From: Candidatus Gastranaerophilales bacterium
Lineage (GTDB): Bacteria > Cyanobacteriota > Vampirovibrionia > Gastranaerophilales > Gastranaerophilaceae
Assembly: GCA_944323165.1 (NCBI GenBank)
Contig: CALURK010000003.1
Span: 62,001 to 126,000, forward strand
Length of the DNA stretch: 64,000 nucleotides
Reading direction: 5' to 3'
In this document: positions 1-64,000 of the stretch, piece after piece
Numbering within the stretch: position 1 is the stretch's first letter
Layout of the letters: every line of letters starts with the position of its first letter
Notes under the pieces: generated by a model
Database searches by the model: none
What the model was told of the DNA's origin: nothing
What the model saw: the letters and a program-made list of their open reading frames with translations, nothing else
Program-made: the position numbers and the translations under genes

Positions 1-43
1 AAATATTACAGCATCAAGAGGTGGAAGAACCTTAGATTTTTAA
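1..43 (+). CDS. 3' end of an upstream gene (partial)
   Basis: An open frame enters from the left edge and ends at a TAA, giving the last 13 residues NITASRGGRTLDF. It is followed after 12 bases by the next gene, whose Shine-Dalgarno AAAAAGGAG abuts the stop, so the two are probably co-transcribed. Too little is visible to name the product. By context with the Ycf35/DUF2997 genes it may be their usual ATPase partner, but that is a guess. Confidence 0.5.
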   Translation, partial: NITASRGGRTLDF

Positions 44-55
44 AAAGGAGTTTGT

Positions 56-625
56 ATGTCTTGTTCGATATTCGCTATACCATATGCTTTAGCCTGGATT
101 GTAGGGTCTATAGTCGTTACGCGTGTAAATGAGTTATCTATTGAAAATGAGTCTGAGGTTAGGGATGCTCATGAAGCAAAAAACCTTACTTTAGCAGATG
201 AAAATTCTGAGGATATTGAGATAGCTCCGTGCTCTGAAGCTCAAATTATTTCGGAGAAGCATTTTATTGAAAAAAGTTTAGAAACGCCATTTGTAGATAA
301 AAATCTATTAATAAAAACTCTTAAGGAGCATGGTGTGAGAGGTTTAAGCGAAAATGATTACGGACAAATAGTGTGTTATTCAGGAAGTTATGAACTAAAA
401 TTTGAACGCAGTAATGAAAATAAGCCTTATTCTCTGGTTATAAAGTGCCTGGATACTGATAGTGCTGAGTCAAAACTGACAGAGTTGGGAAATGAGTATA
501 CTGTAAATGTTCAGGAAGAAAGCTACAATAATATAATTTCTAAGCTAAAAGAAAACAACCTGCAGATAGAAAACGAAGAGATTTGTGACGATAACACTAT
601 AGTTTTAACAGTAAATTTGGAGTAA
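56..625 (+). CDS. Ycf35-like (DUF1257) protein with N-terminal membrane segment
   Basis: 189 residues. Residues 3-23 form a hydrophobic, probably membrane-spanning segment. Residues 24-80 are acidic and low in complexity. Residues 82-189 resemble the DUF1257/Ycf35 family of cyanobacteria and plastids: the pattern YELKFER, then the YTVNVQEESYNNIISKLKEN helix and a final EDxTIxLxV-type strand. The molecular function of Ycf35 is not established. Canonical members start directly with the soluble domain, so the membrane segment plus acidic linker is unusual. A good AAGGAG lies 7 bases before the ATG. The DUF2997 gene follows after 2 bases, the usual cyanobacterial pairing. The family call comes from pattern recognition only. 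Confidence 0.65.
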   Translation: MSCSIFAIPYALAWIVGSIVVTRVNELSIENESEVRDAHEAKNLTLADENSEDIEIAPCSEAQIISEKHFIEKSLETPFVDKNLLIKTLKEHGVRGLSENDYGQIVCYSGSYELKFERSNENKPYSLVIKCLDTDSAESKLTELGNEYTVNVQEESYNNIISKLKENNLQIENEEICDDNTIVLTVNLE

Positions 626-627
626 AT

Positions 628-837
628 ATGTCAAAAAAGATGAAAATAAGACTTTTGCCAAATGGTGAAATCCAGATGGAAACGATTGGTGTAAAGGGTA
701 AAAAATGTCTGGATTACGTTAAATTATTTCAAAAGTTGGTAGACGCAAAGATCACTAATACAAAGTTAACAAATGAGTATTATGAAAGCGATAGTGAAAT
801 TGTAGCAACAGATAATGCAGAAATAAGATTAGAATAA
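628..837 (+). CDS. DUF2997 family small protein
   Basis: 69 residues. The core MKIRLLPNGEIQMETIGVKG followed by KKCLDYVKLFQKL fits DUF2997, a short beta-beta-alpha family: strand with D/N-G turn, second strand, then G-x-KGxxC and a helix. In cyanobacteria and some phages such genes sit beside DUF1257 genes, as here (2-base gap to the Ycf35-like gene). No catalytic motif is seen and the role of the pair is unknown. The conserved Cys in KGKKC is present. The ATP synthase promoter begins just after its stop, so it marks the end of its operon. Confidence 0.65.
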   Translation: MSKKMKIRLLPNGEIQMETIGVKGKKCLDYVKLFQKLVDAKITNTKLTNEYYESDSEIVATDNAEIRLE

Positions 838-845
838 AATAGACA

Positions 846-874
846 TTGCATAAGTATTTTTTTTGTGCTAGTAT
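846..874 (+). promoter_or_regulatory. Sigma70-type promoter of the ATP synthase operon
   Basis: TTGCAT and TAGTAT are separated by exactly 17 bases, 45 bases upstream of the subunit a start codon. The short leader that follows can form a small hairpin (CAGG...CCTG) ahead of the AGAGAGG ribosome site. It is the only good promoter seen before the seven-gene operon. Confidence 0.65.
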
Positions 875-918
875 CAGGTGGGGAATGAGGTTCCTGAAAA
901 CAGAAGAGAGGTTGTTCA

Positions 919-1614
919 ATGAGCGAAGGACATTGGATTGTAAATAAAGTTATAGCCGGTCATTCAATGGCTTTTAATATGGATACATTAATTACGATGT
1001 GGGCTGCCATGTTATTTTTGTTAATCGTGTCCTTTATAGCGACCAGAAAATTGACAATATTCCCTACTAAATTACAAATAGTATTTGAAAGTATTTTGGG
1101 ATATTTTTCAGATTTAGTAACAGGTATGATGCCAAAAGAGGGCAAGAAGCATTTTCCTTTAATAGCATCGTTATTTTTATTTATTATAACGGCAAATCTT
1201 ATGGGGCAGTTGCCATTAAAGATGATACAATTAAAAACCGGTGAGTTTGCCTCTCCAACAAATGATATAAACTTAACTGCAGGTTTGGCAATAATAGTTT
1301 TAATATATTACGTAACAGCAGGTTTAATTAAGAAAAAAGGAAGATTTTTGCTGCATGAGTTTTCTTTTGTAGGAATAATCTCTATGCTTGTTGAAATATT
1401 GGAGTTGTTTACAAGACCATTAACATTGGCATTACGACTTTTTGGAAATATTTTAGCTGGTGAAATATTAATTACGGCCTTATTAGGCTTATGTGCTTGG
1501 GGACTACCGCTGCCGATAATGTTTTTTGAAATATTGGTAGCTTGTGTTCAGGCATTAGTATTTACAATGTTGACTACTGTTTATATAGCAACAGCTGTAA
1601 ATGAGGAACATTAA
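919..1614 (+). CDS. atpB: ATP synthase F0 subunit a
   Basis: 231 residues, normal length. Membrane subunit forming the proton half-channels of F0. Five or six hydrophobic helices are visible. The penultimate one carries RPLTLALRLFGNILAG, in which Arg173 is the invariant arginine that works against the c-ring carboxylate. It is the first gene of a seven-gene operon in cyanobacterial order. There is no atpI-like gene in front. AGAGAGG lies upstream of the ATG. Confidence 0.97.
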   Translation: MSEGHWIVNKVIAGHSMAFNMDTLITMWAAMLFLLIVSFIATRKLTIFPTKLQIVFESILGYFSDLVTGMMPKEGKKHFPLIASLFLFIITANLMGQLPLKMIQLKTGEFASPTNDINLTAGLAIIVLIYYVTAGLIKKKGRFLLHEFSFVGIISMLVEILELFTRPLTLALRLFGNILAGEILITALLGLCAWGLPLPIMFFEILVACVQALVFTMLTTVYIATAVNEEH

Positions 1615-1649
1615 AATAAAAGAAAGTAGAAGATAAGAAGGAGAAAAAA

Positions 1650-1895
1650 ATGGAAGAAGTAAAAACAATTTCAGATTTAGCACAATTAGGAGCTGGTATT
1701 GCAATGGGTTTTGGAGCAATCGGTGCAGGTCTTGGTATCGGTGTTGCAACAAAAGGTTTGATGGATGCAATTTCAAGACAACCGGAAATAGCAGGTAAGG
1801 CAGTAGGTTTCTTCCTTGTAGGTGCTGCTCTTGCAGAAGCTTGTGCTATTTATGCATTAGTTATAGCTATGAAATTGTCTGGTATGATGGGTTAA
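1650..1895 (+). CDS. atpE: ATP synthase F0 subunit c
   Basis: 81 residues forming a two-helix hairpin with the polar loop SRQPE. Glu63 in GAALAEACAIY is the ion-binding carboxylate. The sodium-binding signature of Na+-type c subunits is absent: the position equivalent to Gln32 of the Ilyobacter ring is Ile30, and the residue after the Glu is Ala instead of Ser. The ring should therefore carry protons. Glycine-rich helix 1 (GAGIAMGFGAIGAGLGIG) is typical. A strong AGAAGGAG lies before the start, as expected for the most abundant F0 subunit. Confidence 0.97.
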   Translation: MEEVKTISDLAQLGAGIAMGFGAIGAGLGIGVATKGLMDAISRQPEIAGKAVGFFLVGAALAEACAIYALVIAMKLSGMMG

Positions 1896-1968
1896 TTATT
1901 AGCTTTACGAATATTTTGTTTTATTTTACCAAAAGAGTGAATATACTCGGAACAAAAGGTTATACAAT

Positions 1969-2439
1969 ATGGAATTCAATGCAACATTTTTAGTAACAAT
2001 AGTATCTTTTATAGTTTTTGTTTTCTTAATGAACAAAATTCTTTATGAACCAATGCTTAAGATTGTTTCAGAAAGAAAGACGTTCATTGATGGAAATTTG
2101 CAAGCAGCAGATGAGAACCATAAAAAGGCAGAAGAAATTTCGAACAAAAAAGAAGAAAGATTAAATGGCGCAAGAAATGACGCAAAGAACTTATATTCAA
2201 AATCTGTATCAGAATTCAAATCACAAAAAGATGATATAGTAAAACAAGCCCAAGAGGATTCAGATAGAGAATTCAGTCAAGCGAATGATAACCTGGTAAA
2301 TATATCAAATGAAACAAAAGAAGGACTAAAGTCAAGAATGTCAGATTTAGCAAACGATATAGTAGAAAAAGTCATCGGTTATAGAAGCGAGGTTCAGGGT
2401 TTCAATAATGATGACGTAAATAGAATTCTCTATCAATAG
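1969..2439 (+). CDS. atpF': ATP synthase F0 subunit b' (AtpF-prime)
   Basis: 156 residues: one N-terminal membrane helix (about residues 5-24) followed by a long charged coiled-coil stalk. Having two adjacent, non-identical b-type genes is characteristic of cyanobacteria, plastids and a few other groups. This first copy, between c and b, takes the b' position by synteny. No strong Shine-Dalgarno is visible. The 73-base gap after subunit c has no obvious terminator, so translation may be weaker, fitting one b' copy per complex. Confidence 0.92.
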   Translation: MEFNATFLVTIVSFIVFVFLMNKILYEPMLKIVSERKTFIDGNLQAADENHKKAEEISNKKEERLNGARNDAKNLYSKSVSEFKSQKDDIVKQAQEDSDREFSQANDNLVNISNETKEGLKSRMSDLANDIVEKVIGYRSEVQGFNNDDVNRILYQ

Positions 2440-2452
2440 AGAGGAAAAGTCG

Positions 2453-2962
2453 ATGAGCGGTGTTGGTGAAATTATAAATTACATAGGAAGAACAAATCTT
2501 TTTAACTTCATAATATTCTTTGGCATAATAGTATGGGTATGCAAGAAGATAAATGTGTCAGAGAAGATAGAAGCATCAAGAAGTTCTGTTGTCGATAATA
2601 TAGAAAACTCAAAGACAGCTAAATCTGAATCAGAAGATGATTTAAGAAAAATAGAAGAGTCAGTTTCTCATATAGAGGAAGAAATTGATAAAATCATAAA
2701 GAAATCTGAAAAGAATGCTCAGATGGTTGGCGAGAAGATTTTATCAGACGCGAAAGTAACTGTCGGTAACATAAAAGAAAATTCGAAGAAGTCGATAGAA
2801 GCGCGAGCAGGACTTATAAAGAATGATATTTTAAGACGAGCTTCGATTGCGTCGATAGATGTAGCTCGCAATCACATAATAGAAGAGTTAAATCGTAATC
2901 CGGAATTACACAACAAGCTTATAGATGAAAGTATAGAAGCTGTGAATGGGGTTTTGATATAA
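2453..2962 (+). CDS. atpF: ATP synthase F0 subunit b
   Basis: 169 residues: membrane helix at about residues 15-31, then a coiled-coil peripheral stalk rich in Lys, Glu and Ser. The sequence differs clearly from b' upstream, as expected for a heterodimeric stator. GAGGAAAAG precedes the ATG. The stop shares one base with the start of delta (TAATG), so the two are probably translationally coupled. Confidence 0.94.
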   Translation: MSGVGEIINYIGRTNLFNFIIFFGIIVWVCKKINVSEKIEASRSSVVDNIENSKTAKSESEDDLRKIEESVSHIEEEIDKIIKKSEKNAQMVGEKILSDAKVTVGNIKENSKKSIEARAGLIKNDILRRASIASIDVARNHIIEELNRNPELHNKLIDESIEAVNGVLI

Positions 2963-3528
2963 TGGGTTCAAGTGCAAAATTAAAAGGATCAGAACTTATA
3001 GCAAAAAGATGGGCAAAGGCTCTAATAGATTTAGCTGATGAAGATGGAGGAATTTCAAAAGAAGAGATTCTTGCAGAGTTAAAGGACATTAACAATAATA
3101 TTTCATCTTCAAAAGAACTGGCTGATATGTTAGTAAATCCTGTGGTTTCTCAGGAGGAAAAGCAAGCTGTTCTTGTCAGGTTGTTTCAAAGTCGCCTGAT
3201 GCCAATAGTTTTTAAATTTTTAACTGTTGTAAATTCAAAGAACAGGTTGGGTTATTTAGAGCCAATAGCGCAAGAATTTCAAAAAGAGTTAGAAAATTCC
3301 AAAAATATAATAAGGGTAAGTGTAACATCAGCAATAGAATTAGATGATGGAAAGAAAGATTATATAAGAAGCAAATTGGAAGAAAAGCTAAAAAAAGAGG
3401 TTTTAACGACCTGGGTTATAGATTCAAATATAATAGGCGGTTTAATATTTAATATAAATGAGACAATCGTAGATAACAGCATAAGACATCGATTGGACAA
3501 TATAGGAAAACAAATAATAAAGGGATAA
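2962..3528 (+). CDS. atpH: ATP synthase F1 subunit delta
   Basis: 188 residues, usual length for the OSCP/delta family that joins the peripheral stalk to the top of F1. The N-terminal helical bundle shows ELIAKRWAKALIDLA (family pattern A..YA.AL...A), then the conserved Leu/Val-Asn-P region and a C-terminal domain with SAIELDD and WVIDSNIIGGLIFNI (family pattern D..liGG). The start overlaps subunit b by one base. Confidence 0.95.
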   Translation: MGSSAKLKGSELIAKRWAKALIDLADEDGGISKEEILAELKDINNNISSSKELADMLVNPVVSQEEKQAVLVRLFQSRLMPIVFKFLTVVNSKNRLGYLEPIAQEFQKELENSKNIIRVSVTSAIELDDGKKDYIRSKLEEKLKKEVLTTWVIDSNIIGGLIFNINETIVDNSIRHRLDNIGKQIIKG

Positions 3529-3573
3529 AAGCAAGTAAAAAATAAAATGCTTAAATAACAGAAAGGGTAAAAT

Positions 3574-5085
3574 ATGGCAGTAATTAATCCTGATGAAATA
3601 AGTTCAATATTAAAAGAGAATATTCGCAATTACGAAGCCAAGGCAGAAGTATCCAATATCGGAAGCGTTCTGGAAGTCGGTGACGGTATTGCGAGAATAT
3701 ATGGTTTGCGAAATGTAATGTCTAATGAGCTTGTAGAGTTTGAAGACGGCAAAGGTACATTAGGAATTACATTAAACCTTGAAGAAGACAATGTTGGTGT
3801 AGTTATTTTAGGAGAGTACACTCATATTAAGGAAGGTATGACTGTAAAGACTACCGGAAGGATTGCATCAGTTCCGGTCGGTGATGCTTTAATCGGAAGA
3901 ATTGTAAACCCAACAGGACGTCCAATAGATGGTAAAGGTGAAATACTGACAGATAAAACACGTCCGATAGAAAGGGTAGCTCCTGGTATTGTTGCAAGGA
4001 AATCTGTACACCAACCATTACAAACAGGCTTAACTGCTATAGATGCTCTTACCCCAATCGGAAGAGGTCAAAGAGAATTGATCATTGGTGATAGACAGAC
4101 AGGTAAGACTGCTATTGCTATTGATACAATATTAAATCAAAAAGGTGGGGACGTAATTTGTATATATGTAGCAGTAGGTCAGAAGGCATCTACGGTTGCT
4201 CAGTTAGCAAAAACTTTAGAAAAACATGGTGCGATGGATTATTCAATAATAGTTTCAGCAACAGCGAATGAGCCGGCGCCGTTACAGTATATAGCACCAT
4301 TTGCGGGTGTTGCAATTGCTGAAGAATTTATGGAACAAGGAAAACACGTTCTTATAGTATATGATGATTTGACGAAGCACGCTCAGGCTTATCGTGCGAT
4401 GAGTTTGCTTTTGAAAAGACCACCAGGACGTGAAGCATACCCTGGAGATGTATTCTACTTACACTCGAGATTATTGGAAAGAGCTGTAAAACTCAACGAT
4501 GAATTAGGCGGTGGAAGTATCACAGCGCTTCCGATTATTGAAACTCAAGCAGGCGATGTTTCAGCATATATTCCTACCAACGTAATTTCAATTACAGATG
4601 GACAGATATTCTTGGAATCATCATTGTTTAACTCAGGTGTAAGACCTGCAATTAACGCTGGTATTTCAGTTTCTCGTGTAGGTGGTGCAGCTCAAACCAA
4701 AGGTATTAAACAGGTCGCAGGTAAGCTTCGTTTGGACTTAGCTCAGTTTAGAGAACTTGAGGCATTCGCTCAGTTTGCATCAGACTTGGATGCAGCAACT
4801 AAAAAGCAACTTCTAAGAGGTCAAAAACTTACAGAAGTTTTAAAACAACCTCAATATAATCCTTTGACAGTTGCTCAGCAAGTTACAATTCTTTTTGCTG
4901 CAAATGAAGGATTTTTGGACGAAGTTGAAAATACTAAAATCAATGATTACAAGTCTGGTTGGTTTGAATATTTTGAAGCTAATATGCCTGAATTGAGCGC
5001 AAAACTTAATGCAGGTGAGAAGCTTTCAGATGAAGACATTGCTTCTTTGAAACAAAATTTGGAAGCTTACGGAAAGAATTTGTAA
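3574..5085 (+). CDS. atpA: ATP synthase F1 subunit alpha
   Basis: 503 residues, full length. Non-catalytic nucleotide-binding subunit of F1. Walker A GDRQTGKT is at residues 172-179, the Walker B region is HVLIVYDD, and the arginine finger is Arg368 in [10 protein letters not shown]. The N-terminal beta-barrel and C-terminal helical domain are intact. AGAAAGGG precedes the ATG. The catalytic beta subunit is not in the window. Confidence 0.98.
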
Positions 5086-5123
5086 TCAAAATTTCAGGTC
5101 AAGGGAAATAAAAAGGTAGAAAT

Positions 5124-6035
5124 ATGCCAAACTTAAAAGATATAAAAAGCAGAATTTCAAGCGTACAGAATACAAAAAAAATTACAAAAGCAATGAAAAT
5201 GGTTGCTGCTGCAAAGGTGAAAAAGGCAGAATCTACAGTAAAAGCTGCAAGACCATTTTCGGATGAACTGATGCAGATGTTTAGAAAGATGCTTGCTCAA
5301 GCGGGTGAATATTCAGTTGTTGGCTTGAATGTTTCCAGAGCATTGGATAATTATCCGGAGTTGTTGAAACAACGTCGTGTAAATTCGGAAGGGTTGCTGG
5401 TAATAACTTCAAATAAAGGATTAGCAGGTGCTTATAACGCTAATGTTATAAAAGCGGCTTTAAAGCGAGTTAAAGAAAATGATTCTCAAGGCGTACACAC
5501 TGTTATTTATCCTGTAGGTCAAAAAGCTGTTTCTGCTTTCAAACATAGAAGCGGTAATTTTGAAGTTAAGCAAGGTTATATAAGTATAGCAAACAATCCG
5601 ACAGCTACTGGTGCAAACTTGATAGCTGAAGACATTGCTGATGATTTTGTATCTGGTGCTATTGATAGAATTGACATTATAACAACACATTTTAACAACA
5701 TGATGTCTTATACTGTTCAGTCTTGGGATGTTTTACCTGTTAATATTGAAAAAGTACAAGAACACGAATTGGATCCTGTAATGGAGTTTGAACCTTCTGT
5801 TCATGCAGTGTTGCAGCAATTGGTTCCGATGTATATTTCAAATTCTATTTATCAAGCGCTATTGGAAGCAAACGCAAGTGAGTTGGCTGCCAGGATGACA
5901 GCTATGTCTGCAGCTTCTAATAATGCTGAAGAAATGATAAATACTCTAACTATTGATTACAATAAGGCTCGTCAAGCTGCGATTACTCAAGAACTTGTAG
6001 AAATAGTATCCGGTGCTCAGGGAGTTCAGGGGTAG
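5124..6035 (+). CDS. atpG: ATP synthase F1 subunit gamma
   Basis: 303 residues. Rotor shaft of F1. The N-terminal helix DIKSRISSVQNTKKITKAMK and the C-terminal RMTAMSAASNNAEEMI pair that form the central coiled coil are both present. The middle domain (about residues 195-235) does not obviously carry the cysteine-containing redox-regulation insert of photosynthetic organisms, fitting a non-photosynthetic relative. It is the last gene of the operon: what follows is a convergent gene, with no beta or epsilon gene. Confidence 0.96.
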   Translation: MPNLKDIKSRISSVQNTKKITKAMKMVAAAKVKKAESTVKAARPFSDELMQMFRKMLAQAGEYSVVGLNVSRALDNYPELLKQRRVNSEGLLVITSNKGLAGAYNANVIKAALKRVKENDSQGVHTVIYPVGQKAVSAFKHRSGNFEVKQGYISIANNPTATGANLIAEDIADDFVSGAIDRIDIITTHFNNMMSYTVQSWDVLPVNIEKVQEHELDPVMEFEPSVHAVLQQLVPMYISNSIYQALLEANASELAARMTAMSAASNNAEEMINTLTIDYNKARQAAITQELVEIVSGAQGVQG

Positions 6036-6051
6036 ATAACTATTTAATTAT

Positions 6052-6434
6052 TTACGCTTTATAATTAAGTTCTTGTGCGTTATGTTTTTGTAGAAGTTTT
6101 TTATTGTTACTGTCAATATAATTGCTTGTACCTAAAATAGACAGTGTTGCGCCTGCGATACCTGCAGCTGAACCGATTATCCATTTTAAGACATTGCTCG
6201 CAAGTTTCTTTGTGGCAAGGCTTGCAATAATTACTGATGCAAATATTGATGATACAAAAGCTGTATTGGCAATTATTGAAGTTTTTTTGTCATTTTTTTT
6301 GTATTCATTTATGAATGTATCAAGGTTTTTTTGTGGAACTTTATAGTATAAACGCTTGTCACTTTTTTCAGATTTTATTTCAACTTGAACGTTTTGGTTA
6401 TCTAGCTTGTTTAAAACTTTAATTTCAACACTCA
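6052..6434 (-). CDS. Unknown protein, VPQ-domain plus two membrane helices
   Basis: 127 residues from the ATG chosen here; a GTG seven bases upstream leaves only 3 bases to AAAGGAG, so it is less likely. The N-terminal soluble part ends in KVPQKNLDTFINEYKK. Two hydrophobic helices follow (about residues 53-73 and 81-101), then a short polar tail. The same arrangement, with matching V-P-Q-x3-D-x-F-x3-Y-K spacing, occurs in the gene at the right end of the window, so the two are paralogues. There is no signal peptide. Its 5' region carries the 15-bp near-palindrome and a related promoter. Function unknown. Confidence 0.7.
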
Positions 6435-6453
6435 TAAACACAAACTCCTTTAA

Positions 6454-6516
6454 CTAAGTAAACACAATCAAGATTGAAGATTGCTAAAATATAAAAATAA
6501 ATTTACAAATCTTAAC
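6454..6516 (-). promoter_or_regulatory. GTTA-N7-TAAC-type element and variant promoter
   Basis: Read on the minus strand: GTTAAGATTTGTAAA, 17 bases, GCAATCT, 14 bases, GTTTACTTAG. The first three parts match the recurring architecture exactly. The -10-like part matches the ACTTTATATA consensus poorly. Confidence 0.5.
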
Positions 6517-6517
6517 C

Positions 6518-6546
6518 TTGCGAAGATTTATTTCTTAAGCTATAAT
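6518..6546 (+). promoter_or_regulatory. Sigma70-type promoter, divergent from the minus-strand promoter
   Basis: TTGCGA, 17 bases, TATAAT, 19 bases before the chosen ATG of the rightward gene. It starts two bases after the 15-bp near-palindrome, so one bound protein could affect both divergent genes. Confidence 0.5.
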
Positions 6547-6564
6547 CCGAGTAGGTATGTGTAT

Positions 6565-7272
6565 ATGATAAATAGCGTAAATTATAACTACCCTACATTG
6601 GAAAAAATAGATACGTATCCCGAATTTAGTGAACGTTATGTTACAAAAAGTGAGTCGGTTGTTGATGCATTTATATCAAAACGTAATAAATCAAAGCGTA
6701 AAATATCAACAAAAGATAAATTTAAGGCTGGAATAGGTTCGGTATTGGGGTGCGCTTTGCCAATGGTTTATATGATGAAAAAGCAGAAGGTAAAAAATCC
6801 TTTCAAATTGGAATATGGATTAACAGAAATGGTTGCCTTATCTGCGACCTCAGTTTTAGGAGGCGTTGGGGCAGGTATGATTGGCGAGGATAAGGAAACA
6901 AATAAAAATAAAATAAAAGAGGGAATTTTCCAATTTCTGAATGCTTCAGTACCGGCTTGGGTCGTAGGCGGGGCTTTAAAATTATGTGAATCAAGCAAAA
7001 ATTATAACAATATCCCCGGAAAAATTTTAGCAATGATAGGGGGATTAATCATCGGTATGTATGGTGCAGCGTCTGTATCTAATGTAATATGTGATCCGCA
7101 CGATAAAGTTCCGGATAGAAAACTTACTTTATTGGATTGTTTGGTAAATATAGATGATGCATTAGGAGTTTTTGTACTTGCGAAATTTCCTTTGGTAGGA
7201 AAATTACATTTAGAAAGGGTGCTACCTTTTATATATACTTATTGTGGATATAGAGCAGGTAAAAGTAATTAA
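6565..7272 (+). CDS. Unknown multi-pass membrane protein
   Basis: 235 residues from the ATG placed just downstream of a TATAAT box; the open frame extends 28 codons further up but overlaps that promoter. The N-terminal 60 residues are polar. From RKISTKDKFKAGIGSVLG onward there are about four to five hydrophobic, Gly/Ala-rich segments (about residues 70-84, 99-117, 145-163, 173-191 and 213-228). Signal peptide and catalytic motif are lacking. The basic helix followed by Gly-rich hairpins resembles the layout of the two VPQ-domain proteins in this window, but similarity is weak. It ends one base before the convergent neighbour's end. Function unknown. Confidence 0.65.
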   Translation: MINSVNYNYPTLEKIDTYPEFSERYVTKSESVVDAFISKRNKSKRKISTKDKFKAGIGSVLGCALPMVYMMKKQKVKNPFKLEYGLTEMVALSATSVLGGVGAGMIGEDKETNKNKIKEGIFQFLNASVPAWVVGGALKLCESSKNYNNIPGKILAMIGGLIIGMYGAASVSNVICDPHDKVPDRKLTLLDCLVNIDDALGVFVLAKFPLVGKLHLERVLPFIYTYCGYRAGKSN

Positions 7273-7273
7273 T

Positions 7274-7855
7274 TTACTTTAGTATAGGGCATTTTTTTGC
7301 AAGTTCTCTATATTTTTCTATTAGTTTTTGTGGCATAAACATAGGTACTTCACCCAAGAATTTTGTATAGAAATCAGTACCCTTTTTTGTATTTTTAATA
7401 ATATTTTCTACTATCTTATTAACATCGTATGTTTTAAATTTTTTCAAAAGGTTATCTTTTTTAGTTTCATCTAAAATTTCACCAAAACGTTTTCCCCTTA
7501 AATAGTGAAATGCGTGAGAATTGAGCGCAGCATTTGACGTAATTTCAAAATAATCTAATCCCCTATTTATGCAATGTTCAACTTCTATTTGGTCTGCAAG
7601 TTTTCCAAAACCACTATATTTTTCAGGGTTATAATTTTTTATAAAAGAAACTTTAACCCCGTTTAGTGTATCGATAAGCCCAACAAAACCAACGGGAATT
7701 TTTCCATCCTTAACAATATATTTAGTGTAATTAATTTTGTAAGAAAGGGGTGAAACTTCTTTTGTAACACTAATATTATGTTTTTCTTTTACTTTATTTC
7801 CCTGCTTATCTTTTACGGAATAAAAAATATAGGGGCGCGAAATATTGTTTTCCAT
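7274..7855 (-). CDS. Divergent GNAT-like acetyltransferase (tentative)
   Basis: 193 residues. The middle resembles the acetyl-CoA-binding core of GNAT enzymes: a strand (PVGFVGLIDT), strand VKVSFIKNYN, the turn YSGFGKLADQIEVEHCINRG in place of the usual G-x-G-x-x-L helix, the strand YFEITSNAALNSHAFHYL, and the final RGKRFGE in place of the usual Y-x-k-x-GF. The C-terminal 70 residues are a lysine-rich helical extension. Substrate unknown. TATAAT abuts the ATG and no Shine-Dalgarno is seen, so the start is uncertain. It lies behind the gatA terminator. Confidence 0.5.
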   Translation of the reverse strand: MENNISRPYIFYSVKDKQGNKVKEKHNISVTKEVSPLSYKINYTKYIVKDGKIPVGFVGLIDTLNGVKVSFIKNYNPEKYSGFGKLADQIEVEHCINRGLDYFEITSNAALNSHAFHYLRGKRFGEILDETKKDNLLKKFKTYDVNKIVENIIKNTKKGTDFYTKFLGEVPMFMPQKLIEKYRELAKKCPILK

Positions 7856-7892
7856 ATTATATTAAAGATAGAAAAAAAATTTTTTGCTAACA

Positions 7893-7923
7893 AAAAACTC
7901 CTGAAATATTCAGGAGTTTTTTC
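7893..7923 (-). terminator. Rho-independent terminator after gatA
   Basis: Perfect stem CTCCTGAA/TTCAGGAG with A- and T-tracts on both sides, directly downstream of the gatA stop on the minus strand. Confidence 0.85.
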
Positions 7924-7932
7924 AATATTCAA

Positions 7933-9396
7933 TTAAATATTAGCAAGTTGTTTATAATAATCGTGAGCCTGTTCGAATTTATAAGACAAGTTAAACAACC
8001 GAGCTTCTGTTAACTGAGGAGTCATAATTTGAAGTCCTATAGGCATACCGTCCTTATCAAAACCGGCCGGAACAGATATAGCAGGTAGACCTGCAAGGTT
8101 AGCAGATATTGTTGCAATATCTGTAAGGTACATTGCAAGCGGATCTTCAGTCTTAGCTCCCAAATCAAAAGCTGTATTAGGGCAAGTTGGTGCAATTAAA
8201 GCGTCAACTTTTTCGAAAGCTTTTATGAAGTCATTTGTAACAACTCTTCTCATTTGCAAAGCTTTTTTGTAATAAGCATCATAATAACCTGATGATAAAG
8301 CATAAGTTCCAAGCATTATACGACGTTTTACTTCCGGTCCAAAGCCTTCTGCACGAGTTTTGCAATACATCTCCAGTAAATTTTTAGCATCAGCCGTTCT
8401 GTGTCCGTATCTTACTCCATCAAATCTTGCAAGGTTTGAACTACATTCAGCAGTAGCCAAGATGTAGTAAATACCAATAGAATGCTTAAGATTTGGAAGA
8501 GAAACTTCCACAACTTCAGCCCCTAAATATTTGTATGTTTCAATAGCATTTTGTATTGCTTTTTGAACATCTTCTGCTAATCCTTCAGAAACAAGCTCTT
8601 TAACAACACCAATTTTCATACCTTTGATGTCATTATTTAAACTGTTTCTGTAATTTTCTACAGGTAATTTTAGAGAAGTAGAATCATGTTTGTCGTATCC
8701 AGAAATTACTTCCAACAAAGCTGCAGCATCTTCAACCGTTCTTGCAAACGGTCCGATTTGGTCAAGAGAAGATGCAAAAGCTATTAAACCGTATCTTGAA
8801 ACTTTACCATAAGTCGGTTTCATACCAACAATACCGCAAAAGCTTGCAGGAAGTCTGATACTTCCGCCGGTGTCTGAACCTAGGGCTAAAGTTGCTTCAC
8901 AAGATGCAACTGACGCTGCAGAACCTCCTGAAGAACCTCCAGGAACCTTATTTAAATTCCAAGGGTTATGAACTTTTTTGAATGCAGAGTTTTCGTTAGA
9001 AGAACCCATCGCAAATTCATCCAAGTTAGCTTTCCCGACAATTGGAATAAGGTTATTTAAAAGTTTTTGTGTTGCTGTTGCATTGTATGGTGACACAAAG
9101 TTTTCAAGAATCTTACTTGAAGCAGTGGTTTTAGAACCAATAAGGTTCATGTTATCTTTAAGTGCAAGAGGCACACCGGCTAAAAGCGGTAATTCTTCGC
9201 CTTTTGCAATTTTATCATCAACTTCTTTTGCTGTTTTAAGAGCGATATCTTCTGTCAAAGAGTTAAAAGCTCCTATTTTTTCGTCGATTGATTTGATTCT
9301 ATCAAGTGAAGCTTTAGTAAGCTCAACAGCGGAAACTTCTTTATTTTTAAGTGCTTTTGACTGTTCCATAGCACTTTTCTTTAATAAATCCAGCAT
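7933..9396 (-). CDS. gatA: Aspartyl/glutamyl-tRNA amidotransferase subunit A
   Basis: 487 residues, full length. Amidase-signature subunit of GatCAB, which converts Glu-tRNA(Gln), and often Asp-tRNA(Asn), to the amide. The Ser-cisSer-Lys triad is visible: Lys80 in PLALKDN, Ser155 in PGGSSGGSAA and nucleophile Ser179 in GSDTGGSIRLP. AAAGGAG precedes the ATG. gatB and gatC are not adjacent; scattered gat genes are common in cyanobacteria. A terminator follows. Confidence 0.97.
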   Translation of the reverse strand: MLDLLKKSAMEQSKALKNKEVSAVELTKASLDRIKSIDEKIGAFNSLTEDIALKTAKEVDDKIAKGEELPLLAGVPLALKDNMNLIGSKTTASSKILENFVSPYNATATQKLLNNLIPIVGKANLDEFAMGSSNENSAFKKVHNPWNLNKVPGGSSGGSAASVASCEATLALGSDTGGSIRLPASFCGIVGMKPTYGKVSRYGLIAFASSLDQIGPFARTVEDAAALLEVISGYDKHDSTSLKLPVENYRNSLNNDIKGMKIGVVKELVSEGLAEDVQKAIQNAIETYKYLGAEVVEVSLPNLKHSIGIYYILATAECSSNLARFDGVRYGHRTADAKNLLEMYCKTRAEGFGPEVKRRIMLGTYALSSGYYDAYYKKALQMRRVVTNDFIKAFEKVDALIAPTCPNTAFDLGAKTEDPLAMYLTDIATISANLAGLPAISVPAGFDKDGMPIGLQIMTPQLTEARLFNLSYKFEQAHDYYKQLANI

Positions 9397-9473
9397 AATT
9401 TCTCCTTTAATATACCCGATATCGATATTATAACAGAAACAGAAAATAACTTAAATGATAGTAAATTGTTTGA

Positions 9474-9779
9474 TTAATTTTCTCTTTGGTAAAAGAGTTT
9501 ACCATCTCTATCTATACTTTTTTTCATTCCTTCATGGGTAAGTGTTTTATAATTTGTCACATCAAACGAGTATGGCGTCGGAAGTTCATCAAGTTCGAGA
9601 GTAATACCATTCAATGTATCTTTATCAGACCAGATGGCAAAATCAATATCTGAACCGGTTTTATAAGTTCCTTTCGCGCGAGAAGCATATATAACAACTT
9701 TTTCGACATCCTTTCGGGATTTAAAGTACTCTAAAAGTTCTTTCATTGTTCTTTCAGGAAGCCCAAATTCATTACTCAT
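9474..9779 (-). CDS. MNT-type nucleotidyltransferase (MntA-like antitoxin)
   Basis: 101 residues. Minimal nucleotidyltransferase fold with ASRAKGTYKTGSDIDFAIW: the G-S-x-A-x-G signature with Ala for the first Gly, followed by the two metal-binding Asp of DID. A third acidic site lies in PYSFDVTNYK. In two-gene MNT/HEPN modules this enzyme modifies, and so silences, the HEPN RNase encoded next to it. Its ATG overlaps the stop of the upstream HEPN frame (ATGAGTAA). That HEPN gene is broken here, so this antitoxin appears to be an orphan. Confidence 0.8.
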   Translation of the reverse strand: MSNEFGLPERTMKELLEYFKSRKDVEKVVIYASRAKGTYKTGSDIDFAIWSDKDTLNGITLELDELPTPYSFDVTNYKTLTHEGMKKSIDRDGKLFYQREN

Positions 9780-10103
9780 TTATTTCTCCTAACCAGAAAT
9801 GAAATCTAGTAAGTTCTTCATAATATATAGAACCTATTTTTTCTATAATTTCTTCCACTTTTTTTTCATTATATTCATGCGAGCTGGCGTTTCTATCTTT
9901 CGCCATATCAATCCATATTTGGGCAGTTGGAAGGATATTAGCTCTAAAAGCAGCTTTAATAACATCTCTTGGTGTATACTCTTCAATGTTTTTAGAAGCT
10001 AAATAGTCTTTTAAACTTTATCCGCAACGTAGGCGTTATGTGCTTGTACATAGAGGTTAAAAGCTCTGTTAAAATTTTCGATTCTTTCAGATAATCGTGA
10101 TAT
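9772..10103 (-). pseudogene. Decayed HEPN-domain toxin (HI0074 family)
   Basis: Two pieces of one HEPN protein are readable in different frames. The 5' piece reads SRLSERIENFNRAFNLY and VQAHNAYVADKV, then hits a stop. The 3' piece reads LKDYLASKNIEEYTPRDVIK onward to WLGEINE. The family's intervening segment (about a dozen residues, QRFEFTFELAW-like) is missing at the junction, so there is a deletion plus frameshift near 10016. The expected start codon, 5 bases after AAAAAAGGA, is ATA instead of ATG. The catalytic R-x4-H (DRNASSHEYNE) survives but cannot be made as one protein. Two independent lesions make decay more likely than a sequencing error. Confidence 0.8.
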
Positions 10104-10148
10104 AAAAATCCTTTTTTATAATAATAACATTTTACTAAAAAAAATAAA

Positions 10149-10186
10149 AGAGAGTAGCGAGAAATACAGCCTCTCGCCACTCTCTT
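10149..10186 (-). terminator. Terminator downstream of ppdK
   Basis: Long stem AGAGAGT-GCGAGA / TCTCGC-ACTCTCT with a short loop between the ppdK stop and the decayed HEPN gene. On the minus strand it is followed by a T-rich stretch. Confidence 0.75.
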
Positions 10187-10202
10187 AAGTGTTATAACAG
10201 TT

Positions 10203-12854
10203 TTATTTTCCTTCAACAACAGCTTGAGCTGCAGCAAGTTTTGCTTGAGGAATTCTAAATGGTGAGCAAGAAACATAGTCTAAACCAATTCTGTAAGAGA
10301 ACTTAACAGAATCAGGATCGCCGCCGTGTTCTCCGCAAACTCCACCGATAAGTTTAGAATTTACTTTCTTACCTTTTTCCATAGCAATTTCCATTAATTG
10401 TCCAACGCCCTTTGTATCAAGCGTTTCAAATGGATTTGAAGGAAGAATCTTTTGTTCTACATAGCGTTTTAAGAATTTGCCTTCTGCATCATCTCTTGAG
10501 TAACCAAATGTCATTTGAGTAAGGTCATTTGTACCGAATGAGAAGAATTCAGCATATTCGGCAATTTCATCAGCTGTTAATGCTGCACGAGGAATTTCTA
10601 TCATAGTACCGAACTTGTAATCAACTCTTATTCCTTTTTCGTTCATTACATCTTCTGCAACTCTTTCTAAGATTTCTTTTGCAACTTTCAATTCGTTAAC
10701 GTGGCCGATAAGCGGAATCATAACATAAGGAATTACGTCAACTCCTTCTTTTTTAGCATCACAAGCAGCTTCAAAAATTGCTCTTACTTGCATTTCATTA
10801 ATCTCAGGATAAGTTAAACCTAATCTGCAACCTCTCAGACCCATCATCGGGTTAGATTCTGAAAGTCCTTCTACAATGTGTAACAAGCTTTCTTTTTCAC
10901 TTGCATCCTTACCTAAAGCTTTAAGTGCAGCAACTTCTGCAATTAAAGATTCCTTATCAGGTAAAAATTCGTGAAGTGGCGGATCTAAAAGTCTAACTGT
11001 CATAGGCATTCCAGATCCTAAAGCCTTAAACATTGAATAGAAATCTGAATATTGCATAGGAAGAAGTTTATCCAAAGCTTCTCTTCTTGCTTCAGGTGTT
11101 CCTGCAATAATCATTTTTTGAACCCAAGGAAGTCTGTCCGGATCCATAAACATGTGTTCTGTTCTGCAAAGACCAACACCTTCAGCGCCGAATTTTAAAG
11201 CATTTGCGATGTCTTTTGGAGTATCTGCGTTAGCTTCAACCTTAAGTGTTTTAATTTCATCTACCCATTTAAAGAATGTTGTGAAGTTATCGTCAATCTT
11301 AGCTTCTGCTAATTTCACAGCTCCTGCCATTACGATACCTTTTCCGCCATCCAAAGAAATAATGTCATCCTTATGGTAAACAGTTCCATCAGCTCCTGTT
11401 AATGTTCCGTTAGCCAAGTCGATTTTCATATCTTCGCAGCCAGAAACGCAAGGTTTACCCATACCTTTAGCAACTACTGCTGCGTGAGAAGTAGCTCCGC
11501 CTCTTAAAGTTAGAACACCTTGAGATACTGCCATGCCGTGAATATCATCAGGGCAAGTTTCTACTCTTACTAAGATAACTTTTTCGCCTGCTTCGCCTCT
11601 TAGGGCTGCTTCTTCTGTATCAAATACGATTTTACCAACAGCAGCACCTGGAGATGCGTTTACACCGTGAGCAATTTTCTTTGCTTCTTCCATTGCTTTA
11701 ACATCAAAGCAAGGTAAAAGAATTTGGTTTACAGAATACGGATCTACAAGTTGAATTGCTCTTTCTTTTGTAATTATGCCTTCTTTGCACATATCTACTG
11801 CAATTTTTACAGCAGCTGCGGCAGTTCTCTTACCGTTACGAGTTTGGAGAATCCATAATTTACCGCGTTCAATTGTAAATTCCATATCTTGAACATCTTT
11901 GTAGCCTAATTCTAATTTCTTAGCTATATCAACATACTGTCTGTATAAATCAGGCATTTCTGTTTCTAATTCTGAAATAGGTTTTGGAGTTCTGATACCT
12001 GCAACAACGTCTTCTCCTTGAGCGTTTGTTAAATATTCGCCGTAGAACTTATTTTCACCTGTAGCAGGGTTACGAGTGAATGAAACACCTGTTGCACAGT
12101 CATCACCCATATTACCGAATACCATTGTTTGTACGTTTACTGCTGTACCAAAGTTGTGATCAATCTTGTTCATATTTCTGTAAGCTACTGCACGTGGGAT
12201 ATTCCAAGAACGGAAAACTGCTTCGATAGCTTCTTGAAGTTGTACATAAGGATCTTGCGGGAAGTCTTTTCCTGTAACTTCTCTTATTACGTTTTTGTAT
12301 ATAGGAATAAGAGATTTCCAGCCCTCAGCAGAAATTTCTGTGTCAGATTTTACACCTTCTCTTGCTTTTACTTTTTCAACTTCAGACTCAAAATATTTTT
12401 GTCTGTCCATTTCCCAAGCTACTGAACCGAACATTGTCAAAAATCTTCTGTATGAATCATAGCAAAATCTAGGGTTGTTTGTTAACTTAACCATAGCTTC
12501 TACTGTTTCGTCATTTAAACCTAAGTTAAGTATAGTTTCCATCATACCAGGCATTGAAACTCTTGCTCCTGAACGAACAGAAACTAATAATGGATTTTGT
12601 GTATCTCCAAATTTCTTACCTGCTTTAAGTTCAACTTCTTTTAAAGCAGTTTTTACTTCGTCCATCAAACCTTCCGGCATTTTATTTCCGTTGTTAATAT
12701 ATGCCATACAAGTTTCTGTTGTGATAGTTAGTCCCGGAGGTACCGGTAAACCTAAATTTGTCATTTCTGCAAGGTTAGCACCTTTACCACCCAAAAGGTT
12801 ACGCATATTTGCATTACCTTCGTGGAACAGCCATACTCTTTTGTTTTGAGTCAT
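10203..12854 (-). CDS. ppdK: Pyruvate, phosphate dikinase
   Basis: 883 residues from the ATG preceded by AAAGGAG; an upstream in-frame extension of 40 codons lacks family similarity. PPDK interconverts pyruvate, ATP and Pi with PEP, AMP and PPi. In fermenters it often replaces or supplements pyruvate kinase. N-terminal ATP-grasp domain (LLGGKGANLAEM), central phosphohistidine domain with TLRGGATSHAAVVAKGMG (catalytic His), and C-terminal PEP-binding barrel ending with the catalytic cysteine region GGVCGEHGGDP. A single-gene unit divergent from a small unknown gene, with its own terminator. No PPDK regulatory kinase gene is adjacent. Confidence 0.97.
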   Translation of the reverse strand: MTQNKRVWLFHEGNANMRNLLGGKGANLAEMTNLGLPVPPGLTITTETCMAYINNGNKMPEGLMDEVKTALKEVELKAGKKFGDTQNPLLVSVRSGARVSMPGMMETILNLGLNDETVEAMVKLTNNPRFCYDSYRRFLTMFGSVAWEMDRQKYFESEVEKVKAREGVKSDTEISAEGWKSLIPIYKNVIREVTGKDFPQDPYVQLQEAIEAVFRSWNIPRAVAYRNMNKIDHNFGTAVNVQTMVFGNMGDDCATGVSFTRNPATGENKFYGEYLTNAQGEDVVAGIRTPKPISELETEMPDLYRQYVDIAKKLELGYKDVQDMEFTIERGKLWILQTRNGKRTAAAAVKIAVDMCKEGIITKERAIQLVDPYSVNQILLPCFDVKAMEEAKKIAHGVNASPGAAVGKIVFDTEEAALRGEAGEKVILVRVETCPDDIHGMAVSQGVLTLRGGATSHAAVVAKGMGKPCVSGCEDMKIDLANGTLTGADGTVYHKDDIISLDGGKGIVMAGAVKLAEAKIDDNFTTFFKWVDEIKTLKVEANADTPKDIANALKFGAEGVGLCRTEHMFMDPDRLPWVQKMIIAGTPEARREALDKLLPMQYSDFYSMFKALGSGMPMTVRLLDPPLHEFLPDKESLIAEVAALKALGKDASEKESLLHIVEGLSESNPMMGLRGCRLGLTYPEINEMQVRAIFEAACDAKKEGVDVIPYVMIPLIGHVNELKVAKEILERVAEDVMNEKGIRVDYKFGTMIEIPRAALTADEIAEYAEFFSFGTNDLTQMTFGYSRDDAEGKFLKRYVEQKILPSNPFETLDTKGVGQLMEIAMEKGKKVNSKLIGGVCGEHGGDPDSVKFSYRIGLDYVSCSPFRIPQAKLAAAQAVVEGK

Positions 12855-12957
12855 CTGTTTCTCCTTTTTAAAATATCTAGTAATACGCTCTTTTTTTATT
12901 CTTTTTCCAAGTATTATAAGTTTAGCATGAAGGTATTTTGATGTATATAGGACTAAT

Positions 12958-13024
12958 GTTAAGCTATGTAACAATCAATTGCAAATAAGTCAATTTTAAA
13001 AATATAATTGTCTTTATCTATATG
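12958..13024 (+). promoter_or_regulatory. Recurring promoter with upstream near-palindrome
   Basis: GTTAAGCTATGTAAC (perfect GTTA-N7-TAAC), 17 bases, TCAATTT, 14 bases, TCTTTATCTATATG, then about 45 bases to the start codon of the small gene downstream. It lies in the region divergent from ppdK. Confidence 0.65.
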
Positions 13025-13069
13025 TATTGACAACTGTATGTAGAAATTATGAAAGTGTGAGGTAAAAAT

Positions 13070-13471
13070 ATGTCAACAACAATTAATCCGGTAACAACTC
13101 CTGTAGGAGCAGGGGTAAATGCAATGAAACTGAATACTGCTCAGCCGCAGGAGACTCCTGTAGCAGAAGGAAATGCTTTGAATCAGAAGGCTGAATTGCC
13201 AAACGAAGTTCCTGCAACTGAAGCGCCGGCTTTTAGAGGAAAAGAAAAGCTGGTTGGAAAAATAATTCCTGAAGTGAAGAAATTAACTCCGGAAGAAGCC
13301 TTTATGGAGCGTGTGGCCGGTATGACCTGCGCTGCTACAACTCATGACAAAGAAGTTTTAAAAGAAACTGTTCTTAGAGAAACTGCTTTAGGACATTTTG
13401 ATTTTGTAAGAGGTATTAATGAATATCTTGCAAACAGTGCAGCTAAAGGAGCTTATAAAAATAAAATTTAA
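13070..13471 (+). CDS. Unknown small protein with disordered N-terminus
   Basis: 133 residues. Residues 1-60 are rich in Pro, Thr, Ala, Asn and Gln and probably disordered. Then come APAFRGKEKLVGKII and a helical C-terminal half (KKLTPEEAFMERVAG, ETVLRETALGHFDFVRGI). There is no signal peptide or membrane segment. GAGGT lies before the ATG. It is expressed from the recurring non-sigma70-like promoter and ends at a strong terminator, so it is a single-gene unit. Not recognised. The F-x-GK patch also appears (ISFAGKF) in another gene with the same promoter type. Confidence 0.7.
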   Translation: MSTTINPVTTPVGAGVNAMKLNTAQPQETPVAEGNALNQKAELPNEVPATEAPAFRGKEKLVGKIIPEVKKLTPEEAFMERVAGMTCAATTHDKEVLKETVLRETALGHFDFVRGINEYLANSAAKGAYKNKI

Positions 13472-13483
13472 ACAGGTAACAAA

Positions 13484-13519
13484 AGAGGCGCAGCCGAAGG
13501 CTGCGCCTCTTTCTTTATT
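13484..13519 (+). terminator. Strong Rho-independent terminator
   Basis: Perfect GC-rich stem AGAGGCGCAGCC/GGCTGCGCCTCT, followed by a T-rich tract, just after the stop codon of the small gene. Confidence 0.9.
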
Positions 13520-13537
13520 TTATAGTATAATATTTTT

Positions 13538-14266
13538 ATGCCGTTAATTGAACTAAAAAATATTGTAAAAACATATACTTCAGAAGATGAAAGCTTTAAT
13601 GCTTTAAACGGTGTTTCATTTTCTGTTGAAAAAGGCGAATTTGTTGCGATTATGGGAACTTCAGGTTCCGGAAAATCAACATGTATGAATACTCTCGGAA
13701 CTCTTGATAAACCTACAAGCGGAAGTTACCATCTTGATGGGGTTGATGTTTTTTCTCTTAATTCAGAAGAGCTTTCTAAAATTAGAAATTTAAAAATTGG
13801 GTTTGTTTTTCAAGGGTTTAATTTGATTTCCAGAACTTCTGCATTAGAAAATGTAGAATTACCGATGATTTATAAGGGGATTCCTGAGGAGGAACGGTAT
13901 AAAAGAGCAAAAGAAGCCCTTGAAATTGTTGGTTTAAAAAACAGAGAGCACCATATGCCAAATCAAATGTCAGGTGGTCAGCAGCAAAGAGTTGCGATTG
14001 CAAGAGCTTTGGTAAATGATGCTCCACTAATTCTAGCTGACGAACCTACAGGTAACTTGGATACAAAAACAAGTATCGAAGTAATGGAATTTTTTGTCAA
14101 ATTGAACAAAGGTTTTGACGGAAAAGAAGGCAAAACAATTGTCCTTGTTACACACGAACCTGATATTGCCGAGTATTGTTCAAGGGTAATACGTTTTAAA
14201 GACGGAAACATTGTTTCTGATCTTCCAAAAGATGAATGGATGAAAACAAGAAATAGAGAAACATAG
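13538..14266 (+). CDS. ABC transporter ATP-binding protein (LolD/MacB class)
   Basis: 242 residues, complete. Walker A GTSGSGKST, Q-loop FVFQGFNLI, signature MSGGQQQRVAIARAL, Walker B LILADEPTGNLD and H-loop VTHEP. The SGGQQQR signature and ADEPTGNLDT place it with the MacB/LolD/FtsE-like exporters. No permease gene adjoins, so the partner must lie elsewhere and the substrate is unknown. TATAAT ends only 6 bases before the ATG and no ribosome site is visible, so the message may be leaderless. No good -35 is seen, because the preceding terminator occupies that position. Confidence 0.93.
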   Translation: MPLIELKNIVKTYTSEDESFNALNGVSFSVEKGEFVAIMGTSGSGKSTCMNTLGTLDKPTSGSYHLDGVDVFSLNSEELSKIRNLKIGFVFQGFNLISRTSALENVELPMIYKGIPEEERYKRAKEALEIVGLKNREHHMPNQMSGGQQQRVAIARALVNDAPLILADEPTGNLDTKTSIEVMEFFVKLNKGFDGKEGKTIVLVTHEPDIAEYCSRVIRFKDGNIVSDLPKDEWMKTRNRET

Positions 14267-14275
14267 GGAAAAATA

Positions 14276-14317
14276 CCTCGGGGGTAAATCCTCGGGGGTA
14301 AATCCTCAAGGGTAAAT
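14276..14317 (+). repeat. Three tandem copies of a 14-bp unit
   Basis: CCTCGGGGGTAAAT occurs twice in a row, then once with two changes (CCTCAAGGGTAAAT). It lies between the ABC gene stop and its terminator. Probably a small slippage repeat; no function assigned. Confidence 0.85.
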
Positions 14318-14341
14318 CCATTTGAAATTTGCAATAAAAAA

Positions 14342-14368
14342 ATCCGGTCACAAACCGGATTTTTTTTA
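14342..14368 (+). terminator. Terminator after the ABC gene
   Basis: Perfect stem ATCCGGT/ACCGGAT followed by eight T. The A-tract on the other side lets it also serve the convergent small gene. Confidence 0.9.
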
Positions 14369-14379
14369 TAATTCTTTAC

Positions 14380-14673
14380 TTATGCTACCATCCATTTCGT
14401 ATGGAGTGAATGTCCAAGTCCGTTTGTATAACTAGCTCCTGCGCCTTCAGCATAGGTAGGACCGAAACCGACTCCTTGTGAGCCCCGAGAAATTTCTGTA
14501 ACACCATCCTCTCCAGTAACCATACCGACAGAAGGTGCTCCGATTTGTCCTGCAGGTTCAACTCCAGAAACACGAGGTCCGACTGTTAAACCGCCAAACG
14601 GAATCTGGTTTTTATGACCGTACAGTCCATACTGATAGTTTTGTTCTAATCCTGGTATTTGCGATACACCCAT
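14380..14673 (-). CDS. Unknown Gly-rich small protein
   Basis: 97 residues, glycine-rich (YGLYGHKNQIPFGGLTVG, VGFGPTYAEGAGASY), with almost no charged residues in the middle and no signal peptide or membrane helix. AAAAAGGA lies before the ATG. It is transcribed from the recurring promoter type with the 15-bp near-palindrome. It looks like a low-complexity structural or secreted peptide, but the family is not recognised. The overlapping second minus-strand frame has no ribosome site and is rejected. Confidence 0.65.
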   Translation of the reverse strand: MGVSQIPGLEQNYQYGLYGHKNQIPFGGLTVGPRVSGVEPAGQIGAPSVGMVTGEDGVTEISRGSQGVGFGPTYAEGAGASYTNGLGHSLHTKWMVA

Positions 14674-14697
14674 AATTGATATCCTTTTTTACTTGTA

Positions 14698-14763
14698 TAC
14701 ATATAATAACGCTTTAAATTTTCAAAAATTGCTCTTTATATAAAAAAATTTACAAATGTTAAC
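14698..14763 (-). promoter_or_regulatory. Recurring promoter with upstream near-palindrome
   Basis: Minus strand: GTTAACATTTGTAAA, 16 bases, GCAATTT, 14 bases, CGTTATTATATGTA. The -35-like box and spacing are exact; the -10-like box keeps its distal TATATGTA part. It drives the Gly-rich small gene. Confidence 0.6.
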
Positions 14764-14777
14764 ATATAGTTTATAAT
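14749..14777 (+). promoter_or_regulatory. Sigma70 promoter giving a leaderless message
   Basis: TTTACA, 17 bases, TATAAT. The ATG of the LD-carboxypeptidase gene begins 7 bases after the -10 box, where transcription would start, so there would be no 5' leader. The -35 box lies inside the near-palindrome used by the divergent gene. Confidence 0.6.
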
Positions 14778-14783
14778 TTGTTT

Positions 14784-15704
14784 ATGAAAACAATTGGCAT
14801 TATAGCTTTATCCGGCGAAGTTGATAAAAATAAGCTTGAACTAGCTGTTATTAACCTTGAAAATTTGGGTTTTAATGTCGTGCTATCTAAAAATATTTTT
14901 GATAAAAAGCGATATCTCGCTGGAGACGATGATACAAAACTCAAAGCTTTATATGATTTTGTTCAAAATCCTGATATTGATTTAATTATGTCAGCAAGGG
15001 GCGGTTATGGCTTAATTAGGCTCGTTAATAAAATTGACTATAGTATTATAAAAAACAATCCAAAACCTTTTGTTGGTTTTTCTGATTTTACGGCTTTGCT
15101 TCTTTTGATTTATAAAAATACCGGCATGATTACCTACCATGGTCCTATGGTTTGTTCGGATTTTGGGTGCGAAGTCTTGACTGACCCCCACCCTAACCCT
15201 CCCCGTTGGAGAGGGGAGGAATCAGCACCCACCCCGGTCCTCCCTCAAAAGGGAGGGGATGATATTTCCTTTACTTATAGAAATTTTTTAAAAGCTCTTA
15301 ATGGTGAGCAATTGAACTTTCAAGGTAATAAAATTTATAAAGAAGGTTCTGCAAACGGTATTATTTGGGGCGGTAATCTTGCAACAGTTGTTTCGCTATG
15401 CGGACAGGACTTTATTCCTGATGAAGATTTTGTTTTCTTTGCAGAGGATTTAAATGAGCCGGCTTACAAAATTGACAGAATGTTTACCCAGCTTTTTAAT
15501 ATAGAAAAATTTAAGGCTAATTGCAAAGGAATTGTTCTTGGAGATTTTCTGGATACAGATAATCAAGAATGGCTGGAAGAATTCTTTTATGCTTTCCCGC
15601 TTCCAACTGCTGGCGGGTTTAAGATTACACACGCAAAGGATAAAATAACAATCCCAATTGGGAAAAAATGTAATCTGGAGAGGGCAAATTTAGTTATATA
15701 TTAA
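14784..15704 (+). CDS. ldcA: Muramoyltetrapeptide (LD-) carboxypeptidase, family S66
   Basis: 306 residues. Cytoplasmic serine peptidase that removes the terminal D-Ala from recycled murein tetrapeptides. Nucleophile Ser100 is in PFVGFSDFTALL; the family Glu lies in FAEDLNEPAYKIDRM and the His in FKITHAKDK, completing a Ser-His-Glu triad. Start ATG is chosen over an upstream TTG because it sits at the predicted transcription start. Oddity: residues about 133-160 (DPHPNPPRWRGE and PTPVLPQKGGDD) are encoded by two palindromic repeat units inserted in frame between HGPMVCSDFG and FTYRNFLKAL, where relatives have a short loop. Confidence 0.9.
   Translation: MKTIGIIALSGEVDKNKLELAVINLENLGFNVVLSKNIFDKKRYLAGDDDTKLKALYDFVQNPDIDLIMSARGGYGLIRLVNKIDYSIIKNNPKPFVGFSDFTALLLLIYKNTGMITYHGPMVCSDFGCEVLTDPHPNPPRWRGEESAPTPVLPQKGGDDISFTYRNFLKALNGEQLNFQGNKIYKEGSANGIIWGGNLATVVSLCGQDFIPDEDFVFFAEDLNEPAYKIDRMFTQLFNIEKFKANCKGIVLGDFLDTDNQEWLEEFFYAFPLPTAGGFKITHAKDKITIPIGKKCNLERANLVIY
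15185..15260 (+). repeat. Two REP-like palindromic units inside ldcA
   Basis: Unit 1 begins CCCCACCCTAACCCTCCCC and folds on CCTCCCC/GGGGAGG. Unit 2 folds on CCTCCCT/AGGGAGG. Total length keeps the reading frame open. The same head sequence recurs near 28772 outside any gene. GC content is far above the surroundings. Confidence 0.85.
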
Positions 15705-15732
15705 AAAGCTGTTTTATTTCGGTATTCTTTAA

Positions 15733-16000
15733 TTAAAACCGTACCACTGCCTATCGAACTACAGCCAAATTGATTTTGCTTATAAAACCTACTTCTTAAA
15801 ACTATAACACCCGCAAGGATTACCTTAGTGCTGCTATGTTTCCATCCTGACACGGTTCGATATCTTACGCCATCATATTCTAAGCTATCAACAATCCTAT
15901 AAACATAGGCAATCTGCCTGTAACCCTCACAGCAGGCTCTGCACCTCGCATAAAGCGTTCGAGTCGAGAGATCCGCTAAGTCCCCGTGGAGTACGGCAAC
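15733..16000 (-). ncRNA. ffs: Signal recognition particle RNA, large bacterial form
   Basis: On the minus strand the 5' part reads GCCGTAC-TCCACGGGG-ACTTAGCGG and later GCGAGGTGCAGAG, matching the conserved 5' (Alu-like) end of large bacterial SRP RNAs. The Ffh-binding core follows: GTCAGG, a short AUG/CAU stem closed by a GAAA tetraloop, then AGCAGCAC. The 3' end GTGGTACGG pairs with the 5' CCGTAC-CAC to close the molecule, followed by TTTTAATT. Length about 268 nt, as in Gram-positives and cyanobacteria with the Alu domain, not the 4.5S form. The exact ends are estimates. A 110-codon open frame over it is spurious. Confidence 0.88.
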
Positions 16001-16004
16001 TAGA

Positions 16005-16033
16005 ATTCTAGCATGAAAAATGGGTAAATACAA
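16005..16033 (-). promoter_or_regulatory. Promoter of the SRP RNA
   Basis: Minus strand: TTGTAT, 17 bases, TAGAAT, with a TG just before the -10 box. Predicted start falls at or next to the 5' end of the SRP RNA. Confidence 0.7.
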
Positions 16034-16050
16034 GTTAGCTTAATTTGCAT

Positions 16051-16085
16051 AAAAAGGGGCGGGGTTATCCTAACCCCGCCCCTCT
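16051..16085 (-). terminator. Terminator of the GH57 gene
   Basis: Perfect GC-rich stem AGGGGCGGGGTTA/TAACCCCGCCCCT followed on the minus strand by TTTTTAT, 15 bases past the stop codon and upstream of the SRP RNA promoter. Confidence 0.92.
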
Positions 16086-16099
16086 TATTTAAACTAATT

Positions 16100-17818
16100 T
16101 TATTGATACAAAGGTGCAAGTTTCTTTTCCTGTTGAGGAATTGTACCTTCCGTAATTGATTGATAAACTCTGTAATCTATCATCGGGAAGCAGTTATCAA
16201 TGCCTTCAATTTCAGAAAGTTTTTCTTCATCGATATTGCCGCTTTCAATCATATCTGCAATAAGACTAAATCTGTCTACGTGTTCATTGAACCTATCCGT
16301 AGCATAATCTTTTGCTTGCCATGTTGTAATTAAGAAAGGCCAATCTGAACTTTGAAGTAAAAGGTTTTCTCTAGCAAGCTGATTTAATGCTCTATGTAAA
16401 AGTTTATCCTCCGGAATTTCTGAATGTGCATCTACAATTGCATTAATGCGTTTTTCACAGGAGTGAATAATAGGCCACATCCATTCTGTTAAGTGATTCA
16501 TCCATACATAGAAGTGTCCACCTTGTCCCCAAGAACTCTCAGGTATTTGGATAGCTTCCTTTGGAGGATATTTTGTTACATATTCACCAGCTGTAAGTCT
16601 TTCGACTTCCGGTAAATAATCGTGGAATTTCTTGATTACTTGTTTAATGAATTCTACGCCTTCAAACCACCAGTGACCGAATAATTCTGTATCAAATGAT
16701 ACCATTACCAAACCTTCTTTTCCTTTTGCCAGTTTATAATCATTTAGCAAATGGTAAATTAAAGTTGTATAGTGATCAGAATTTTCGTTAACTTTATTCA
16801 TTGCAAGAACAGGATCATAAAGCATTTTGTCACCTAAATCTGTCGTAGGTGATGTAATTCTCCAGTAGTGCATGCCGGATTTATCATCCTTCTTGTGGAA
16901 TTCTCTAAAGCATCCGTCCCCAGGATAGCCGTCAGCAGCTGACCAAACTTGATAACCAGCCCTGTCATTACGTCCCATTACTGCAACTTGTGCATCAGGA
17001 AGCCAATATGCTGAGTATGTATCGTAGCCTGTTGCAGGTCTATCAGGTAAAGGAATATATTCAATATTACCGTACATACCGATTACACGTCTGTTTCCTA
17101 TTGAATTACCGCCTTCAATAACGTGAGATTCTGTGAAGAAATAATGAATATCATTATTTTGAAGTGTAACTTCAATAGCAGGTCTCCAATGTTTTTTGCC
17201 ATCTTTTCCTACATATTCATATCCTTGACGGTAAGCACACTCAGGAAGCCAAGCTCCCATTGCTTTTTTACCGAATAATCTCTTTGTTGTATCTTGACCA
17301 ACTTTAAATTGAGCATTTAAGTTGCTGTCAGTAGCAAGCAGCGGAGAAAATCCGTGAGTTGCCCCGGAGGTTGTGATTTCTATGCAACCCAAATCTTGGT
17401 ATTTTTTGAAATATTTTATCAAATTCTTTTCGTATTTATTTACAAAATCATCTCTTAATTTGTTCCACAAATCAAAGTAATATTTTGCTAAGTATTTTAA
17501 GTGTTGTGAATGAGCAACTTTTGGATCAGGATATCTGTCCAAATCTTTTGATACAGCTGCAATTCTTGAATCTATATATTTTACAAATCCATTTTGCAAA
17601 TGTTCATCATTCAACTGCTCAGCAAGAATCGGAGTGATACCTACTGTTAATTTTGCTTTTATACCTTCATCATATAATTCTGCGATTGCGTTTAATAGAG
17701 GTACATAAGTTTCGGCCATACATTCGTAAAGATTTTCTTCTCCGAATGGCCACATACCTGCTTTTCTGTAATAAGGCAGGTGGCTGTGTAACATAAATAC
17801 GAATTGTCCTACTGACAT
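16100..17818 (-). CDS. GH57 1,4-alpha-glucan branching enzyme (DUF1957)
   Basis: 572 residues. Glycoside hydrolase family 57 (beta/alpha)7 barrel beginning GQFVFMLHSHLPYYRKAG with the conserved H-x-H. Likely nucleophile Glu193 is in GAWLPECAYRQGYE and the acid/base Asp376 in VSFDTELFGHWWFEG. The C-terminal helical part (GQGGHFYVWMNHLTEWMW onward) fits the DUF1957 region of branching enzymes. These introduce alpha-1,6 branches in glycogen; cyanobacterial relatives carry such genes. It is monocistronic with its own terminator. A perfect GTTA-N7-TAAC element lies 108 bases upstream, the only clearly metabolic gene here with one. Confidence 0.9.
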   Translation of the reverse strand: MSVGQFVFMLHSHLPYYRKAGMWPFGEENLYECMAETYVPLLNAIAELYDEGIKAKLTVGITPILAEQLNDEHLQNGFVKYIDSRIAAVSKDLDRYPDPKVAHSQHLKYLAKYYFDLWNKLRDDFVNKYEKNLIKYFKKYQDLGCIEITTSGATHGFSPLLATDSNLNAQFKVGQDTTKRLFGKKAMGAWLPECAYRQGYEYVGKDGKKHWRPAIEVTLQNNDIHYFFTESHVIEGGNSIGNRRVIGMYGNIEYIPLPDRPATGYDTYSAYWLPDAQVAVMGRNDRAGYQVWSAADGYPGDGCFREFHKKDDKSGMHYWRITSPTTDLGDKMLYDPVLAMNKVNENSDHYTTLIYHLLNDYKLAKGKEGLVMVSFDTELFGHWWFEGVEFIKQVIKKFHDYLPEVERLTAGEYVTKYPPKEAIQIPESSWGQGGHFYVWMNHLTEWMWPIIHSCEKRINAIVDAHSEIPEDKLLHRALNQLARENLLLQSSDWPFLITTWQAKDYATDRFNEHVDRFSLIADMIESGNIDEEKLSEIEGIDNCFPMIDYRVYQSITEGTIPQQEKKLAPLYQ

Positions 17819-17925
17819 TTTTGCCTCCGTTCATTTCTCGTGTTTGAATATATATTTTTACATTATTATTTATAACATAATCTTATCAAAAATTTAACTC
17901 TTTAGTATTAATTCAGTGGAATAAT

Positions 17926-17940
17926 GTTACAAATGTTAAC
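17926..17940 (-). promoter_or_regulatory. GTTA-N7-TAAC element upstream of the GH57 gene
   Basis: GTTAACATTTGTAAC on the minus strand, a perfect match. The G(C/A)AATTT-N14-ACTTTATATA promoter is not found at the usual distance here. Confidence 0.5.
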
Positions 17941-17993
17941 TATATTACAGGCGCGTATCCTCTAAAATTCACTTATATAAGGATTATATAAGG

Positions 17994-18884
17994 TTATCCA
18001 ATGCCAAACATGTAGTTATTATTTTTAGAGCAAGTTGCGCAGAAATCTGTTTCTGCTGTTATATTTTTTGAATAATCTTTGAAGGAACTTCCTGATCTTC
18101 CTCGATAATCATTTGCCAAAAAAGGGCAGGAATATATTCCGTTTTGGCAAAGTACGCGACCGTACATACAATCTGTTTTTTGTGACGGTTTAGAAAAATT
18201 TTCTTCTTCATAAGAAGGATAAGATTCTATTATTTGAAGATCAGTGTTTAAAATTTCATGCTCTTTAAAAATTCTGTTAAAATTTTCTTCTAACTCAGCT
18301 TTATCTAATTTATAAAAATTTTGAATAGTTAAAACAGAGTTAAAATTGTACCTGCAAAGAGTTTTTAAGGCATACATTGTTTGTCTGAAATTCCCCCTAT
18401 ATTTAGCTTTATCGCTTTCCAGTTCATTATAATGTGTAACTGATAATTTGAAGAAAATTTGATTTATTCCTTCTTCTTCTACTTTTTTTAAAAATCTTAT
18501 TTTTTTCTCATTTAATAAGCTAGCATTTGTTGTAATACATACATTACATCTTTTTAGACAAAGCCTTAGAATGCTGTTGAAATCAGGGTGTGTCATTGGC
18601 TCAGCTCCACCTAAATATATGCAATATAGATTTTCATTTCTCGTATCATCTAAAGCTTCTTTGATTTTTTCTATTGATATAAAATCTTTTACTTGTTTTG
18701 TAATTCCAATTGAATTTCCAAATTTGATATAACAACTTGAGCATCTTTGATTGCAATTTTTTGCTGTCATTTCAATAAAGAGATTATTAAAGTCTTTCAT
18801 TTTATAAACAGGGGCTTTAGTAAATGTATTTACCACTGATACAGAAGTATTGTAATCTGTTGTTGCTTCAACATTATTATCCAT
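17994..18884 (-). CDS. Radical SAM protein with C-terminal cysteine cluster
   Basis: 296 residues from the ATG preceded by AAAGGAGG; an upstream GTG/ATG-like extension would include that ribosome site. Cys44-x3-Cys48-x2-Cys51 (AKNCNQRCSSCYIKFG) binds the 4Fe-4S cluster that cleaves S-adenosylmethionine. LYCIYLGGAEPMTHPDF is the GGE-type SAM-binding strand. The C-terminus has further cysteines (KTDCMYGRVLC, YSCPFLA, DFCATCS) as in SPASM/twitch domains, which bind auxiliary clusters and usually act on peptides. No precursor peptide gene is evident next to it. Substrate unknown. Confidence 0.85.
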   Translation of the reverse strand: MDNNVEATTDYNTSVSVVNTFTKAPVYKMKDFNNLFIEMTAKNCNQRCSSCYIKFGNSIGITKQVKDFISIEKIKEALDDTRNENLYCIYLGGAEPMTHPDFNSILRLCLKRCNVCITTNASLLNEKKIRFLKKVEEEGINQIFFKLSVTHYNELESDKAKYRGNFRQTMYALKTLCRYNFNSVLTIQNFYKLDKAELEENFNRIFKEHEILNTDLQIIESYPSYEEENFSKPSQKTDCMYGRVLCQNGIYSCPFLANDYRGRSGSSFKDYSKNITAETDFCATCSKNNNYMFGIG

Positions 18885-18975
18885 AAATCCTCCTTTAAAT
18901 CTCAACTTTGACATGTTATTTCAGTCGAGATTAAAAAAAAATTATCAGGTCGGGTGTAAATGTATAGTCATGTGA

Positions 18976-19587
18976 CTAGTAAAATTTTGTTCCGTGAAAA
19001 TCAGTTCCGCCGGTTTGGATTAATTCTGGATATTTGTCTGCAATTTTCTTTACATCTTTTGACGAATGAAATTTTACAATTTTTCGAAATCGAGGATAAG
19101 GATAAAATACTTCTATTCCATCCAAACCGTATTTCATAAGTTTTTTAACAAGTCTTTCTAAACTAATAGCCCAGTAGCATGCCGGATGAGCTAAAACAGC
19201 AATTCCACCTGCTTCGTGGATTGCTTTTATAAGCTTTGGAACATTCCTTCTGGAAAAAAGTCTTATTAAATCACCTTCTGTTTCAGCTTTAGTTTTTGCC
19301 AGAAACGGATTTAGTGCGGGATGATTTACGTCTATGTTGTAAGCCAGAAGGTGTATGAAAACATAGCCGAACCAGCAATCAAATTCAGCACCTGTAATTA
19401 GAATTTCGTCTTTATAAATTTTGTGTCCCTCTACTGTATTATGATCGGTTATGGATATAAGTTTATACCCGTTTTTTTTAGCATTATCAATAATATCTTT
19501 AAAATCAGCTTTTCCGTCAGAGTAATTTGAATGAATGTGGAGGTTTACTCTTGCTGATACAAAATCTTCTTGTGTTAAATTTTTCAT
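18976..19587 (-). CDS. PHP-domain metal-dependent phosphoesterase
   Basis: 203 residues. The N-terminal NLHIHSNYSDGKAD and LISITDHNTVEGH motifs are the metal-binding H-x-H and D-H of PHP hydrolases. Further ligands follow in GAEFDCWF, LAHPACYW and the final TGGTDFHGTKF. The closest known type is the short TrpH/RnaseAM-like group, which degrades nucleotides or short RNA ends. At 203 residues it is shorter than most of these (about 280), lacking part of the insertion after the first metal site. It is upstream of the radical SAM gene on the same strand, separated by 91 bases. Confidence 0.85.
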   Translation of the reverse strand: MKNLTQEDFVSARVNLHIHSNYSDGKADFKDIIDNAKKNGYKLISITDHNTVEGHKIYKDEILITGAEFDCWFGYVFIHLLAYNIDVNHPALNPFLAKTKAETEGDLIRLFSRRNVPKLIKAIHEAGGIAVLAHPACYWAISLERLVKKLMKYGLDGIEVFYPYPRFRKIVKFHSSKDVKKIADKYPELIQTGGTDFHGTKFY

Positions 19588-19637
19588 ACTTATATCTTTA
19601 TACTACAATGGTTTAGAAAAGAGAAGCGGAGAAATTT

Positions 19638-20660
19638 ATGGCTAAAAAAAATAACACACCTTTGGAAATTTTTACAGAAGCAATAGGTCTGTATTTTTCT
19701 AATTTCAACAAATTTGTTCAGTATATGACATTTCCTGTTTTAGGTCAAATCGGCGGGCTTTTGTTGGTATTTTTGATTACTTATTTTTATACTCAAAATT
19801 TACCTCCGCTTATTGATAAGTTTTCTTCTCTTAATAACTTCAGTGTTTTAATATTGATATCTGTTCTGATAACTCTTCCGGGGCTTGCGATTTTCTGTAA
19901 ATCTTTTTGGGAGTATTTAGTTGCTTACGGGGCAGTAAATTCTATGTATGAAAATATGCAAAAATCAGGTAGAGTTTATGATTTTGCGGCTCACACAGAA
20001 TTGATAAAAAGAAGGGCGTTTGCTTTTATCGGTTTATGGTTTTTGTTTGGGATTTTTTCTACTGTAGCATTTTGCCCTATTTTCTGGGTGGTTTGTGGTA
20101 TTCTTGCCGTTTATTTTGTACTTGTATTTCAGGTGTTTACGTTTGAACCTGAACTTTCACCTATCGGGTGTGTTAAAAGAAGTTTGGAATTAGTAAAAGG
20201 CCATTTTGCTTCAACATTCATGTTGATGGCATTAGCAGGAGCTCTTACTTATATTTTTATTCCGCAATTGTTTATAAAGATTTTTGAGATTACTAATATC
20301 AATGATTTTTTAGCAAAAGGAATTTTGCCAATAATTTCTCAAATTCCTATACCTGATTTGTCTCAATATAATTTAAAATCACCTACAGAATATGATATTG
20401 CAATTTTTACAGTAAAAACATTTACTGCACAAATTTTAATTCAGTATACGCTTCCTATGCGTTCAATACTTTGGTCAATATGGTATAAAGAACTTGGCGG
20501 CGGAAATTATAATAAAGAAAATACAACTTCTTCAAAAACGAAAAAAGCAAGGAAACGCCCAAGTGAAAAACTTATGGAAGAATCTCATAAGAAATACGGT
20601 AAGAAGAAGTTGGATAGAAATATTCTTAGGCGTGCGGCTGAGAAAGACGATCAGACTTAA
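19638..20660 (+). CDS. Unknown polytopic membrane protein with basic tail
   Basis: 340 residues. About six hydrophobic segments (around residues 35-57, 70-90, 125-145, 148-168, 190-212 and one near 258-272), then a 55-residue lysine/arginine-rich cytoplasmic tail (KTKKARKRPSEKLMEESHKK). The soluble N-terminus EIFTEAIGLYFSNFNKFVQY resembles the start of several DUF-type membrane proteins that precede glycerophosphodiesterase or stage II sporulation domains, but none is attached. AGCGGAG precedes the ATG. Its 3' end overlaps the convergent gene by 35 bases. Function unknown. Confidence 0.75.
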   Translation: MAKKNNTPLEIFTEAIGLYFSNFNKFVQYMTFPVLGQIGGLLLVFLITYFYTQNLPPLIDKFSSLNNFSVLILISVLITLPGLAIFCKSFWEYLVAYGAVNSMYENMQKSGRVYDFAAHTELIKRRAFAFIGLWFLFGIFSTVAFCPIFWVVCGILAVYFVLVFQVFTFEPELSPIGCVKRSLELVKGHFASTFMLMALAGALTYIFIPQLFIKIFEITNINDFLAKGILPIISQIPIPDLSQYNLKSPTEYDIAIFTVKTFTAQILIQYTLPMRSILWSIWYKELGGGNYNKENTTSSKTKKARKRPSEKLMEESHKKYGKKKLDRNILRRAAEKDDQT

Positions 20661-22215
20661 GCTTGTATACTGTAAAAATTAATCCTTTTCCAATTTCAGT
20701 TTGCTTTTCATAATTTTGCTGAATAAAATTCATAATTTTGGAAGCATAATCTACTCCGAAGTATGAGAAGTAGTACATGGAAGTATCATAGTTGCTTATT
20801 ATGATATAATCAGGTCTTTTTATATCCAAACGCTTGATAATTACATCTTCTCCGAAAGTTTCTACATATAGTGGAATAAGTGAGTAAAATTTATTATCGG
20901 AGTTTCTTGCAGTTAAAACATTCACGCCTAAACATTCAGGGTAAACGAGAATTGTATTGTTTTGTTCTGTATTTGAGAGTATATATTCTATTAGTGGTTT
21001 TATAGAATTACCATTGTAAGGAGTTGTGTAAATAGTTCCTGAATGTGTAGAAATTTTTACGTTTTTAGAAATTAGTGTTTGGATATTTTTTGCACCAAAA
21101 CTTATTCCGCAAATGATTAAAACAATTAAGGTGGATTTTTTTAGGCGTTCCGGTAATAGGATAAAAATTGATATTATTGCAAAAGGTGTGAAGTAAATTC
21201 CGTAAGATTGAAGAGTAAGTGCGAAAAATATTTTCAAAGATACTAATAAAGAAGCTGCAATAAAAATTCTTTCTTTTGAGGAAAGTTCTGTAAATCTTGC
21301 AATAAACAAAATAAAAATTAGCGGAAATAAATATATAAAAATCTCTGGAGTAAATATAAAATAACAATAAACAAGTATACAAGGGTAAATAATCCAGTGT
21401 TTTAAATAATAAATAATTGCTATTGGAATAGTAAATTTTACAATATTTTCTAAGTAGATTGGAATCAGTTCTAACCTAAAAACAAGTCCTGTAACAGAAT
21501 AGAACCAATATAAGGTTTTAGTCGCACTCATTGTGAGAATTAATTGGTATGAGATAAGTAAATTTTTAAATTCAACTCCCTGAATTAGTAGAGGTAAAAA
21601 GGTTACAACTATCGGTACAATTATAGCTAATAAATTTTTCCAAAGTTGTTTTTTCCCGGCGATGAAAATTAATAATGGTAAAACCATTATAAACTCATAT
21701 TTGGAACAAATAGCAAAAGAATACATTAAAAAAGTAGGAATATATTTTTTATTTAAGGCAAAGTGTATTGAAGCTAAAATGAAAAATAATCCATAAAGCA
21801 TACCATACGAATATGGGAAAAAACAATTAAAAACATTTGCTGATAAAACAGAGGTACAAATGAAGAATAAAACTATAAAAAATGAGTTAATTTTTTCAAA
21901 GAAAATGTTAGAGATAGCAAAAATAAAATTAGAAATTCCTAAAGTAAAAACAAGCCCTGCAAAATATAGAACAGATAATTTAACTCCAAAGATTTTGAAT
22001 AATAGAGCGTTAAAAAGGTAAGAAAAAGGAGCATAAATGTTAAATATATTTTTATAAAGAATTTGTCCTTTTAGAATTTGCTCAGGAATGTAAGCTTCTC
22101 TAAAAGAATCAAAAATAATATCTCCAAATCTTCCGTATCCGATGATAAAAATGAGCAAAATAAGCAGGTTAATGGTTATTATATGCCAGTGTTTTTTTAG
22201 AAAAACTTTATTCAT
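20626..22215 (-). CDS. Polytopic glycosyltransferase-like membrane protein (GT-C type)
   Basis: 529 residues with about a dozen hydrophobic segments. The first periplasmic loop DSFREAYIPEQILKGQILYK with the Asp just after helix 1, then NIYAPFSYLFNALLFKIFG, is the layout of GT-C enzymes such as the PMT/ArnT/GT39 group, which transfer sugars from polyprenyl phosphate donors. A soluble C-terminal domain of about 100 residues follows the last helix. The acceptor is unknown; an envelope glycan or glycoprotein is plausible given the LPS genes in the window. Its 3' end overlaps the convergent gene by 35 bases. It starts divergently from a recurring-type promoter. Confidence 0.75.
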   Translation of the reverse strand: MNKVFLKKHWHIITINLLILLIFIIGYGRFGDIIFDSFREAYIPEQILKGQILYKNIFNIYAPFSYLFNALLFKIFGVKLSVLYFAGLVFTLGISNFIFAISNIFFEKINSFFIVLFFICTSVLSANVFNCFFPYSYGMLYGLFFILASIHFALNKKYIPTFLMYSFAICSKYEFIMVLPLLIFIAGKKQLWKNLLAIIVPIVVTFLPLLIQGVEFKNLLISYQLILTMSATKTLYWFYSVTGLVFRLELIPIYLENIVKFTIPIAIIYYLKHWIIYPCILVYCYFIFTPEIFIYLFPLIFILFIARFTELSSKERIFIAASLLVSLKIFFALTLQSYGIYFTPFAIISIFILLPERLKKSTLIVLIICGISFGAKNIQTLISKNVKISTHSGTIYTTPYNGNSIKPLIEYILSNTEQNNTILVYPECLGVNVLTARNSDNKFYSLIPLYVETFGEDVIIKRLDIKRPDYIIISNYDTSMYYFSYFGVDYASKIMNFIQQNYEKQTEIGKGLIFTVYKLKSDRLSQPHA

Positions 22216-22225
22216 AAAATTTATC

Positions 22226-22279
22226 GTAACAAAGCTTTACAAATAAAGCAATTTTTTAACAAAAAATAACTTTATATAG
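22226..22279 (+). promoter_or_regulatory. Recurring promoter, partial upstream element
   Basis: GTAAC half-element, 17 bases, GCAATTT, 14 bases, ACTTTATATAG, then 27 bases to the ATG. The left half of the near-palindrome is poor. The -10-like box covers an earlier in-frame ATG, which decides the start of the downstream gene. Confidence 0.65.
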
Positions 22280-22306
22280 ATGTGTGTTAGTGAAAGGTAT
22301 TTTGAA

Positions 22307-22822
22307 ATGACAGTAAGTCCATTTACGTTAAATAATTTATATTCTCAAGGAATACTTGACTATGCTCCTTATGATTTGTGTAATTCTGGTGTAAATGTCT
22401 CATCTTTAAACGGTATTTCAAATCCGTACCTTTCAAGCGCAATGCGAGGAAATTTATACCAAAATTATAATAAGTTAGGTGATAGCTTTTCTTACAGTTC
22501 TCCATATATGCCTCAAGAAATCGGTGCAAATTCTCAAGCCGGTTTAAACGCTTGGGGTATGGGAGGTATAGGCACTCAATCACAAGTCGGATCAAATGCT
22601 TGGGGTGGGTTTGGAGATGTTAGCAGGAATGTAGATGGAGCGATATCTTTCTTTGATAGAATTCCTAAACCACTTAAGGGTATTTTGGCAGGAGTTTTAA
22701 TGTTTGGATCTATAGCTCTGGCTCTTAAGAATAAAAAGAAACCTCCTGTTAGTGAAAAACTAAGTTTCTTAAGAAAATTAAACCCGATGAATTGGTTTAA
22801 GAAGAACAAAAAATTAGCATAA
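22307..22822 (+). CDS. Unknown Gly/Asn/Ser-rich protein with one membrane helix
   Basis: 171 residues from the ATG after GAAAGG; an ATG nine codons upstream overlaps the promoter. The first 110 residues are low in charge and rich in Gly, Asn, Ser, Tyr and Leu. They include two near-repeats (QAGLNAWGMGGIGTQ and QVGSNAWGGFGDV). A single hydrophobic helix follows (LKGILAGVLMFGSIALAL), then a strongly basic C-terminus. Such tail-anchor-like topology with no signal peptide would leave the N-terminal domain in the cytoplasm. Not recognised. It ends at its own terminator. Confidence 0.7.
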   Translation: MTVSPFTLNNLYSQGILDYAPYDLCNSGVNVSSLNGISNPYLSSAMRGNLYQNYNKLGDSFSYSSPYMPQEIGANSQAGLNAWGMGGIGTQSQVGSNAWGGFGDVSRNVDGAISFFDRIPKPLKGILAGVLMFGSIALALKNKKKPPVSEKLSFLRKLNPMNWFKKNKKLA

Positions 22823-22862
22823 ATAACCTTATTAAAATACCTTATTAATTAACCAAATTTAT

Positions 22863-22888
22863 ACGCCCCCTATAGGGCGTTTTTTTTG
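22863..22888 (+). terminator. Rho-independent terminator
   Basis: ACGCCC/GGGCGT stem with eight T after it, 40 bases past the stop codon of the preceding gene. Confidence 0.88.
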
Positions 22889-22905
22889 TGTTAGAATATA
22901 ACTGT

Positions 22906-24168
22906 ATGAAAAGAGTTTTATTTACCTTAATTTTATTTTTACTATCAGTCATAAGTGTTCAGGCAACCGTCGTGAATGCTGATTTGGAACAAGTTTTAGA
23001 TATAGGTTTGCGTGAAAATTATGATTTAAAAATGAAGCGCATGGAGTTAAAAGCGTTTGAAAAAGATATAAAAATTGCAAACAGGCTTCAAAATCCGGAA
23101 ATCCAATCAAATGTTGTGATTGGTAATGTTGCTTTAGGAAATTGCTCTCAGGCTGGAGTGAGTTTACCAATAGAAGTATTAAAGCGTGGAATTAGGAAGA
23201 AAGTTGCTCAAGAAGAGTATTCTATTAAGGAAACGGAGTTAAAACAAGCTGAACATAATTTTAAATTACAGGTCATGCAGGCTTATTTTGATATTCTATA
23301 TGCAAAATCCGTTTGTAAAATTCAGGAAGAACGTTTGAAATTATTTAAGAGTTTGGTAAAAATAACAACAGATAAACCTAAATATCCTGCCTATGAGATT
23401 GATAACTTAAAGGCAGATATTCAATACGCGCAGCAACAGATAGAAGTTAACAGAGCAAAGGCAAATTTGCTTGCTAAACAATTTGAGTTAAATAAAATAT
23501 TAAATATTGGCAAAGATGATGTTATGTATGACACAAAAGAGCCATCTTTATTAGGACATTGGGCTTTTTTAGATATAAAAATTCCTGAGTATAATGAGCT
23601 TGAAAAAATAGCTTTAGAATATAGTTATATTGTAAAAATTTCAGAAAAAAATATTTCAAAATCTGAAAATGAAGTAATAATGGCAAAGCGTCAAAGAGTT
23701 CCTGATGTTAGCATTGCAGGCGGTTATGCTTGGCAGGCTTACAAAAATACTACAAACAATTATGGCGGTGCTTTTGTAGGATTCGGAATGGATTTGCCAA
23801 TTTTGTACAATTTTACACCTGAGATCCAAAAGGCGCAAATTTACTTGGAAAGATCGAAGGTTGGAAAATTGGCTTATGAAAATCAACTTAAATATGAATT
23901 AAAAAAAGATTATAATACTTTTAAGTATTCGGCTCAAAATATGGAGTATTCAAAGAAAATTCTTGAAGATTCTGAAAAAATCGTAAAACTTTCGACAGAT
24001 GGTTATATAAGTGGTAAAAATTCTTATACTGATTTGGTAATTAATGAAAACGGTCATCAGGAGGTTTTAACCCAGTATCTTACAGCAATGTCAAGGCATT
24101 TTTATTCATATTTAGAATTAATGCAGGATATAGGGCATGAAATCTTGATAGAAGAGGATTTGTTATGA
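22906..24168 (+). CDS. TolC-family outer membrane efflux protein
   Basis: 420 residues from the ATG. A Sec signal peptide is evident (MKRVLFTLILFLLSVISVQA, probable cleavage near residue 20-25). The mature part has the duplicated long-helix architecture of TolC/CzcC proteins, with DLEQVLDIGLRENYDLK (family pattern L..ai..Al..Np.l) at the start and a second repeat near ELEKIALEYSYIVKISEKNI. It would form the outer-membrane duct of an efflux or type I secretion system. Inner-membrane partners are not adjacent. A TAGAAT/TATAAC box just upstream suggests a very short leader. Its stop overlaps the next gene by ATGA. Confidence 0.87.
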   Translation: MKRVLFTLILFLLSVISVQATVVNADLEQVLDIGLRENYDLKMKRMELKAFEKDIKIANRLQNPEIQSNVVIGNVALGNCSQAGVSLPIEVLKRGIRKKVAQEEYSIKETELKQAEHNFKLQVMQAYFDILYAKSVCKIQEERLKLFKSLVKITTDKPKYPAYEIDNLKADIQYAQQQIEVNRAKANLLAKQFELNKILNIGKDDVMYDTKEPSLLGHWAFLDIKIPEYNELEKIALEYSYIVKISEKNISKSENEVIMAKRQRVPDVSIAGGYAWQAYKNTTNNYGGAFVGFGMDLPILYNFTPEIQKAQIYLERSKVGKLAYENQLKYELKKDYNTFKYSAQNMEYSKKILEDSEKIVKLSTDGYISGKNSYTDLVINENGHQEVLTQYLTAMSRHFYSYLELMQDIGHEILIEEDLL

Positions 24169-24950
24169 TTAAGCTTGTTGCAACTGATATTGACGGGACA
24201 CTTCTTGTTCCTGAGGGAAATTTTACTGAGAACGTAAAGAAGTGTGTGAAAAATCTTTGTGCTAAAGGAATTAAGGTCGTTTTGGTAACAGGCAGAATGA
24301 ATGCTGCTGCAACTTTGATAGCACAAGACTTGGACTTAGATACTCCGGTTGTATCATATCAGGGTGGGCTTATAAAATATAAAGACGAAACTTTGTATGA
24401 AAGATGTTTAACTCCAGATCAGGCTCAAAAAGTTATTGATTGGGCAAATTCTGAAAATATTCATTTAAATTTGTATAATGATGATATTTTGTACTCTGAA
24501 AAAAAATGTTATGAAATTGAAAGATATTGCAACAATTTGCATACTGAATATAAGGTTTCGGCTTTTGGGGACATAAAGAAAGATAAGGTTAATAAACTTT
24601 TAGCGATAGATTACAATAATCCTGAAAAGATTGATAGGTTTGAGCGTGAGCTTCCTAAAATTTTCCCGGATTTATATATAGTAAAATCAACCCCTTACTT
24701 TTTGGAGTTTTCTAATAAAGAAGCTTCAAAATACTGTGCAGTTCAATTCCTTCAAAAATACTGGGGGATAAGTGAGGAAGAAACTCTGACGATAGGCGAT
24801 CAAAATAATGATATAGCTCTTTTAAAAGCTGGTGGCGTAAGAGTTGCTATGGGAAATGCAACTGATGAATTAAAAAAAGTTGCCAATTATACAACAGATA
24901 CCGTTTTCAATGATGGTTTTGTAAAGGCTATGGAAAATTTCTGTCAGTAA
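24165..24950 (+). CDS. HAD-superfamily hydrolase, Cof type
   Basis: 261 residues. Motif I VATDIDGTLLVPEG supplies the nucleophile and acid-base Asp. The motif II Thr lies in VVLVTGRMNA, the Lys of motif III is probably in KEASKYCAV, and motif IV is IGDQNNDIALLKAGG. The cap domain between motifs II and III is of the Cof/C2B type, which acts on sugar phosphates or flavin and thiamine precursors; exact substrate cannot be read. Translationally coupled to the TolC-like gene (4-base overlap), though a functional link is not obvious. Confidence 0.9.
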   Translation: MIKLVATDIDGTLLVPEGNFTENVKKCVKNLCAKGIKVVLVTGRMNAAATLIAQDLDLDTPVVSYQGGLIKYKDETLYERCLTPDQAQKVIDWANSENIHLNLYNDDILYSEKKCYEIERYCNNLHTEYKVSAFGDIKKDKVNKLLAIDYNNPEKIDRFERELPKIFPDLYIVKSTPYFLEFSNKEASKYCAVQFLQKYWGISEEETLTIGDQNNDIALLKAGGVRVAMGNATDELKKVANYTTDTVFNDGFVKAMENFCQ

Positions 24951-25006
24951 TGGTTCGGTAAATTTTTATTCTTATTTACATTTATTAATATTTTTTTGTT
25001 TGTTTG

Positions 25007-25038
25007 GCAATTCCTCATATAAATTAGACTTTATAAAT
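25007..25038 (+). promoter_or_regulatory. Recurring promoter without a clear upstream element
   Basis: GCAATTC, 14 bases, ACTTTATAAAT, 30 bases before the ATG that follows CAAGGAG. The promoter lies inside an upstream in-frame TTG extension, which is therefore not coding. No GTTA-N7-TAAC copy is seen at the usual place. Confidence 0.55.
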
Positions 25039-25068
25039 AAAGTGGTGTGTGTACAAGGAGTTGTTTTG

Positions 25069-26502
25069 ATGAATAAAATAAATACTTTGCCAAGCAGTGT
25101 AAAAATGTATAAATTTTCTGCTTCAAAGAAAAATAAATCCGAAGAGGAACAAACTGTAGATACTCATAAGCTTGAGAATTCAATGACAGCAAAGGCAGAT
25201 TTTATAAAAAGTCAAATAAGTTTTGCCGGAAAGTTTCGCAAGTTAGATAAGAAAGATCTTTTATTTTTAAGTACAATAGCGTCTTCCCTTGGGGTATCAG
25301 GTGTGATTTTGAATAAGTTAAAAGATGAATTATCAGATTTTTTAGACAAAAAGAATTATTCTTCAATGGGTGATTTTGGCGGTGAGGAATACATAGATGA
25401 GCAGGCAGAATTGGCAGAGAGATTCAGTAAAATCTTAAACATCGAAGAACATGATACTCAAAAGATGTTATTTCTAACAGATAAGATAATAGAAAGATGT
25501 GATTCAGGGGAAACGTATTTCCCGCAGCAAAATGCCATTAACGAAACGTCTGAAGATAGAATAGCTGAAGAAAAATTTATTGCTAAGTTAATTAAGCAAG
25601 TAGTAAATAAAGAAAAGGAAAACGATAAAAAATTAGTAGATACTTTATGTCAGACTTTTAATTTTACTGATGAAGAGAGGAAAAAAGTAGAATCTATAAT
25701 TAATAAGAATTTAGAAAAACGAAATCTTGTAACTCTAAAACAACTTGATAATGATGATGGTATTGAAGCAAATACTGCGATAGTTGATGAGATTACTCAA
25801 AAACTAAATTTATCGGATTATGATAATACTCTTATTATTGCAGAATTTGCAAATCGAATTACTTCTGAAAAAGATTATATACCTGAAATTAACTCTTTAG
25901 ACAGAGATGCAGAAACATCTAATAGAGATAAGTCGATTTTCAATAGTATAATGAAAAATAACAGTGTAGATTTCAATAATGCAAAAAAATTGTATCTTGC
26001 ACTAAAGCAAGATGCTTATGAAAACGGATTTAAAAGTGTATTTGATTTATTCAAAAAAGAGAATAGGGGTAAAAAATTTGATTCATTAAATACTATTTTG
26101 AGTACAAAATATTTTGAAGATATTGAAGAGGATTTGTTTATTGAGTTTAGTATGGCAGCAAAAGATTTAGATAAAGCTAAATCAAAGGTTGAAGAAACTG
26201 AACAAAAGAAGAACAATAAGTATTCAATAGAATGCGCTGTAATACGTTTATTGGATGAAAAATTTAATTTTGCAAAAGATGATATTTTGAGTTTAAGACG
26301 TTATTTTTCCAGCGAAAATTTGGATTTATCAAACAATAATGATGCTTGGAAAGCTGCATATGAAATATCTGAAATATTAGCTTTGAAAGGTCAATCTGAA
26401 AATAAGATAGTAGAAGTTATAAATAAGGTGAACAATTTAACTTCAGAAGACATTGATAAATATAATTTTGAATATTGTATGCTATTGGCTTCAAAAAAAT
26501 AA
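25069..26502 (+). CDS. Unknown 477-residue helical protein
   Basis: Start chosen at the ATG after CAAGGAG. A polar N-terminus leads to ISFAGKFRKLDKKDLLFLS and one hydrophobic stretch (about residues 68-84, LLFLSTIASSLGVSGVIL). The rest is charged and helical, with three to four loosely repeated segments combining a DEERKKVE- or DDILSLRRYF-like helix with an ILNI/IKLSDYD-like strand-turn, spaced about 90-100 residues (near HDTQKMLFLTDKI, TDEERKKVESII, SDYDNTLIIAEFAN). These look like tandem EF-hand-sized helical repeats, but no calcium loop is present. Function unknown. It faces two other large unknown genes. Confidence 0.65.
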   Translation: MNKINTLPSSVKMYKFSASKKNKSEEEQTVDTHKLENSMTAKADFIKSQISFAGKFRKLDKKDLLFLSTIASSLGVSGVILNKLKDELSDFLDKKNYSSMGDFGGEEYIDEQAELAERFSKILNIEEHDTQKMLFLTDKIIERCDSGETYFPQQNAINETSEDRIAEEKFIAKLIKQVVNKEKENDKKLVDTLCQTFNFTDEERKKVESIINKNLEKRNLVTLKQLDNDDGIEANTAIVDEITQKLNLSDYDNTLIIAEFANRITSEKDYIPEINSLDRDAETSNRDKSIFNSIMKNNSVDFNNAKKLYLALKQDAYENGFKSVFDLFKKENRGKKFDSLNTILSTKYFEDIEEDLFIEFSMAAKDLDKAKSKVEETEQKKNNKYSIECAVIRLLDEKFNFAKDDILSLRRYFSSENLDLSNNNDAWKAAYEISEILALKGQSENKIVEVINKVNNLTSEDIDKYNFEYCMLLASKK

Positions 26503-26508
26503 ATTTTA

Positions 26509-28005
26509 TTAAGAATATACAAAAGGTGGTCCGTTTTTAATTTCAAATAGAATATTATCGGCAATTATTTTGAGTTCTTCTTGAGATTTACCATTTGCTT
26601 TCTGCTTGAAAAACTCATCGCATAAAGGTTCTATTGCAGCTTCTTTTTTTGCTTTGAAGTTCCTAAGCTCTGTAGATACAAGCCTGTTTTGTAAATCGAG
26701 TTCAATTTTTGCATTATATTTTTTTACCTGAACTTCTTTTACAGCTTCTGCGGCAGCTTTGCCTCCATAGGCAAGGGCTGAAATTCCTGCAATTCCAAAA
26801 AATAAGTTTTTAAATTGCGGGTTTTTAGGATTCATTAACCAGTCATAGAAGAATGATAAGTAGTCATTAACGTGGGAAAAATATGTGATTTTGTTTCTTC
26901 CGCTTCCTCCCATCATTGGATTAACTTTTTCTGTCGCCTGATTCATGCTATCAAGTAATTTATTTAAAAATTCGGTTTTCTCTTCCGGCGGCAAATTCAG
27001 TTTTTCGACCGCTTTTTTTACTTCTTCAGGTCTTGCATAAATTGATTCCAATAAATTCTCAATTAGAAGTTTGTATGCGTCTTTTCCCGTTAAAATTTCC
27101 CCACTATGTCCCTGAATTTCTCCAATTGGCTTGTTATTATTAAAATCCTCAATTACGTTTTCTAAACCTTTTTGGGTATTTTTAATACCTTTTGATATAA
27201 ATTCATCACTCTTTCTGATGTTTTTTGCAGTGTAGTAACCTAAGCCAAGTATTGATAGAAGGGTTAATCCGCCCAGTAAAAACAAACCTTTGTTATCATT
27301 TTGTTTTTGTTCACTATTCTCTTTTTTGCTTTTGAAAGCAAGTTCTTTAGAAAACATATTAGCCTTAGAAGATAGCATACTTCTTATAATTTGGATTTTT
27401 CCTGAAAAAGATTGAGTTTCTACCGCAATCAAATTCTCTTGCAAATTCTTTTGAATGTCTGCTTCCTGTTTTTTTACCCAAACTTCTTTAAATCCGTCTA
27501 TAAATATTTTTCCCATAAAAGCCATAGAACCAAGTGTTATTACACCTAACGAAGCCAGAATTGTTTTTCTGTTAGGAGATTGTATCATACTAAAAATACT
27601 TTGATGAATTTCATCATTAATGCAGTGGTTTCTGGTGATTCCGGGTAGCAAATATTCTTTTGAACTTTCTAATTTCCCTTTAGAAAACTTCTTCATCATA
27701 GCGGTAAATCCGCCTAACAATCCCATTACCCCAATTGTTGCAAAGCACAAAGGAAGGAGAGGATTTACTTTTTTGTCTTCTTTTTCAAATACGCGTTCAG
27801 GCAAATCGATATTCTTATCAGAAATTACAAGTGTATCATAAGTTTCATCCAAAACCGTAGCCCTCGGACCTTCCAGCAGAGGATCTTTGACAAACGAATT
27901 TACAATAACGCCTTCTTTTACGTAGGTGTCATTTTTTTTCTGAGTATTTGTCATGTTTTTTTGGTGTCTTGAAGATTCAAGATCCAGATTGACTTTCGGT
28001 ATCAT
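26509..28005 (-). CDS. Unknown membrane protein with an internal duplication
   Basis: 498 residues with about four hydrophobic segments. Two halves carry a related unit: SPNRKTILASLGVITLGSMA-type helix followed by EVWVKKQEADIQKNLQENL and ETQSFSGK in the first half, and NPQFKNLFFGIAGISALAYG followed by EVQVKKYNAKIELDLQNRL and ELRNFKAK in the second. The shared pattern is V-K-K-x2-A-x-I-x3-LQ-x2-L-x4-E-x3-F-x-x-K directly behind a membrane helix. The ATG overlaps the upstream gene by 29 bases, so the two are probably coupled. There is no signal peptide. Function unknown. Confidence 0.7.
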   Translation of the reverse strand: MIPKVNLDLESSRHQKNMTNTQKKNDTYVKEGVIVNSFVKDPLLEGPRATVLDETYDTLVISDKNIDLPERVFEKEDKKVNPLLPLCFATIGVMGLLGGFTAMMKKFSKGKLESSKEYLLPGITRNHCINDEIHQSIFSMIQSPNRKTILASLGVITLGSMAFMGKIFIDGFKEVWVKKQEADIQKNLQENLIAVETQSFSGKIQIIRSMLSSKANMFSKELAFKSKKENSEQKQNDNKGLFLLGGLTLLSILGLGYYTAKNIRKSDEFISKGIKNTQKGLENVIEDFNNNKPIGEIQGHSGEILTGKDAYKLLIENLLESIYARPEEVKKAVEKLNLPPEEKTEFLNKLLDSMNQATEKVNPMMGGSGRNKITYFSHVNDYLSFFYDWLMNPKNPQFKNLFFGIAGISALAYGGKAAAEAVKEVQVKKYNAKIELDLQNRLVSTELRNFKAKKEAAIEPLCDEFFKQKANGKSQEELKIIADNILFEIKNGPPFVYS

Positions 28006-28681
28006 CTTTTTTCTTTCTGCGTATGATTTTGTGAAGTATGGTTTTTAGGTTAAAAATCTTTTTATCTTCATCAATTTTTGTATCGTCATCTTTTGTATTG
28101 CTTCGTTTGAAAATCTTGAAGAGTCCTTCAAATTTTGACTTTATATTACTAACAAGCTCGGAAACTTTTTTTTCGACATAAGCCTTTGCTTCACCAAATA
28201 TTGCATTCAATTTGTCTTGAATATCAATTAGTTTTTGTTTGATTTGAGATAGTTTTTCACCAATATTGGAAACAAAATTCAGGATAGTATTTAAACTTCT
28301 TGAGATAAATTTTATCCCGCCGACGATAGTATTAATTGTATAAGCAACAGGCTTAAAAATAAAGCTCGAAGAAATTTTGTTGGCAAATTCAAGCATTTTT
28401 TGAGCCATTTTGTCTAAATTTTGTTGAAAAGCTAATAATTGTTGTGCGTGATTGAGAAGATTTTTTTCGTGAGTTTCAATTCTTTGTTCTCTGGCTTTCA
28501 TCATAGCACCAATCATTGCGCACTGATGATAACTCCATTCTCCGGCTTTTTGAGGTCTTTCTCCCAATCTGGAGCCGCCACCGCCTCCCATTCCCGAACA
28601 AATAGGACAAGCTGAGGGTGACATTCCGTGCGGACATGTCCCTGCATTAACTTTTCCTGCTCCTGCTGATATTCCTGCCAA
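27977..28681 (-). CDS. Unknown protein with CPHG...CPIC motif and helical body
   Basis: 234 residues from a TTG preceded by AAAGGAAG; an internal ATG at codon 20 is an alternative but would cut the motif in half. The N-terminus carries TCPHGMSPSACPICSGMGGG, a compact Cys-x-His/Cys-x2-Cys arrangement that could bind one zinc ion, then a glycine run. Residues 60-190 are amphipathic helices without charge breaks (LNHAQQLLAFQQNLDKMAQK, IKQKLIDIQDKLNAIFGEAK), probably coiled coil. The basic tail resembles that of other unknown proteins here. It precedes and overlaps the internally duplicated membrane protein. Not recognised. Confidence 0.65.
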   Translation of the reverse strand: MAGISAGAGKVNAGTCPHGMSPSACPICSGMGGGGGSRLGERPQKAGEWSYHQCAMIGAMMKAREQRIETHEKNLLNHAQQLLAFQQNLDKMAQKMLEFANKISSSFIFKPVAYTINTIVGGIKFISRSLNTILNFVSNIGEKLSQIKQKLIDIQDKLNAIFGEAKAYVEKKVSELVSNIKSKFEGLFKIFKRSNTKDDDTKIDEDKKIFNLKTILHKIIRRKKKDDTESQSGS

Positions 28682-28946
28682 ATTAAAAAACTTCCTTTTC
28701 TGCTATATTTTGCCGCAGTAAAAGAAAGCTACTTACAAAACTGTGACTCGCAGTATTGTTTTAAGATTAGCCCCCACCCTAACCCTCCCCCTACGAAGGG
28801 AGGGGACGAAAGCTCTTTGAGCATTCTGACTTTTACAGCTGCGGCACAGTCACGGAATTTCACCGTTGTTTCCTCGTATTCGGTTTTATTTAATAGTATG
28901 ATAATCAGAATTTGTTGTCAAAATTTTGTTATATAATATTCTTATT
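28682..28946. other. Intergenic stretch with a REP-like unit
   Basis: 265 bases between divergent genes. It holds the second copy of the GC-rich palindromic unit, flanked by imperfect inverted segments (CTGTGACTCGCAG near 28741 and CTGCGGCACAGTCAC near 28839). A TATAAT box at 28932-28937 lies next to the MATE start. No coding potential was seen. Confidence 0.6.
28772..28806. repeat. REP-like palindromic unit, intergenic copy
   Basis: CCCCACCCTAACCCTCCC head shared with the units inside ldcA; folds on CCTCCC/GGGAGG. Confidence 0.85.
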
Positions 28947-30275
28947 ATGCTAGTCAGAAATTTTTATATAAAAGATATTGCAAATATTGCAGGGCCTATT
29001 ATTTTAGGTAATTTAGGATTTATTCTAATCGGTGTTGGCGACGTTATTGTTGCAGGAAGATACTCAACTGATACGCTTGCAGCAGTTAGTCTTGCAACCG
29101 CTATTATAAACTGTATTATGATATTTGGAATAGGGATTCTAACCAGTACTTCTGCCGTTTTATCTAATTACCGAGGAGCGGGCAAGGAGGCTGAAAGATA
29201 TTTTTATCCTTCTATAAAATTTGCGGCTATTCTTTCGGTAATAATGTCTATTGCTATAGCTGCATTTATTCCTCTAATTGATAAATTCGGCTTTGAGGCA
29301 AAATTGGTTCCTCTAATCAAGGATTATTTTTGGATTACGGCTTTTTCTGTCTTTGGTGCTTATATTCATTGTGTTGTAAAAGAATTCTTGCAAGCTTTTG
29401 AAATTGTTGTTTTCCCAAATATTCTTACCGTTATTTGTATTTTTGTGAATGTCGGTTTGAATATTCTATTCGCTTTCGGGTGGGGAGTTATTCCTGAGAT
29501 GGGAACGGCAGGGCTTGCTCTTGCAAGTTTAATTACAAGATACATTATGGGTATTGTACTTTTGATTTATTGTTACAAAAAAATTAATATTAAGCACCAC
29601 AAGGACAAAAACTTTTATAAAGATATGTTGAAGGTTGGTGTTCCGGCTTCACTTGCGGTTATGATAGAATTTATCGGATTCAATGCAATTACTGTTATTT
29701 TAGGTAGAATATCAGGAATTTATGCTGCGGCTCAAAATATTGTATGTACTCTAACAAGTGTTTCGTTTATGGTACCGCTTGCAATTTCAAACGCTACGGC
29801 AGTTAAAGTTGGGTTCGCAAATGGGGCAAGGTACTTTAAATCCCTAAAAACTTACGCATTTACAGGTATTGCAATGTGCGTAATTTTTATGGCTTGTTCA
29901 GCTATTATTGTCGGTATATTCCCTGATTTTCTGCTAAGTTTGTTTACGACGGATGAGGAGCTTGTAAAAGTTTGTATTCCTGTTGTTTATATGCTGTGTG
30001 CTTTCCAAGTATTTGACGGACTTCAGGTAGCTCTTGCGGGTGTATTTAGAGGAATTAAGCAAACTAATGTCGTTATGATATCGAATTTTATTTCTTATTG
30101 GTTGATATCTATACCTTTGGGGTGTTTGCTGGGGTTAAAGTATAAGCTTAATTTGCTCGGTTTTTGGTATAGTCTTTGTGTTTCTGCTATTGTTTTGTGT
30201 ACAATAATGTTGGTTACAATGCTTAGAAAATTCAAGAATGAGTATAAGGAGATATCATGCCGCACTTCTTTATAG
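28947..30275 (+). CDS. MATE family efflux transporter
   Basis: 442 residues. Twelve hydrophobic segments in two related halves, typical of Na+- or H+-coupled MATE exporters of drugs and metabolites (NorM/DinF group). IANIAGPIILGNLGFILIGV is the first helix of the fold; the C-half begins near VGVPASLAVMIEFIGFNAIT. The ATG was chosen over an upstream TTG because that frame runs through the TATAAT box. The stop overlaps the rsmE start by 19 bases, so MATE-rsmE-cca form one operon. Confidence 0.92.
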   Translation: MLVRNFYIKDIANIAGPIILGNLGFILIGVGDVIVAGRYSTDTLAAVSLATAIINCIMIFGIGILTSTSAVLSNYRGAGKEAERYFYPSIKFAAILSVIMSIAIAAFIPLIDKFGFEAKLVPLIKDYFWITAFSVFGAYIHCVVKEFLQAFEIVVFPNILTVICIFVNVGLNILFAFGWGVIPEMGTAGLALASLITRYIMGIVLLIYCYKKINIKHHKDKNFYKDMLKVGVPASLAVMIEFIGFNAITVILGRISGIYAAAQNIVCTLTSVSFMVPLAISNATAVKVGFANGARYFKSLKTYAFTGIAMCVIFMACSAIIVGIFPDFLLSLFTTDEELVKVCIPVVYMLCAFQVFDGLQVALAGVFRGIKQTNVVMISNFISYWLISIPLGCLLGLKYKLNLLGFWYSLCVSAIVLCTIMLVTMLRKFKNEYKEISCRTSL

Positions 30276-30994
30276 GAGAAAATAATGAAAATGAAGTATC
30301 TGATAATGAGATTATAATCAGGGATACAGAAAATTATAGGCATATAGCGCGCTCTTTGAGAGCTAGGTGCAGGGAGAAACTTCTTCTTATTGATAACAAA
30401 CAAATCCAGTACGAAACAATAATTAGAGAGATTAATTCAAAAGAAATAAAATGTGAAATTATCAAATATTACCCATCAAAAAGGGATTTAGAATTTGATT
30501 TATATTTGGCTCAAAGCCCCCTGAGGAGTGATTCTCAACTTACTGTAATGGAAAAAGCTACTGAGCTTGGAGTAAGAGGAGTTTATCCGGTATTCACGGA
30601 TAATTGTGCGCTTAAGGTTGATAAACGGGAAAAGTGGCAAAAGGTTATGTATGAAGCTTCAAAACAGTGCGAAAGGGCAAAAATTCCTACGTGTTATCCT
30701 GTTACTACATTTGAAGAACTTTTTAACCCAAATACTTCCCCCTTTGATAGAATTATAGTTTTTGCAGAACGCTCTTCAGAGAAGAGTTTAAAGCAGTATT
30801 TGAGAGAAAATCCTGTTAAAAAATCTGAAAAAATACTTGTAATAATAGGTCCTGAGGGTGGTTTTTCAGAAAGAGAATTTCAGTATTTTATAGATAAAAA
30901 TTTACCTCTTATCAGTCTTGGGGAATTAATATTAAAAGCTGATACAGCAGTTATTACAGCCTTAGGAGATATAATTTATGAATATCAGGGATGA
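30257..30994 (+). CDS. rsmE: 16S rRNA m3U1498 methyltransferase
   Basis: 245 residues. SPOUT-class enzyme that methylates U1498 in helix 44 of 16S rRNA using SAM. N-terminal PUA-like domain (MPHFFIG, HIARSLRARCREKLLLID), then the knotted domain with LAQSPLRSDSQLTVMEKATE, ELGVRGVYPVFTDNC and IIGPEGGFSERE. The final knot motif reads SLGELILKADTAV where most members have LGxRILRxETA, a mild deviation. AAGGAG before the ATG lies inside the MATE gene, and the 3' end overlaps cca by 17 bases. Confidence 0.95.
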   Translation: MPHFFIGENNENEVSDNEIIIRDTENYRHIARSLRARCREKLLLIDNKQIQYETIIREINSKEIKCEIIKYYPSKRDLEFDLYLAQSPLRSDSQLTVMEKATELGVRGVYPVFTDNCALKVDKREKWQKVMYEASKQCERAKIPTCYPVTTFEELFNPNTSPFDRIIVFAERSSEKSLKQYLRENPVKKSEKILVIIGPEGGFSEREFQYFIDKNLPLISLGELILKADTAVITALGDIIYEYQG

Positions 30995-32351
30995 TGTTGT
31001 ACTGGCTAATATTCATGAAGGCTATCTGGTGGGTGGAGCAATAAGGGATTTGTTGCTTGGGAAAAATACTACTGATAGAGATATCACGATAAGGAATGCT
31101 GAAATATTTGCAAAGAAAATTGCGGATGATTTTAAAGGAACTTTTATTGTACTGGATGAAGTTAATAAAATTTATCGTGTGGTTTTGGCAGATAAAGTTA
31201 ATTTTTTTGATATATCGGAGCTTCAGGGCGAAACTATTGAAGAAGACTTGAAGAGGCGAGATTTTACGATAAACGCTATTGCTTATGATTTAAAAAATGA
31301 TAACATTGTTGATGTAACTGGCGGTGTAAGTGATATTGAAAATAAGGTTTTGCGCCATATAGATGACAAAAATTTTGAAGAGGACCCTTTAAGAATTCTA
31401 AGAGCATTCAGATTTTTAGCTACAACAGGTTTTGAAATGACTTCAGAGCTTGAAAACGCTATTAGAAATTATTTGCCGCTTGCGATGAAACCTGCAAAAG
31501 AGAGAATTCATTATGAAATAATGAAACTTTTTGGGGGAGAATACACCTCATCAGCTCTTTTAAAGATGGATGAATTTGGATTGTTAGAACTTATATTTCC
31601 TTGTATAAAAGATATGAAAAAAGTTCCGCCAAACACTCATCATCACCTGGATTTGTTTCATCACGTAGTTGAGACTGTAAGACAAATTGAAATAGGTTAT
31701 TCAAATGCACCAAAAGAAGTCAGAGAACATTTAGATAAGATAGATTTTGGCGGATTTCCCAGAATAAATCATCTAAAGATTGCAGGATTTCTGCACGATA
31801 TCGGAAAATTTTCGACTTGGACTATTGAGCCTACTGGAAGGCATCGTTTTATAAAACATGATGATGTCGGTTCCAAGATGGCTGTTCCGCTTCTTAGAGA
31901 ATTAAAATTTTCAAAAAAACAAATTGAATATATAACATCTATGATAAAATACCATATTTATCCCTCAAATGTGATATTATCTCCAGATTTTAATGAAAAG
32001 GTGAAAATGCGCTACATTAGAAAAATGGGAGATAATGTAATTGATAATATAATGCTGGCTTTTGCTGACAGGTTGTCTGCACGCGGGGTAGATGTAACAG
32101 ACGAGATGGTTAACGCAAATTTAAGCGGACTAAATACGCTTTTAAATTTTTATCTGGAAAAACGTGAAACACTTGAGCCGTTACCAAAACTCCTTGACGG
32201 AAACGAAATAATGAGTATACTGGATATACAACCATCACCGATACTGGGAAAAATCGTTAATGCTCTATATGAAGCTCAACTAAACGGGGATATTGTGACA
32301 AAAAAACAAGCAAGAGATTTTATAAAAGATTTTTATAAAGGCTGTATTTAA
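30978..32351 (+). CDS. cca: CCA tRNA nucleotidyltransferase / poly(A) polymerase family with HD domain
   Basis: 457 residues. The class II nucleotidyltransferase head contains GYLVGGAIRDLLLGKNTTDRDI (G-G-x-V-R-D and D-x-D), then RRDFTINAIAYD and EEDPLRILRAFRF, as in CCA-adding enzymes. The HD phosphohydrolase domain follows (THHHLDLFHHVVETV, AGFLHDIGKFSTW), as in the HD-containing bacterial CCA enzymes and cyanobacterial relatives, where CC- and A-adding activities may be split. Which activity this protein has cannot be read from sequence. Last gene of the MATE-rsmE-cca operon. Confidence 0.92.
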   Translation: MNIRDDVVLANIHEGYLVGGAIRDLLLGKNTTDRDITIRNAEIFAKKIADDFKGTFIVLDEVNKIYRVVLADKVNFFDISELQGETIEEDLKRRDFTINAIAYDLKNDNIVDVTGGVSDIENKVLRHIDDKNFEEDPLRILRAFRFLATTGFEMTSELENAIRNYLPLAMKPAKERIHYEIMKLFGGEYTSSALLKMDEFGLLELIFPCIKDMKKVPPNTHHHLDLFHHVVETVRQIEIGYSNAPKEVREHLDKIDFGGFPRINHLKIAGFLHDIGKFSTWTIEPTGRHRFIKHDDVGSKMAVPLLRELKFSKKQIEYITSMIKYHIYPSNVILSPDFNEKVKMRYIRKMGDNVIDNIMLAFADRLSARGVDVTDEMVNANLSGLNTLLNFYLEKRETLEPLPKLLDGNEIMSILDIQPSPILGKIVNALYEAQLNGDIVTKKQARDFIKDFYKGCI

Positions 32352-32353
32352 CA

Positions 32354-32389
32354 AAAAAAAGAACTACAAAAAATTTGCAGTTCTTTTGT
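32354..32389. terminator. Bidirectional terminator between cca and rpsP
   Basis: AAAAGAACTACAAA / TTTGCAGTTCTTTT stem with A- and T-tracts on both sides between the convergent stops. Confidence 0.8.
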
Positions 32390-32408
32390 ATATATAACTC
32401 TTGTTCTA

Positions 32409-32789
32409 CTATTCAGCAGCAGCTTCGGTATTGCTAGCTTCAGCCTCAGCTTTAGCAGCTTCTTCTGCTGCTTTTTTAGCTTCTTCTTCAGCAGCTTTCT
32501 TTGCTTGTGCTTTCTTAGATAATTTAACAACTTCAGATTTTTTGTAATTTAATGTTCCGTCATCATTACAATTTGTTATTAAATATTTAACTGTATCAGT
32601 AGGTTGAGCACCTTTAGAAATCCAAGCTAAAGCACTTTCCTTATTAAGCTTCATTTCTTTAGTCTTAGGGTTGTAATGTCCTAATTCTTCAACTGGTTTA
32701 CCTTCTCTCTTTGTAGTAGAGTTGATAACAATTATTCTGTAAGTTGGAGCTTTCTTAGCACCTAATCTTTTTAATCTGATTTTTAACAT
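32409..32789 (-). CDS. rpsP: Ribosomal protein bS16 with acidic Ala/Glu/Lys tail
   Basis: 126 residues; the family is usually 80-95. Residues 1-85 are a standard bS16 ([38 protein letters not shown]). From about residue 90 an Ala/Lys/Glu helix follows ([20 protein letters not shown]) and ends AAAE. Alanine-rich tails of this kind occur on bS16 of some bacterial groups. AGAAGGAA lies before the ATG. It is monocistronic: the usual rpsP-rimM-trmD neighbours are absent. A leader of about 118 bases with clear hairpins precedes it. Confidence 0.96.
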
Positions 32790-32920
32790 TTTTTAATTCC
32801 TTCTTTTTTCTATCTGGGAGAGGCAAACTTGACTATTGCATCTCCTCTTCTAACACCTAAGAATCAAGCCGCTATTCTTAGTTTAGATAAGCTTAAGAGG
32901 ATACAACTTATCCAATTATA
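32790..32920 (-). promoter_or_regulatory. rpsP: rpsP promoter and structured leader
   Basis: TATAAT on the minus strand (32915-32920, weak -35) is followed by a leader with two hairpins: CTAAGAAT/ATTCTTAG (perfect, 9-base loop) and GGAGATGCAA/TTGCCTCTCC (one mismatch) ending about 26 bases before the start codon. CCTCTT/AAGAGG segments flanking the first hairpin offer an alternative pairing. A ribosomal-protein autoregulatory leader is possible. Confidence 0.5.
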
Positions 32921-32965
32921 AATAACCACAAACAAATACAATAATCAAGAGCTTTTGTAACAATA

Positions 32966-33538
32966 TTAACTGAGAAAATCTTCTTCAGCCAGCCATTCTA
33001 CAAGAGGTTTATCATTCCCGAAAAATATATTGAACTGTTTTTCTACCTTAGGTGTTATTAGAACCTTTCTTGTTATATTATATGCAGCAGGTTCTGTACC
33101 ATCAGGAGCTTTAGATGCTATTATGTGCTTTTCTTTGTCATAAACATTTGCATAGTTTAAATCTAAATTCACACAGAATGGAATTCTTTTTTTGTCCTTA
33201 TCATCGTAGGAAATTAATCCGAATGTTCTGCAAATTACCCCTCTCGCCTTGTAAACAGTACACCTGTTATTTACTAAAAACGGGCATTCGTACATTTTTT
33301 CTCTGGATTTTTTTAACAAAGTGATGATATTTTCAGTTACTTTATCTCTTAAATCAGCTTCAAGCTCATTATAAGTAAGCATTATATACACATATTCCAA
33401 TTCTGAAAGCGGATATTCTCCTTCTTTGCAGCAATATGCACATCCTTCTTTGCATTTTATAAAAGGCTTTTGAGCCTCAAACATTTTAGCAAGCTTCTTG
33501 TCGAGAAATTCTAAATATTCTCTATACCTGGTTATCAT
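32966..33538 (-). CDS. YkgJ-family cysteine-cluster protein
   Basis: 190 residues. FIKCKEGCAYCCKEGEYPLS supplies the C-x3-C-x2-C-C cluster, and CPFLVNNRCTVYKARGVICR the second set, which together define the YkgJ/UPF0153 family of putative metal- or Fe-S-binding proteins. Biochemical role is not established. Its start lies inside the 3' end of the yihY-like gene (17-base overlap), giving a nrnA-yihY-ykgJ operon in transcription order. Confidence 0.85.
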   Translation of the reverse strand: MITRYREYLEFLDKKLAKMFEAQKPFIKCKEGCAYCCKEGEYPLSELEYVYIMLTYNELEADLRDKVTENIITLLKKSREKMYECPFLVNNRCTVYKARGVICRTFGLISYDDKDKKRIPFCVNLDLNYANVYDKEKHIIASKAPDGTEPAAYNITRKVLITPKVEKQFNIFFGNDKPLVEWLAEEDFLS

Positions 33539-34415
33539 TTTGTTTCATCCTGGATCTTCTAATTGTGATATCTTTTTTTCTTTCTAACTTATTATAAAGT
33601 TGTGAATTAATTTCACCACCGATGAGTATTAAAATAGAAGTATAATAAAGCCACATCATCATAACGGCAAAGCCAGCAATTGTTCCGTAAACAAAGTTGT
33701 ATGTATGCAGATTATTGATGTAAACCGAAAATAGCCAAGAACCGAGCAGCCAAGATATGCAGAAGAAAAAAGATCCCGGAAGAGCACTGTGTCTTCTGAG
33801 TTTTTCATCTCCGCTAAGATCAGGTAATATGTAATAACTCAAATATGCCATTATAAATAATGTTAAAAATGCGATAGGCCAACGTACAAAAAGCATTATA
33901 TTAGCAAAATGTTGAGTCATTCCGATATATGAAACCAAAAATTTCATAATGACTTTTCCGAATACAATCAGAGTTATACTGAGAAATAAAACACAAGTAT
34001 TTACAAAAACCATAATCAAGGCAAGAAGTCTGGAGTAGAAGAAATTTCTGGTTTCTTTGACTTTGTAAGCTCTGTTTAAGCCTTTTGCAACAATAGCCAC
34101 CGTATTAGTAGATAAGAATAATGTTATACAAAACCCTAATACAGCTACTAATCCACCCTTCTTGAAGAAAAATACTTCATTTAAAACAGTATTAACAACA
34201 TTAAGTACGTCATTAGGCATAATACTTTGCATGAATATAAAAATAGGTTGCATAAAGTATTGTTTGCCGATGTATCCGAAAAGAGCCGTCAAAAAGAGTA
34301 TAAAAGGACAAATTCCTATACAAAGCATAAATCCCATTTCCGATGCCATACCGAAATAGTCATGCTCAATAACCGATTTAATAATATTTCTGAGTGTCTT
34401 AAATTTATACTTCAC
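33522..34415 (-). CDS. YihY/BrkB-family membrane protein
   Basis: 297 residues, six predicted helices. The start NIIKSVIEHDYFGMASEMGF and LCIGICPFILFLTALFGYIG fits the YihY (once called RNase BN) family, in which most members have A-a-E-i-A-F-F. The late segments with YNFVYGTIAGFAVMMMWLYY and ILIGGEINSQL are the most conserved region of the family. Function is unproven; a role in lipid or envelope transport has been proposed for relatives. It overlaps nrnA by 4 bases and ykgJ by 17. Confidence 0.88.
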   Translation of the reverse strand: MKYKFKTLRNIIKSVIEHDYFGMASEMGFMLCIGICPFILFLTALFGYIGKQYFMQPIFIFMQSIMPNDVLNVVNTVLNEVFFFKKGGLVAVLGFCITLFLSTNTVAIVAKGLNRAYKVKETRNFFYSRLLALIMVFVNTCVLFLSITLIVFGKVIMKFLVSYIGMTQHFANIMLFVRWPIAFLTLFIMAYLSYYILPDLSGDEKLRRHSALPGSFFFCISWLLGSWLFSVYINNLHTYNFVYGTIAGFAVMMMWLYYTSILILIGGEINSQLYNKLERKKDITIRRSRMKQNDNQV

Positions 34416-35359
34416 AGCTTTATTTCTTTCAGCAATTTTTCAATCGCATCTTCTACATTTGCCTTAATCGTGCATCCGGCAGCAAAAGTATGTCCGCCGC
34501 CGCCAAATTTTGAACAAATATTTGCGACATCAACCCCTTTGCTACGCATAGATATTTTAGTTAGTTTAGTATCAACTTCCTTTGCTACAAAAGAAACTTC
34601 TGTAGTGTCTATAGCTCTCAAGGTTTCTGCGAGTCCGTCTGTATAATCGTCCCCTGCCGAAAACTTTTCTAAATCTTTTTTGTAAACAGTGGTGTAGGCA
34701 ATTTTGTTATCATTTAAATAAGTTGCCTTATTTATGCAATAGTTTTGAAACATAACGAAATTTTTTGACTTTGTTTCATAACACATTTTGTAAATATAAT
34801 TAGGATTTGCTCCAAAATCAACCAAATCGGCGGCAGCTCTGAGTGTTTTAGAAGAAGTATTTTCGAATCTAAAATTGCCCGTATCAGTCATAATTGCTGT
34901 GTATAAACAAATAGCCGAATCCTTATTAAAATTCCAATCTTCATCTTTAAAACAATCGAACAAAACTTCTCCGCAAGAGCTTGCATTAGGGTTAATTATC
35001 TGATAATCTCCAAAACCGGGATTAGTCTTGTGATGATCAATATTTATGGTACATTTTGCTTTATCAAACAAAATTTTAGAGTCCATAACTCTGTCAATCG
35101 CAGCAACATCAAGAGTTATGACTAAATCATAAACAAGTGATTTATCAAAATATCTTTGTGCTTGGTAGATATTAGGAATAAATTTGTAGTTGAAAGGAAT
35201 ATTTGAAACTACATTCATATCAACTTTCTTTTTAAAACGATTGTAAATCATACTGTAAAGTGCACACATAGAGCCCAATGTATCTCCATCAGGGTTCATG
35301 TGAGATAATAGCAGTATCTTATTAGAATTTTTTATGATATCATTTAAGTTACAATTCAT
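34412..35359 (-). CDS. nrnA: Bifunctional oligoribonuclease / PAP phosphatase (DHH family)
   Basis: 315 residues. SHMNPDGDTLGSMCAL is motif I, LVITLDVA motif II and INIDHHKTN the DHH motif. The DHHA1 substrate domain ends with FGGGGHTFAAGC. NrnA degrades 2-5 nt RNA and dephosphorylates 3'-phosphoadenosine 5'-phosphate, and is widespread in Firmicutes and cyanobacteria. ATG is divergent from, and 22 bases away from, the dciA-like gene; a TATCAT box 7 bases ahead suggests a leaderless or nearly leaderless message. First gene of a three-gene operon. Confidence 0.92.
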   Translation of the reverse strand: MNCNLNDIIKNSNKILLLSHMNPDGDTLGSMCALYSMIYNRFKKKVDMNVVSNIPFNYKFIPNIYQAQRYFDKSLVYDLVITLDVAAIDRVMDSKILFDKAKCTINIDHHKTNPGFGDYQIINPNASSCGEVLFDCFKDEDWNFNKDSAICLYTAIMTDTGNFRFENTSSKTLRAAADLVDFGANPNYIYKMCYETKSKNFVMFQNYCINKATYLNDNKIAYTTVYKKDLEKFSAGDDYTDGLAETLRAIDTTEVSFVAKEVDTKLTKISMRSKGVDVANICSKFGGGGHTFAAGCTIKANVEDAIEKLLKEIKL

Positions 35360-35381
35360 AATAAAGATGATAACACAAACA

Positions 35382-35711
35382 ATGAAAAAAGTTCTTTATA
35401 CAGATTTTGAAGGGGTAGATTCGGTAATAAGTTCTATGATGGATAATCCGCAGCTTAAGAAGGCGATTACGCGGACAAATCTCATAAACTTTTGGGACAA
35501 AATTTTACCTGTAAAGTTTAAGGGAAAATCAAAACCTTATTCTATGTTACCGGGCTACGTTATGGTGATTGCCTGCGAGAACCCTATAGTTGCACAAGAA
35601 CTTTCATTGTATAAAGTGATTTTGTTAAAAAAGTTCGAACCTTACTTAAAGTCGTTAAGAATGAAAGTTAATGATTTTAAGTTTGATCCTAAAAAATGGA
35701 TTATAGAATAA
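35382..35711 (+). CDS. DUF721 / DciA-like protein
   Basis: 109 residues. The segment NLINFWDKILPVKFKGKSKP, then LPGYVMVIACENPIVAQELS and YKVILLKKFEPYL, follows the DUF721 pattern: W.....a..s.p..l..g.L.v.v.sp.wa.EL...k..il..ln. DciA proteins of this family load the replicative DnaB helicase in bacteria lacking DnaC/DnaI. There is no ribosome site at either candidate ATG (35367 or 35382); the second was chosen because the first sits where transcription would begin. secA follows 53 bases downstream on the same strand. Confidence 0.72.
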   Translation: MKKVLYTDFEGVDSVISSMMDNPQLKKAITRTNLINFWDKILPVKFKGKSKPYSMLPGYVMVIACENPIVAQELSLYKVILLKKFEPYLKSLRMKVNDFKFDPKKWIIE

Positions 35712-35764
35712 ACAACAAAAATAATGTTTTTATGATATTATGTTCGTAATTGGAGAGGATAAAC

Positions 35765-38398
35765 ATGATAAATTTTTTACTAAAGCTTTTAGGCGATGCA
35801 AATGAGAAGAAAGTTAAAAAAATCTCAGGAATAATTGACCATATAAATTCTTTAGAGCCTGAATTTGAAAAACTTACAGACGAGGAGTTACGCGCAAAAA
35901 CAGACGAATTTAAGGCAATTTTGGCAAAACGCCCTACATCTGATAATGAAAAAGCAGATAGACTTCTGGAAAAAGAAGCTTTAGATAAAATTCTTCCCGA
36001 GGCTTTTGCGACCGTTAGAGAAGCCGGCAAGCGTGTATTAAACATGCGTCACTTTGATGTCCAGTTAATTGGCGGGTACTTCCTTCATAACGGTCATATC
36101 GCAGAGATGAGAACAGGTGAAGGTAAAACTTTAGTAGCAACTCTTGCTGCTTATCTGAACGCACTTACGGGCAAAGGCGTTCACGTTGTTACGGTAAACG
36201 ATTACCTTGCAAAACGTGACAGCGAATGGATGGGGCAGATTTATAAATTTTTGGGACTTAGTGTAGGCGTTATTCTCTCCAATCAGCACGACGCAGATGA
36301 ATTTAACAGAAAAAGAGCCGCTTATGCCTGCGATATAACTTACGGCACAAATAACGAGTTTGGATTTGATTATCTTAGAGATAATATGGCATCATCTAAA
36401 GATATGCTTGTTCAAAGACCATTTAATTATGCAATTATTGATGAAGTTGACAGCATTTTAATAGATGAAGCAAGAACTCCGCTTATTATAAGCGGACGTG
36501 TTGAAAAGTCTGCAGACACTTATACATTGATGGCAAAGGTTGCTCCTCAGCTTGAAAAAGATAAGGATTACGAAGTTGATGAGAAGAATAAAAATGTTAT
36601 TCTAACCGAAGATGGAATTGACAGAGCTCAAGAAATTATTGGCTGCAAAGACTTATTTGATATAAATAATCAGTATGCCCACGATTTGTTGAATGCACTA
36701 AAGGCAAAAGAATTGTTCATAAAAGACACTGATTATGTAGTAAAAGATGGCGAAATAATGATTGTTGACGAGTTTACTGGTCGTTTAATGCCGGGCAGAC
36801 GCTGGTCAGACGGTTTACATCAGGCAATAGAGGCAAAAGAATGTGTAGAAATTCAAGATGAAACCCAAACTTTAGCAAGCATAACTTTCCAAAATCTATT
36901 CAGATTATATCCTAAACTTTCAGGTATGACCGGTACTGCTATGACAGAAGAAGCAGAGTTTGGTAAAATTTATAACTTAGAGGTTACGGTAATTCCTACA
37001 AACAAGCCTGATATAAGAATAAACTATCCTGATGTAATTTATAAAACCGAAAGGGCAAAGTATAACGCTGTTGTAAATGATATTATAGAGCAGCACAAGT
37101 TGGGACGTCCTGTTCTTGTCGGTACTGTAAGTATAGAAAAATCTGAATATATATCTTCTTTATTGAATAAAAAGGGCATAAAGCATAACGTTTTAAATGC
37201 AAAACAGCACGAAAAAGAAGCATATATAATAGCCCAAGCAGGAAGAGTTGGAGCTGTAACTATTGCAACCAATATGGCAGGTCGTGGTACAGACATTCTG
37301 TTGGGTGGTAACGCTGAATTCTTGGCTAAGGAAGAGTTGGAAAAGCATAATATAACTCTGGAAAGTCCGAATTATGAAGAATTGAAAGAATCCGCACTAA
37401 AGAATGCCAGAGCAATAACAGAGCAGGAACACGCAAAGGTTGTAGAATTAGGCGGTTTGCATGTAATAGGAACGGAAAGACATGAATCTCGAAGAATTGA
37501 CAATCAATTAAGAGGCCGTGCTGCTCGTCAGGGAGATCCGGGTTCTACAAGATTTTTCTTATCTCTTGAAGATAACTTAATGAGAATCTTTGGCGGAGAT
37601 AAAATTACAGGTTTAATGAATATGCTAAATGTTGAAGAGGATATGGCTATAGAATCTTCTTTAATATCAAGACAAATTCAATCTGCTCAAAAGAAGGTAG
37701 AAACTTACCATTTTGATATTCGTAAAAACGTTCTTCAATATGATGATGTAATGAATATTCAGAGAGAAAAATTCTATGCACAAAGAAGAAAAGTTCTTGA
37801 AGGCAAAGATTTGAGAAGTGATATAGAGTATATGATAGATAAGGAAATTGATAGGCTTTTAAAGAGTTATATAACTCCTGAAATGAATCCTGAGGAGTAT
37901 ATTCCTGAAGATTTACAAACTCTGATAAAAGAATTGCACTCAAATATTCCTCAACTTTCATATATAACTGTTGATGATATAAAGAATTTGAGATATGCAA
38001 GAATTTACGATTCTTTAAAAGAGGCTGCTCAAAAAGCATACAAAGAGCACGAAGAGGAAATTGTCGGGTTCTATAATTCTATTTCTGAACAGTATGATCC
38101 TTCGTTTGTAAAACAAGAGGTATTCTCTGAAAACAATATAATGAGAAGCTTAGAAAGAGATATTCTTCTAAGAGTCGTTGATACTCAATGGATAGATCAT
38201 TTGCATAACATAGATATGTTAAAAGACGGTATCGGTTTAAGAGCATACGGACAAAAGGACCCGTTAATTGAGTACAAAAAGGAAGCGTATGATCTGTTTA
38301 ATAAAATGATGTATGAAATCCAAAGTAATACCGTTAAATACCTCTTTAGGGCAAAATTTGGAATTCAATTTGTATCAGACGAAGATAATGTGGTGTAA
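35765..38398 (+). CDS. secA: Preprotein translocase ATPase SecA
   Basis: 877 residues from the ATG after GGAGAGG; a TTG five codons upstream overlaps that site. DEAD motor with Walker [13 protein letters not shown], Walker [18 protein letters not shown], helicase motif NMAGRGTDI and [20 protein letters not shown]. The helical scaffold and wing domains are present ([30 protein letters not shown]). The C-terminus stops at SDEDNVV without the zinc-binding SEC-C tail that binds SecB, as in cyanobacterial and some other SecA proteins. Probable single-gene unit. Confidence 0.98.
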
Positions 38399-38410
38399 AT
38401 TTTCTCAAAC

Positions 38411-38434
38411 AAAAAGCCGCAATCTTTTGCGGCA
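38411..38434 (+). terminator. Probable secA terminator
   Basis: GCCGCAA/TTTGCGGC hairpin 15 bases after the secA stop. Only a short T-run follows, so termination may be partial. Confidence 0.5.
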
Positions 38435-38540
38435 TTAACTCTCGTTAGATAAAGGAGTGGAGGAGAAAATAAAGAAAAGAGATTATTTATATTTATTTAA
38501 TACCACATTTTATATATTTATAACATAAACAGTATATATT

Positions 38541-38555
38541 TTTACAAAAATTAAC
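38541..38555. promoter_or_regulatory. GTTA-N7-TAA(A)-type element upstream of dapB
   Basis: TTTACAAAAATTAAC, one base from the palindrome consensus, about 90 bases before dapB. A TATAAT (38581-38586) with TTTCAA 17 bases upstream gives dapB a more ordinary promoter. The G(C/A)AATTT type is not seen here. Confidence 0.4.
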
Positions 38556-38645
38556 ATTTCAACTCAAAAATGTTTGTAGTATAATAGTTGTGACACACTT
38601 GTGGTAAGGAATTACATCCTTAATTCAAGTAAGGAGAGGATTGTT

Positions 38646-39392
38646 ATGATTAATGTAGCTGTATGTGGTTCAAACGGAAAGATGGGACAAGAGGTTATAA
38701 AGGCTGTAACCGCTTCAGACGACATGACATTAGTTGCAAAAATAGATATAAAGGATGGAGAGTTTGCAACAATTAAGGATGCAAAAGACTCTGTTAGAAT
38801 AGATATTTTAATAGATTTTACTCAACCGAAATCAATATATGAAAATGCTCTGTATTGTTTGAATAATGGTATAAATATTGTTGTAGGCACAACAGGTTTA
38901 AGTGATGAGCAGATTAGTGAATTAAAGACATTATCGGAAAAAGAAAAATTAGGGTGTTTTATAGCTCCGAATTTTTCTACAGGTGCTGTTTTAATGATGA
39001 AGTTTGCTCAAATTGCTTCAAAATATTTTCAAAATGCGGAGATAATAGAACTTCATCATAATCAGAAAAAGGATGCTCCGTCAGGAACAGCTGTTAGGAC
39101 TGCACTAATGATGTCAGAAGAGAATTCTGATTTTACAAGGGATAATTGCCCGGAAGTAGAAACTATAGAAGGTGCAAGGGGTGCAGAATCTTATAATAAC
39201 ATACATATTCATTCAGTGAGATTGCCAGGATACATTGCTTCACAAGAAGTTATATTTGGAGCCGGCGGACAAATTCTTACCATAAGACACGATTCAATGA
39301 ATAGGGAATGTTACATGGATGGTGTACTTAGAGCTGTTAGATATCTAAATGAAAATCACAAATTTATTTACGGATTGGATAAAATAATTTAA
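38646..39392 (+). CDS. dapB: 4-hydroxy-tetrahydrodipicolinate reductase
   Basis: 248 residues from the ATG after AAGGAGAGG. N-terminal Rossmann start INVAVCGSNGKMGQEV and the catalytic signature ELHHNQKKDAPSGTA (His pair and the Lys) are present. Makes tetrahydrodipicolinate for diaminopimelate and lysine, so the cell wall peptide should contain mDAP. First gene of a seven-gene envelope operon; asd follows after 39 bases. Confidence 0.97.
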   Translation: MINVAVCGSNGKMGQEVIKAVTASDDMTLVAKIDIKDGEFATIKDAKDSVRIDILIDFTQPKSIYENALYCLNNGINIVVGTTGLSDEQISELKTLSEKEKLGCFIAPNFSTGAVLMMKFAQIASKYFQNAEIIELHHNQKKDAPSGTAVRTALMMSEENSDFTRDNCPEVETIEGARGAESYNNIHIHSVRLPGYIASQEVIFGAGGQILTIRHDSMNRECYMDGVLRAVRYLNENHKFIYGLDKII

Positions 39393-39431
39393 TTTTCTTG
39401 TTTGGGATAAAAGCTAATAAAGAGGAAATGA

Positions 39432-40445
39432 ATGAGAAAACCAAGAATAGCAATTTTAGGCGCAACAGGTGTTGTGGGAAGAGAAATCACAAAAATTACG
39501 GAAGAATTAGGAATTGAGTATGAAAGTATCAAATTTCTTTCCAGTTCAAGAAGTGCCGGCAGTAAGATAACTTTTAGAGGTAAAGATTATACAGTAGAGG
39601 AAGCGAAACCTGAAGTTTTTGATAATGTAGATATCGTTATGGCATCTGCGGGGGCTTCTACAAGCAAGTTGTTTGCTCCGGAAATTGTAAAGCGCGGTGG
39701 ATTGATTATTGATAATTCTTCAGCTTTTCGAATGGAAAAGGATGTACCTCTTGTCATAGCAGGTGTAAACGATGAGGATTTAAGAAATCATAAAGGCATT
39801 ATAGCCAATCCAAATTGTTCTACTTCTCAATTAATGTTGGTTTTGGAACCATTGAAAAAATTTGGGATAAAAAGACTCATTGTTTCAACTTATCAAGCTG
39901 TATCAGGTGCGGGCTTGGCAGCAATAAATGAACTTAGAGAAGATACAATCTCAAATTTGGAAGGAAAACCTTTTGAAAATAAATGTTTCAAAAAGCCTAT
40001 CTCTTTCAATGTAATACCGCAGATAGATGTTTTTTGCGAAAACGGATATACAAAAGAAGAGATGAAAGTCGTAAATGAAACACGAAAGATTTTGCATTTG
40101 GATGATAAAACTATGATTTCTTGTACAGCAGTGAGAGTGCCTGTGTTTAACGGACATTCAGAGGCTGTAGATATAGAATTTGAAGAAGAAGTATCTCCAG
40201 AGAAAGTTAGGGAAATTCTAAAAAGTTCTTATGGGTTAAAGGTAATTGATAATCCTACAGACTATGCTTATCCAACAACAAGGGATGCAAGTGGTGTAGA
40301 TCCTGTTTTTGTAGGTAGGATTAGAAAGAATTTAGCTTTTCAAAACGGAATTACACTATGGTGTGTAGCGGATAATTTAAGGATAGGAGCAGCATTGAAT
40401 ACTGTAAGAATTTGTAAAAGGGTTATAGAGATGGGGTTATATTAA
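39432..40445 (+). CDS. asd: Aspartate-semialdehyde dehydrogenase
   Basis: 337 residues. ILGATGVVGREI binds NADP; the catalytic Cys is in NPNCSTSQL and the active-site His and Arg lie in the RVPVFNGHSEAV region. Produces aspartate semialdehyde for lysine/diaminopimelate, threonine and methionine. Having it directly behind dapB gives two of the DAP-pathway steps in one operon. AGAGGAAATG supplies the ribosome site. Confidence 0.97.
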   Translation: MRKPRIAILGATGVVGREITKITEELGIEYESIKFLSSSRSAGSKITFRGKDYTVEEAKPEVFDNVDIVMASAGASTSKLFAPEIVKRGGLIIDNSSAFRMEKDVPLVIAGVNDEDLRNHKGIIANPNCSTSQLMLVLEPLKKFGIKRLIVSTYQAVSGAGLAAINELREDTISNLEGKPFENKCFKKPISFNVIPQIDVFCENGYTKEEMKVVNETRKILHLDDKTMISCTAVRVPVFNGHSEAVDIEFEEEVSPEKVREILKSSYGLKVIDNPTDYAYPTTRDASGVDPVFVGRIRKNLAFQNGITLWCVADNLRIGAALNTVRICKRVIEMGLY

Positions 40446-40447
40446 TT

Positions 40448-40657
40448 ATGAATGTGAAAAAAATATCAAGCGAGTTAAAGATAAAACCTACAAACAGAAA
40501 GATGAAAGAGGTAAAGAAGGCCATTAGTGAAGTAAGTGGATTGCCTAAAGAAATGCCATTGGAAAAGAAAATATATTTGTGTCCAATGTCAGAAACATTT
40601 GAACGTATAAAAGATAAAATACAGATAAAAATACAGGAAATGCGAGGATATAAGTAG
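40448..40657 (+). CDS. Unknown 69-residue protein in the envelope operon
   Basis: 69 residues, strongly basic and helical (MKEVKKAISEVSG, ERIKDKIQIKIQEMRGYK), with one Cys in YLCPMSET. It begins 2 bases after the asd stop, and its stop is immediately followed by the rfaE2 start, so it is surely translated with them. AGAGGGTT upstream is only a weak ribosome site. No family recognised. The overlapping minus-strand frames have no ribosome sites. Confidence 0.6.
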   Translation: MNVKKISSELKIKPTNRKMKEVKKAISEVSGLPKEMPLEKKIYLCPMSETFERIKDKIQIKIQEMRGYK

Positions 40658-41125
40658 TTGGGAAAACTTGTTTCGCAGAAAGAAATAATAGAGATTGTAC
40701 AAGAAGGGCATTCTCAGGGGAAAACCTTTTCGGCAACGAACGGTTGTTTTGATATATTGCATGTGGGGCATGTAAGATACCTTAAAAAAACTAAGGAACT
40801 TGCGGACTACAGCATAGTTATGTTAAATTCAGATAGCTCCGTAAAGCAAATAAAGGGCAACGATAGACCTATAAATTGTGAGGAAGATAGAGCAGAAGTA
40901 TTAAATGCTTTGAGCTCAGTTGATTATGTGGTATTATTTGAAGAGAGGTCTCCGGCAAAACTACTGGAAGCTATAAAGCCTGATATATATACAAAGGGAG
41001 CGGACTATACACTGGATACCCTTCCAGAACGCGAGATTGTAGAGAGGAATAATATAAAGGTGGAGTTTATAGAATTCGTGGCCGGAAAATCTACAACTAA
41101 TATTATAAATAAGTGTTTGAAATAG
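40658..41125 (+). CDS. rfaE2: D-glycero-beta-D-manno-heptose 1-phosphate adenylyltransferase
   Basis: 155 residues. Cytidylyltransferase-fold domain with ATNGCFDILHVGHVRYL (HxGH motif), MLNSDSSVKQIKG and the late VEFIEFVAGKSTT (ST nucleotide-binding end), matching the C-terminal half of HldE. It makes ADP-heptose for LPS inner core. Present as a stand-alone protein without the kinase half. The start is TTG placed exactly after the TAG of the preceding gene, with CGAGGA at a good distance. Confidence 0.92.
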   Translation: MGKLVSQKEIIEIVQEGHSQGKTFSATNGCFDILHVGHVRYLKKTKELADYSIVMLNSDSSVKQIKGNDRPINCEEDRAEVLNALSSVDYVVLFEERSPAKLLEAIKPDIYTKGADYTLDTLPEREIVERNNIKVEFIEFVAGKSTTNIINKCLK

Positions 41126-41143
41126 TTATATAAGGAGTTCATT

Positions 41144-42253
41144 ATGAAAACTTTTACGTTGGAACAAATTGCACAGATTACAGGTGGAATGCTTTCAAAA
41201 GCTCAAGATGTAGCGATAACAAGGATTGCGCCTCCTCTATTAGCAGATGAAAATACTTTAGCTCTTGCTCTTGGAGAAGATGAAATTAATAATTTAAGTA
41301 AAACAAAAGCAAAGGCAGCTCTTGTTCCTTTGGGAGTAAATATTGACGGATATTCGACAATAGAGGTAGAAAGACCTCGTTTGGCAATGATGAAGTTGAT
41401 AACAATGTTTTATGAAGCTCCGCATGTAAATTCAGGAATTCATCCGACAGCAACAGTTCATCCATCAGCAAAAATTGGTGAAAACGTTTCCTTAGGTCCG
41501 AACGTTGTTATAGGTGAAAATGCTCAAATAGGTGATAATACAAAGATTTTAGCTAATGGTTATATAGGAAATGGTGCAATAATCGGAAAAGATTGTTTCT
41601 TCCATCCTTCTGTATGCATAGGCGATAGAGTAAAAGTTGGTGATAAAGTTATCTTACATCACGGAGTTTCTCTCGGTGCTGATGGGTTTAGCTTTGTTAC
41701 AGAAAATCCTAATAATATAGAACAAGCTCGTAAAGATGGTGAAATTAAAGAAAATGATGTAGAACAAGTTATCTTCAAAATCCCATCAATAGGTTCAGTA
41801 GAGATAGGCAATAATGTTGAGATAGGTGCAAATACCGCAATAGACAGAGGTACAATTGAAAATACAGTTGTAGGTGATAATACAAAAATCGATGATTTGG
41901 TAATGATAGGTCATAACTGCCGCATTGGTAAAGGTTGTATGATAGTATCACAGGTAGGTATTGCAGGCAGCTGCGTAATCGGAGATAGAGTTGTTATTGC
42001 AGGTCAAGCAGGTCTTGCAGATCATATAAGTATTGGAGATGATACAATTATTGCTGCTCAAGCCGGTGTAACGAAAAGTTTCCCAGCAAAATCAATTGTA
42101 GTTGGGGCTCCTGCTGTTCCTAGAAAAGAATTTATTAAACAGCTTAAGATTATGAAAGATGCCGGTGACTTGATTGCAAAATTTAAAAAATATGAGCCGC
42201 TTTTACGCTCTTTTGAGGAAAGTGTAGCTTCTAACGAAACTGTTGCTAAGTAG
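41144..42253 (+). CDS. lpxD: UDP-3-O-acylglucosamine N-acyltransferase
   Basis: 369 residues. N-terminal uridine-binding domain (residues 1-95), then many isoleucine-patch hexapeptides forming a left-handed beta-helix (NVSLGPNVVIGENAQIG, GDNTKIDDLVMIGHNCRIG). The catalytic His lies in DKVILHHGVSLGADGFSF, and NIAIDRGTIENT-like context (ANTAIDRGTIENTV) is typical. Adds the N-acyl chain in lipid A synthesis. The C-terminal 45 residues form a helix. AAGGAG precedes the ATG. Confidence 0.96.
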   Translation: MKTFTLEQIAQITGGMLSKAQDVAITRIAPPLLADENTLALALGEDEINNLSKTKAKAALVPLGVNIDGYSTIEVERPRLAMMKLITMFYEAPHVNSGIHPTATVHPSAKIGENVSLGPNVVIGENAQIGDNTKILANGYIGNGAIIGKDCFFHPSVCIGDRVKVGDKVILHHGVSLGADGFSFVTENPNNIEQARKDGEIKENDVEQVIFKIPSIGSVEIGNNVEIGANTAIDRGTIENTVVGDNTKIDDLVMIGHNCRIGKGCMIVSQVGIAGSCVIGDRVVIAGQAGLADHISIGDDTIIAAQAGVTKSFPAKSIVVGAPAVPRKEFIKQLKIMKDAGDLIAKFKKYEPLLRSFEESVASNETVAK

Positions 42254-42294
42254 TCTTAATTAAAGTAATAAGAGGTTTTAAAAGAATATAGACA

Positions 42295-43131
42295 ATGGGT
42301 ACAATAAAAACTGAAATAAAAACTTCCGGTAAGGGGTTAATGAAAAATAAGAATTGTGAAGTTGTAATTAAGCCTTCCGGCATGGGAAAAATTCGAATTT
42401 TTTCAAAGGGTGCAGACGCTCCATTTAGCGTGTGTATAGAAAATCTATATTCGACAGACCATTGCGTAACTTTATGTAGCAAAGAGCATAGAACGCTTTT
42501 GGGCGATTATAAGTATAAAGTAATGCTCTGTGAACACTTTATAGCTGCCTGTGCTATAACTGGAATAGATTCAATAGATGTATACTTGTCAGAAACTGAA
42601 ATGCCAATATTCGACGGTAGTTCAAAGGTGTGGGTAGATTTATTCCAAAAAGCCGGTATTGTAGATGTTTCTAAAGATTTGTATACTGTAAGTGAGCCTG
42701 TTTATTACTTAAATGGCAAGACGAGTTTAATAGTGGTTCCAGATAAAGAATTAAGGATTACTTATTCTGTAAATTATGACCATCCTGATCTGAGGGAAAG
42801 ATGGGTTACAATGGATAATAACAACCTTAATGAAATAATAGAGGCTAGAACCTTTGGGTTCTATAAGGATCTTAAAAAGTTCCAAATGCTGGGATTTGCT
42901 AAAGGTGTAACCATCGAAAATACAGTGGGTTTAAAAGATGAAGGTTATACAACAGAATTGCGAACAAAGGACGAACCTATAAAGCATAAGATTTTAGATT
43001 TATTGGGTGATTTTTATTTAACAGGGGTGTCCCCTCTGAATATGAGAGCTCAAATTTTAGTTAAGGAAGCCGGACATGCGGTTCATACGAAAGTTGCACA
43101 AATTTTAAAAACAAAGTTGGTAAAAATATAA
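42295..43131 (+). CDS. lpxC: UDP-3-O-acyl-N-acetylglucosamine deacetylase
   Basis: 278 residues, slightly short (about 300 is usual). Zinc ligands are visible: the His of LCEHFIAAC, and His and Asp in PIKHKILDLLGDFYL; the catalytic His is in AGHAVHTKVA. The Glu beside the first His is the general base. MPIFDGSSKVW matches the family's M-P-x-x-D-G-S-a-x-x-w. Commits lipid A synthesis. The ribosome site is weak and lies 17 bases before the ATG. It precedes fabZ, as in cyanobacteria. Confidence 0.93.
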   Translation: MGTIKTEIKTSGKGLMKNKNCEVVIKPSGMGKIRIFSKGADAPFSVCIENLYSTDHCVTLCSKEHRTLLGDYKYKVMLCEHFIAACAITGIDSIDVYLSETEMPIFDGSSKVWVDLFQKAGIVDVSKDLYTVSEPVYYLNGKTSLIVVPDKELRITYSVNYDHPDLRERWVTMDNNNLNEIIEARTFGFYKDLKKFQMLGFAKGVTIENTVGLKDEGYTTELRTKDEPIKHKILDLLGDFYLTGVSPLNMRAQILVKEAGHAVHTKVAQILKTKLVKI

Positions 43132-43143
43132 AAGGAGAGATTT

Positions 43144-43623
43144 ATGACAGAACAAATAGGGGTAAAAATAGGTGTAAACGCAGAAGGTGAAGATATTTTA
43201 TCTTTTGATACGATGCAAATAATGGAAATGATTCCTCACAGATATCCATTCTTATTAGTAGATAGAATTACAGAATGTGTACCAGGAAAATATGCAAAAG
43301 GTTACAAAAATTTGACAATGAATGAAGAATTTTTCCAAGGTCATTTTCCAGGAAATCCTGTAATGCCAGGTGTACTTCAGCTGGAAGCTTTGGCACAATG
43401 TTCAGCTCCGGTTTTAATGTGCTTACCACAATATAAAGGTAAGTTGACACTTTATGCAGGGGTTGATAATGTAAGATTTAAAAATATCGTAAGACCTGGT
43501 GATAGATTTGAAATGGTTATCGAACTTATAAAGGCAAAAGGTCCTATTTGCAAAAGCCACGGTGTAGGTTACGTAGACGGCAAAGTTTGTATAGAAGCAG
43601 ATATGACCGTTGCATTAAAATAA
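43144..43623 (+). CDS. fabZ: 3-hydroxyacyl-ACP dehydratase FabZ
   Basis: 159 residues; the hot-dog fold catalytic His is in GHFPGNPVMPGVLQLEALAQ with the conserved Glu, preceded by IPHRYPFLLVDRI. Dehydrates 3-hydroxyacyl-ACPs in fatty acid synthesis and competes with LpxA for the same substrate. Last gene of the envelope operon; lpxA, often next in order, is absent here. AAAGGAGAG precedes the ATG. Confidence 0.97.
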   Translation: MTEQIGVKIGVNAEGEDILSFDTMQIMEMIPHRYPFLLVDRITECVPGKYAKGYKNLTMNEEFFQGHFPGNPVMPGVLQLEALAQCSAPVLMCLPQYKGKLTLYAGVDNVRFKNIVRPGDRFEMVIELIKAKGPICKSHGVGYVDGKVCIEADMTVALK

Positions 43624-43630
43624 ATAATTA

Positions 43631-43663
43631 AAAAGGAGCTTTTAACGAAAAGCTCCTTTTTTT
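43631..43663. terminator. Terminator ending the envelope operon
   Basis: AAAAGGAGCTTTT/AAAAGCTCCTTTT stem with a T-tract; the A-tract on the other side can serve the convergent ispF. Confidence 0.9.
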
Positions 43664-43681
43664 GTGCTTAAAATTAATATT

Positions 43682-44176
43682 TTAAGCGCCGATCTTTTCC
43701 AACATAACAACAGCTTGAGCCTCAATAGCTTGCTTATTTCCTACTGCATCCAGGTGTTCTTTTGTTTTAGCCTTAATAGATACATCCATTTGATCTAATC
43801 CTAAATATGGTGCTAAAATAGCCTTCATTTGAGGAATATAAGGCATAAGTTTTGGTTCCTGTGCTATGATATTTGTATCAATATTGCTAATCCAATATCC
43901 CTGAGCTTGAACTTTATCACAAACTTGTTTTAGCAGCAGCAAACTGTCAGCGTCCTTAAATCTGTCATCAGTATCAGGAAATAACGTCCCAATATCATCC
44001 ATCGCAAGAGCGCCTAAAAGAGCATCAATGATAGCGTGAACAAGCACATCGGCATCTGAATGACCATCTAAACCTTTTTCAAAAGGTATTTTAACTCCGC
44101 CAATTATTAAAGCTCGCCCTTCGACCAGCTTGTGTATATCATACCCCAGACCTATTCTATATTGTTGTTCTGACAT
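43682..44176 (-). CDS. ispF: 2-C-methyl-D-erythritol 2,4-cyclodiphosphate synthase
   Basis: 164 residues. The zinc-binding D-x-H is in GLGYDIHKLVEG; LDGHSDADVLVHAIIDALLG and GTLFPDTDDRF are the other family signatures. Non-mevalonate isoprenoid pathway step. Found alone, not fused to IspD, with a terminator shared with the convergent fabZ operon. Confidence 0.97.
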   Translation of the reverse strand: MSEQQYRIGLGYDIHKLVEGRALIIGGVKIPFEKGLDGHSDADVLVHAIIDALLGALAMDDIGTLFPDTDDRFKDADSLLLLKQVCDKVQAQGYWISNIDTNIIAQEPKLMPYIPQMKAILAPYLGLDQMDVSIKAKTKEHLDAVGNKQAIEAQAVVMLEKIGA

Positions 44177-44242
44177 AAAAACCTCGCCATATACATCCTA
44201 TATATATATTATACCACATGTAAGAGATGTAATAACATAGAC

Positions 44243-44310
44243 TTAATATTTCTTAACAAAAGTAAACCAAAAAGGCAATTTTTGGAAGTAGATATACTTT
44301 ATATATATGT
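44243..44310 (+). promoter_or_regulatory. Recurring promoter with upstream element
   Basis: TTAATATTTCTTAAC, 17 bases, GCAATTT, 14 bases, ACTTTATATATATG. The right half of the element is exact and the left half weaker. It drives the 81-residue gene, whose ATG is 27 bases past the -10-like box. Confidence 0.65.
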
Positions 44311-44337
44311 AAGAGATAAATAAGAGAGATAAAAAAG

Positions 44338-44583
44338 ATGACAGCAACATACGATGCAATAGAAAGAAATAAAAAACCGGCAGGAGCTATAGAAATCCCA
44401 GAAGATTTTCAATTCTACTACTTAAAGAAACAAGACAGACAAATGAGATTTAATAACGGTGGAGATCCAATCTATGCAGTATTTGATAAAATCGACAACA
44501 GACCTCTTTCTAAAATCGCAAGAGATTTTGTTAGAGAATTAAAAGATGATTCAATCAGATTTATCTCTACTTTACTTAAATAA
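44338..44583 (+). CDS. Unknown 81-residue protein
   Basis: 81 residues, soluble and charged. FYYLKKQDRQMRFNNGGDPI and YAVFDKIDNRPLSKIARDFV suggest a small alpha/beta fold; the C-terminus is helical (VRELKDDSIRFISTLLK). The leader AAGAGAGATAAAAAAG gives the ribosome site. One of the best matches of the recurring promoter drives it, so expression may be high. Ends at a terminator. No family recognised. Confidence 0.7.
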   Translation: MTATYDAIERNKKPAGAIEIPEDFQFYYLKKQDRQMRFNNGGDPIYAVFDKIDNRPLSKIARDFVRELKDDSIRFISTLLK

Positions 44584-44666
44584 GAGCCAAGTGCTACATA
44601 AGTAGTTTCACAAAAACTCTTATATTTGAAAAATTACCCCCATCTTACATCTTACAAAAATTTTTC

Positions 44667-44690
44667 AGCCCCGATTAGGGGCTTTTTATT
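44667..44690. terminator. Terminator between convergent small genes
   Basis: AGCCCC/GGGGCT stem followed by TTTTTATT. The T-tract overlaps the stop codon of the convergent gene. Confidence 0.85.
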
Positions 44691-45333
44691 ATATGTTGAA
44701 ACTCTTTCTGGAGCCTTCTTCGTGGTATAAACCGCCACCACAAATTGTTTCAACGACTTTGAGCACAAACTCTCTCGACGCATCAGAGGAGTTAAGGAAA
44801 AATTCTCTATTAGCTAGGTGTCTTATTTTGAAAATGGAATTTTGAGTTTTGTCAGCAGGAACGAAAAGAGATGCGACTTCTTTATCCAACAGAATTTGCA
44901 TCATTTCATTTCTGGATTTAATACCATCCATTAATTCATTATAGTTTCCATTTATAGCCATAATACGACCTGAAAACATAGGAGGAGCACTTTCTCTATA
45001 CAATGCTTGTGGCTCATAGTTGCATCTTGTTGTAAGGCTTATTGTATGCCATAAAATATTAATGATAACAACAGTTTTTTCTTTATCGTGTTCAACATAA
45101 ATGTTTTCAGTAGTAACCCCTCTAGCAGCAAATGATTGTTTCAGCGAATCTGCAGTAGCTTTAAGATTTTCAATCATTTCAGCAAAAATTTCGGTTGTAT
45201 TCATTGTCGCATGTTGATAATCCAAAAATTGTTTATACATGTGACTGGAAACAAGCCCTATTCTCTCTTGGATAAGTGTGGATTTTCTGAAAGAAGTTTC
45301 CATATTGTTGAAATTTTCGTAGCCTTTACTCAA
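44689..45333 (-). CDS. Unknown 214-residue protein
   Basis: Start is TTG, 9 bases after AAGGAGG; an upstream GTG frame covers the ribosome site and is rejected, and an ATG ten codons in is the alternative. Helical N-terminal half (KSTLIQERIGLVSSHMYKQF, TEIFAEMIENLKATADSLKQ), then a mixed beta part (VVIINILWHTISLTTRCNYE, PPMFSGRIMAINGNYN). A signal peptide and membrane helix are absent. Not recognised. It shares the 190-base intergenic region with the divergent 29-residue gene. Confidence 0.6.
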   Translation of the reverse strand: MSKGYENFNNMETSFRKSTLIQERIGLVSSHMYKQFLDYQHATMNTTEIFAEMIENLKATADSLKQSFAARGVTTENIYVEHDKEKTVVIINILWHTISLTTRCNYEPQALYRESAPPMFSGRIMAINGNYNELMDGIKSRNEMMQILLDKEVASLFVPADKTQNSIFKIRHLANREFFLNSSDASREFVLKVVETICGGGLYHEEGSRKSFNI

Positions 45334-45393
45334 AATTAAAAGCCTCCTTATATAATTGTACACTCAAAAGTATGTCATTGTAAACAACAATAT

Positions 45394-45408
45394 ATTAAGT
45401 TTTGTAAC
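45394..45408 (+). promoter_or_regulatory. GTTA-N7-TAAC-type element
   Basis: ATTAAGTTTTGTAAC, one base from consensus, between two divergent small genes. The G(C/A)AATTT-N14-ACTTTATATA promoter could not be found at the usual spacing in either direction. Confidence 0.45.
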
Positions 45409-45524
45409 GATTTTCCGACAAAAGTGTTATAAATTTGAAAAATGTGGAATTAAGTAAATATAAGATAGAGTGGTAGGTATATTCACTAGTGTGATTATAT
45501 TTGCTACAGAAAGGAGTCTTAACA

Positions 45525-45614
45525 ATGGAAGTATTAAATTTGGTATTATTCGGTTGTGTATTCTATCTTGCATTGATAGGTATTCCGACACTTTGTGAAA
45601 AAAAGGGAAAATAG
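45525..45614 (+). CDS. 29-residue single-helix membrane peptide
   Basis: A short frame reads MEVLNLVLFGCVFYLALIGI then PTLCEKKGK and stops. AAAGGAG lies 9 bases before the ATG, a far better ribosome site than chance would give. Residues 4-21 form one membrane helix and the C-terminus is basic, so the tail should be cytoplasmic. The size resembles small subunits of respiratory or photosynthetic complexes and regulatory micropeptides, but no specific family is recognised. Not previously expected from gene length cut-offs. Confidence 0.6.
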   Translation: MEVLNLVLFGCVFYLALIGIPTLCEKKGK

Positions 45615-45618
45615 GATA

Positions 45619-48600
45619 TTAGTTTGAAACAAGTCTTGAAAGCTCGCCATTTTCAGTCGCGAGTGTAAGCTTTTGCTCTTCTGATTTGAAATCAATAGAG
45701 TCAAGCTCAAGTAGTTTTGCTGTTTCTATAAATAATTTTTCAAACAGAATGTATAGAATTTTGGCTTGATTGTTATATTTTTGTAACAGAGCAAGGGTGT
45801 CATTTATGATGATGATAGCTTTTTCGTATTGTTTATCTGAAATGTACATTTTTGCAATGAAGTATTTAGCAAGAGTTTGTATGTTGAAAATTGCCGATTT
45901 TTCTGCCTTTTCAAGAACATCATTGTAAATAAATTCAGCCTTCTGTTTTATTCCTATGTTTGCATAAGAATATGCGATTAATAGATCGCAAAACATTTCA
46001 AGCTGGGTTTGGTGAATATTTGAAGCAAGAAGCTTTGCTTGATAAATGTTTTGAGCAAAAGTTTTGTATTCCCCTTTGTGAGTTTCAAATTCTTGAATTA
46101 TTAGATAGATTACTTTAGAAAAACTGGAGGCATTCTCTACATTTGATGTTGAGAATGATTTTCCGTTTAAGTAATCTTTAAGAGTTATGATACATTCTCT
46201 GTCAGGTAAATCTGTGTTAAGCGCTTTTTGTACAGAATCAAAAAATGAGTCAAGATCCTTATCTAATAAAAACAGTTTTGCAAAGGCAACCAGTCTAAAA
46301 GTTTCCAATATGTGTTCAACGAATAAATTGGTAGAAAAACTCGCAGGTTTTATTTTATCAATGATATCTGGAGTCAAAACATCAAGCAGGTTGTTTGCAA
46401 TTTCTGTGCATTGAGCAAAATCACCGATGTTAAAGAGAATTTCTATATTAACAAGCGAAAGCAGTAAAAATTTAGTGTTAATAGCTCCTTCCGAAGTAAT
46501 CAGTGTTGGAGATTCCATTCTGGTCAGGATATTATGTAATAGAGATAACGCATCTGTGTAGTTTGATGATATCAAAGCCCCTTGGAGCATCAGGTTTGAT
46601 AATTTAACAATTTTTTCGTTGTTATTTTCATTTATTGCATCAATAAGCAAAACATTTTCAATTGAGTAGATTTTTTCCGGGGAGTAGCTATATAGGCTCA
46701 TCAAAATATTTTGGTAAACTTCTTTTTTATTATTTTCAATATCTTCAGGATTAATGTTCGCTTCTATGTGTTCTATTAGAGATAGGAAACCAAGACAGTT
46801 TTTGAGATAAGCATCATAATCACCTGTAGTCATTGCAAATTGTGAATTTTTCCAAAGTAGCAAATATTCTTCTTTGAATAGTCCTAATTTCCCCATAATA
46901 AGAAGTGTTGTAGTGTCATCAAGACCTTTACCAATATTTGCAAGAATATTTTTTGATAAAAATTCGAAAGCTTCTTTTTTAAGAGAATCTTGTATAACAG
47001 GTTTTATAATATTGAAATTGTTAATATATAGAATATTATTTTTTGCGTAAGCAAATCCGGCTTTTTCTAAAGTCATGCAAGCTTTGTTAACATCTTTTAT
47101 TCCAAGCTTGTTAAAAATTTCGAAATCAATCCTTTCTCCCAAAAACGTAGAATACGCAAGTATCATAGATGCTTCCATGTTTTTGCTAAGATATTTAAGT
47201 CGAGCTTTTAATAGTCCGGAAAGTGTATTAGGGATAATAATAGAGTTGTTGTTTTTTATAAGCAGTCTGTTTTCAAAACTGATTAAAATTCCCTTTTCTT
47301 GAAGATATCTTATTGCATGATTAAAATAGAGAAGTGAACCGTTATAATTTTCTTTGATTTTTTCAAAATAGAAAGATTGAATGAAATCTGTAGCTTCTTC
47401 TTTAATGTTAGCTAAAATAGAATCTATATTAGTTTTTTGTAAAGAATATTCCGTATAAATTGGCGTTCTCAAAAGCCCTTTAATTTTTGAATGGATTGAT
47501 GTTTCGCTATCTGTAGTAAAAATAAATTGGACATTAATATTTTTAAATCTATCGAAATAAAGCTCAAGAGTTTGAATAGAGGTGTCATCTAAAAATTCAA
47601 AATTTTCGATAAAAATTACAACATTATTTAAAGAAGCCAAAAAGTTTCCAAAGTCCTCCATATAAGCAAATCTTGAATCTTCAGGGGTTGCGGCTTTCCT
47701 CGGTTTAAATTTTAATAAATCGACTATTGATGAAAATTTTTTAATATCAAAATTTTCAGGAATAAAATTTTTGTGGATAGAAAGATTATAAAAATCTTTA
47801 AATAATTTTTCAAAAATACTCCAAGGTTTATAATTCATCTCTTCCGAGCAAACGGCATGCAAAACTTTCATCCCTTTTGATTCAAAAAAGTTAACAACAT
47901 CATACGAACATATTCCAAGCTCTTCTGCTGAACGGATAGAGATAATTTTGTTGTCCTGGTATTGCTCGAAAAACGCTAAGGCATTAGTTTTTACAAAACT
48001 ACACTTTGCATTGATATCAAAGACCTTAAAGCTGTAAATATCTTCTTGTTTTACTTCAGAAGCTGGCTTTTGTATCATTTGGGGCACGACTTCTGTTATC
48101 GTATCTGCGTTTTTTTCATCCGGCGGTAAAATATAGTTATCTAGAATGATTTCATAGACCATTAAAGACATACCATTTTTTTCTATAGAATATAGAGAAT
48201 CTGTTTTATACTCTTTATTTATGCAGTCAAAAACATATTGATCTATGATAATTTGCATTCCCTTAAGGTATTTTTTCTCGTTTTTCTTGATTGCTAAAAG
48301 TTTTACGCTTGTATCCAAACAAATGTTATCTAAGAGATTTTCGGAAGATTTTTTTATAATTGTAATGTTTAAATTGAGTGAAGTTTTTAGCTCATCCAAT
48401 ATACGAAGGTTCAACTCAGAAAAAGCGTTTATAAGTTTTAGAGCAAATCTCGTTGCTTTGTTAGCCGAAGTCGGAAAAGATAATTCTTTGTTGAAATTAA
48501 CTATAAAAATGTCATTGTATGTAATAATTTTACCTTCAATTCCATTGAATTGAGCGGTTAAAAGATTTCTGAGTCGGAAGAAAAATTTTGTAAAAAGTTC

Positions 48601-48915
48601 TTGAGAACCCAGTTGTCTGCGAATATTTTTTAGCGCTTTAAATTCAATAATTACTGATGCGAACTCATCACTCTCACATTCTTGATAAGCGATACTTGTT
48701 CTTGTCGGGAAACCGCATTTGCATTTTTCAGAGGCCGTAGGTACTGTTCTTCCGCATTTAGAACATTTAGTTAAGATTATATAACCGCAATTTTCGCAAA
48801 CAGGTGAGAATCCCTGAGTATGGCAATTGGGACATTCAAGCGACAAAACTTTATGACAATATGGACATACTGCCGTGCTATCGGAAATCTCTTTATGACA
48901 CTTCGGACACTTCAT
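45619..48915 (-). CDS. Zinc-ribbon protein with degenerate cyclase-like and ATPase-like domains
   Basis: 1098 residues. Residues 1-70 hold several C-x2-C zinc ribbons (MKCPKCHKEISDSTAVCPYC, CENCG, CSKCG). Residues 80-250 occupy the place of a class III cyclase domain in similar multi-domain proteins but lack its metal-binding Asp motifs. Residues about 305-500 look like an AAA/STAND ATPase: the P-loop position reads SIRSAEELGICSYDV, without GxxxxGK[ST], while NVVIFIENFEFLDDTS keeps a Walker-B-like strand. From about residue 640 to the end are TPR-like helices. Probably a pseudo-enzyme scaffold. ATG has no strong ribosome site. The stator pair is divergent, 96 bases away. Confidence 0.7.
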   Translation of the reverse strand: MKCPKCHKEISDSTAVCPYCHKVLSLECPNCHTQGFSPVCENCGYIILTKCSKCGRTVPTASEKCKCGFPTRTSIAYQECESDEFASVIIEFKALKNIRRQLGSQELFTKFFFRLRNLLTAQFNGIEGKIITYNDIFIVNFNKELSFPTSANKATRFALKLINAFSELNLRILDELKTSLNLNITIIKKSSENLLDNICLDTSVKLLAIKKNEKKYLKGMQIIIDQYVFDCINKEYKTDSLYSIEKNGMSLMVYEIILDNYILPPDEKNADTITEVVPQMIQKPASEVKQEDIYSFKVFDINAKCSFVKTNALAFFEQYQDNKIISIRSAEELGICSYDVVNFFESKGMKVLHAVCSEEMNYKPWSIFEKLFKDFYNLSIHKNFIPENFDIKKFSSIVDLLKFKPRKAATPEDSRFAYMEDFGNFLASLNNVVIFIENFEFLDDTSIQTLELYFDRFKNINVQFIFTTDSETSIHSKIKGLLRTPIYTEYSLQKTNIDSILANIKEEATDFIQSFYFEKIKENYNGSLLYFNHAIRYLQEKGILISFENRLLIKNNNSIIIPNTLSGLLKARLKYLSKNMEASMILAYSTFLGERIDFEIFNKLGIKDVNKACMTLEKAGFAYAKNNILYINNFNIIKPVIQDSLKKEAFEFLSKNILANIGKGLDDTTTLLIMGKLGLFKEEYLLLWKNSQFAMTTGDYDAYLKNCLGFLSLIEHIEANINPEDIENNKKEVYQNILMSLYSYSPEKIYSIENVLLIDAINENNNEKIVKLSNLMLQGALISSNYTDALSLLHNILTRMESPTLITSEGAINTKFLLLSLVNIEILFNIGDFAQCTEIANNLLDVLTPDIIDKIKPASFSTNLFVEHILETFRLVAFAKLFLLDKDLDSFFDSVQKALNTDLPDRECIITLKDYLNGKSFSTSNVENASSFSKVIYLIIQEFETHKGEYKTFAQNIYQAKLLASNIHQTQLEMFCDLLIAYSYANIGIKQKAEFIYNDVLEKAEKSAIFNIQTLAKYFIAKMYISDKQYEKAIIIINDTLALLQKYNNQAKILYILFEKLFIETAKLLELDSIDFKSEEQKLTLATENGELSRLVSN

Positions 48916-49011
48916 ACATAGAATTATAGTCTAAAATCAAACTTTATGCTATAATTTAAGTGAAAAATAGATTATATTTATGACTTTTAAACAGGTATTA
49001 AGGGAGAGGGT

Positions 49012-49896
49012 ATGACTTTATTAAAAATTATTACAGAGCCTGCTATTTTAATTATAACGATATTTTTCCTGTTTTTTATAATGACAGTTTTAAAAAATTA
49101 TTCAAAAGTGGAGAAAAACCTCAATTCTGTCTATTTGTTTTTAAAATCATTGAAGAAGAATGAACTTTCTTACAGGTTTAATGAATTGGATAATTTTATG
49201 AAAGGTAATTCATATACAGCAACCTCTTGGGAAGATTTTAAAAAAGCCTTAATATTTCCTGAAAAGTTGTATGTGGCTTCAAAAAATCCAACTTCTAATG
49301 GTGAATTTAAGCCTGAAATATATTTGACAATAGATGCGTCGTATTTTTTCAATGAAGATTCTTTGGTATATTCAAAAATAAATCATAAATTTATTCAGAC
49401 AATGCCAACTTTGCTAACAGGTCTGGGACCGTTTTTTACATTTTTAAAAATGGCAGTAGCGTTTACTGAAGTTAATTTTTCAATGGAATCAAATGTCGGG
49501 CAGTCTTTGAATAGTTTGATTGCAAATATTCAAATTGCAGCATTATGTTCGGTTTTTGCAGTAGGTTTTTCTCTTCTTTTTATGTTTATAGAGAAGATAA
49601 TGTATAACAGAATGTGTAAAAAGTATTATCTTGCTATACAAAAAGAGTTAATACGATTATTTGATGTTGTTACAAGTGAGAAGTTCTTAATAGACTTAGT
49701 AAAAGAATCTAAGGTTCAGAGCTTGACAAATGAAAAATTATTAAAATCCTTACCTGAAGATTTTGCAAAGGCAATAGAGAAGAGTATTGGACAAACAACG
49801 GTTCCTTATCTGGAAAATATTTTATACAGTTTAAATAAGCTAAATGAGTCATTGAATAAAGGTAATGGCGGAGATGTAGTAGATAAGTTGTTCTAA
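49012..49896 (+). CDS. MotA/TolQ/ExbB-like proton channel subunit (ZorA-like)
   Basis: 294 residues. One N-terminal helix (residues 10-27), a cytoplasmic stretch of about 95 residues, then TMPTLLTGLGPFFTFLKMAV and SLNSLIANIQIAALCSVFAV-type helices with the MotA/TolQ/ExbB core, and a helical tail. The P-x-L-x-T-G-L-G pattern resembles ZorA of Zorya systems more than TolQ or flagellar MotA, but the long ZorA tail is missing. With the next gene it should form a 5:2 ion-driven stator. GAGAGGG precedes the ATG. Confidence 0.75.
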   Translation: MTLLKIITEPAILIITIFFLFFIMTVLKNYSKVEKNLNSVYLFLKSLKKNELSYRFNELDNFMKGNSYTATSWEDFKKALIFPEKLYVASKNPTSNGEFKPEIYLTIDASYFFNEDSLVYSKINHKFIQTMPTLLTGLGPFFTFLKMAVAFTEVNFSMESNVGQSLNSLIANIQIAALCSVFAVGFSLLFMFIEKIMYNRMCKKYYLAIQKELIRLFDVVTSEKFLIDLVKESKVQSLTNEKLLKSLPEDFAKAIEKSIGQTTVPYLENILYSLNKLNESLNKGNGGDVVDKLF

Positions 49897-49916
49897 ATAA
49901 TGTATTGGCGGAAATA

Positions 49917-50582
49917 ATGAGAATAAGACCACATAAGGAAGAAACAGGTGAAAATAATATTTTTTGGGTAACAATGACCGATCTTATGACGGCTTTGGTG
50001 TTGGTTTTTATTGTGTTGTTCTTTTATACGTATATGACAAGTTATTATGAAAAAATTCAAAGTCAGCTTGAACAGAAAAAAGCTGCTCAGGCTCTTGAAG
50101 AGACCTTAAAGAAACAAAATATTGATGCAAATATTGATGCAGCAGGTGTTGTTAAGATTTCGGACTTGGAATTATTTGATATAAACAGTTATGAACTTTC
50201 TCCAAAAGGAAAGCAATATTTGTCTAAGTTTGCACCTGCATACTTGGATTCAATTTTTTCGAACGAATATTTGAACAAGAATATTGAAAAAATTATTATA
50301 CAAGGTCATACTGATTCGCAGACTTTCAGGGGCGAATATTCTGAAGATGAGCAGTATATGAAAAATATGGAGTTGAGCTTAAAGAGAGCTTATGCTGTTG
50401 CGAATTATATGACCAATACTCCTTATAATAAGGCGAACGGAAATCGATTAAGAAAAATGATTATAGTAGAAGGTGCAAGTTTTTCTTCCCCAGTTCTTGT
50501 TAACGGAAAAGAGGATTATGCCAAGAGTCGTAGGGTAGAACTTAAAGTTGTAATGAAGGATACAAATACGGCTAAAAAGTGA
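49917..50582 (+). CDS. MotB/OmpA-like stator subunit (ZorB-like)
   Basis: 221 residues from an ATG near a weak GGCGGA site; a TTG four codons up is the alternative. Single helix with FWVTMTDLMTALVLVFIVLF, where Asp22 matches the ion-binding Asp of MotB/ZorB. Then a short coiled coil and a C-terminal OmpA/MotB peptidoglycan-binding domain (KIIIQGHTDSQTF, LSLKRAYAVANYM, SRRVELKVV). Gap to the channel gene is 20 bases. Neither flagellar nor Tol genes are near. Zorya effectors (ZorC, ZorD or ZorE) were not seen, so this is a stator pair of unknown use. Confidence 0.78.
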   Translation: MRIRPHKEETGENNIFWVTMTDLMTALVLVFIVLFFYTYMTSYYEKIQSQLEQKKAAQALEETLKKQNIDANIDAAGVVKISDLELFDINSYELSPKGKQYLSKFAPAYLDSIFSNEYLNKNIEKIIIQGHTDSQTFRGEYSEDEQYMKNMELSLKRAYAVANYMTNTPYNKANGNRLRKMIIVEGASFSSPVLVNGKEDYAKSRRVELKVVMKDTNTAKK

Positions 50583-52485
50583 TTTTAGCACCTAATGATA
50601 TGACACTTTGATTTCTTGTAGAATTTAGTTTATCAAAGGTTCTGCTGTATCCGGCATGAAGGGTTGTTCTGTCGTTTATTTGAGCGCCTAATACAGCACC
50701 TAATGTTGTAACATTTTCTGTCTGCTGCTTAAATTGTCCGATGTTAAGCTTTTGTCTTTCGTGACTGCTATTTAGCTGGCCAAAAATCATTATATCAGAA
50801 TTATTTGGTTTGTAAGAAGCGTATAAGCCGCCATTTACTGCAAAGTCTTTAGCAGGAGCAGTTATAACTGCGCCAGCATTTGCATTTGCACCAAAAACTA
50901 TATTATCTGCCGGTTTTGTTTGAAATGCGGAAGATACATTAAACTTTCCGCCCGGCATTATTCCGGGTTTTTGTGCACCGTTTGTTAATTTTAAGTCTCC
51001 TACAATACCGGCGCTGATACCGTTTTGATATATAGTGTTTCCGCTTATATTAGTTAGTTGGATTCCATCTTCCAGAACAACTCTGGCGTCTCCGCCTGCT
51101 GTCGGAGAACCGCTTGTACCTAAATCTATTCCGCCGGTTAATGAAACCTGTGCGGTATTATCTAAGCGTAAATTCTCTTTTTCAACGAGGTTGGTTTCTT
51201 TTCCCAAGAGGCCTCTAACAAATGTTGTAAAATGTTTAGATTTATATCCCGGGACATAGATAGGGGGTGTTGTGGGCACTTGTTGGAGAATTTCCTCTTT
51301 AGTTAAATCACTATTTTCAAGCAGATGAGGATTTTCTGTAAAAAATGTATCTACTTGATTATATATATTATTTTGTGTATTATTTTGTGTATTAAAAATT
51401 ACATTGCCGAGTTGTCCCTGTGTGAAATCCAGTACTGCTTTAGTTTCAAAGAAAGTCTCACCATTATTTTGTTTGTTAATTCCCTTTCGTTCAAACTTAA
51501 ATCCGGCGCTTACAGAGTTTTCAAATAATGCACTCTCTCCATTTTTCTTAAATGCTAGTGAATACTTAGTTTCTCTCGGGTTTAATTCACTTCCGCCGGC
51601 TCTGGTGAGGGTTGCTTCTGCAGAGATATTTCCAATATTTGAATAACTGATATTTCCGTCTATACTTGACTTTCCTTCTATGTGACGGTCAAATAAATTC
51701 TGGTTGTTATAAAATCTTTTATCTAACTCTTCGCCCCAGCAAGCTTCGTCTTTTAATGCAAATTCCTGATAAGACCCATTGTCATCAATGAAACTCAGAT
51801 ATCCGAAACTTTCAAGTCCGCTATTTTTATAAACAGTTTTTGCAGCATCCTTGATTGACGGTGCCTCAATAACCATGCTTGTATTATAATTCGTGAAAAC
51901 GTATTTTCCGTCTTCACGTTGATATAATAGAGTAGCATGAGCTCCGATTTGACGTGCCTTTCCGCATAAAACTACCGCATTTATACCGCAATCGTTTAAT
52001 AACCTCATACCAAATTCGTGAATATTTGAGCAGACAAATCCTTTAAGCTCTTCATCGTCTTTGACATTCAACATTGTATTCAGCATTTCTTCTGCTGTAT
52101 CACCAATATTTTCGTGCCTTGTTTCACTATCATATAAATTTTTTGCAAGATCACCCATTAAATTTGCAAGAACAAGTTCTATATATTCCGGATTGTCTTT
52201 ATGATTTAAAACTTCATTCTTTAAACTCGTATAGATTTCTTCTGCAGATTTACCGGATTTGTAATCATTTCTTAGTTTATCCCAGTTGAAATCGGGTTTT
52301 TCAGTTCCCCTGCTCTCAGAAAATTCATACGTTTTACCATCAATCTCAATAGCAAAAACAGTTTTTGAGGTACCAAGAATTGGGTTGGATTCTACAATAC
52401 CGGTCTGAACAGTTTGTTCATCAATATAAGATGTCTCTATATTAATCTCGTCAATTTTTTTCTTTTTATCTTTCTCGTTTTGCAT
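50572..52485 (-). CDS. Cys-His domain fused to a C-terminal beta-barrel, no signal peptide
   Basis: 637 residues from the ATG after AAGGAGAG; the 13-codon upstream extension overlaps the promoter. Residues 145-205 contain FVCSNIHEFGMRLL, then GAHATLLYQREDGKYVFTNY: Cys152, His183 and Asn199/Asn201 are spaced as in transglutaminase/papain-like folds. From about residue 290 to the end the sequence has alternating short strands, rich in Gly, Asn and Thr, and finishes TRNQSVISLGAKITF with a terminal Phe, as outer-membrane barrels and autotransporters do. Yet the N-terminus is MQNEKDKKKKIDE, with no Sec or Tat signal. Overlaps the stator gene end by 11 bases, convergent. Confidence 0.65.
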   Translation of the reverse strand: MQNEKDKKKKIDEINIETSYIDEQTVQTGIVESNPILGTSKTVFAIEIDGKTYEFSESRGTEKPDFNWDKLRNDYKSGKSAEEIYTSLKNEVLNHKDNPEYIELVLANLMGDLAKNLYDSETRHENIGDTAEEMLNTMLNVKDDEELKGFVCSNIHEFGMRLLNDCGINAVVLCGKARQIGAHATLLYQREDGKYVFTNYNTSMVIEAPSIKDAAKTVYKNSGLESFGYLSFIDDNGSYQEFALKDEACWGEELDKRFYNNQNLFDRHIEGKSSIDGNISYSNIGNISAEATLTRAGGSELNPRETKYSLAFKKNGESALFENSVSAGFKFERKGINKQNNGETFFETKAVLDFTQGQLGNVIFNTQNNTQNNIYNQVDTFFTENPHLLENSDLTKEEILQQVPTTPPIYVPGYKSKHFTTFVRGLLGKETNLVEKENLRLDNTAQVSLTGGIDLGTSGSPTAGGDARVVLEDGIQLTNISGNTIYQNGISAGIVGDLKLTNGAQKPGIMPGGKFNVSSAFQTKPADNIVFGANANAGAVITAPAKDFAVNGGLYASYKPNNSDIMIFGQLNSSHERQKLNIGQFKQQTENVTTLGAVLGAQINDRTTLHAGYSRTFDKLNSTRNQSVISLGAKITF

Positions 52486-52503
52486 ATAAATTCTCTCCTT
52501 TGT

Positions 52504-52557
52504 ATATAAAAAGTATTTATACATGCAAAAATTGACAAAATATTTACAAAACTTAAT
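52504..52557 (-). promoter_or_regulatory. Recurring promoter, upstream element one helical turn closer
   Basis: Minus strand: ATTAAGTTTTGTAAA, 7 bases, TCAATTT, 14 bases, ACTTTTTATAT. The element is 10 bp nearer than usual, which keeps it on the same DNA face. The upstream element overlaps the end of the chrA gene by a few bases. Confidence 0.6.
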
Positions 52558-53089
52558 GTTTTTGTATAATATATATAAAATTTATTACTCCTATAAACGC
52601 AGCGATCAGAATGTAAAATAGCGGATCTTTTTTTGATTTCCAGCTGAGAAGCAAAAGTGCTGCAAGAAGAATTATTGCCTTGATGTCTTTTATTTCCGGT
52701 TTTAAAAGCCCTATAGCAACAGCGGTTAAAAGTCCGCAGCTTATAGGTTTTAAGGTTTCGATGATTGCTCTTACATAAAAATTGTCGCTGAATTTTTTAA
52801 GAAGTTTTGAAACTATAATTACAAGGAAAAGTGACGGGAGCATTTCAGAAATTGTAGCAAGCGCTGAGCCTAAAATTCCTGCACTTTTCAGTCCCGCATA
52901 AGTTGCAACGTTTATACCTACGGGGCCCGGAGTAATTGATGCGACAGCAACCATCTGCGTAAGTTCATCCAGCGAATACCAGTTATAAACCTGCGATATA
53001 TGGTACAGAAACGGTATTGTTGCGTATCCTCCGCCGAACGAAAAGACTCCTATTTTAAAGAACTCCCAGAAAAGGTGGATAAATATCAT
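52553..53089 (-). CDS. Chromate transporter family, short subunit (second gene)
   Basis: 178 residues, about five helices. FFKIGVFSFGGGYATIPFLY and SITPGPVGINVATYAG are CHR-domain signatures. The short-chain CHR proteins work as pairs encoded by adjacent genes with opposite membrane orientation. Natural substrate may be chromate or another anion, unproven for gut organisms. Its start overlaps the first chrA gene by 4 bases. Confidence 0.9.
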   Translation of the reverse strand: MIFIHLFWEFFKIGVFSFGGGYATIPFLYHISQVYNWYSLDELTQMVAVASITPGPVGINVATYAGLKSAGILGSALATISEMLPSLFLVIIVSKLLKKFSDNFYVRAIIETLKPISCGLLTAVAIGLLKPEIKDIKAIILLAALLLLSWKSKKDPLFYILIAAFIGVINFIYIIQKH

Positions 53090-53625
53090 GCTCTCCCCTC
53101 CCTGAATCTTTTGTATCCTACACCTATCAGTGTGAATAACAGAATTGTCTGAATAGGAGAAAGTTTAAAAACAAGAAGCGTGATTAAAGTCAGGATAAAA
53201 ATTGTGTAGAAAAATGCATTTTTTTTAGATTTCTGCCACATTTCCCTAACTGTGAGCATAATAAGTGCAATAACCGAAACTCCGACACCCCAGAGAGCTC
53301 CCTGCACATAAGAGTTATTGACTAATGTGGAAAGTACAGATGCGAGTAAAACAATACACCAGAAAGGAACAAATGTTACTCCGAGCATTGCAATGATTGC
53401 ACCCCATTTCCCTCTGAGTTTATACCCTATAAACATCGACATATTTGCGGCAATGATTCCAGGAAGTGATTGGGCAAGTGCAAAATAATCAACAACGTCA
53501 TCGTGTGATACAAGCTTCCTTTTATCAACAAATTCGCTAGTCATAATAGGCAAAATGACGTAACCTCCGCCAAGCAGTATAGCGCCGATTTTAACAAATA
53601 TTATGAACAACTTAAAGAGTGACAT
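53086..53625 (-). CDS. Chromate transporter family, short subunit (first gene)
   Basis: 179 residues. FVKIGAILLGGGYVILPIMT and ALAQSLPGIIAANMSMFIGY are the CHR signatures, slightly different from the partner's. Start lies inside the bioB 3' end (25-base overlap), so SDR-bioB-chrA-chrA are in one operon. The link between biotin and an anion transporter may be only transcriptional. Confidence 0.9.
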   Translation of the reverse strand: MSLFKLFIIFVKIGAILLGGGYVILPIMTSEFVDKRKLVSHDDVVDYFALAQSLPGIIAANMSMFIGYKLRGKWGAIIAMLGVTFVPFWCIVLLASVLSTLVNNSYVQGALWGVGVSVIALIMLTVREMWQKSKKNAFFYTIFILTLITLLVFKLSPIQTILLFTLIGVGYKRFREGRA

Positions 53626-54533
53626 TTTTTTAGCTTCCTTCCGATTTTTCTAATAAGTTTTTCATCTTCTTCAGGAGAAAAACCTGTTGTGGTGAGATAA
53701 TTACCTACAATAGCAGAATCTGCGCAATATTTGAAAGCTTTCTCTAATGTTTCTTCTGATAATCTGGCTTTCTTCCCTCCTGCAATTCTGATAGAAGCAT
53801 TAGGGCAAGCAATTTTGAAAATTGCAAGCGTTCTTAATATATTTTCTTCATCAATTTTATCCCAGTACTTTTCAAAAGGCGTGTTCGGAATTGGTGTGAG
53901 AATGTTTACAGGAATGCTATCAGGATTAATTTCAGCAAGCTCCATTGCCATTTCAACTCTTTGTTCAACACTCTCACCCATGCCGATAATTACTCCGCAA
54001 CAAAGCTCCATTCCGTATTTTTTTACAAGTTTTGTTGTGTTAATCCTGTCTTCATAAGTATGTGTGGTACAAATTTCAGGATGATATGATTTACAAGTAT
54101 TTATGTTGTGATGAAATCTTACAAGTCCTGCTTCTGATAGTGCTTTTGCTTGTTCTTCATTTAAAATGCCAATACTTGCACAGCTTTTAATACCATTTTT
54201 ATTTAATGCTTTTATCATTTCAAGCATTGTGTCAAAATCACTTTCATCAGGAGTCTTACCGGAAGTAACTATAGCAATTCTGTCAGCACCGTTTTTTATT
54301 CCGTCTTGGGCTGCATGAACAACTGTTTCAACGTCCATAAGAGGATATGTTTCAATTTCTGTATTATAATGTGAACTTTGCGCACAATATCTGCAATTTT
54401 GAGAGCACTTTCCTGAACGGGCATTTATAATTGAGCAGAATTCAACTTCGTCTTTTAAATATTTTTGCGATTCTTTTAACAAATTGTCTAAGTTCATATT
54501 ATATAAATTTAATAACTCATTTTTGTTTAACAT
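53601..54533 (-). CDS. bioB: Biotin synthase
   Basis: 310 residues. Radical SAM cluster motif in SGKCSQNCRYCAQSSHYNTE (C-x3-C-x2-C) and the family's conserved RIAGGKKARL, VNILTPIPNTPFE and SIGILNEEQ blocks. Inserts sulfur into dethiobiotin. No other bio genes are present, so earlier steps are elsewhere or dethiobiotin is taken up. GAAAGGA before the ATG. Follows the SDR gene by 22 bases. Confidence 0.95.
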   Translation of the reverse strand: MLNKNELLNLYNMNLDNLLKESQKYLKDEVEFCSIINARSGKCSQNCRYCAQSSHYNTEIETYPLMDVETVVHAAQDGIKNGADRIAIVTSGKTPDESDFDTMLEMIKALNKNGIKSCASIGILNEEQAKALSEAGLVRFHHNINTCKSYHPEICTTHTYEDRINTTKLVKKYGMELCCGVIIGMGESVEQRVEMAMELAEINPDSIPVNILTPIPNTPFEKYWDKIDEENILRTLAIFKIACPNASIRIAGGKKARLSEETLEKAFKYCADSAIVGNYLTTTGFSPEEDEKLIRKIGRKLKKCHSLSCS

Positions 54534-54555
54534 AAAAATCCTTTCTTATAAAAGA

Positions 54556-55260
54556 TTAACATCCACAGGTTAAACCTGCGCATAGGTTAATCGATTGACC
54601 TGTAACCCCTTTAGCATCTTCTGATATTAAATATTTAACCATCCCTGCAATTTCAGAAGGTGAAATAAACCTTTTTTGCGGAATACATTCTGTAATTTCA
54701 TCTTTAGTAAAATCCCCTTCTTGAGCTGAAGAGTTTCCCATATCTGTATCAACCCAACCCGGGTTAATTGTGTTAACTGTGATTCCATTTTCAGCAAGTT
54801 CTAGTGCAAGTGCTTTTGTAGCACCAATAAGTCCGGATTTTGTCCCTGAATAAAGGCTTGCACCGGCTTCTCCTACAACACCGCTTATTGAGCCGATATT
54901 TATAATTCTTCCCCATTTTTGTTTTTTCATATAAGGAACAACTTTTGATACCAAAAACAAAGGTGCTTCTAAATTAACTCTTGTTATATGTTCAATTTGA
55001 GAAAAACTCATTTGTTCAATTGCAGAATAAATATATTCTCCGGCGTTGTTTATAAGAACGTCAATATTGTTTTCTGAAATATAATCACCGATTTTCTGTA
55101 ATCCCTCACTAGTTGCAAGATCACAAATGCAATAATTTTCATAACTCTTAAGAAGATTTTCGTTTCTTCCGCAAGTAAAAATTTTGTTGCTACCTATATT
55201 TAATTCTTCGGCAATGGCCTTTCCGATACCTTTGCCCCCTCCAGTTACAAATATATTCAT
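54556..55260 (-). CDS. Short-chain dehydrogenase/reductase (FabG-like)
   Basis: 234 residues from the ATG following TAAGGAT; the longer frame lacks family similarity. NIFVTGGGKGIGKAIAEE binds NAD(P), NNAGEY and INIGSISGVVGE are in place, and the catalytic Ser...Tyr-x3-Lys is SISG...YSGTKSG. PGWVDTDM and GVTGQSINLCAGL match 3-oxoacyl-ACP reductases. It may be FabG itself or a related reductase. Directly upstream of bioB, so a role in acyl-chain supply for biotin is thinkable but unproven. Ends in Cys-rich GLTCGC. Confidence 0.88.
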   Translation of the reverse strand: MNIFVTGGGKGIGKAIAEELNIGSNKIFTCGRNENLLKSYENYCICDLATSEGLQKIGDYISENNIDVLINNAGEYIYSAIEQMSFSQIEHITRVNLEAPLFLVSKVVPYMKKQKWGRIINIGSISGVVGEAGASLYSGTKSGLIGATKALALELAENGITVNTINPGWVDTDMGNSSAQEGDFTKDEITECIPQKRFISPSEIAGMVKYLISEDAKGVTGQSINLCAGLTCGC

Positions 55261-55351
55261 AAGAAAAATCCTTACGATAATTATATCATAAGGAAAATAA
55301 AAAATCTTAACCAAAAGGCGGTCATTTTCCCTGTCTAGACCGCCCTAAACT

Positions 55352-55822
55352 TTAGCTCATAAATTGCGCTTGATATGTCCTGTAACTGATAGGCGCATCT
55401 TGAGCCTGCGGCTTGTTGGAAAGACCAAAAGCCTGCTGTGCCTCAGATCTTAAGCCTGCAAAATATGTCATTGCCTGACCATCAATTGCGCTTTGACTCA
55501 AAAGCTGAATGGCATTGTTGAATGCTGCGTAATCTTTGTCATAATCACCTGTCGCCTGTATACCGATCTGAGCCATTAACCCTGCCCAAGGTATAGTTTG
55601 CTCGTTATTTTGATTTTTAATCTGCTCCTGAACTTGCTTTGAATACTCAGCATACATCGCTTTGTCCAGTTTCTTCAAATCATCAGTAGTACCTGTTGGG
55701 GTTATGTCAAAATCGTCAAAGGCCCTTTCCAAAGCAGCCGAATTTGTAGGTACTCTGCCCAGATAAGAGTAGATGTTTGCACTTGTGTAAGAATATACTC
55801 CGTTGACTGTGAAGTTTGACAT
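55352..55822 (-). CDS. Unknown 156-residue soluble protein
   Basis: Start is the second ATG, preceded by AGAGGTG; the first lies three codons upstream over that site. The N-terminus MSNFTVNGVYSYTSANIYSY and the body (AMYAEYSKQVQEQIKNQ, GIQATGDYDKDYAAFNNAIQ, MTYFAGLRSEAQQAFGLSN) are polar and helical. The first residues and the lack of a signal peptide recall flagellin- or type III-like substrates, but no such family is recognised. It has the only near-consensus sigma28 promoter seen. Confidence 0.65.
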   Translation of the reverse strand: MSNFTVNGVYSYTSANIYSYLGRVPTNSAALERAFDDFDITPTGTTDDLKKLDKAMYAEYSKQVQEQIKNQNNEQTIPWAGLMAQIGIQATGDYDKDYAAFNNAIQLLSQSAIDGQAMTYFAGLRSEAQQAFGLSNKPQAQDAPISYRTYQAQFMS

Positions 55823-55852
55823 GATACACACCTCTTATATGATATATAATAT

Positions 55853-55911
55853 ATATCGGCACTTTTTCTAAAAACTTTAATAAATTTCGGATATTTGTTA
55901 CAAAACTTTAC
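55853..55911 (-). promoter_or_regulatory. Sigma28-like promoter with upstream near-palindrome
   Basis: Minus strand: GTAAAGTTTTGTAAC, 17 bases, TAAAGTTT, 11 bases, GCCGATAT. The last two boxes with 11-base spacing match the FliA consensus TAAAGTTT-N11-GCCGATAA at 15 of 16 positions. Confidence 0.7.
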
Positions 55912-55972
55912 AAAAAACGTTTAAAACCCAATAATATTAAGAAAGTATATTAATATACTGATTATATATAAT

Positions 55973-56036
55973 GTTAAGTATTGTAACAAAGATAATTAAG
56001 AATGAAATTTGCAATTTCTTATATACTTTATATATG
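55973..56036 (+). promoter_or_regulatory. Recurring promoter with perfect upstream element
   Basis: GTTAAGTATTGTAAC (perfect GTTA-N7-TAAC), 16 bases, GAAATTT, 14 bases, ACTTTATATATG. The clearest example of the architecture. Confidence 0.72.
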
Positions 56037-56039
56037 TGT

Positions 56040-56220
56040 AAGACGAATATATAAGAGAGCATAACAAATCGGTGAGTTAAATCTTAAAGCTCAACTGTTT
56101 AATCAGCGTTGAGCAAGATGTAAGAAGATGTAACTGTGCCGGCTTAAGTGAAAATGCGTTAATTGTTATAATTAACGGGCTTAAGTAACTATGTTCCAGA
56201 AAAGATGAGGTGACACAAGT
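56040..56220 (+). promoter_or_regulatory. Structured 5' leader of about 180 bases
   Basis: Two hairpins: GCTCAAC/GTTGAGC (56089-56114) and CGTTAATT/AATTAACG with a 5-base loop (56157-56177), the latter enclosed by CTTAAG/CTTAAG. Unusually long for a 58-residue gene whose promoter relatives have leaders under 60 bases. Could be a riboswitch, RNA thermometer or an independent small RNA. Confidence 0.5.
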
Positions 56221-56397
56221 ATGGCTCTATTACAATCATACGATATTAATGCTATGGCAACAAATATTTCAAAAGAATTTTATATAAAAGATAATCCGGA
56301 AGTTGATAAATCCTATGTCTTGATGGATGAAATGCGACTTTTTGCAATGGATATGAAATCCCGAGTTACTTTTATATCAAGAGCGAAACATCAATAA
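56221..56397 (+). CDS. Unknown 58-residue protein
   Basis: Short frame reading MALLQSYDINAMATNISKEF, then a charged helix (DKSYVLMDEMRLFAMDMKSR) and VTFISRAKHQ. GATGAGGTG lies before the ATG. It lacks a signal peptide and membrane helix. The promoter with perfect upstream element, the structured leader and the terminator together make a one-gene unit. Slight resemblance of its C-terminal helix to that of the 81-residue gene at 44.3 kb, not strong enough to call a family. Confidence 0.6.
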   Translation: MALLQSYDINAMATNISKEFYIKDNPEVDKSYVLMDEMRLFAMDMKSRVTFISRAKHQ

Positions 56398-56451
56398 ATT
56401 TAAAAATATATAACCATCTACTTAACTAATTTAATTCCCCTAATCTAGAGT

Positions 56452-56482
56452 GCCTGATTTCCAAGAAATTAGGCTTTTTTTT
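56452..56482 (+). terminator. Terminator of the 58-residue gene
   Basis: GCCTGATTTC/GAAATTAGGC hairpin (one mismatch) followed by eight T. Confidence 0.85.
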
Positions 56483-56486
56483 GCTA

Positions 56487-56525
56487 AAAAAACCTTTAGC
56501 ATAATTATTATGCTAAAGGTTTTTC
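56487..56525 (-). terminator. Terminator of adhE
   Basis: Perfect AACCTTTAGCATAAT/ATTATGCTAAAGGTT stem; A- and T-tracts on both sides. Lies 22 bases past the adhE stop. Confidence 0.9.
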
Positions 56526-56547
56526 TTAATATTCGTAATGATGATTA

Positions 56548-59205
56548 TTATACGTTACCGTAGTAAGCGTCAATATATATTTTCTTGATGTCAGACATCA
56601 ATGGATATGCAGGGTTAGCACCTGTGCATTGGTCATCAAATGCCAATTCTACAAGTTCATCTAAGTTATCCATGAATGTTTGTTCATCAACACCAAAGTC
56701 TTTAATTGACTTAGGAAGTTCAATTTTTGTCATCAAATCATCTACTGCATTGATTAATAATTGAACTTTTTCATCATCATTGTTTCCGCCAAGTCCAAGT
56801 TCATCAGCTATTTGACCATATTTAGCCTTAGCATTAGGGAACTTGTATTGAGGGAATATTGCTTGTTTATGAGGCGCATCAGATGAATTATATTTAATAA
56901 TTTGTCTGAATAACAATGCATTAGCAACCCCGTGAGGTACGTGATACATTGCACCAAGTTTGTGAGCCATAGAGTGGCATAATCCTAAGAATGAGTTTGC
57001 AAATGCCATACCTGCAATTGTTGCTGCATAGTGCATTTTTTCTCTAGCTACAGGATCATTAGCACCTTCTCTATATGATCTTTCTAAGTATCTGAATACT
57101 AACTTAGTTGCTTCAAGAGCATTTGAGTTAGTGAAGTTAGTTGCCATATTTGAAACGTAAGCTTCAAATGCGTGAACTAAAGCATCAATACCTGAAGCAG
57201 AAGTTAAACCTTTTGGCATACCGTCTACAAAGTTTGGATCAACGATAGCCATATTTGGTGTTAAAGCGTAATCTGCAATTGCATATTTTACGTGAGTTTC
57301 GTCATCTGTAATAATAGCAAACGGAGTTACTTCTGAACCAGTACCTGATGTTGTAGGAATAGCAACCATCGTAGCCTTTTTACCTAATTCAGGGATTGAA
57401 CAAATTCTCTTTCTGATATCCATAAATCTCATTGCGATATCTTCAAAGTTTGTATCAGGTTGTTCATATAGTAACCACATAATCTTAGCAGCATCCATTG
57501 GAGATCCGCCACCAAGTGATATGATTACATCAGGTTCGAATGGTTTTAATATAGCCATTGCTTGTTCTATTGTTGATAAAGTTGGATCCGGTTTAACATC
57601 AAAGAACACTTCGTGTTCAATACCAATTTCATCAAGAACATTTGTAATTGCGTTTACTGCACCGGAATTAAATAAGAATCTATCAGTAACAATAAATGCA
57701 CGTTTTTTACCGGCTAATTCACGGAGAGCTAAATCTGTAGCACCTCTTTTGAAATAAACCTTAGAAGGAACCTTAAACCATAACATATTTTCTCTCCTTT
57801 CAGCAACAGTCTTGTAGTTTAATAAGTTTTCAACGCCGATGTTACCAGAAACAGCGTTTTTACCCCAAGAACCGCAGCCAAGTGAAAGTGACGGTTCAAG
57901 TCTAAAGTTAAATAAGTCACCTATACCGCCTTGTGATGATGGAGAGTTGATTAATACTCTGCAAGTTGGCATTAATTCTGAATATTTATCAATTCTTTCT
58001 TTATGACGTTCATCAGTGTAAAGAGCTGATGAGTGACCTGCACCACCTTTTATTACCAAATGGTGAGCTTTTTCTGCTGCATCTTCAAAATCACTAGCTC
58101 TATACATTGTAAGAACCGGTGACAATTTTTCTCTTGAGAATGGATCATTCCAATCAACTTCAGGACGTTCAACAAGAAGAATTTTAGCATCTTCAGGAAC
58201 TTCATTTCCAAATCCTGCAAGTTCTGCTATTCTGTGTGGTTTTTGACCAACTACGTCAGGATGAGCAGTTCCTCTCTTTGGATCAATTAGAGGAAGATCT
58301 ATTAATTTTTGTTTTTGTTCTTCGTTAACAAGGTATGCACCTCTGTACAAGAATTCATTTTTAACTTCTTCATATACACTGTCAACAACGATAACTGATT
58401 GTTCAGAAGCACAAATCATACCGTTATCAAAAGATTTTGACATTAATATAGAAGATACAGCCATTTTAATATCAGCTGTTTCATCAATAACAGCAGGAAC
58501 GTTTCCTGGACCAACACCCAGTGCAGGGTTACCAGAAGAATAAGCTGCTTTAACCATTCCAGGACCACCTGTTGCAACGATGCAAGCTATAGAAGGGTGT
58601 TGCATCAAAGCGCTTGATAATTCAATAGACGGAACATCGATCCAGCCGATAATGTCTTCAGGAGCACCTGCTTTAACTGCTGCGTCTAAAACGATTTTTG
58701 CAGCAGCTATTGTACATTTTTTAGCTCTTGGGTGTGGTGAAAAGATGATACCGTTTCTTGTTTTTAAAGCTATTAATGATTTGAATATTGCAGTTGAAGT
58801 TGGGTTTGTTGTAGGTACAATACCTGCCAATACGCCTAAAGGTTCTGCAACGATTTTTATACCATTAATTTTGTCTTCTTTTATAATTCCGCAAGTTTTC
58901 GCATTTTTATGTTTGTTGTAAATGTATTCTGATGCAAAGTGGTTTTTGATAATTTTATCTTCTAAAACACCCATGCCCGTTTCTTCAACAGCCATTCTTG
59001 CAAGAGGAATACGAGCTTTGTCAGCAGCAGCTGCTGCTGCTTTAAATATTTTATCTACTTTTTCTTGTGAAAATGTAGCAAATATTTTTTGCGCCTTGTT
59101 AACCCTTGAAACTAATCCTTCTAATTGATCAAGTGTTTCTACTACATTTGATGCATTTAGAGATTTTTCCAAAGATTCAACGTTCTTTTTTGTTTTCGTT
59201 GTCAT
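56548..59205 (-). CDS. adhE: Bifunctional acetaldehyde/alcohol dehydrogenase
   Basis: 885 residues from the ATG after AAAGGAG. N-terminal CoA-acylating aldehyde dehydrogenase with catalytic Cys in DNGMICASEQS and the NAD-binding VATGGPGMVKAAYSSG. A linker leads to the iron-dependent alcohol dehydrogenase half with GGGSPMDAAKIMWLLYE and the metal-binding GLCHSMAHKLGAMYHVPHG. Converts acetyl-CoA to ethanol, regenerating two NAD+, and forms spirosomes in other bacteria. With ppdK it points to a fermentative, ethanol-producing metabolism. Single-gene unit with an operator-like palindrome at its promoter. Confidence 0.98.
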   Translation of the reverse strand: MTTKTKKNVESLEKSLNASNVVETLDQLEGLVSRVNKAQKIFATFSQEKVDKIFKAAAAAADKARIPLARMAVEETGMGVLEDKIIKNHFASEYIYNKHKNAKTCGIIKEDKINGIKIVAEPLGVLAGIVPTTNPTSTAIFKSLIALKTRNGIIFSPHPRAKKCTIAAAKIVLDAAVKAGAPEDIIGWIDVPSIELSSALMQHPSIACIVATGGPGMVKAAYSSGNPALGVGPGNVPAVIDETADIKMAVSSILMSKSFDNGMICASEQSVIVVDSVYEEVKNEFLYRGAYLVNEEQKQKLIDLPLIDPKRGTAHPDVVGQKPHRIAELAGFGNEVPEDAKILLVERPEVDWNDPFSREKLSPVLTMYRASDFEDAAEKAHHLVIKGGAGHSSALYTDERHKERIDKYSELMPTCRVLINSPSSQGGIGDLFNFRLEPSLSLGCGSWGKNAVSGNIGVENLLNYKTVAERRENMLWFKVPSKVYFKRGATDLALRELAGKKRAFIVTDRFLFNSGAVNAITNVLDEIGIEHEVFFDVKPDPTLSTIEQAMAILKPFEPDVIISLGGGSPMDAAKIMWLLYEQPDTNFEDIAMRFMDIRKRICSIPELGKKATMVAIPTTSGTGSEVTPFAIITDDETHVKYAIADYALTPNMAIVDPNFVDGMPKGLTSASGIDALVHAFEAYVSNMATNFTNSNALEATKLVFRYLERSYREGANDPVAREKMHYAATIAGMAFANSFLGLCHSMAHKLGAMYHVPHGVANALLFRQIIKYNSSDAPHKQAIFPQYKFPNAKAKYGQIADELGLGGNNDDEKVQLLINAVDDLMTKIELPKSIKDFGVDEQTFMDNLDELVELAFDDQCTGANPAYPLMSDIKKIYIDAYYGNV

Positions 59206-59241
59206 ATTGAAATCTCCTTTTTTTAGTACGGCTATAACAAT

Positions 59242-59277
59242 ATTGCAACACAAATTAAATTACTTGTCAACGCAAGT
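59242..59277 (-). promoter_or_regulatory. adhE: adhE promoter with overlapping palindrome
   Basis: Minus strand: TTGACA, 17 bases, TGCAAT. The -35 lies inside ACTTG-N6-CAAGT, a perfect inverted repeat placed where a repressor would block RNA polymerase. It does not match the redox regulator Rex consensus (TTGTGAA-N4-TTCACAA). Confidence 0.45.
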
Positions 59278-59340
59278 ATAGAGTGATGTTTAGGGATAAA
59301 TTTTATATACATAAGCTCAAAAATCAGGCTACAATATCAA

Positions 59341-59371
59341 TTTAGCGAGTGTAGATATTACACTCGCTAAA
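59341..59371. terminator. Perfect 13-bp inverted repeat after the coiled-coil gene
   Basis: TTTAGCGAGTGTA/TACACTCGCTAAA with a 5-base loop, 29 bases beyond the stop of the leftward gene. The A-tract sits on the upstream side and there is no T-tract on the minus strand, so it may be a transcript 3' stabiliser or weak terminator. Confidence 0.55.
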
Positions 59372-59400
59372 AAACTTTAATAAAATCTTTATATGTATGA

Positions 59401-60705
59401 TTAAATTTTTACTTTTTCAAATGGATTTAATTTACCTTGAACATCAAATTCTGAGGTTTGTAATGTAGATAATGTTTCTTGATTTTCTTCTTTTTTATCT
59501 TCGTTCTTGTTTTTTGAAATTTCAACATTACCTTCTTCATCCATTTCTGAACTATAGCCTAATGAACTTAGATCACTTGTTACAACTGTTTTTAGTTCTT
59601 CATTGCCTGTTGTTACTGCTTCAAATGAACCGATACTTGTAATTATTGGGCTAACTGATGTGTTCCATTCTCCGACAGCACTGTCAAATTCTCCAAGTGA
59701 GCTTCCGATTGCTGTTTTAAAATTATTTAGTAAGGTTAAATTATCTTGTAAACCGCCGATTCCTTTTAAAACAGTTTGAAGATTTGTAATAGAACCTGTT
59801 GTTCTTGTTTGACCTGCTGTTGTTTGGTCATTTGCTGCTCTGTATAGTTTTGCACCAGCTCCAGCTGAGAAAATAGTTGCTGATGATGCTTCTGCCGCTA
59901 CTTCTAATGAAGCTCCGGTTGTGCTATTCGTTACGCCTTTAACTTGAGTTGAAGTGTTTTGTGTTACCAAATTTGCTCCTTCTTGAGCCAATTTGGTAAT
60001 TTGCATTTCTCCATCCTCTTGAATTGTTACTGCATTACCTTTTGCTGTTTCAATATTTGTTAAAGAATTTTCTACTGCTTGGCTTAAAGTTGTTACTTGT
60101 TCTTGTAAATCTCCAAGATTTCCAACAAGTTCACCTATTTGCCCAGACAACCCTTGAATTGTTCCCAATATTGCAGCTTTTTCTTCAGGAGTTTTTGCTG
60201 TTGAAAGTGCCTTTTGTTGTTCTTCTATTTGCGTAACTAGTTCATTTAATTGTTCTTGTTTTTCTTGAAGCTGTTTACTTATCTCTTCTAAATTACCTGT
60301 GGAATTAATTACTGTATCTTTTTCTGTAATTATCTGAGCTTCAATATTATCAATATTTTGACTTAATTCTGTTCTAGATTCTTCTTGTTCTTTGGCTAAT
60401 TTATCTGCAGCCTTTGTGTTTTTACTTACTTCTTCTCTTGCAGCCTTTGCTTCTTGTGTTGTTATTTTATTAATCAAAGACATTACTGTATTAATAGTGC
60501 TTTGTATAATGTTTGCAGTTTGATTATTTTCCCCAGTACCTCCTGCTGCTTGAGATGAAGATCCGTTTAATATATTTCCAAGTTTGAAGAACTCTTGAGC
60601 ATTGAATGATGGAGAGCTACCAGTTGTACCAGACGGCAATTGACCTAAAAGGCTATTTACCTGCCCAAATATTCCTTGTAAATCTGCATTTGTTCCGATA
60701 CTCAT
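59401..60705 (-). CDS. Unknown 434-residue coiled-coil protein
   Basis: Residues 1-60 are Gly/Ser/Gln-rich (MSIGTNADLQGIFGQVNSLL). Residues 85-250 are a long heptad-rich coiled coil (EEVSKNTKAADKLAKEQEES, LEEISKQLQEKQEQLNELVT, IGELVGNLGDLQEQVTTLSQ). Then comes a Ser/Thr/Ala-rich region and an acidic tail (EISKNKNEDKKEENQE). No signal peptide, no membrane helix; almost no Cys, Trp or His. The composition resembles filament, flagellar-hook-associated or type III translocator proteins, but no family is recognised. Promoter of the recurring type with a perfect near-palindrome. Confidence 0.7.
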   Translation of the reverse strand: MSIGTNADLQGIFGQVNSLLGQLPSGTTGSSPSFNAQEFFKLGNILNGSSSQAAGGTGENNQTANIIQSTINTVMSLINKITTQEAKAAREEVSKNTKAADKLAKEQEESRTELSQNIDNIEAQIITEKDTVINSTGNLEEISKQLQEKQEQLNELVTQIEEQQKALSTAKTPEEKAAILGTIQGLSGQIGELVGNLGDLQEQVTTLSQAVENSLTNIETAKGNAVTIQEDGEMQITKLAQEGANLVTQNTSTQVKGVTNSTTGASLEVAAEASSATIFSAGAGAKLYRAANDQTTAGQTRTTGSITNLQTVLKGIGGLQDNLTLLNNFKTAIGSSLGEFDSAVGEWNTSVSPIITSIGSFEAVTTGNEELKTVVTSDLSSLGYSSEMDEEGNVEISKNKNEDKKEENQETLSTLQTSEFDVQGKLNPFEKVKI

Positions 60706-60729
60706 CTTACTTGCTTCCTATAATACCAT

Positions 60730-60797
60730 CTTATATATACAAAGTATTTAAAATATATCTAATTTCAAGGCTTTTTAAAATTGTTACAAAACTTAAC
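60730..60797 (-). promoter_or_regulatory. Recurring promoter with perfect upstream element
   Basis: Minus strand: GTTAAGTTTTGTAAC, 16 bases, GAAATTA, 14 bases, ACTTTGTATATATAAG. Spacing identical to the promoter at 55973-56036. Confidence 0.7.
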
Positions 60798-60916
60798 TTA
60801 AAATCAACTTTATTGTGCAAAAATGTAGCCACCAAGCTTATAGACATAATGATATCGTATATTGTACAAATATAATGAGAAATGAAAGTTTGGAAAGTAA
60901 AGGGAATTTTGTTGTA

Positions 60917-61141
60917 ATGGAAATTTTTACTGAAAGAGAAAGAGAAGTGTTGTATTGGTTATTATTGGGGTTAAATAATCAGCAGATTTCAAAGAAACTT
61001 TTTATCTCTAATCATACTACAAAAGCTCACGTTGCATCAATATACAAAAAATTAGGGGTATTAAACAGAGTTCAAGCCGCTGTAAAAAGCTTGAGTATTG
61101 GTGCAGGTGAATATTTTAATCTTAAAGAAAAAATTTTGTAA
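60917..61141 (+). CDS. Solo LuxR/GerE-type HTH regulator
   Basis: 74 residues from the ATG after AAAGGGA; the longer frame upstream has no ribosome site. Almost the whole protein is the HTH: TEREREVLYWLLLGLNNQQI, SKKLFISNHTTKAHVASIYK, LGVLNRVQAAVKSL, which matches the LuxR C-terminal domain with its conserved Glu, Thr-x-K-x-H and Lys-Leu. There is no receiver or ligand domain, as in GerE. It is divergent from the coiled-coil gene and 211 bases from it, with one of the near-palindromes in between. Target unknown. Confidence 0.85.
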   Translation: MEIFTEREREVLYWLLLGLNNQQISKKLFISNHTTKAHVASIYKKLGVLNRVQAAVKSLSIGAGEYFNLKEKIL

Positions 61142-61148
61142 AAAAAAA

Positions 61149-61178
61149 AGAAGTCCAATTTCTGGACTTCTTTTTTTT
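61149..61178. terminator. Bidirectional terminator between the HTH gene and pnp
   Basis: AAGAAGTCCA/TGGACTTCTT stem with A- and T-tracts on both sides between convergent genes. Confidence 0.9.
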
Positions 61179-61189
61179 ATTGTCACTAA

Positions 61190-63334
61190 CTAAGCATTAA
61201 TGATTTTAGTTTTGTCTTCATCAGTTACGCCCTTGATAGTAAGGTTAATTCTGCCCTTATCATCAATCTTTATAACCTTAACAACAACTTCATCTCCGAT
61301 GTTAACGTGTGGTTCTATTGTTTCGATTCTTTCTTGGCAAATCTGTGAAATGTGAACCATACCGTCTTTTCCGCCACCAAGTTCAACAAATGCGCCGATA
61401 GGAATTATTCTAACAACTTTTCCTTTGATAACCATGCCAACTTCCGGTTTGAAAGTTAAGTCACGAATCATTTTTCTCGCAATAGCTGCACCTTCTTGGT
61501 CATTGGAAGTGATTGTAACAATACCATTGTCTTGAATATCAATTTCTGCACCAGAAGCTTCAATAATTGATCTGATTTGTTTTCCGCCAGGTCCGATTAC
61601 TGTTCCAATGTCTTCTACTGGTATATTCATTGTAGTTATGCTTGGTGCAAATGGTGACAAGTGGTCTGCAGGTTTTGATATAACCTTTCTCATCTCTCCA
61701 AGGATATGTAATCTTCCATCTTTCGCTTGAGCTAAAGCTCTTCTTAAAGTTTCATTTGCAATACCTTTTGCTTTCATATCCATTTGAAGAGCTGTTATAC
61801 CGTCATCGTTTCCGGTAACTTTGAAGTCCATATCACCCAAGAAGTCTTCAATACCTTGAATATCTGTTAACACAACAGGTTCTCTGCCTGGTTCAGTAAT
61901 CATACCCATTGCAACTCCGCCGATCATACATTTTACAGGTACACCGGCATTCATTAATGCCATTGAAGAACCGCAAGTTGAACCCATAGAAGTTGAACCG
62001 TTTGATTCCAAGACATCAGAGGTTACTCTTATTGTGTATCCGAATTCTTCTTGAGAAGGAAGTGCCGGAACATTAGCTCTTTCGGCTAAATTTCCGTGAC
62101 CAACTTCTCTTCTTCCAGGGCCTCTTAAAGGTTTAACTTCACCAACTGAGAATCCTGGGAAGATGTATTTGTGCATGTAAGTTTTTTCCGTTTCAGGATC
62201 AACACCGTCTAATTCTTGCTTCATACCAGGACCAGCAAGTGTTGCTACAGAAAGAATTTGGGTTTGACCTCTTGTGAACACTGCTGAACCGTGAGCACGA
62301 GGAATTACTCCAACTTCGCACCATATTGGTCGAACTTCGTTAGGTTTTCTGCCATCAGCTCTTACGCCTTCGTCTAGAATCATTGCACGCATAATTTTCT
62401 TTTCTGCTGCCTTAAATTCTTCTGCGACAAAATCGATGCCTGTTTCTTCCATTATTTGGTGAATATAGTGATCTTCAGGAAGAGCCTCTACTCTTTCTTT
62501 AACAAGTTTTTTAGCTTCTTCCAACTTGTTCTGTCTGTATTCTCTGTCGAAATGATGGTATGCATCAAATATCATATCGTGTGCAACTTCATCAATGATA
62601 TTTTTTAATTCAGTAGTGTCGTAAGGATTTACAAACTCTTCTCTTTCAACTCCGCAAGCTTTTGCGAATTCTAATTGGGCGTCGCATTGTTTTCTTATTT
62701 CACCTTGCGCAAATTCAACAGCTTCCATAATATCGTCTTCTGTTACAAACTTACAGCCTGCTTCTACCATTATTACGCTGTCGTGAGTACCTGCAACAAC
62801 TATATCCAAGTCTGATTTATCAGCTTGTTGGTGTGTTGGGTTTGCTATTAATTGACCGTCTAATTTTGATACTCTTACTGCACCAATAGGACCTTCAAAA
62901 GGAGCACCTGATAACATTAATGCGCAAGATGCACCGAGCATTGCAAGTGTATCAGGTTGATTTTGTTGATCGTAGCTGAATAATTGAGCTACAATTTGAA
63001 TATCATTTCTATATCCCTTCGGAAAAAGCGGTCTTATAGGTCTGTCTATCAAACGTGATATTAAAATTGCTTTATCACTTGCCTTACCTTCTGAACGGTT
63101 ATATCCGCCAGGTATACGACCTATTGAAGACATTCTTTCTTCATAATCGATAAGTAGTGGGAAAAAGTCTATTCCAACTCTCGGCTCTTTGCTTACACAA
63201 CAATGTACAAATAACATTGTGTCGCCACATCTTACTGTAACACTGCCGTTAGCGGAACGTGCATACTTCCCTGTCTCTACGGTTACGGTTTTTCCACCGA
63301 TTTCCAATTGAAAACTTTTTGTTTCAGGTAACAT
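61190..63334 (-). CDS. pnp: Polyribonucleotide nucleotidyltransferase
   Basis: 714 residues. Two RNase PH domains (SIGRIPGGYNRSEGKASDKA; SMGSTCGSSMALMNAGVPVK with the catalytic FLGDMDFKVTGNDDGITALQ), a KH domain (GPGGKQIRSIIEASGAEIDI) and an S1 domain (GMVIKGKVVRIIPIGAFVEL). Phosphorolytic 3'-5' exonuclease of mRNA decay. AAGAAGGAA before the ATG. rpsO, the usual neighbour, is absent. A promoter (TTGATA-N16-TATACT on the minus strand, 63411-63438) and a hairpin (TCCGGCT/AGCCGGA) lie in its leader, 14 bases before the ribosome site; in E. coli the pnp leader is a self-cleavage target, here unproven. Confidence 0.98.
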   Translation of the reverse strand: MLPETKSFQLEIGGKTVTVETGKYARSANGSVTVRCGDTMLFVHCCVSKEPRVGIDFFPLLIDYEERMSSIGRIPGGYNRSEGKASDKAILISRLIDRPIRPLFPKGYRNDIQIVAQLFSYDQQNQPDTLAMLGASCALMLSGAPFEGPIGAVRVSKLDGQLIANPTHQQADKSDLDIVVAGTHDSVIMVEAGCKFVTEDDIMEAVEFAQGEIRKQCDAQLEFAKACGVEREEFVNPYDTTELKNIIDEVAHDMIFDAYHHFDREYRQNKLEEAKKLVKERVEALPEDHYIHQIMEETGIDFVAEEFKAAEKKIMRAMILDEGVRADGRKPNEVRPIWCEVGVIPRAHGSAVFTRGQTQILSVATLAGPGMKQELDGVDPETEKTYMHKYIFPGFSVGEVKPLRGPGRREVGHGNLAERANVPALPSQEEFGYTIRVTSDVLESNGSTSMGSTCGSSMALMNAGVPVKCMIGGVAMGMITEPGREPVVLTDIQGIEDFLGDMDFKVTGNDDGITALQMDMKAKGIANETLRRALAQAKDGRLHILGEMRKVISKPADHLSPFAPSITTMNIPVEDIGTVIGPGGKQIRSIIEASGAEIDIQDNGIVTITSNDQEGAAIARKMIRDLTFKPEVGMVIKGKVVRIIPIGAFVELGGGKDGMVHISQICQERIETIEPHVNIGDEVVVKVIKIDDKGRINLTIKGVTDEDKTKIINA

Positions 63335-63450
63335 TTTTCCTTCTTTCTCCGGCTACTCGAAAGCCGGATGCTTCCATTATGTTATACTAATTTTATTCCA
63401 TTTCCATAATAGTATAAACATAAATGCTTGTCTATCAATTGTGTTACCAT

Positions 63451-63972
63451 TTAGTCATCAGTTTTCTCGTCGTTTTCCATCATCGGTTGAATGTCTAGTT
63501 TTGAGAAAGTTCTGGTGGCTCTTGCAAATTTAAAAGTTCCCGGTGGGGTTGTTGCAGCAAGTGATGCTGCGTAGCCTACGGATAACCCTACGATTATGCC
63601 TGTAACAGTAGCTAAAATTGTTTTTACCTTTGAAGCTCGTTTTGTTAATGCTATAGGAATTGCTGCCCCTACTACACCACAAGTGGTTACGATGGCTCTT
63701 GATAAGTTGCGGCGACGTTTTATATCCTTCTCGGAGGAGTTCTCAAATACATATTTTTGTATTTGTGGTGCTGCATCCATAACGTCTTTGTATGCCGATT
63801 CGAATTTGTCTACCTGATTTTGGGGAACACTCAATTTGCCGGAGGCTTCGCCCTGTGAATCAATTACTCGATAAACAACCCTACCTTCAGGGGTTGTGCC
63901 TAGCCTTTGGATGTTTCCATAAGAATTCTGTTTGAAGCTGGTAGTTCCAGCATTAAATAAAACGCCTACCAT
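63451..63972 (-). CDS. Unknown protein, VPQ-domain plus two membrane helices
   Basis: 173 residues. The soluble N-terminus ends with RVIDSQGEASGKLSVPQNQV and DKFESAYKDV; a basic KRRRNLSR stretch precedes two hydrophobic segments (about residues 93-111 and 118-138), and a polar tail follows. The VPQ-x3-D-x-F-x3-Y-K motif and two-helix hairpin are shared with the gene at 6.0-6.4 kb, whose spacing between motif and helices is shorter. GAGGTAATT precedes the ATG. Upstream control cannot be read because the window ends. Function unknown. Confidence 0.72.
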   Translation of the reverse strand: MVGVLFNAGTTSFKQNSYGNIQRLGTTPEGRVVYRVIDSQGEASGKLSVPQNQVDKFESAYKDVMDAAPQIQKYVFENSSEKDIKRRRNLSRAIVTTCGVVGAAIPIALTKRASKVKTILATVTGIIVGLSVGYAASLAATTPPGTFKFARATRTFSKLDIQPMMENDEKTDD

Positions 63973-64000
63973 ATAATTACCTCACACACTCTACCTTAGT

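Follow-up and report, generated by a model that had tools for sequence, protein, structure and literature searches.

BoxC-like palindromic repeats bracket genes for DUF559 nucleases across many phyla, a finding that is new here, and two such repeats lie in frame inside ldcA, the gene for a cell-wall LD-carboxypeptidase, of a gut Candidatus Gastranaerophilales bacterium. The partner of these palindromes was not visible from the window alone (64,000 nucleotides of contig CALURK010000003.1) and is most likely the DUF559 nuclease. Our best reading is that DUF559 nucleases probably mobilise the palindromes or are copied together with them; the association is observed directly, and the movement mechanism is inferred.

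BoxC-like units in ldcA and elsewhere in the genome

The gene, its two units and a further copy in the window are the following:

14784-15704, plus strand: ldcA, LD-carboxypeptidase (peptidase S66; Pfam matches to PF02016 and PF17676)
15185-15220, plus strand: palindromic unit 1, BoxC-like, CCCCCACCCTAACCCTCCCCGTTGGAGAGGGGAGGA; second loop TTA on the G-rich strand
15224-15259, plus strand: palindromic unit 2, BoxC-like, AGCACCCACCCCGGTCCTCCCTCAAAAGGGAGGGGA; second loop CCG on the G-rich strand, head AGCACCC
28771-28806, plus strand: solo repeat copy, intergenic, outside any open reading frame (from the head match and a riboswitch search)

The preliminary description had placed two palindromic units in frame inside ldcA, and this is what we find: the frame is open throughout 14784-15704, both the N- and the C-terminal Peptidase_S66 domains were detected (Pfam), and the two GC-rich units of 36 bp each can be read directly between HGPMVCSDFG and SFTYRNF. 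Residues were indeed added in frame, but the net gain amounts to about 30 residues rather than the 28 or so proposed earlier. The genome (G000) gave a single ldcA match, the interrupted gene being the sole copy found, and the enzyme with its insert is presumably active. Directly after ldcA, at 15739-15996 on the minus strand, lies a bacterial large SRP RNA (87.7 bits).

The BoxC repeat of E. coli (also PIT or TM_ECO) is an intrastrand triplex motif with the spacers TTA in type A and CCG in type B (Holder et al., 2015, PMC4666352). Its architecture of a C-rich block, a loop, a G-rich block, a 3-base spacer and a second G-rich block is found in both units; the reverse complement of unit 1 reads CCTCCCC-TCTCCAAC-GGGGAGGG-TTA-GGGTGGGGG, and the spacer of unit 2 is CCG. 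By these spacers, unit 1 is type A and unit 2 type B of Holder et al. The likeness thus covers the three C/G-rich blocks, the TTA or CCG spacer and the dispersed copies, whereas the blocks deviate slightly from the E. coli repeat and the copies studied here lie in frame inside conserved genes. We call the units BoxC-like because they do not match the exact E. coli consensus CCCTCNCCCN3-6GGGNGAGGGN3GGGNGAGGG, the blocks in unit 1 being CCTCCCC and GGGTGGGGG.

The 19-base head of unit 1 is repeated exactly at 28772-28790, whereas 100 dinucleotide shuffles gave no match even at three mismatches. At up to two mismatches it occurs at 21 places genome-wide, with none for the reversed control; this count is a lower bound, several copies lying near contig ends of the 1.93 Mb draft genome. 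The earlier claims that the first unit recurs outside genes and behaves as a dispersed, mobile-like element are thereby borne out. Unit 2 has the same architecture as unit 1 and no near copy within the window. On the minus strand, a cobalamin riboswitch aptamer (28875-28819; AdoCbl-II, 40.4 bits, gathering score 36.5) is followed immediately on its 3' side by the solo copy at 28771-28806, which presumably belongs to the leader of a minus-strand gene. Further in-frame palindrome copies in this genome were identified in murD and in a prmC-like methyltransferase gene, and a whole DUF559 unit in prmA. A second dispersed palindromic family, GTCATTCCGAACTTGTTTCGGAATCT / GTCATCCTGAATTTATTTCAGGATCT, is interleaved with the BoxC-like copies at several loci (L004, L007, L009-L012, L014, L015, L017, L018).

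DNA folding of the units is unremarkable (z-scores -1.0 to -1.8), and an Rfam search of the ldcA insert returned no family above its gathering score. It is therefore the repetition and the empty sites, rather than folding, that identify the insert as a repeat, and on these grounds it is almost certainly a dispersed BoxC-like repeat. The gene was matched in 64 of 77 related genomes, where most matches split at residues of about 131 and 162 with almost nothing between, and the alignment to the solved LdcA 6uuk (128 to 179, 158 to 181) leaves no room for an insert. Among 30 genes in which the loop was read, 18 were empty, as had been anticipated for close relatives, 9 carried palindrome-derived inserts and 3 were unclear. 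Far from sharing one conserved loop, several relatives carry other palindromes at this place, the subtypes being PHPNPPRWRGE in our genome, PSPLPSPAGRG in G020, PFPLSPSHKGRG in G031 and PPPDPLLKGEG in the group of G003 and G044. On an ldcA tree built without the loop, the presence of the insert required five changes (Fitch) and must therefore reflect repeated gain and/or loss. The ldcA loop is a recurrent insertion site.

DUF559 genes bracketed by the repeats

The best matches of the ldcA units lead to DUF559 (PF04480) genes. Unit 1 matched best the bracket of the DUF559 gene in G002 (local score 32 of 39 bases) and unit 2 that in G007 (local score 28), with a shuffled maximum of 12 in each case. 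Likewise, among about 110 DUF559 loci, the ldcA insert of G020 was matched best by the bracket around the DUF559 gene of G020 itself (37 of 45). For unit 1, the exact cognate bracket is present in relatives and absent from G000, which counts against co-mobility. The three DUF559 genes of G000 are each flanked by their own repeat subtype in inverted orientation.

A scan of public genomes added 80 more DUF559 loci from the Gastranaerophilales, several proteobacterial classes, Chloroflexi, Flavobacterium, Patescibacteria and others. When the 300 bases upstream were locally aligned with the reverse complement of the 300 bases downstream, a score of at least 16 was reached by 75 of 109 loci, compared to 0 of 332 shifted windows of those loci and 16 of 300 mismatched pairs; the loci are non-independent samples, and all Gastranaerophilales sequences come from draft genomes. 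Direct, non-inverted flank similarity was also frequent (49/109), and the flank test alone does not fix the orientation because a palindrome resembles its own reverse complement. The asymmetric head is more telling in this respect: among 104 distinct loci it was found upstream on the minus strand 30 times and on the plus strand 16 times, and downstream on the plus strand 36 times and on the minus strand 8 times. With a narrow pattern of the head, for which 0.003 matches are expected per window and strand, it faces inward on both sides in 22 of the 104. At locus L024, after position 1830, about a dozen type-C repeats stand in tandem directly downstream of the DUF559 gene.

Among 31 genomes outside the genus, repeats were identified only in G074, which has 29 copies and a full-length DUF559 gene, and once in G061. 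Within the genus the link is weaker, with a median repeat count of 8 versus 2 (p 0.014, uncorrected for kinship). Many repeats were also found in genomes with no detected DUF559 gene, such as G026 (30) and G044 (26), an absence that is not firm because the family search missed the E. coli control although MG1655 carries ycjD. Among the papers naming DUF559 or ycjD in an incomplete open literature, none links either to palindromic repeats in its title or the opening of its abstract.

Yet another category of copies consists of DUF559 units nested in frame within host genes, namely prmA (4), hydF (4), murD (2), a helicase gene (2) and a radical-SAM gene (1) in the relatives and, for prmA, in G000, with one further unit at the start of an epimerase gene (1). 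Host domains around the nuclease were confirmed by Pfam in the five nested proteins scanned. The nested nucleases mostly lack a start codon of their own: in seven of eight copies there is no methionine near the nuclease start, and the eighth has one 20 residues before it. No splicing domain, as an intein would have, was found in six nested or stand-alone DUF559 proteins scanned with Pfam. Since murD and prmA are single-copy in nearly every genome searched, the interrupted genes are the sole copies found. The nested host enzymes are presumably active. In G000 a full DUF559 unit lies near residue 59 of prmA (G000:C27:10500-11401, L287); the contig ends inside the gene, and its C-terminal part was not found in the genome. 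The prmA-DUF559 flank sequence of L149, a locus named Acinetobacter sp., is the same as that of contig 73 of the Gastranaerophilales genome G016, and L149 is probably misnamed or misbinned.

The nested nucleases are under purifying selection, with dN/dS values of 0.05-0.13, similar to those of their hosts, where dS is finite; many dS values are saturated and the estimates are rough. The same insertion site is reused, with empty alleles, in murD and prmA, and the hydF site is common to four species. When the murD genes of G029 and G036 are compared, a single difference is seen in the 333 bases of the nuclease, against 49 in 675 and 39 in 585 bases of the two flanks (about 7%; 88/1260 in all). 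This local contrast (p 2e-8) is consistent with the unit having been transferred or converted recently on its own. In G019, whose murD is nearly identical to that of G036, the nuclease has been lost between two CCGGAG repeats and about 77 palindrome residues are kept in frame, which suggests one way in which solo palindromes can be left behind.

Proposed mechanism and alternative explanations

We suggest that a family of BoxC-like repeats, each with a C-rich head, a 3-base spacer and then a hairpin, travels with DUF559 genes. The full unit would consist of a palindrome, the gene for DUF559, a small Vsr-like PD-(D/E)XK nuclease, and an inverted palindrome, and solo palindromes would be its non-autonomous form or remnants. 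Most likely, the nuclease would nick or cut DNA, and host repair would then copy the repeat, either by itself or together with the gene, into the break, much as homing endonucleases spread their genes. We favor such nuclease-started copying because of the relationships that the DUF559 profile shows: it matches the mobile intron protein 3r3p, a nuclease (E 9.8e-6), and the PADLOC homing-endonuclease model HEase (2.7e-6). DUF559 may recognise or cut the palindrome or its target, a copying step may follow, and a role for the nuclease as mobiliser of the repeats is fairly probable. In ldcA, two head-to-tail solo copies would have landed in a tolerant loop and been retained because the frame stays open.

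The system shares features with several known ones. The nuclease domain is related by profile to the EDxHD homing endonucleases (I-Bth0305I, 3r3p), and ShiLan is likewise an endonuclease insertion that is not spliced and leaves the reading frame of its host open (PMC11855218). Here, however, neither an intron nor an intein is involved; the nuclease is bracketed by BoxC-like palindromes and lies in the frame of the host, whereas in ShiLan it is out of frame. The earlier comparison with Rickettsia palindromic elements holds for the effect, palindromic repeats in frame in conserved genes, but not for size: the units here are 36 bp, and the available part of PMC10969869 describes elements of about 150 bp in ten families and names no nuclease partner. 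A gene bracketed by inverted palindromes and accompanied by dispersed solo copies also recalls REP sequences, with the difference that the partner of these is a RAYT, a Y1 tyrosine transposase, and here a PD-(D/E)XK Vsr-like nuclease.

We also considered other explanations for the findings. That the palindromes are themselves REPs moved by a Y1 transposase is suggested by their shortness, inverted pairs and solo copies, and Y1_Tnp genes occur in many relatives. However, the REP-associated transposase raised in the preliminary description gave no match in G000 (PF01797, Y1_Tnp, 0), and the brackets enclose DUF559 rather than Y1_Tnp, which makes this explanation very improbable. Less probable still is a proline-rich loop that arose by ordinary protein evolution in ldcA and resembles a repeat by chance. 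Short proline-rich segments do occur in relatives at this position, but these also match DUF559 brackets, and we rejected this explanation on the exact 19-base identity to dispersed non-coding copies.

A more serious alternative, although an unlikely one, is mere co-location, in which DUF559 processes, or is regulated by, hairpin or triplex repeats that are spread by slippage, recombination or another enzyme. This would agree with genomes such as G026 and G044, which carry repeats but no detected DUF559 gene, with the local amplification seen in tandem arrays beside DUF559 (L024) and with the published link of triplex motifs to rearrangement (PMC4666352). Two-sided bracketing in many phyla is nevertheless expected of a co-mobile unit and not of proximity, and the matching of subtypes between repeats and brackets, the insertion of whole units in six kinds of host gene and the locally low divergence of the murD nuclease all speak against co-location. 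It is also conceivable, at a low probability, that the nested nucleases are useful domains acquired by MurD, HydF and PrmA and not parasites: they are as constrained as their hosts and have persisted in hydF while dS became saturated. Their patchy occurrence in several unrelated hosts, the repeats at their edges and the loss in G019 argue otherwise. Joint mobilisation with DUF559 thus remains our preferred explanation. We are evenly divided on the wider proposal of a class of mobile elements in which a Vsr-like DUF559 nuclease and its bracketing BoxC palindromes form the moving unit in many phyla, inserting in frame in essential enzymes and producing the nuclease only as an internal domain of the host, with the solo palindromes of ldcA as footprints.

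BoxC and ycjD in Escherichia coli

In E. coli, BoxC has counted as an orphan repeat since the 1990s. According to Holder et al., transposase or integrase activity has never been found around the motif (PMC4666352). That study reports no mobility gene near its copies, whereas here DUF559 genes are bracketed by the repeats. One of the E. coli copies, copy 9 of MG1655 (1351204-1351239; PMC4666352), lies between ycjD (1351407-1351760), annotated as a DUF559 gene, and fabI. The BoxC repeat is located only downstream of ycjD, which counts against bracketing. In PMC1189080, YcjD is placed in the PD-(D/E)XK superfamily and matches Vsr by profile.

If DUF559/YcjD is the partner of BoxC, E. coli K-12, in which both are present, offers a direct test of where the BoxC-type palindromes of many phyla come from. 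A second, nuclease-based route for the spread of short palindromes would then stand beside the RAYTs, and single-copy essential enzymes would be shown to accommodate the in-frame entry of an entire nuclease gene with no splicing involved.

Strains of E. coli that lack ycjD were considered as an empty site and set aside as not clean, an efflux pump being located at that position (PMC12817139); the tauD-hemB region, a second candidate for presence and absence of BoxC, was not clean either. Insertion with duplication and deletion between repeats look alike at the pstB-pstA spacer, where AACCGTGT (8 bases) stands at both ends of a segment of 92 bases that holds BoxC in MG1655 and is absent in other strains (L290 versus L294 and L295).
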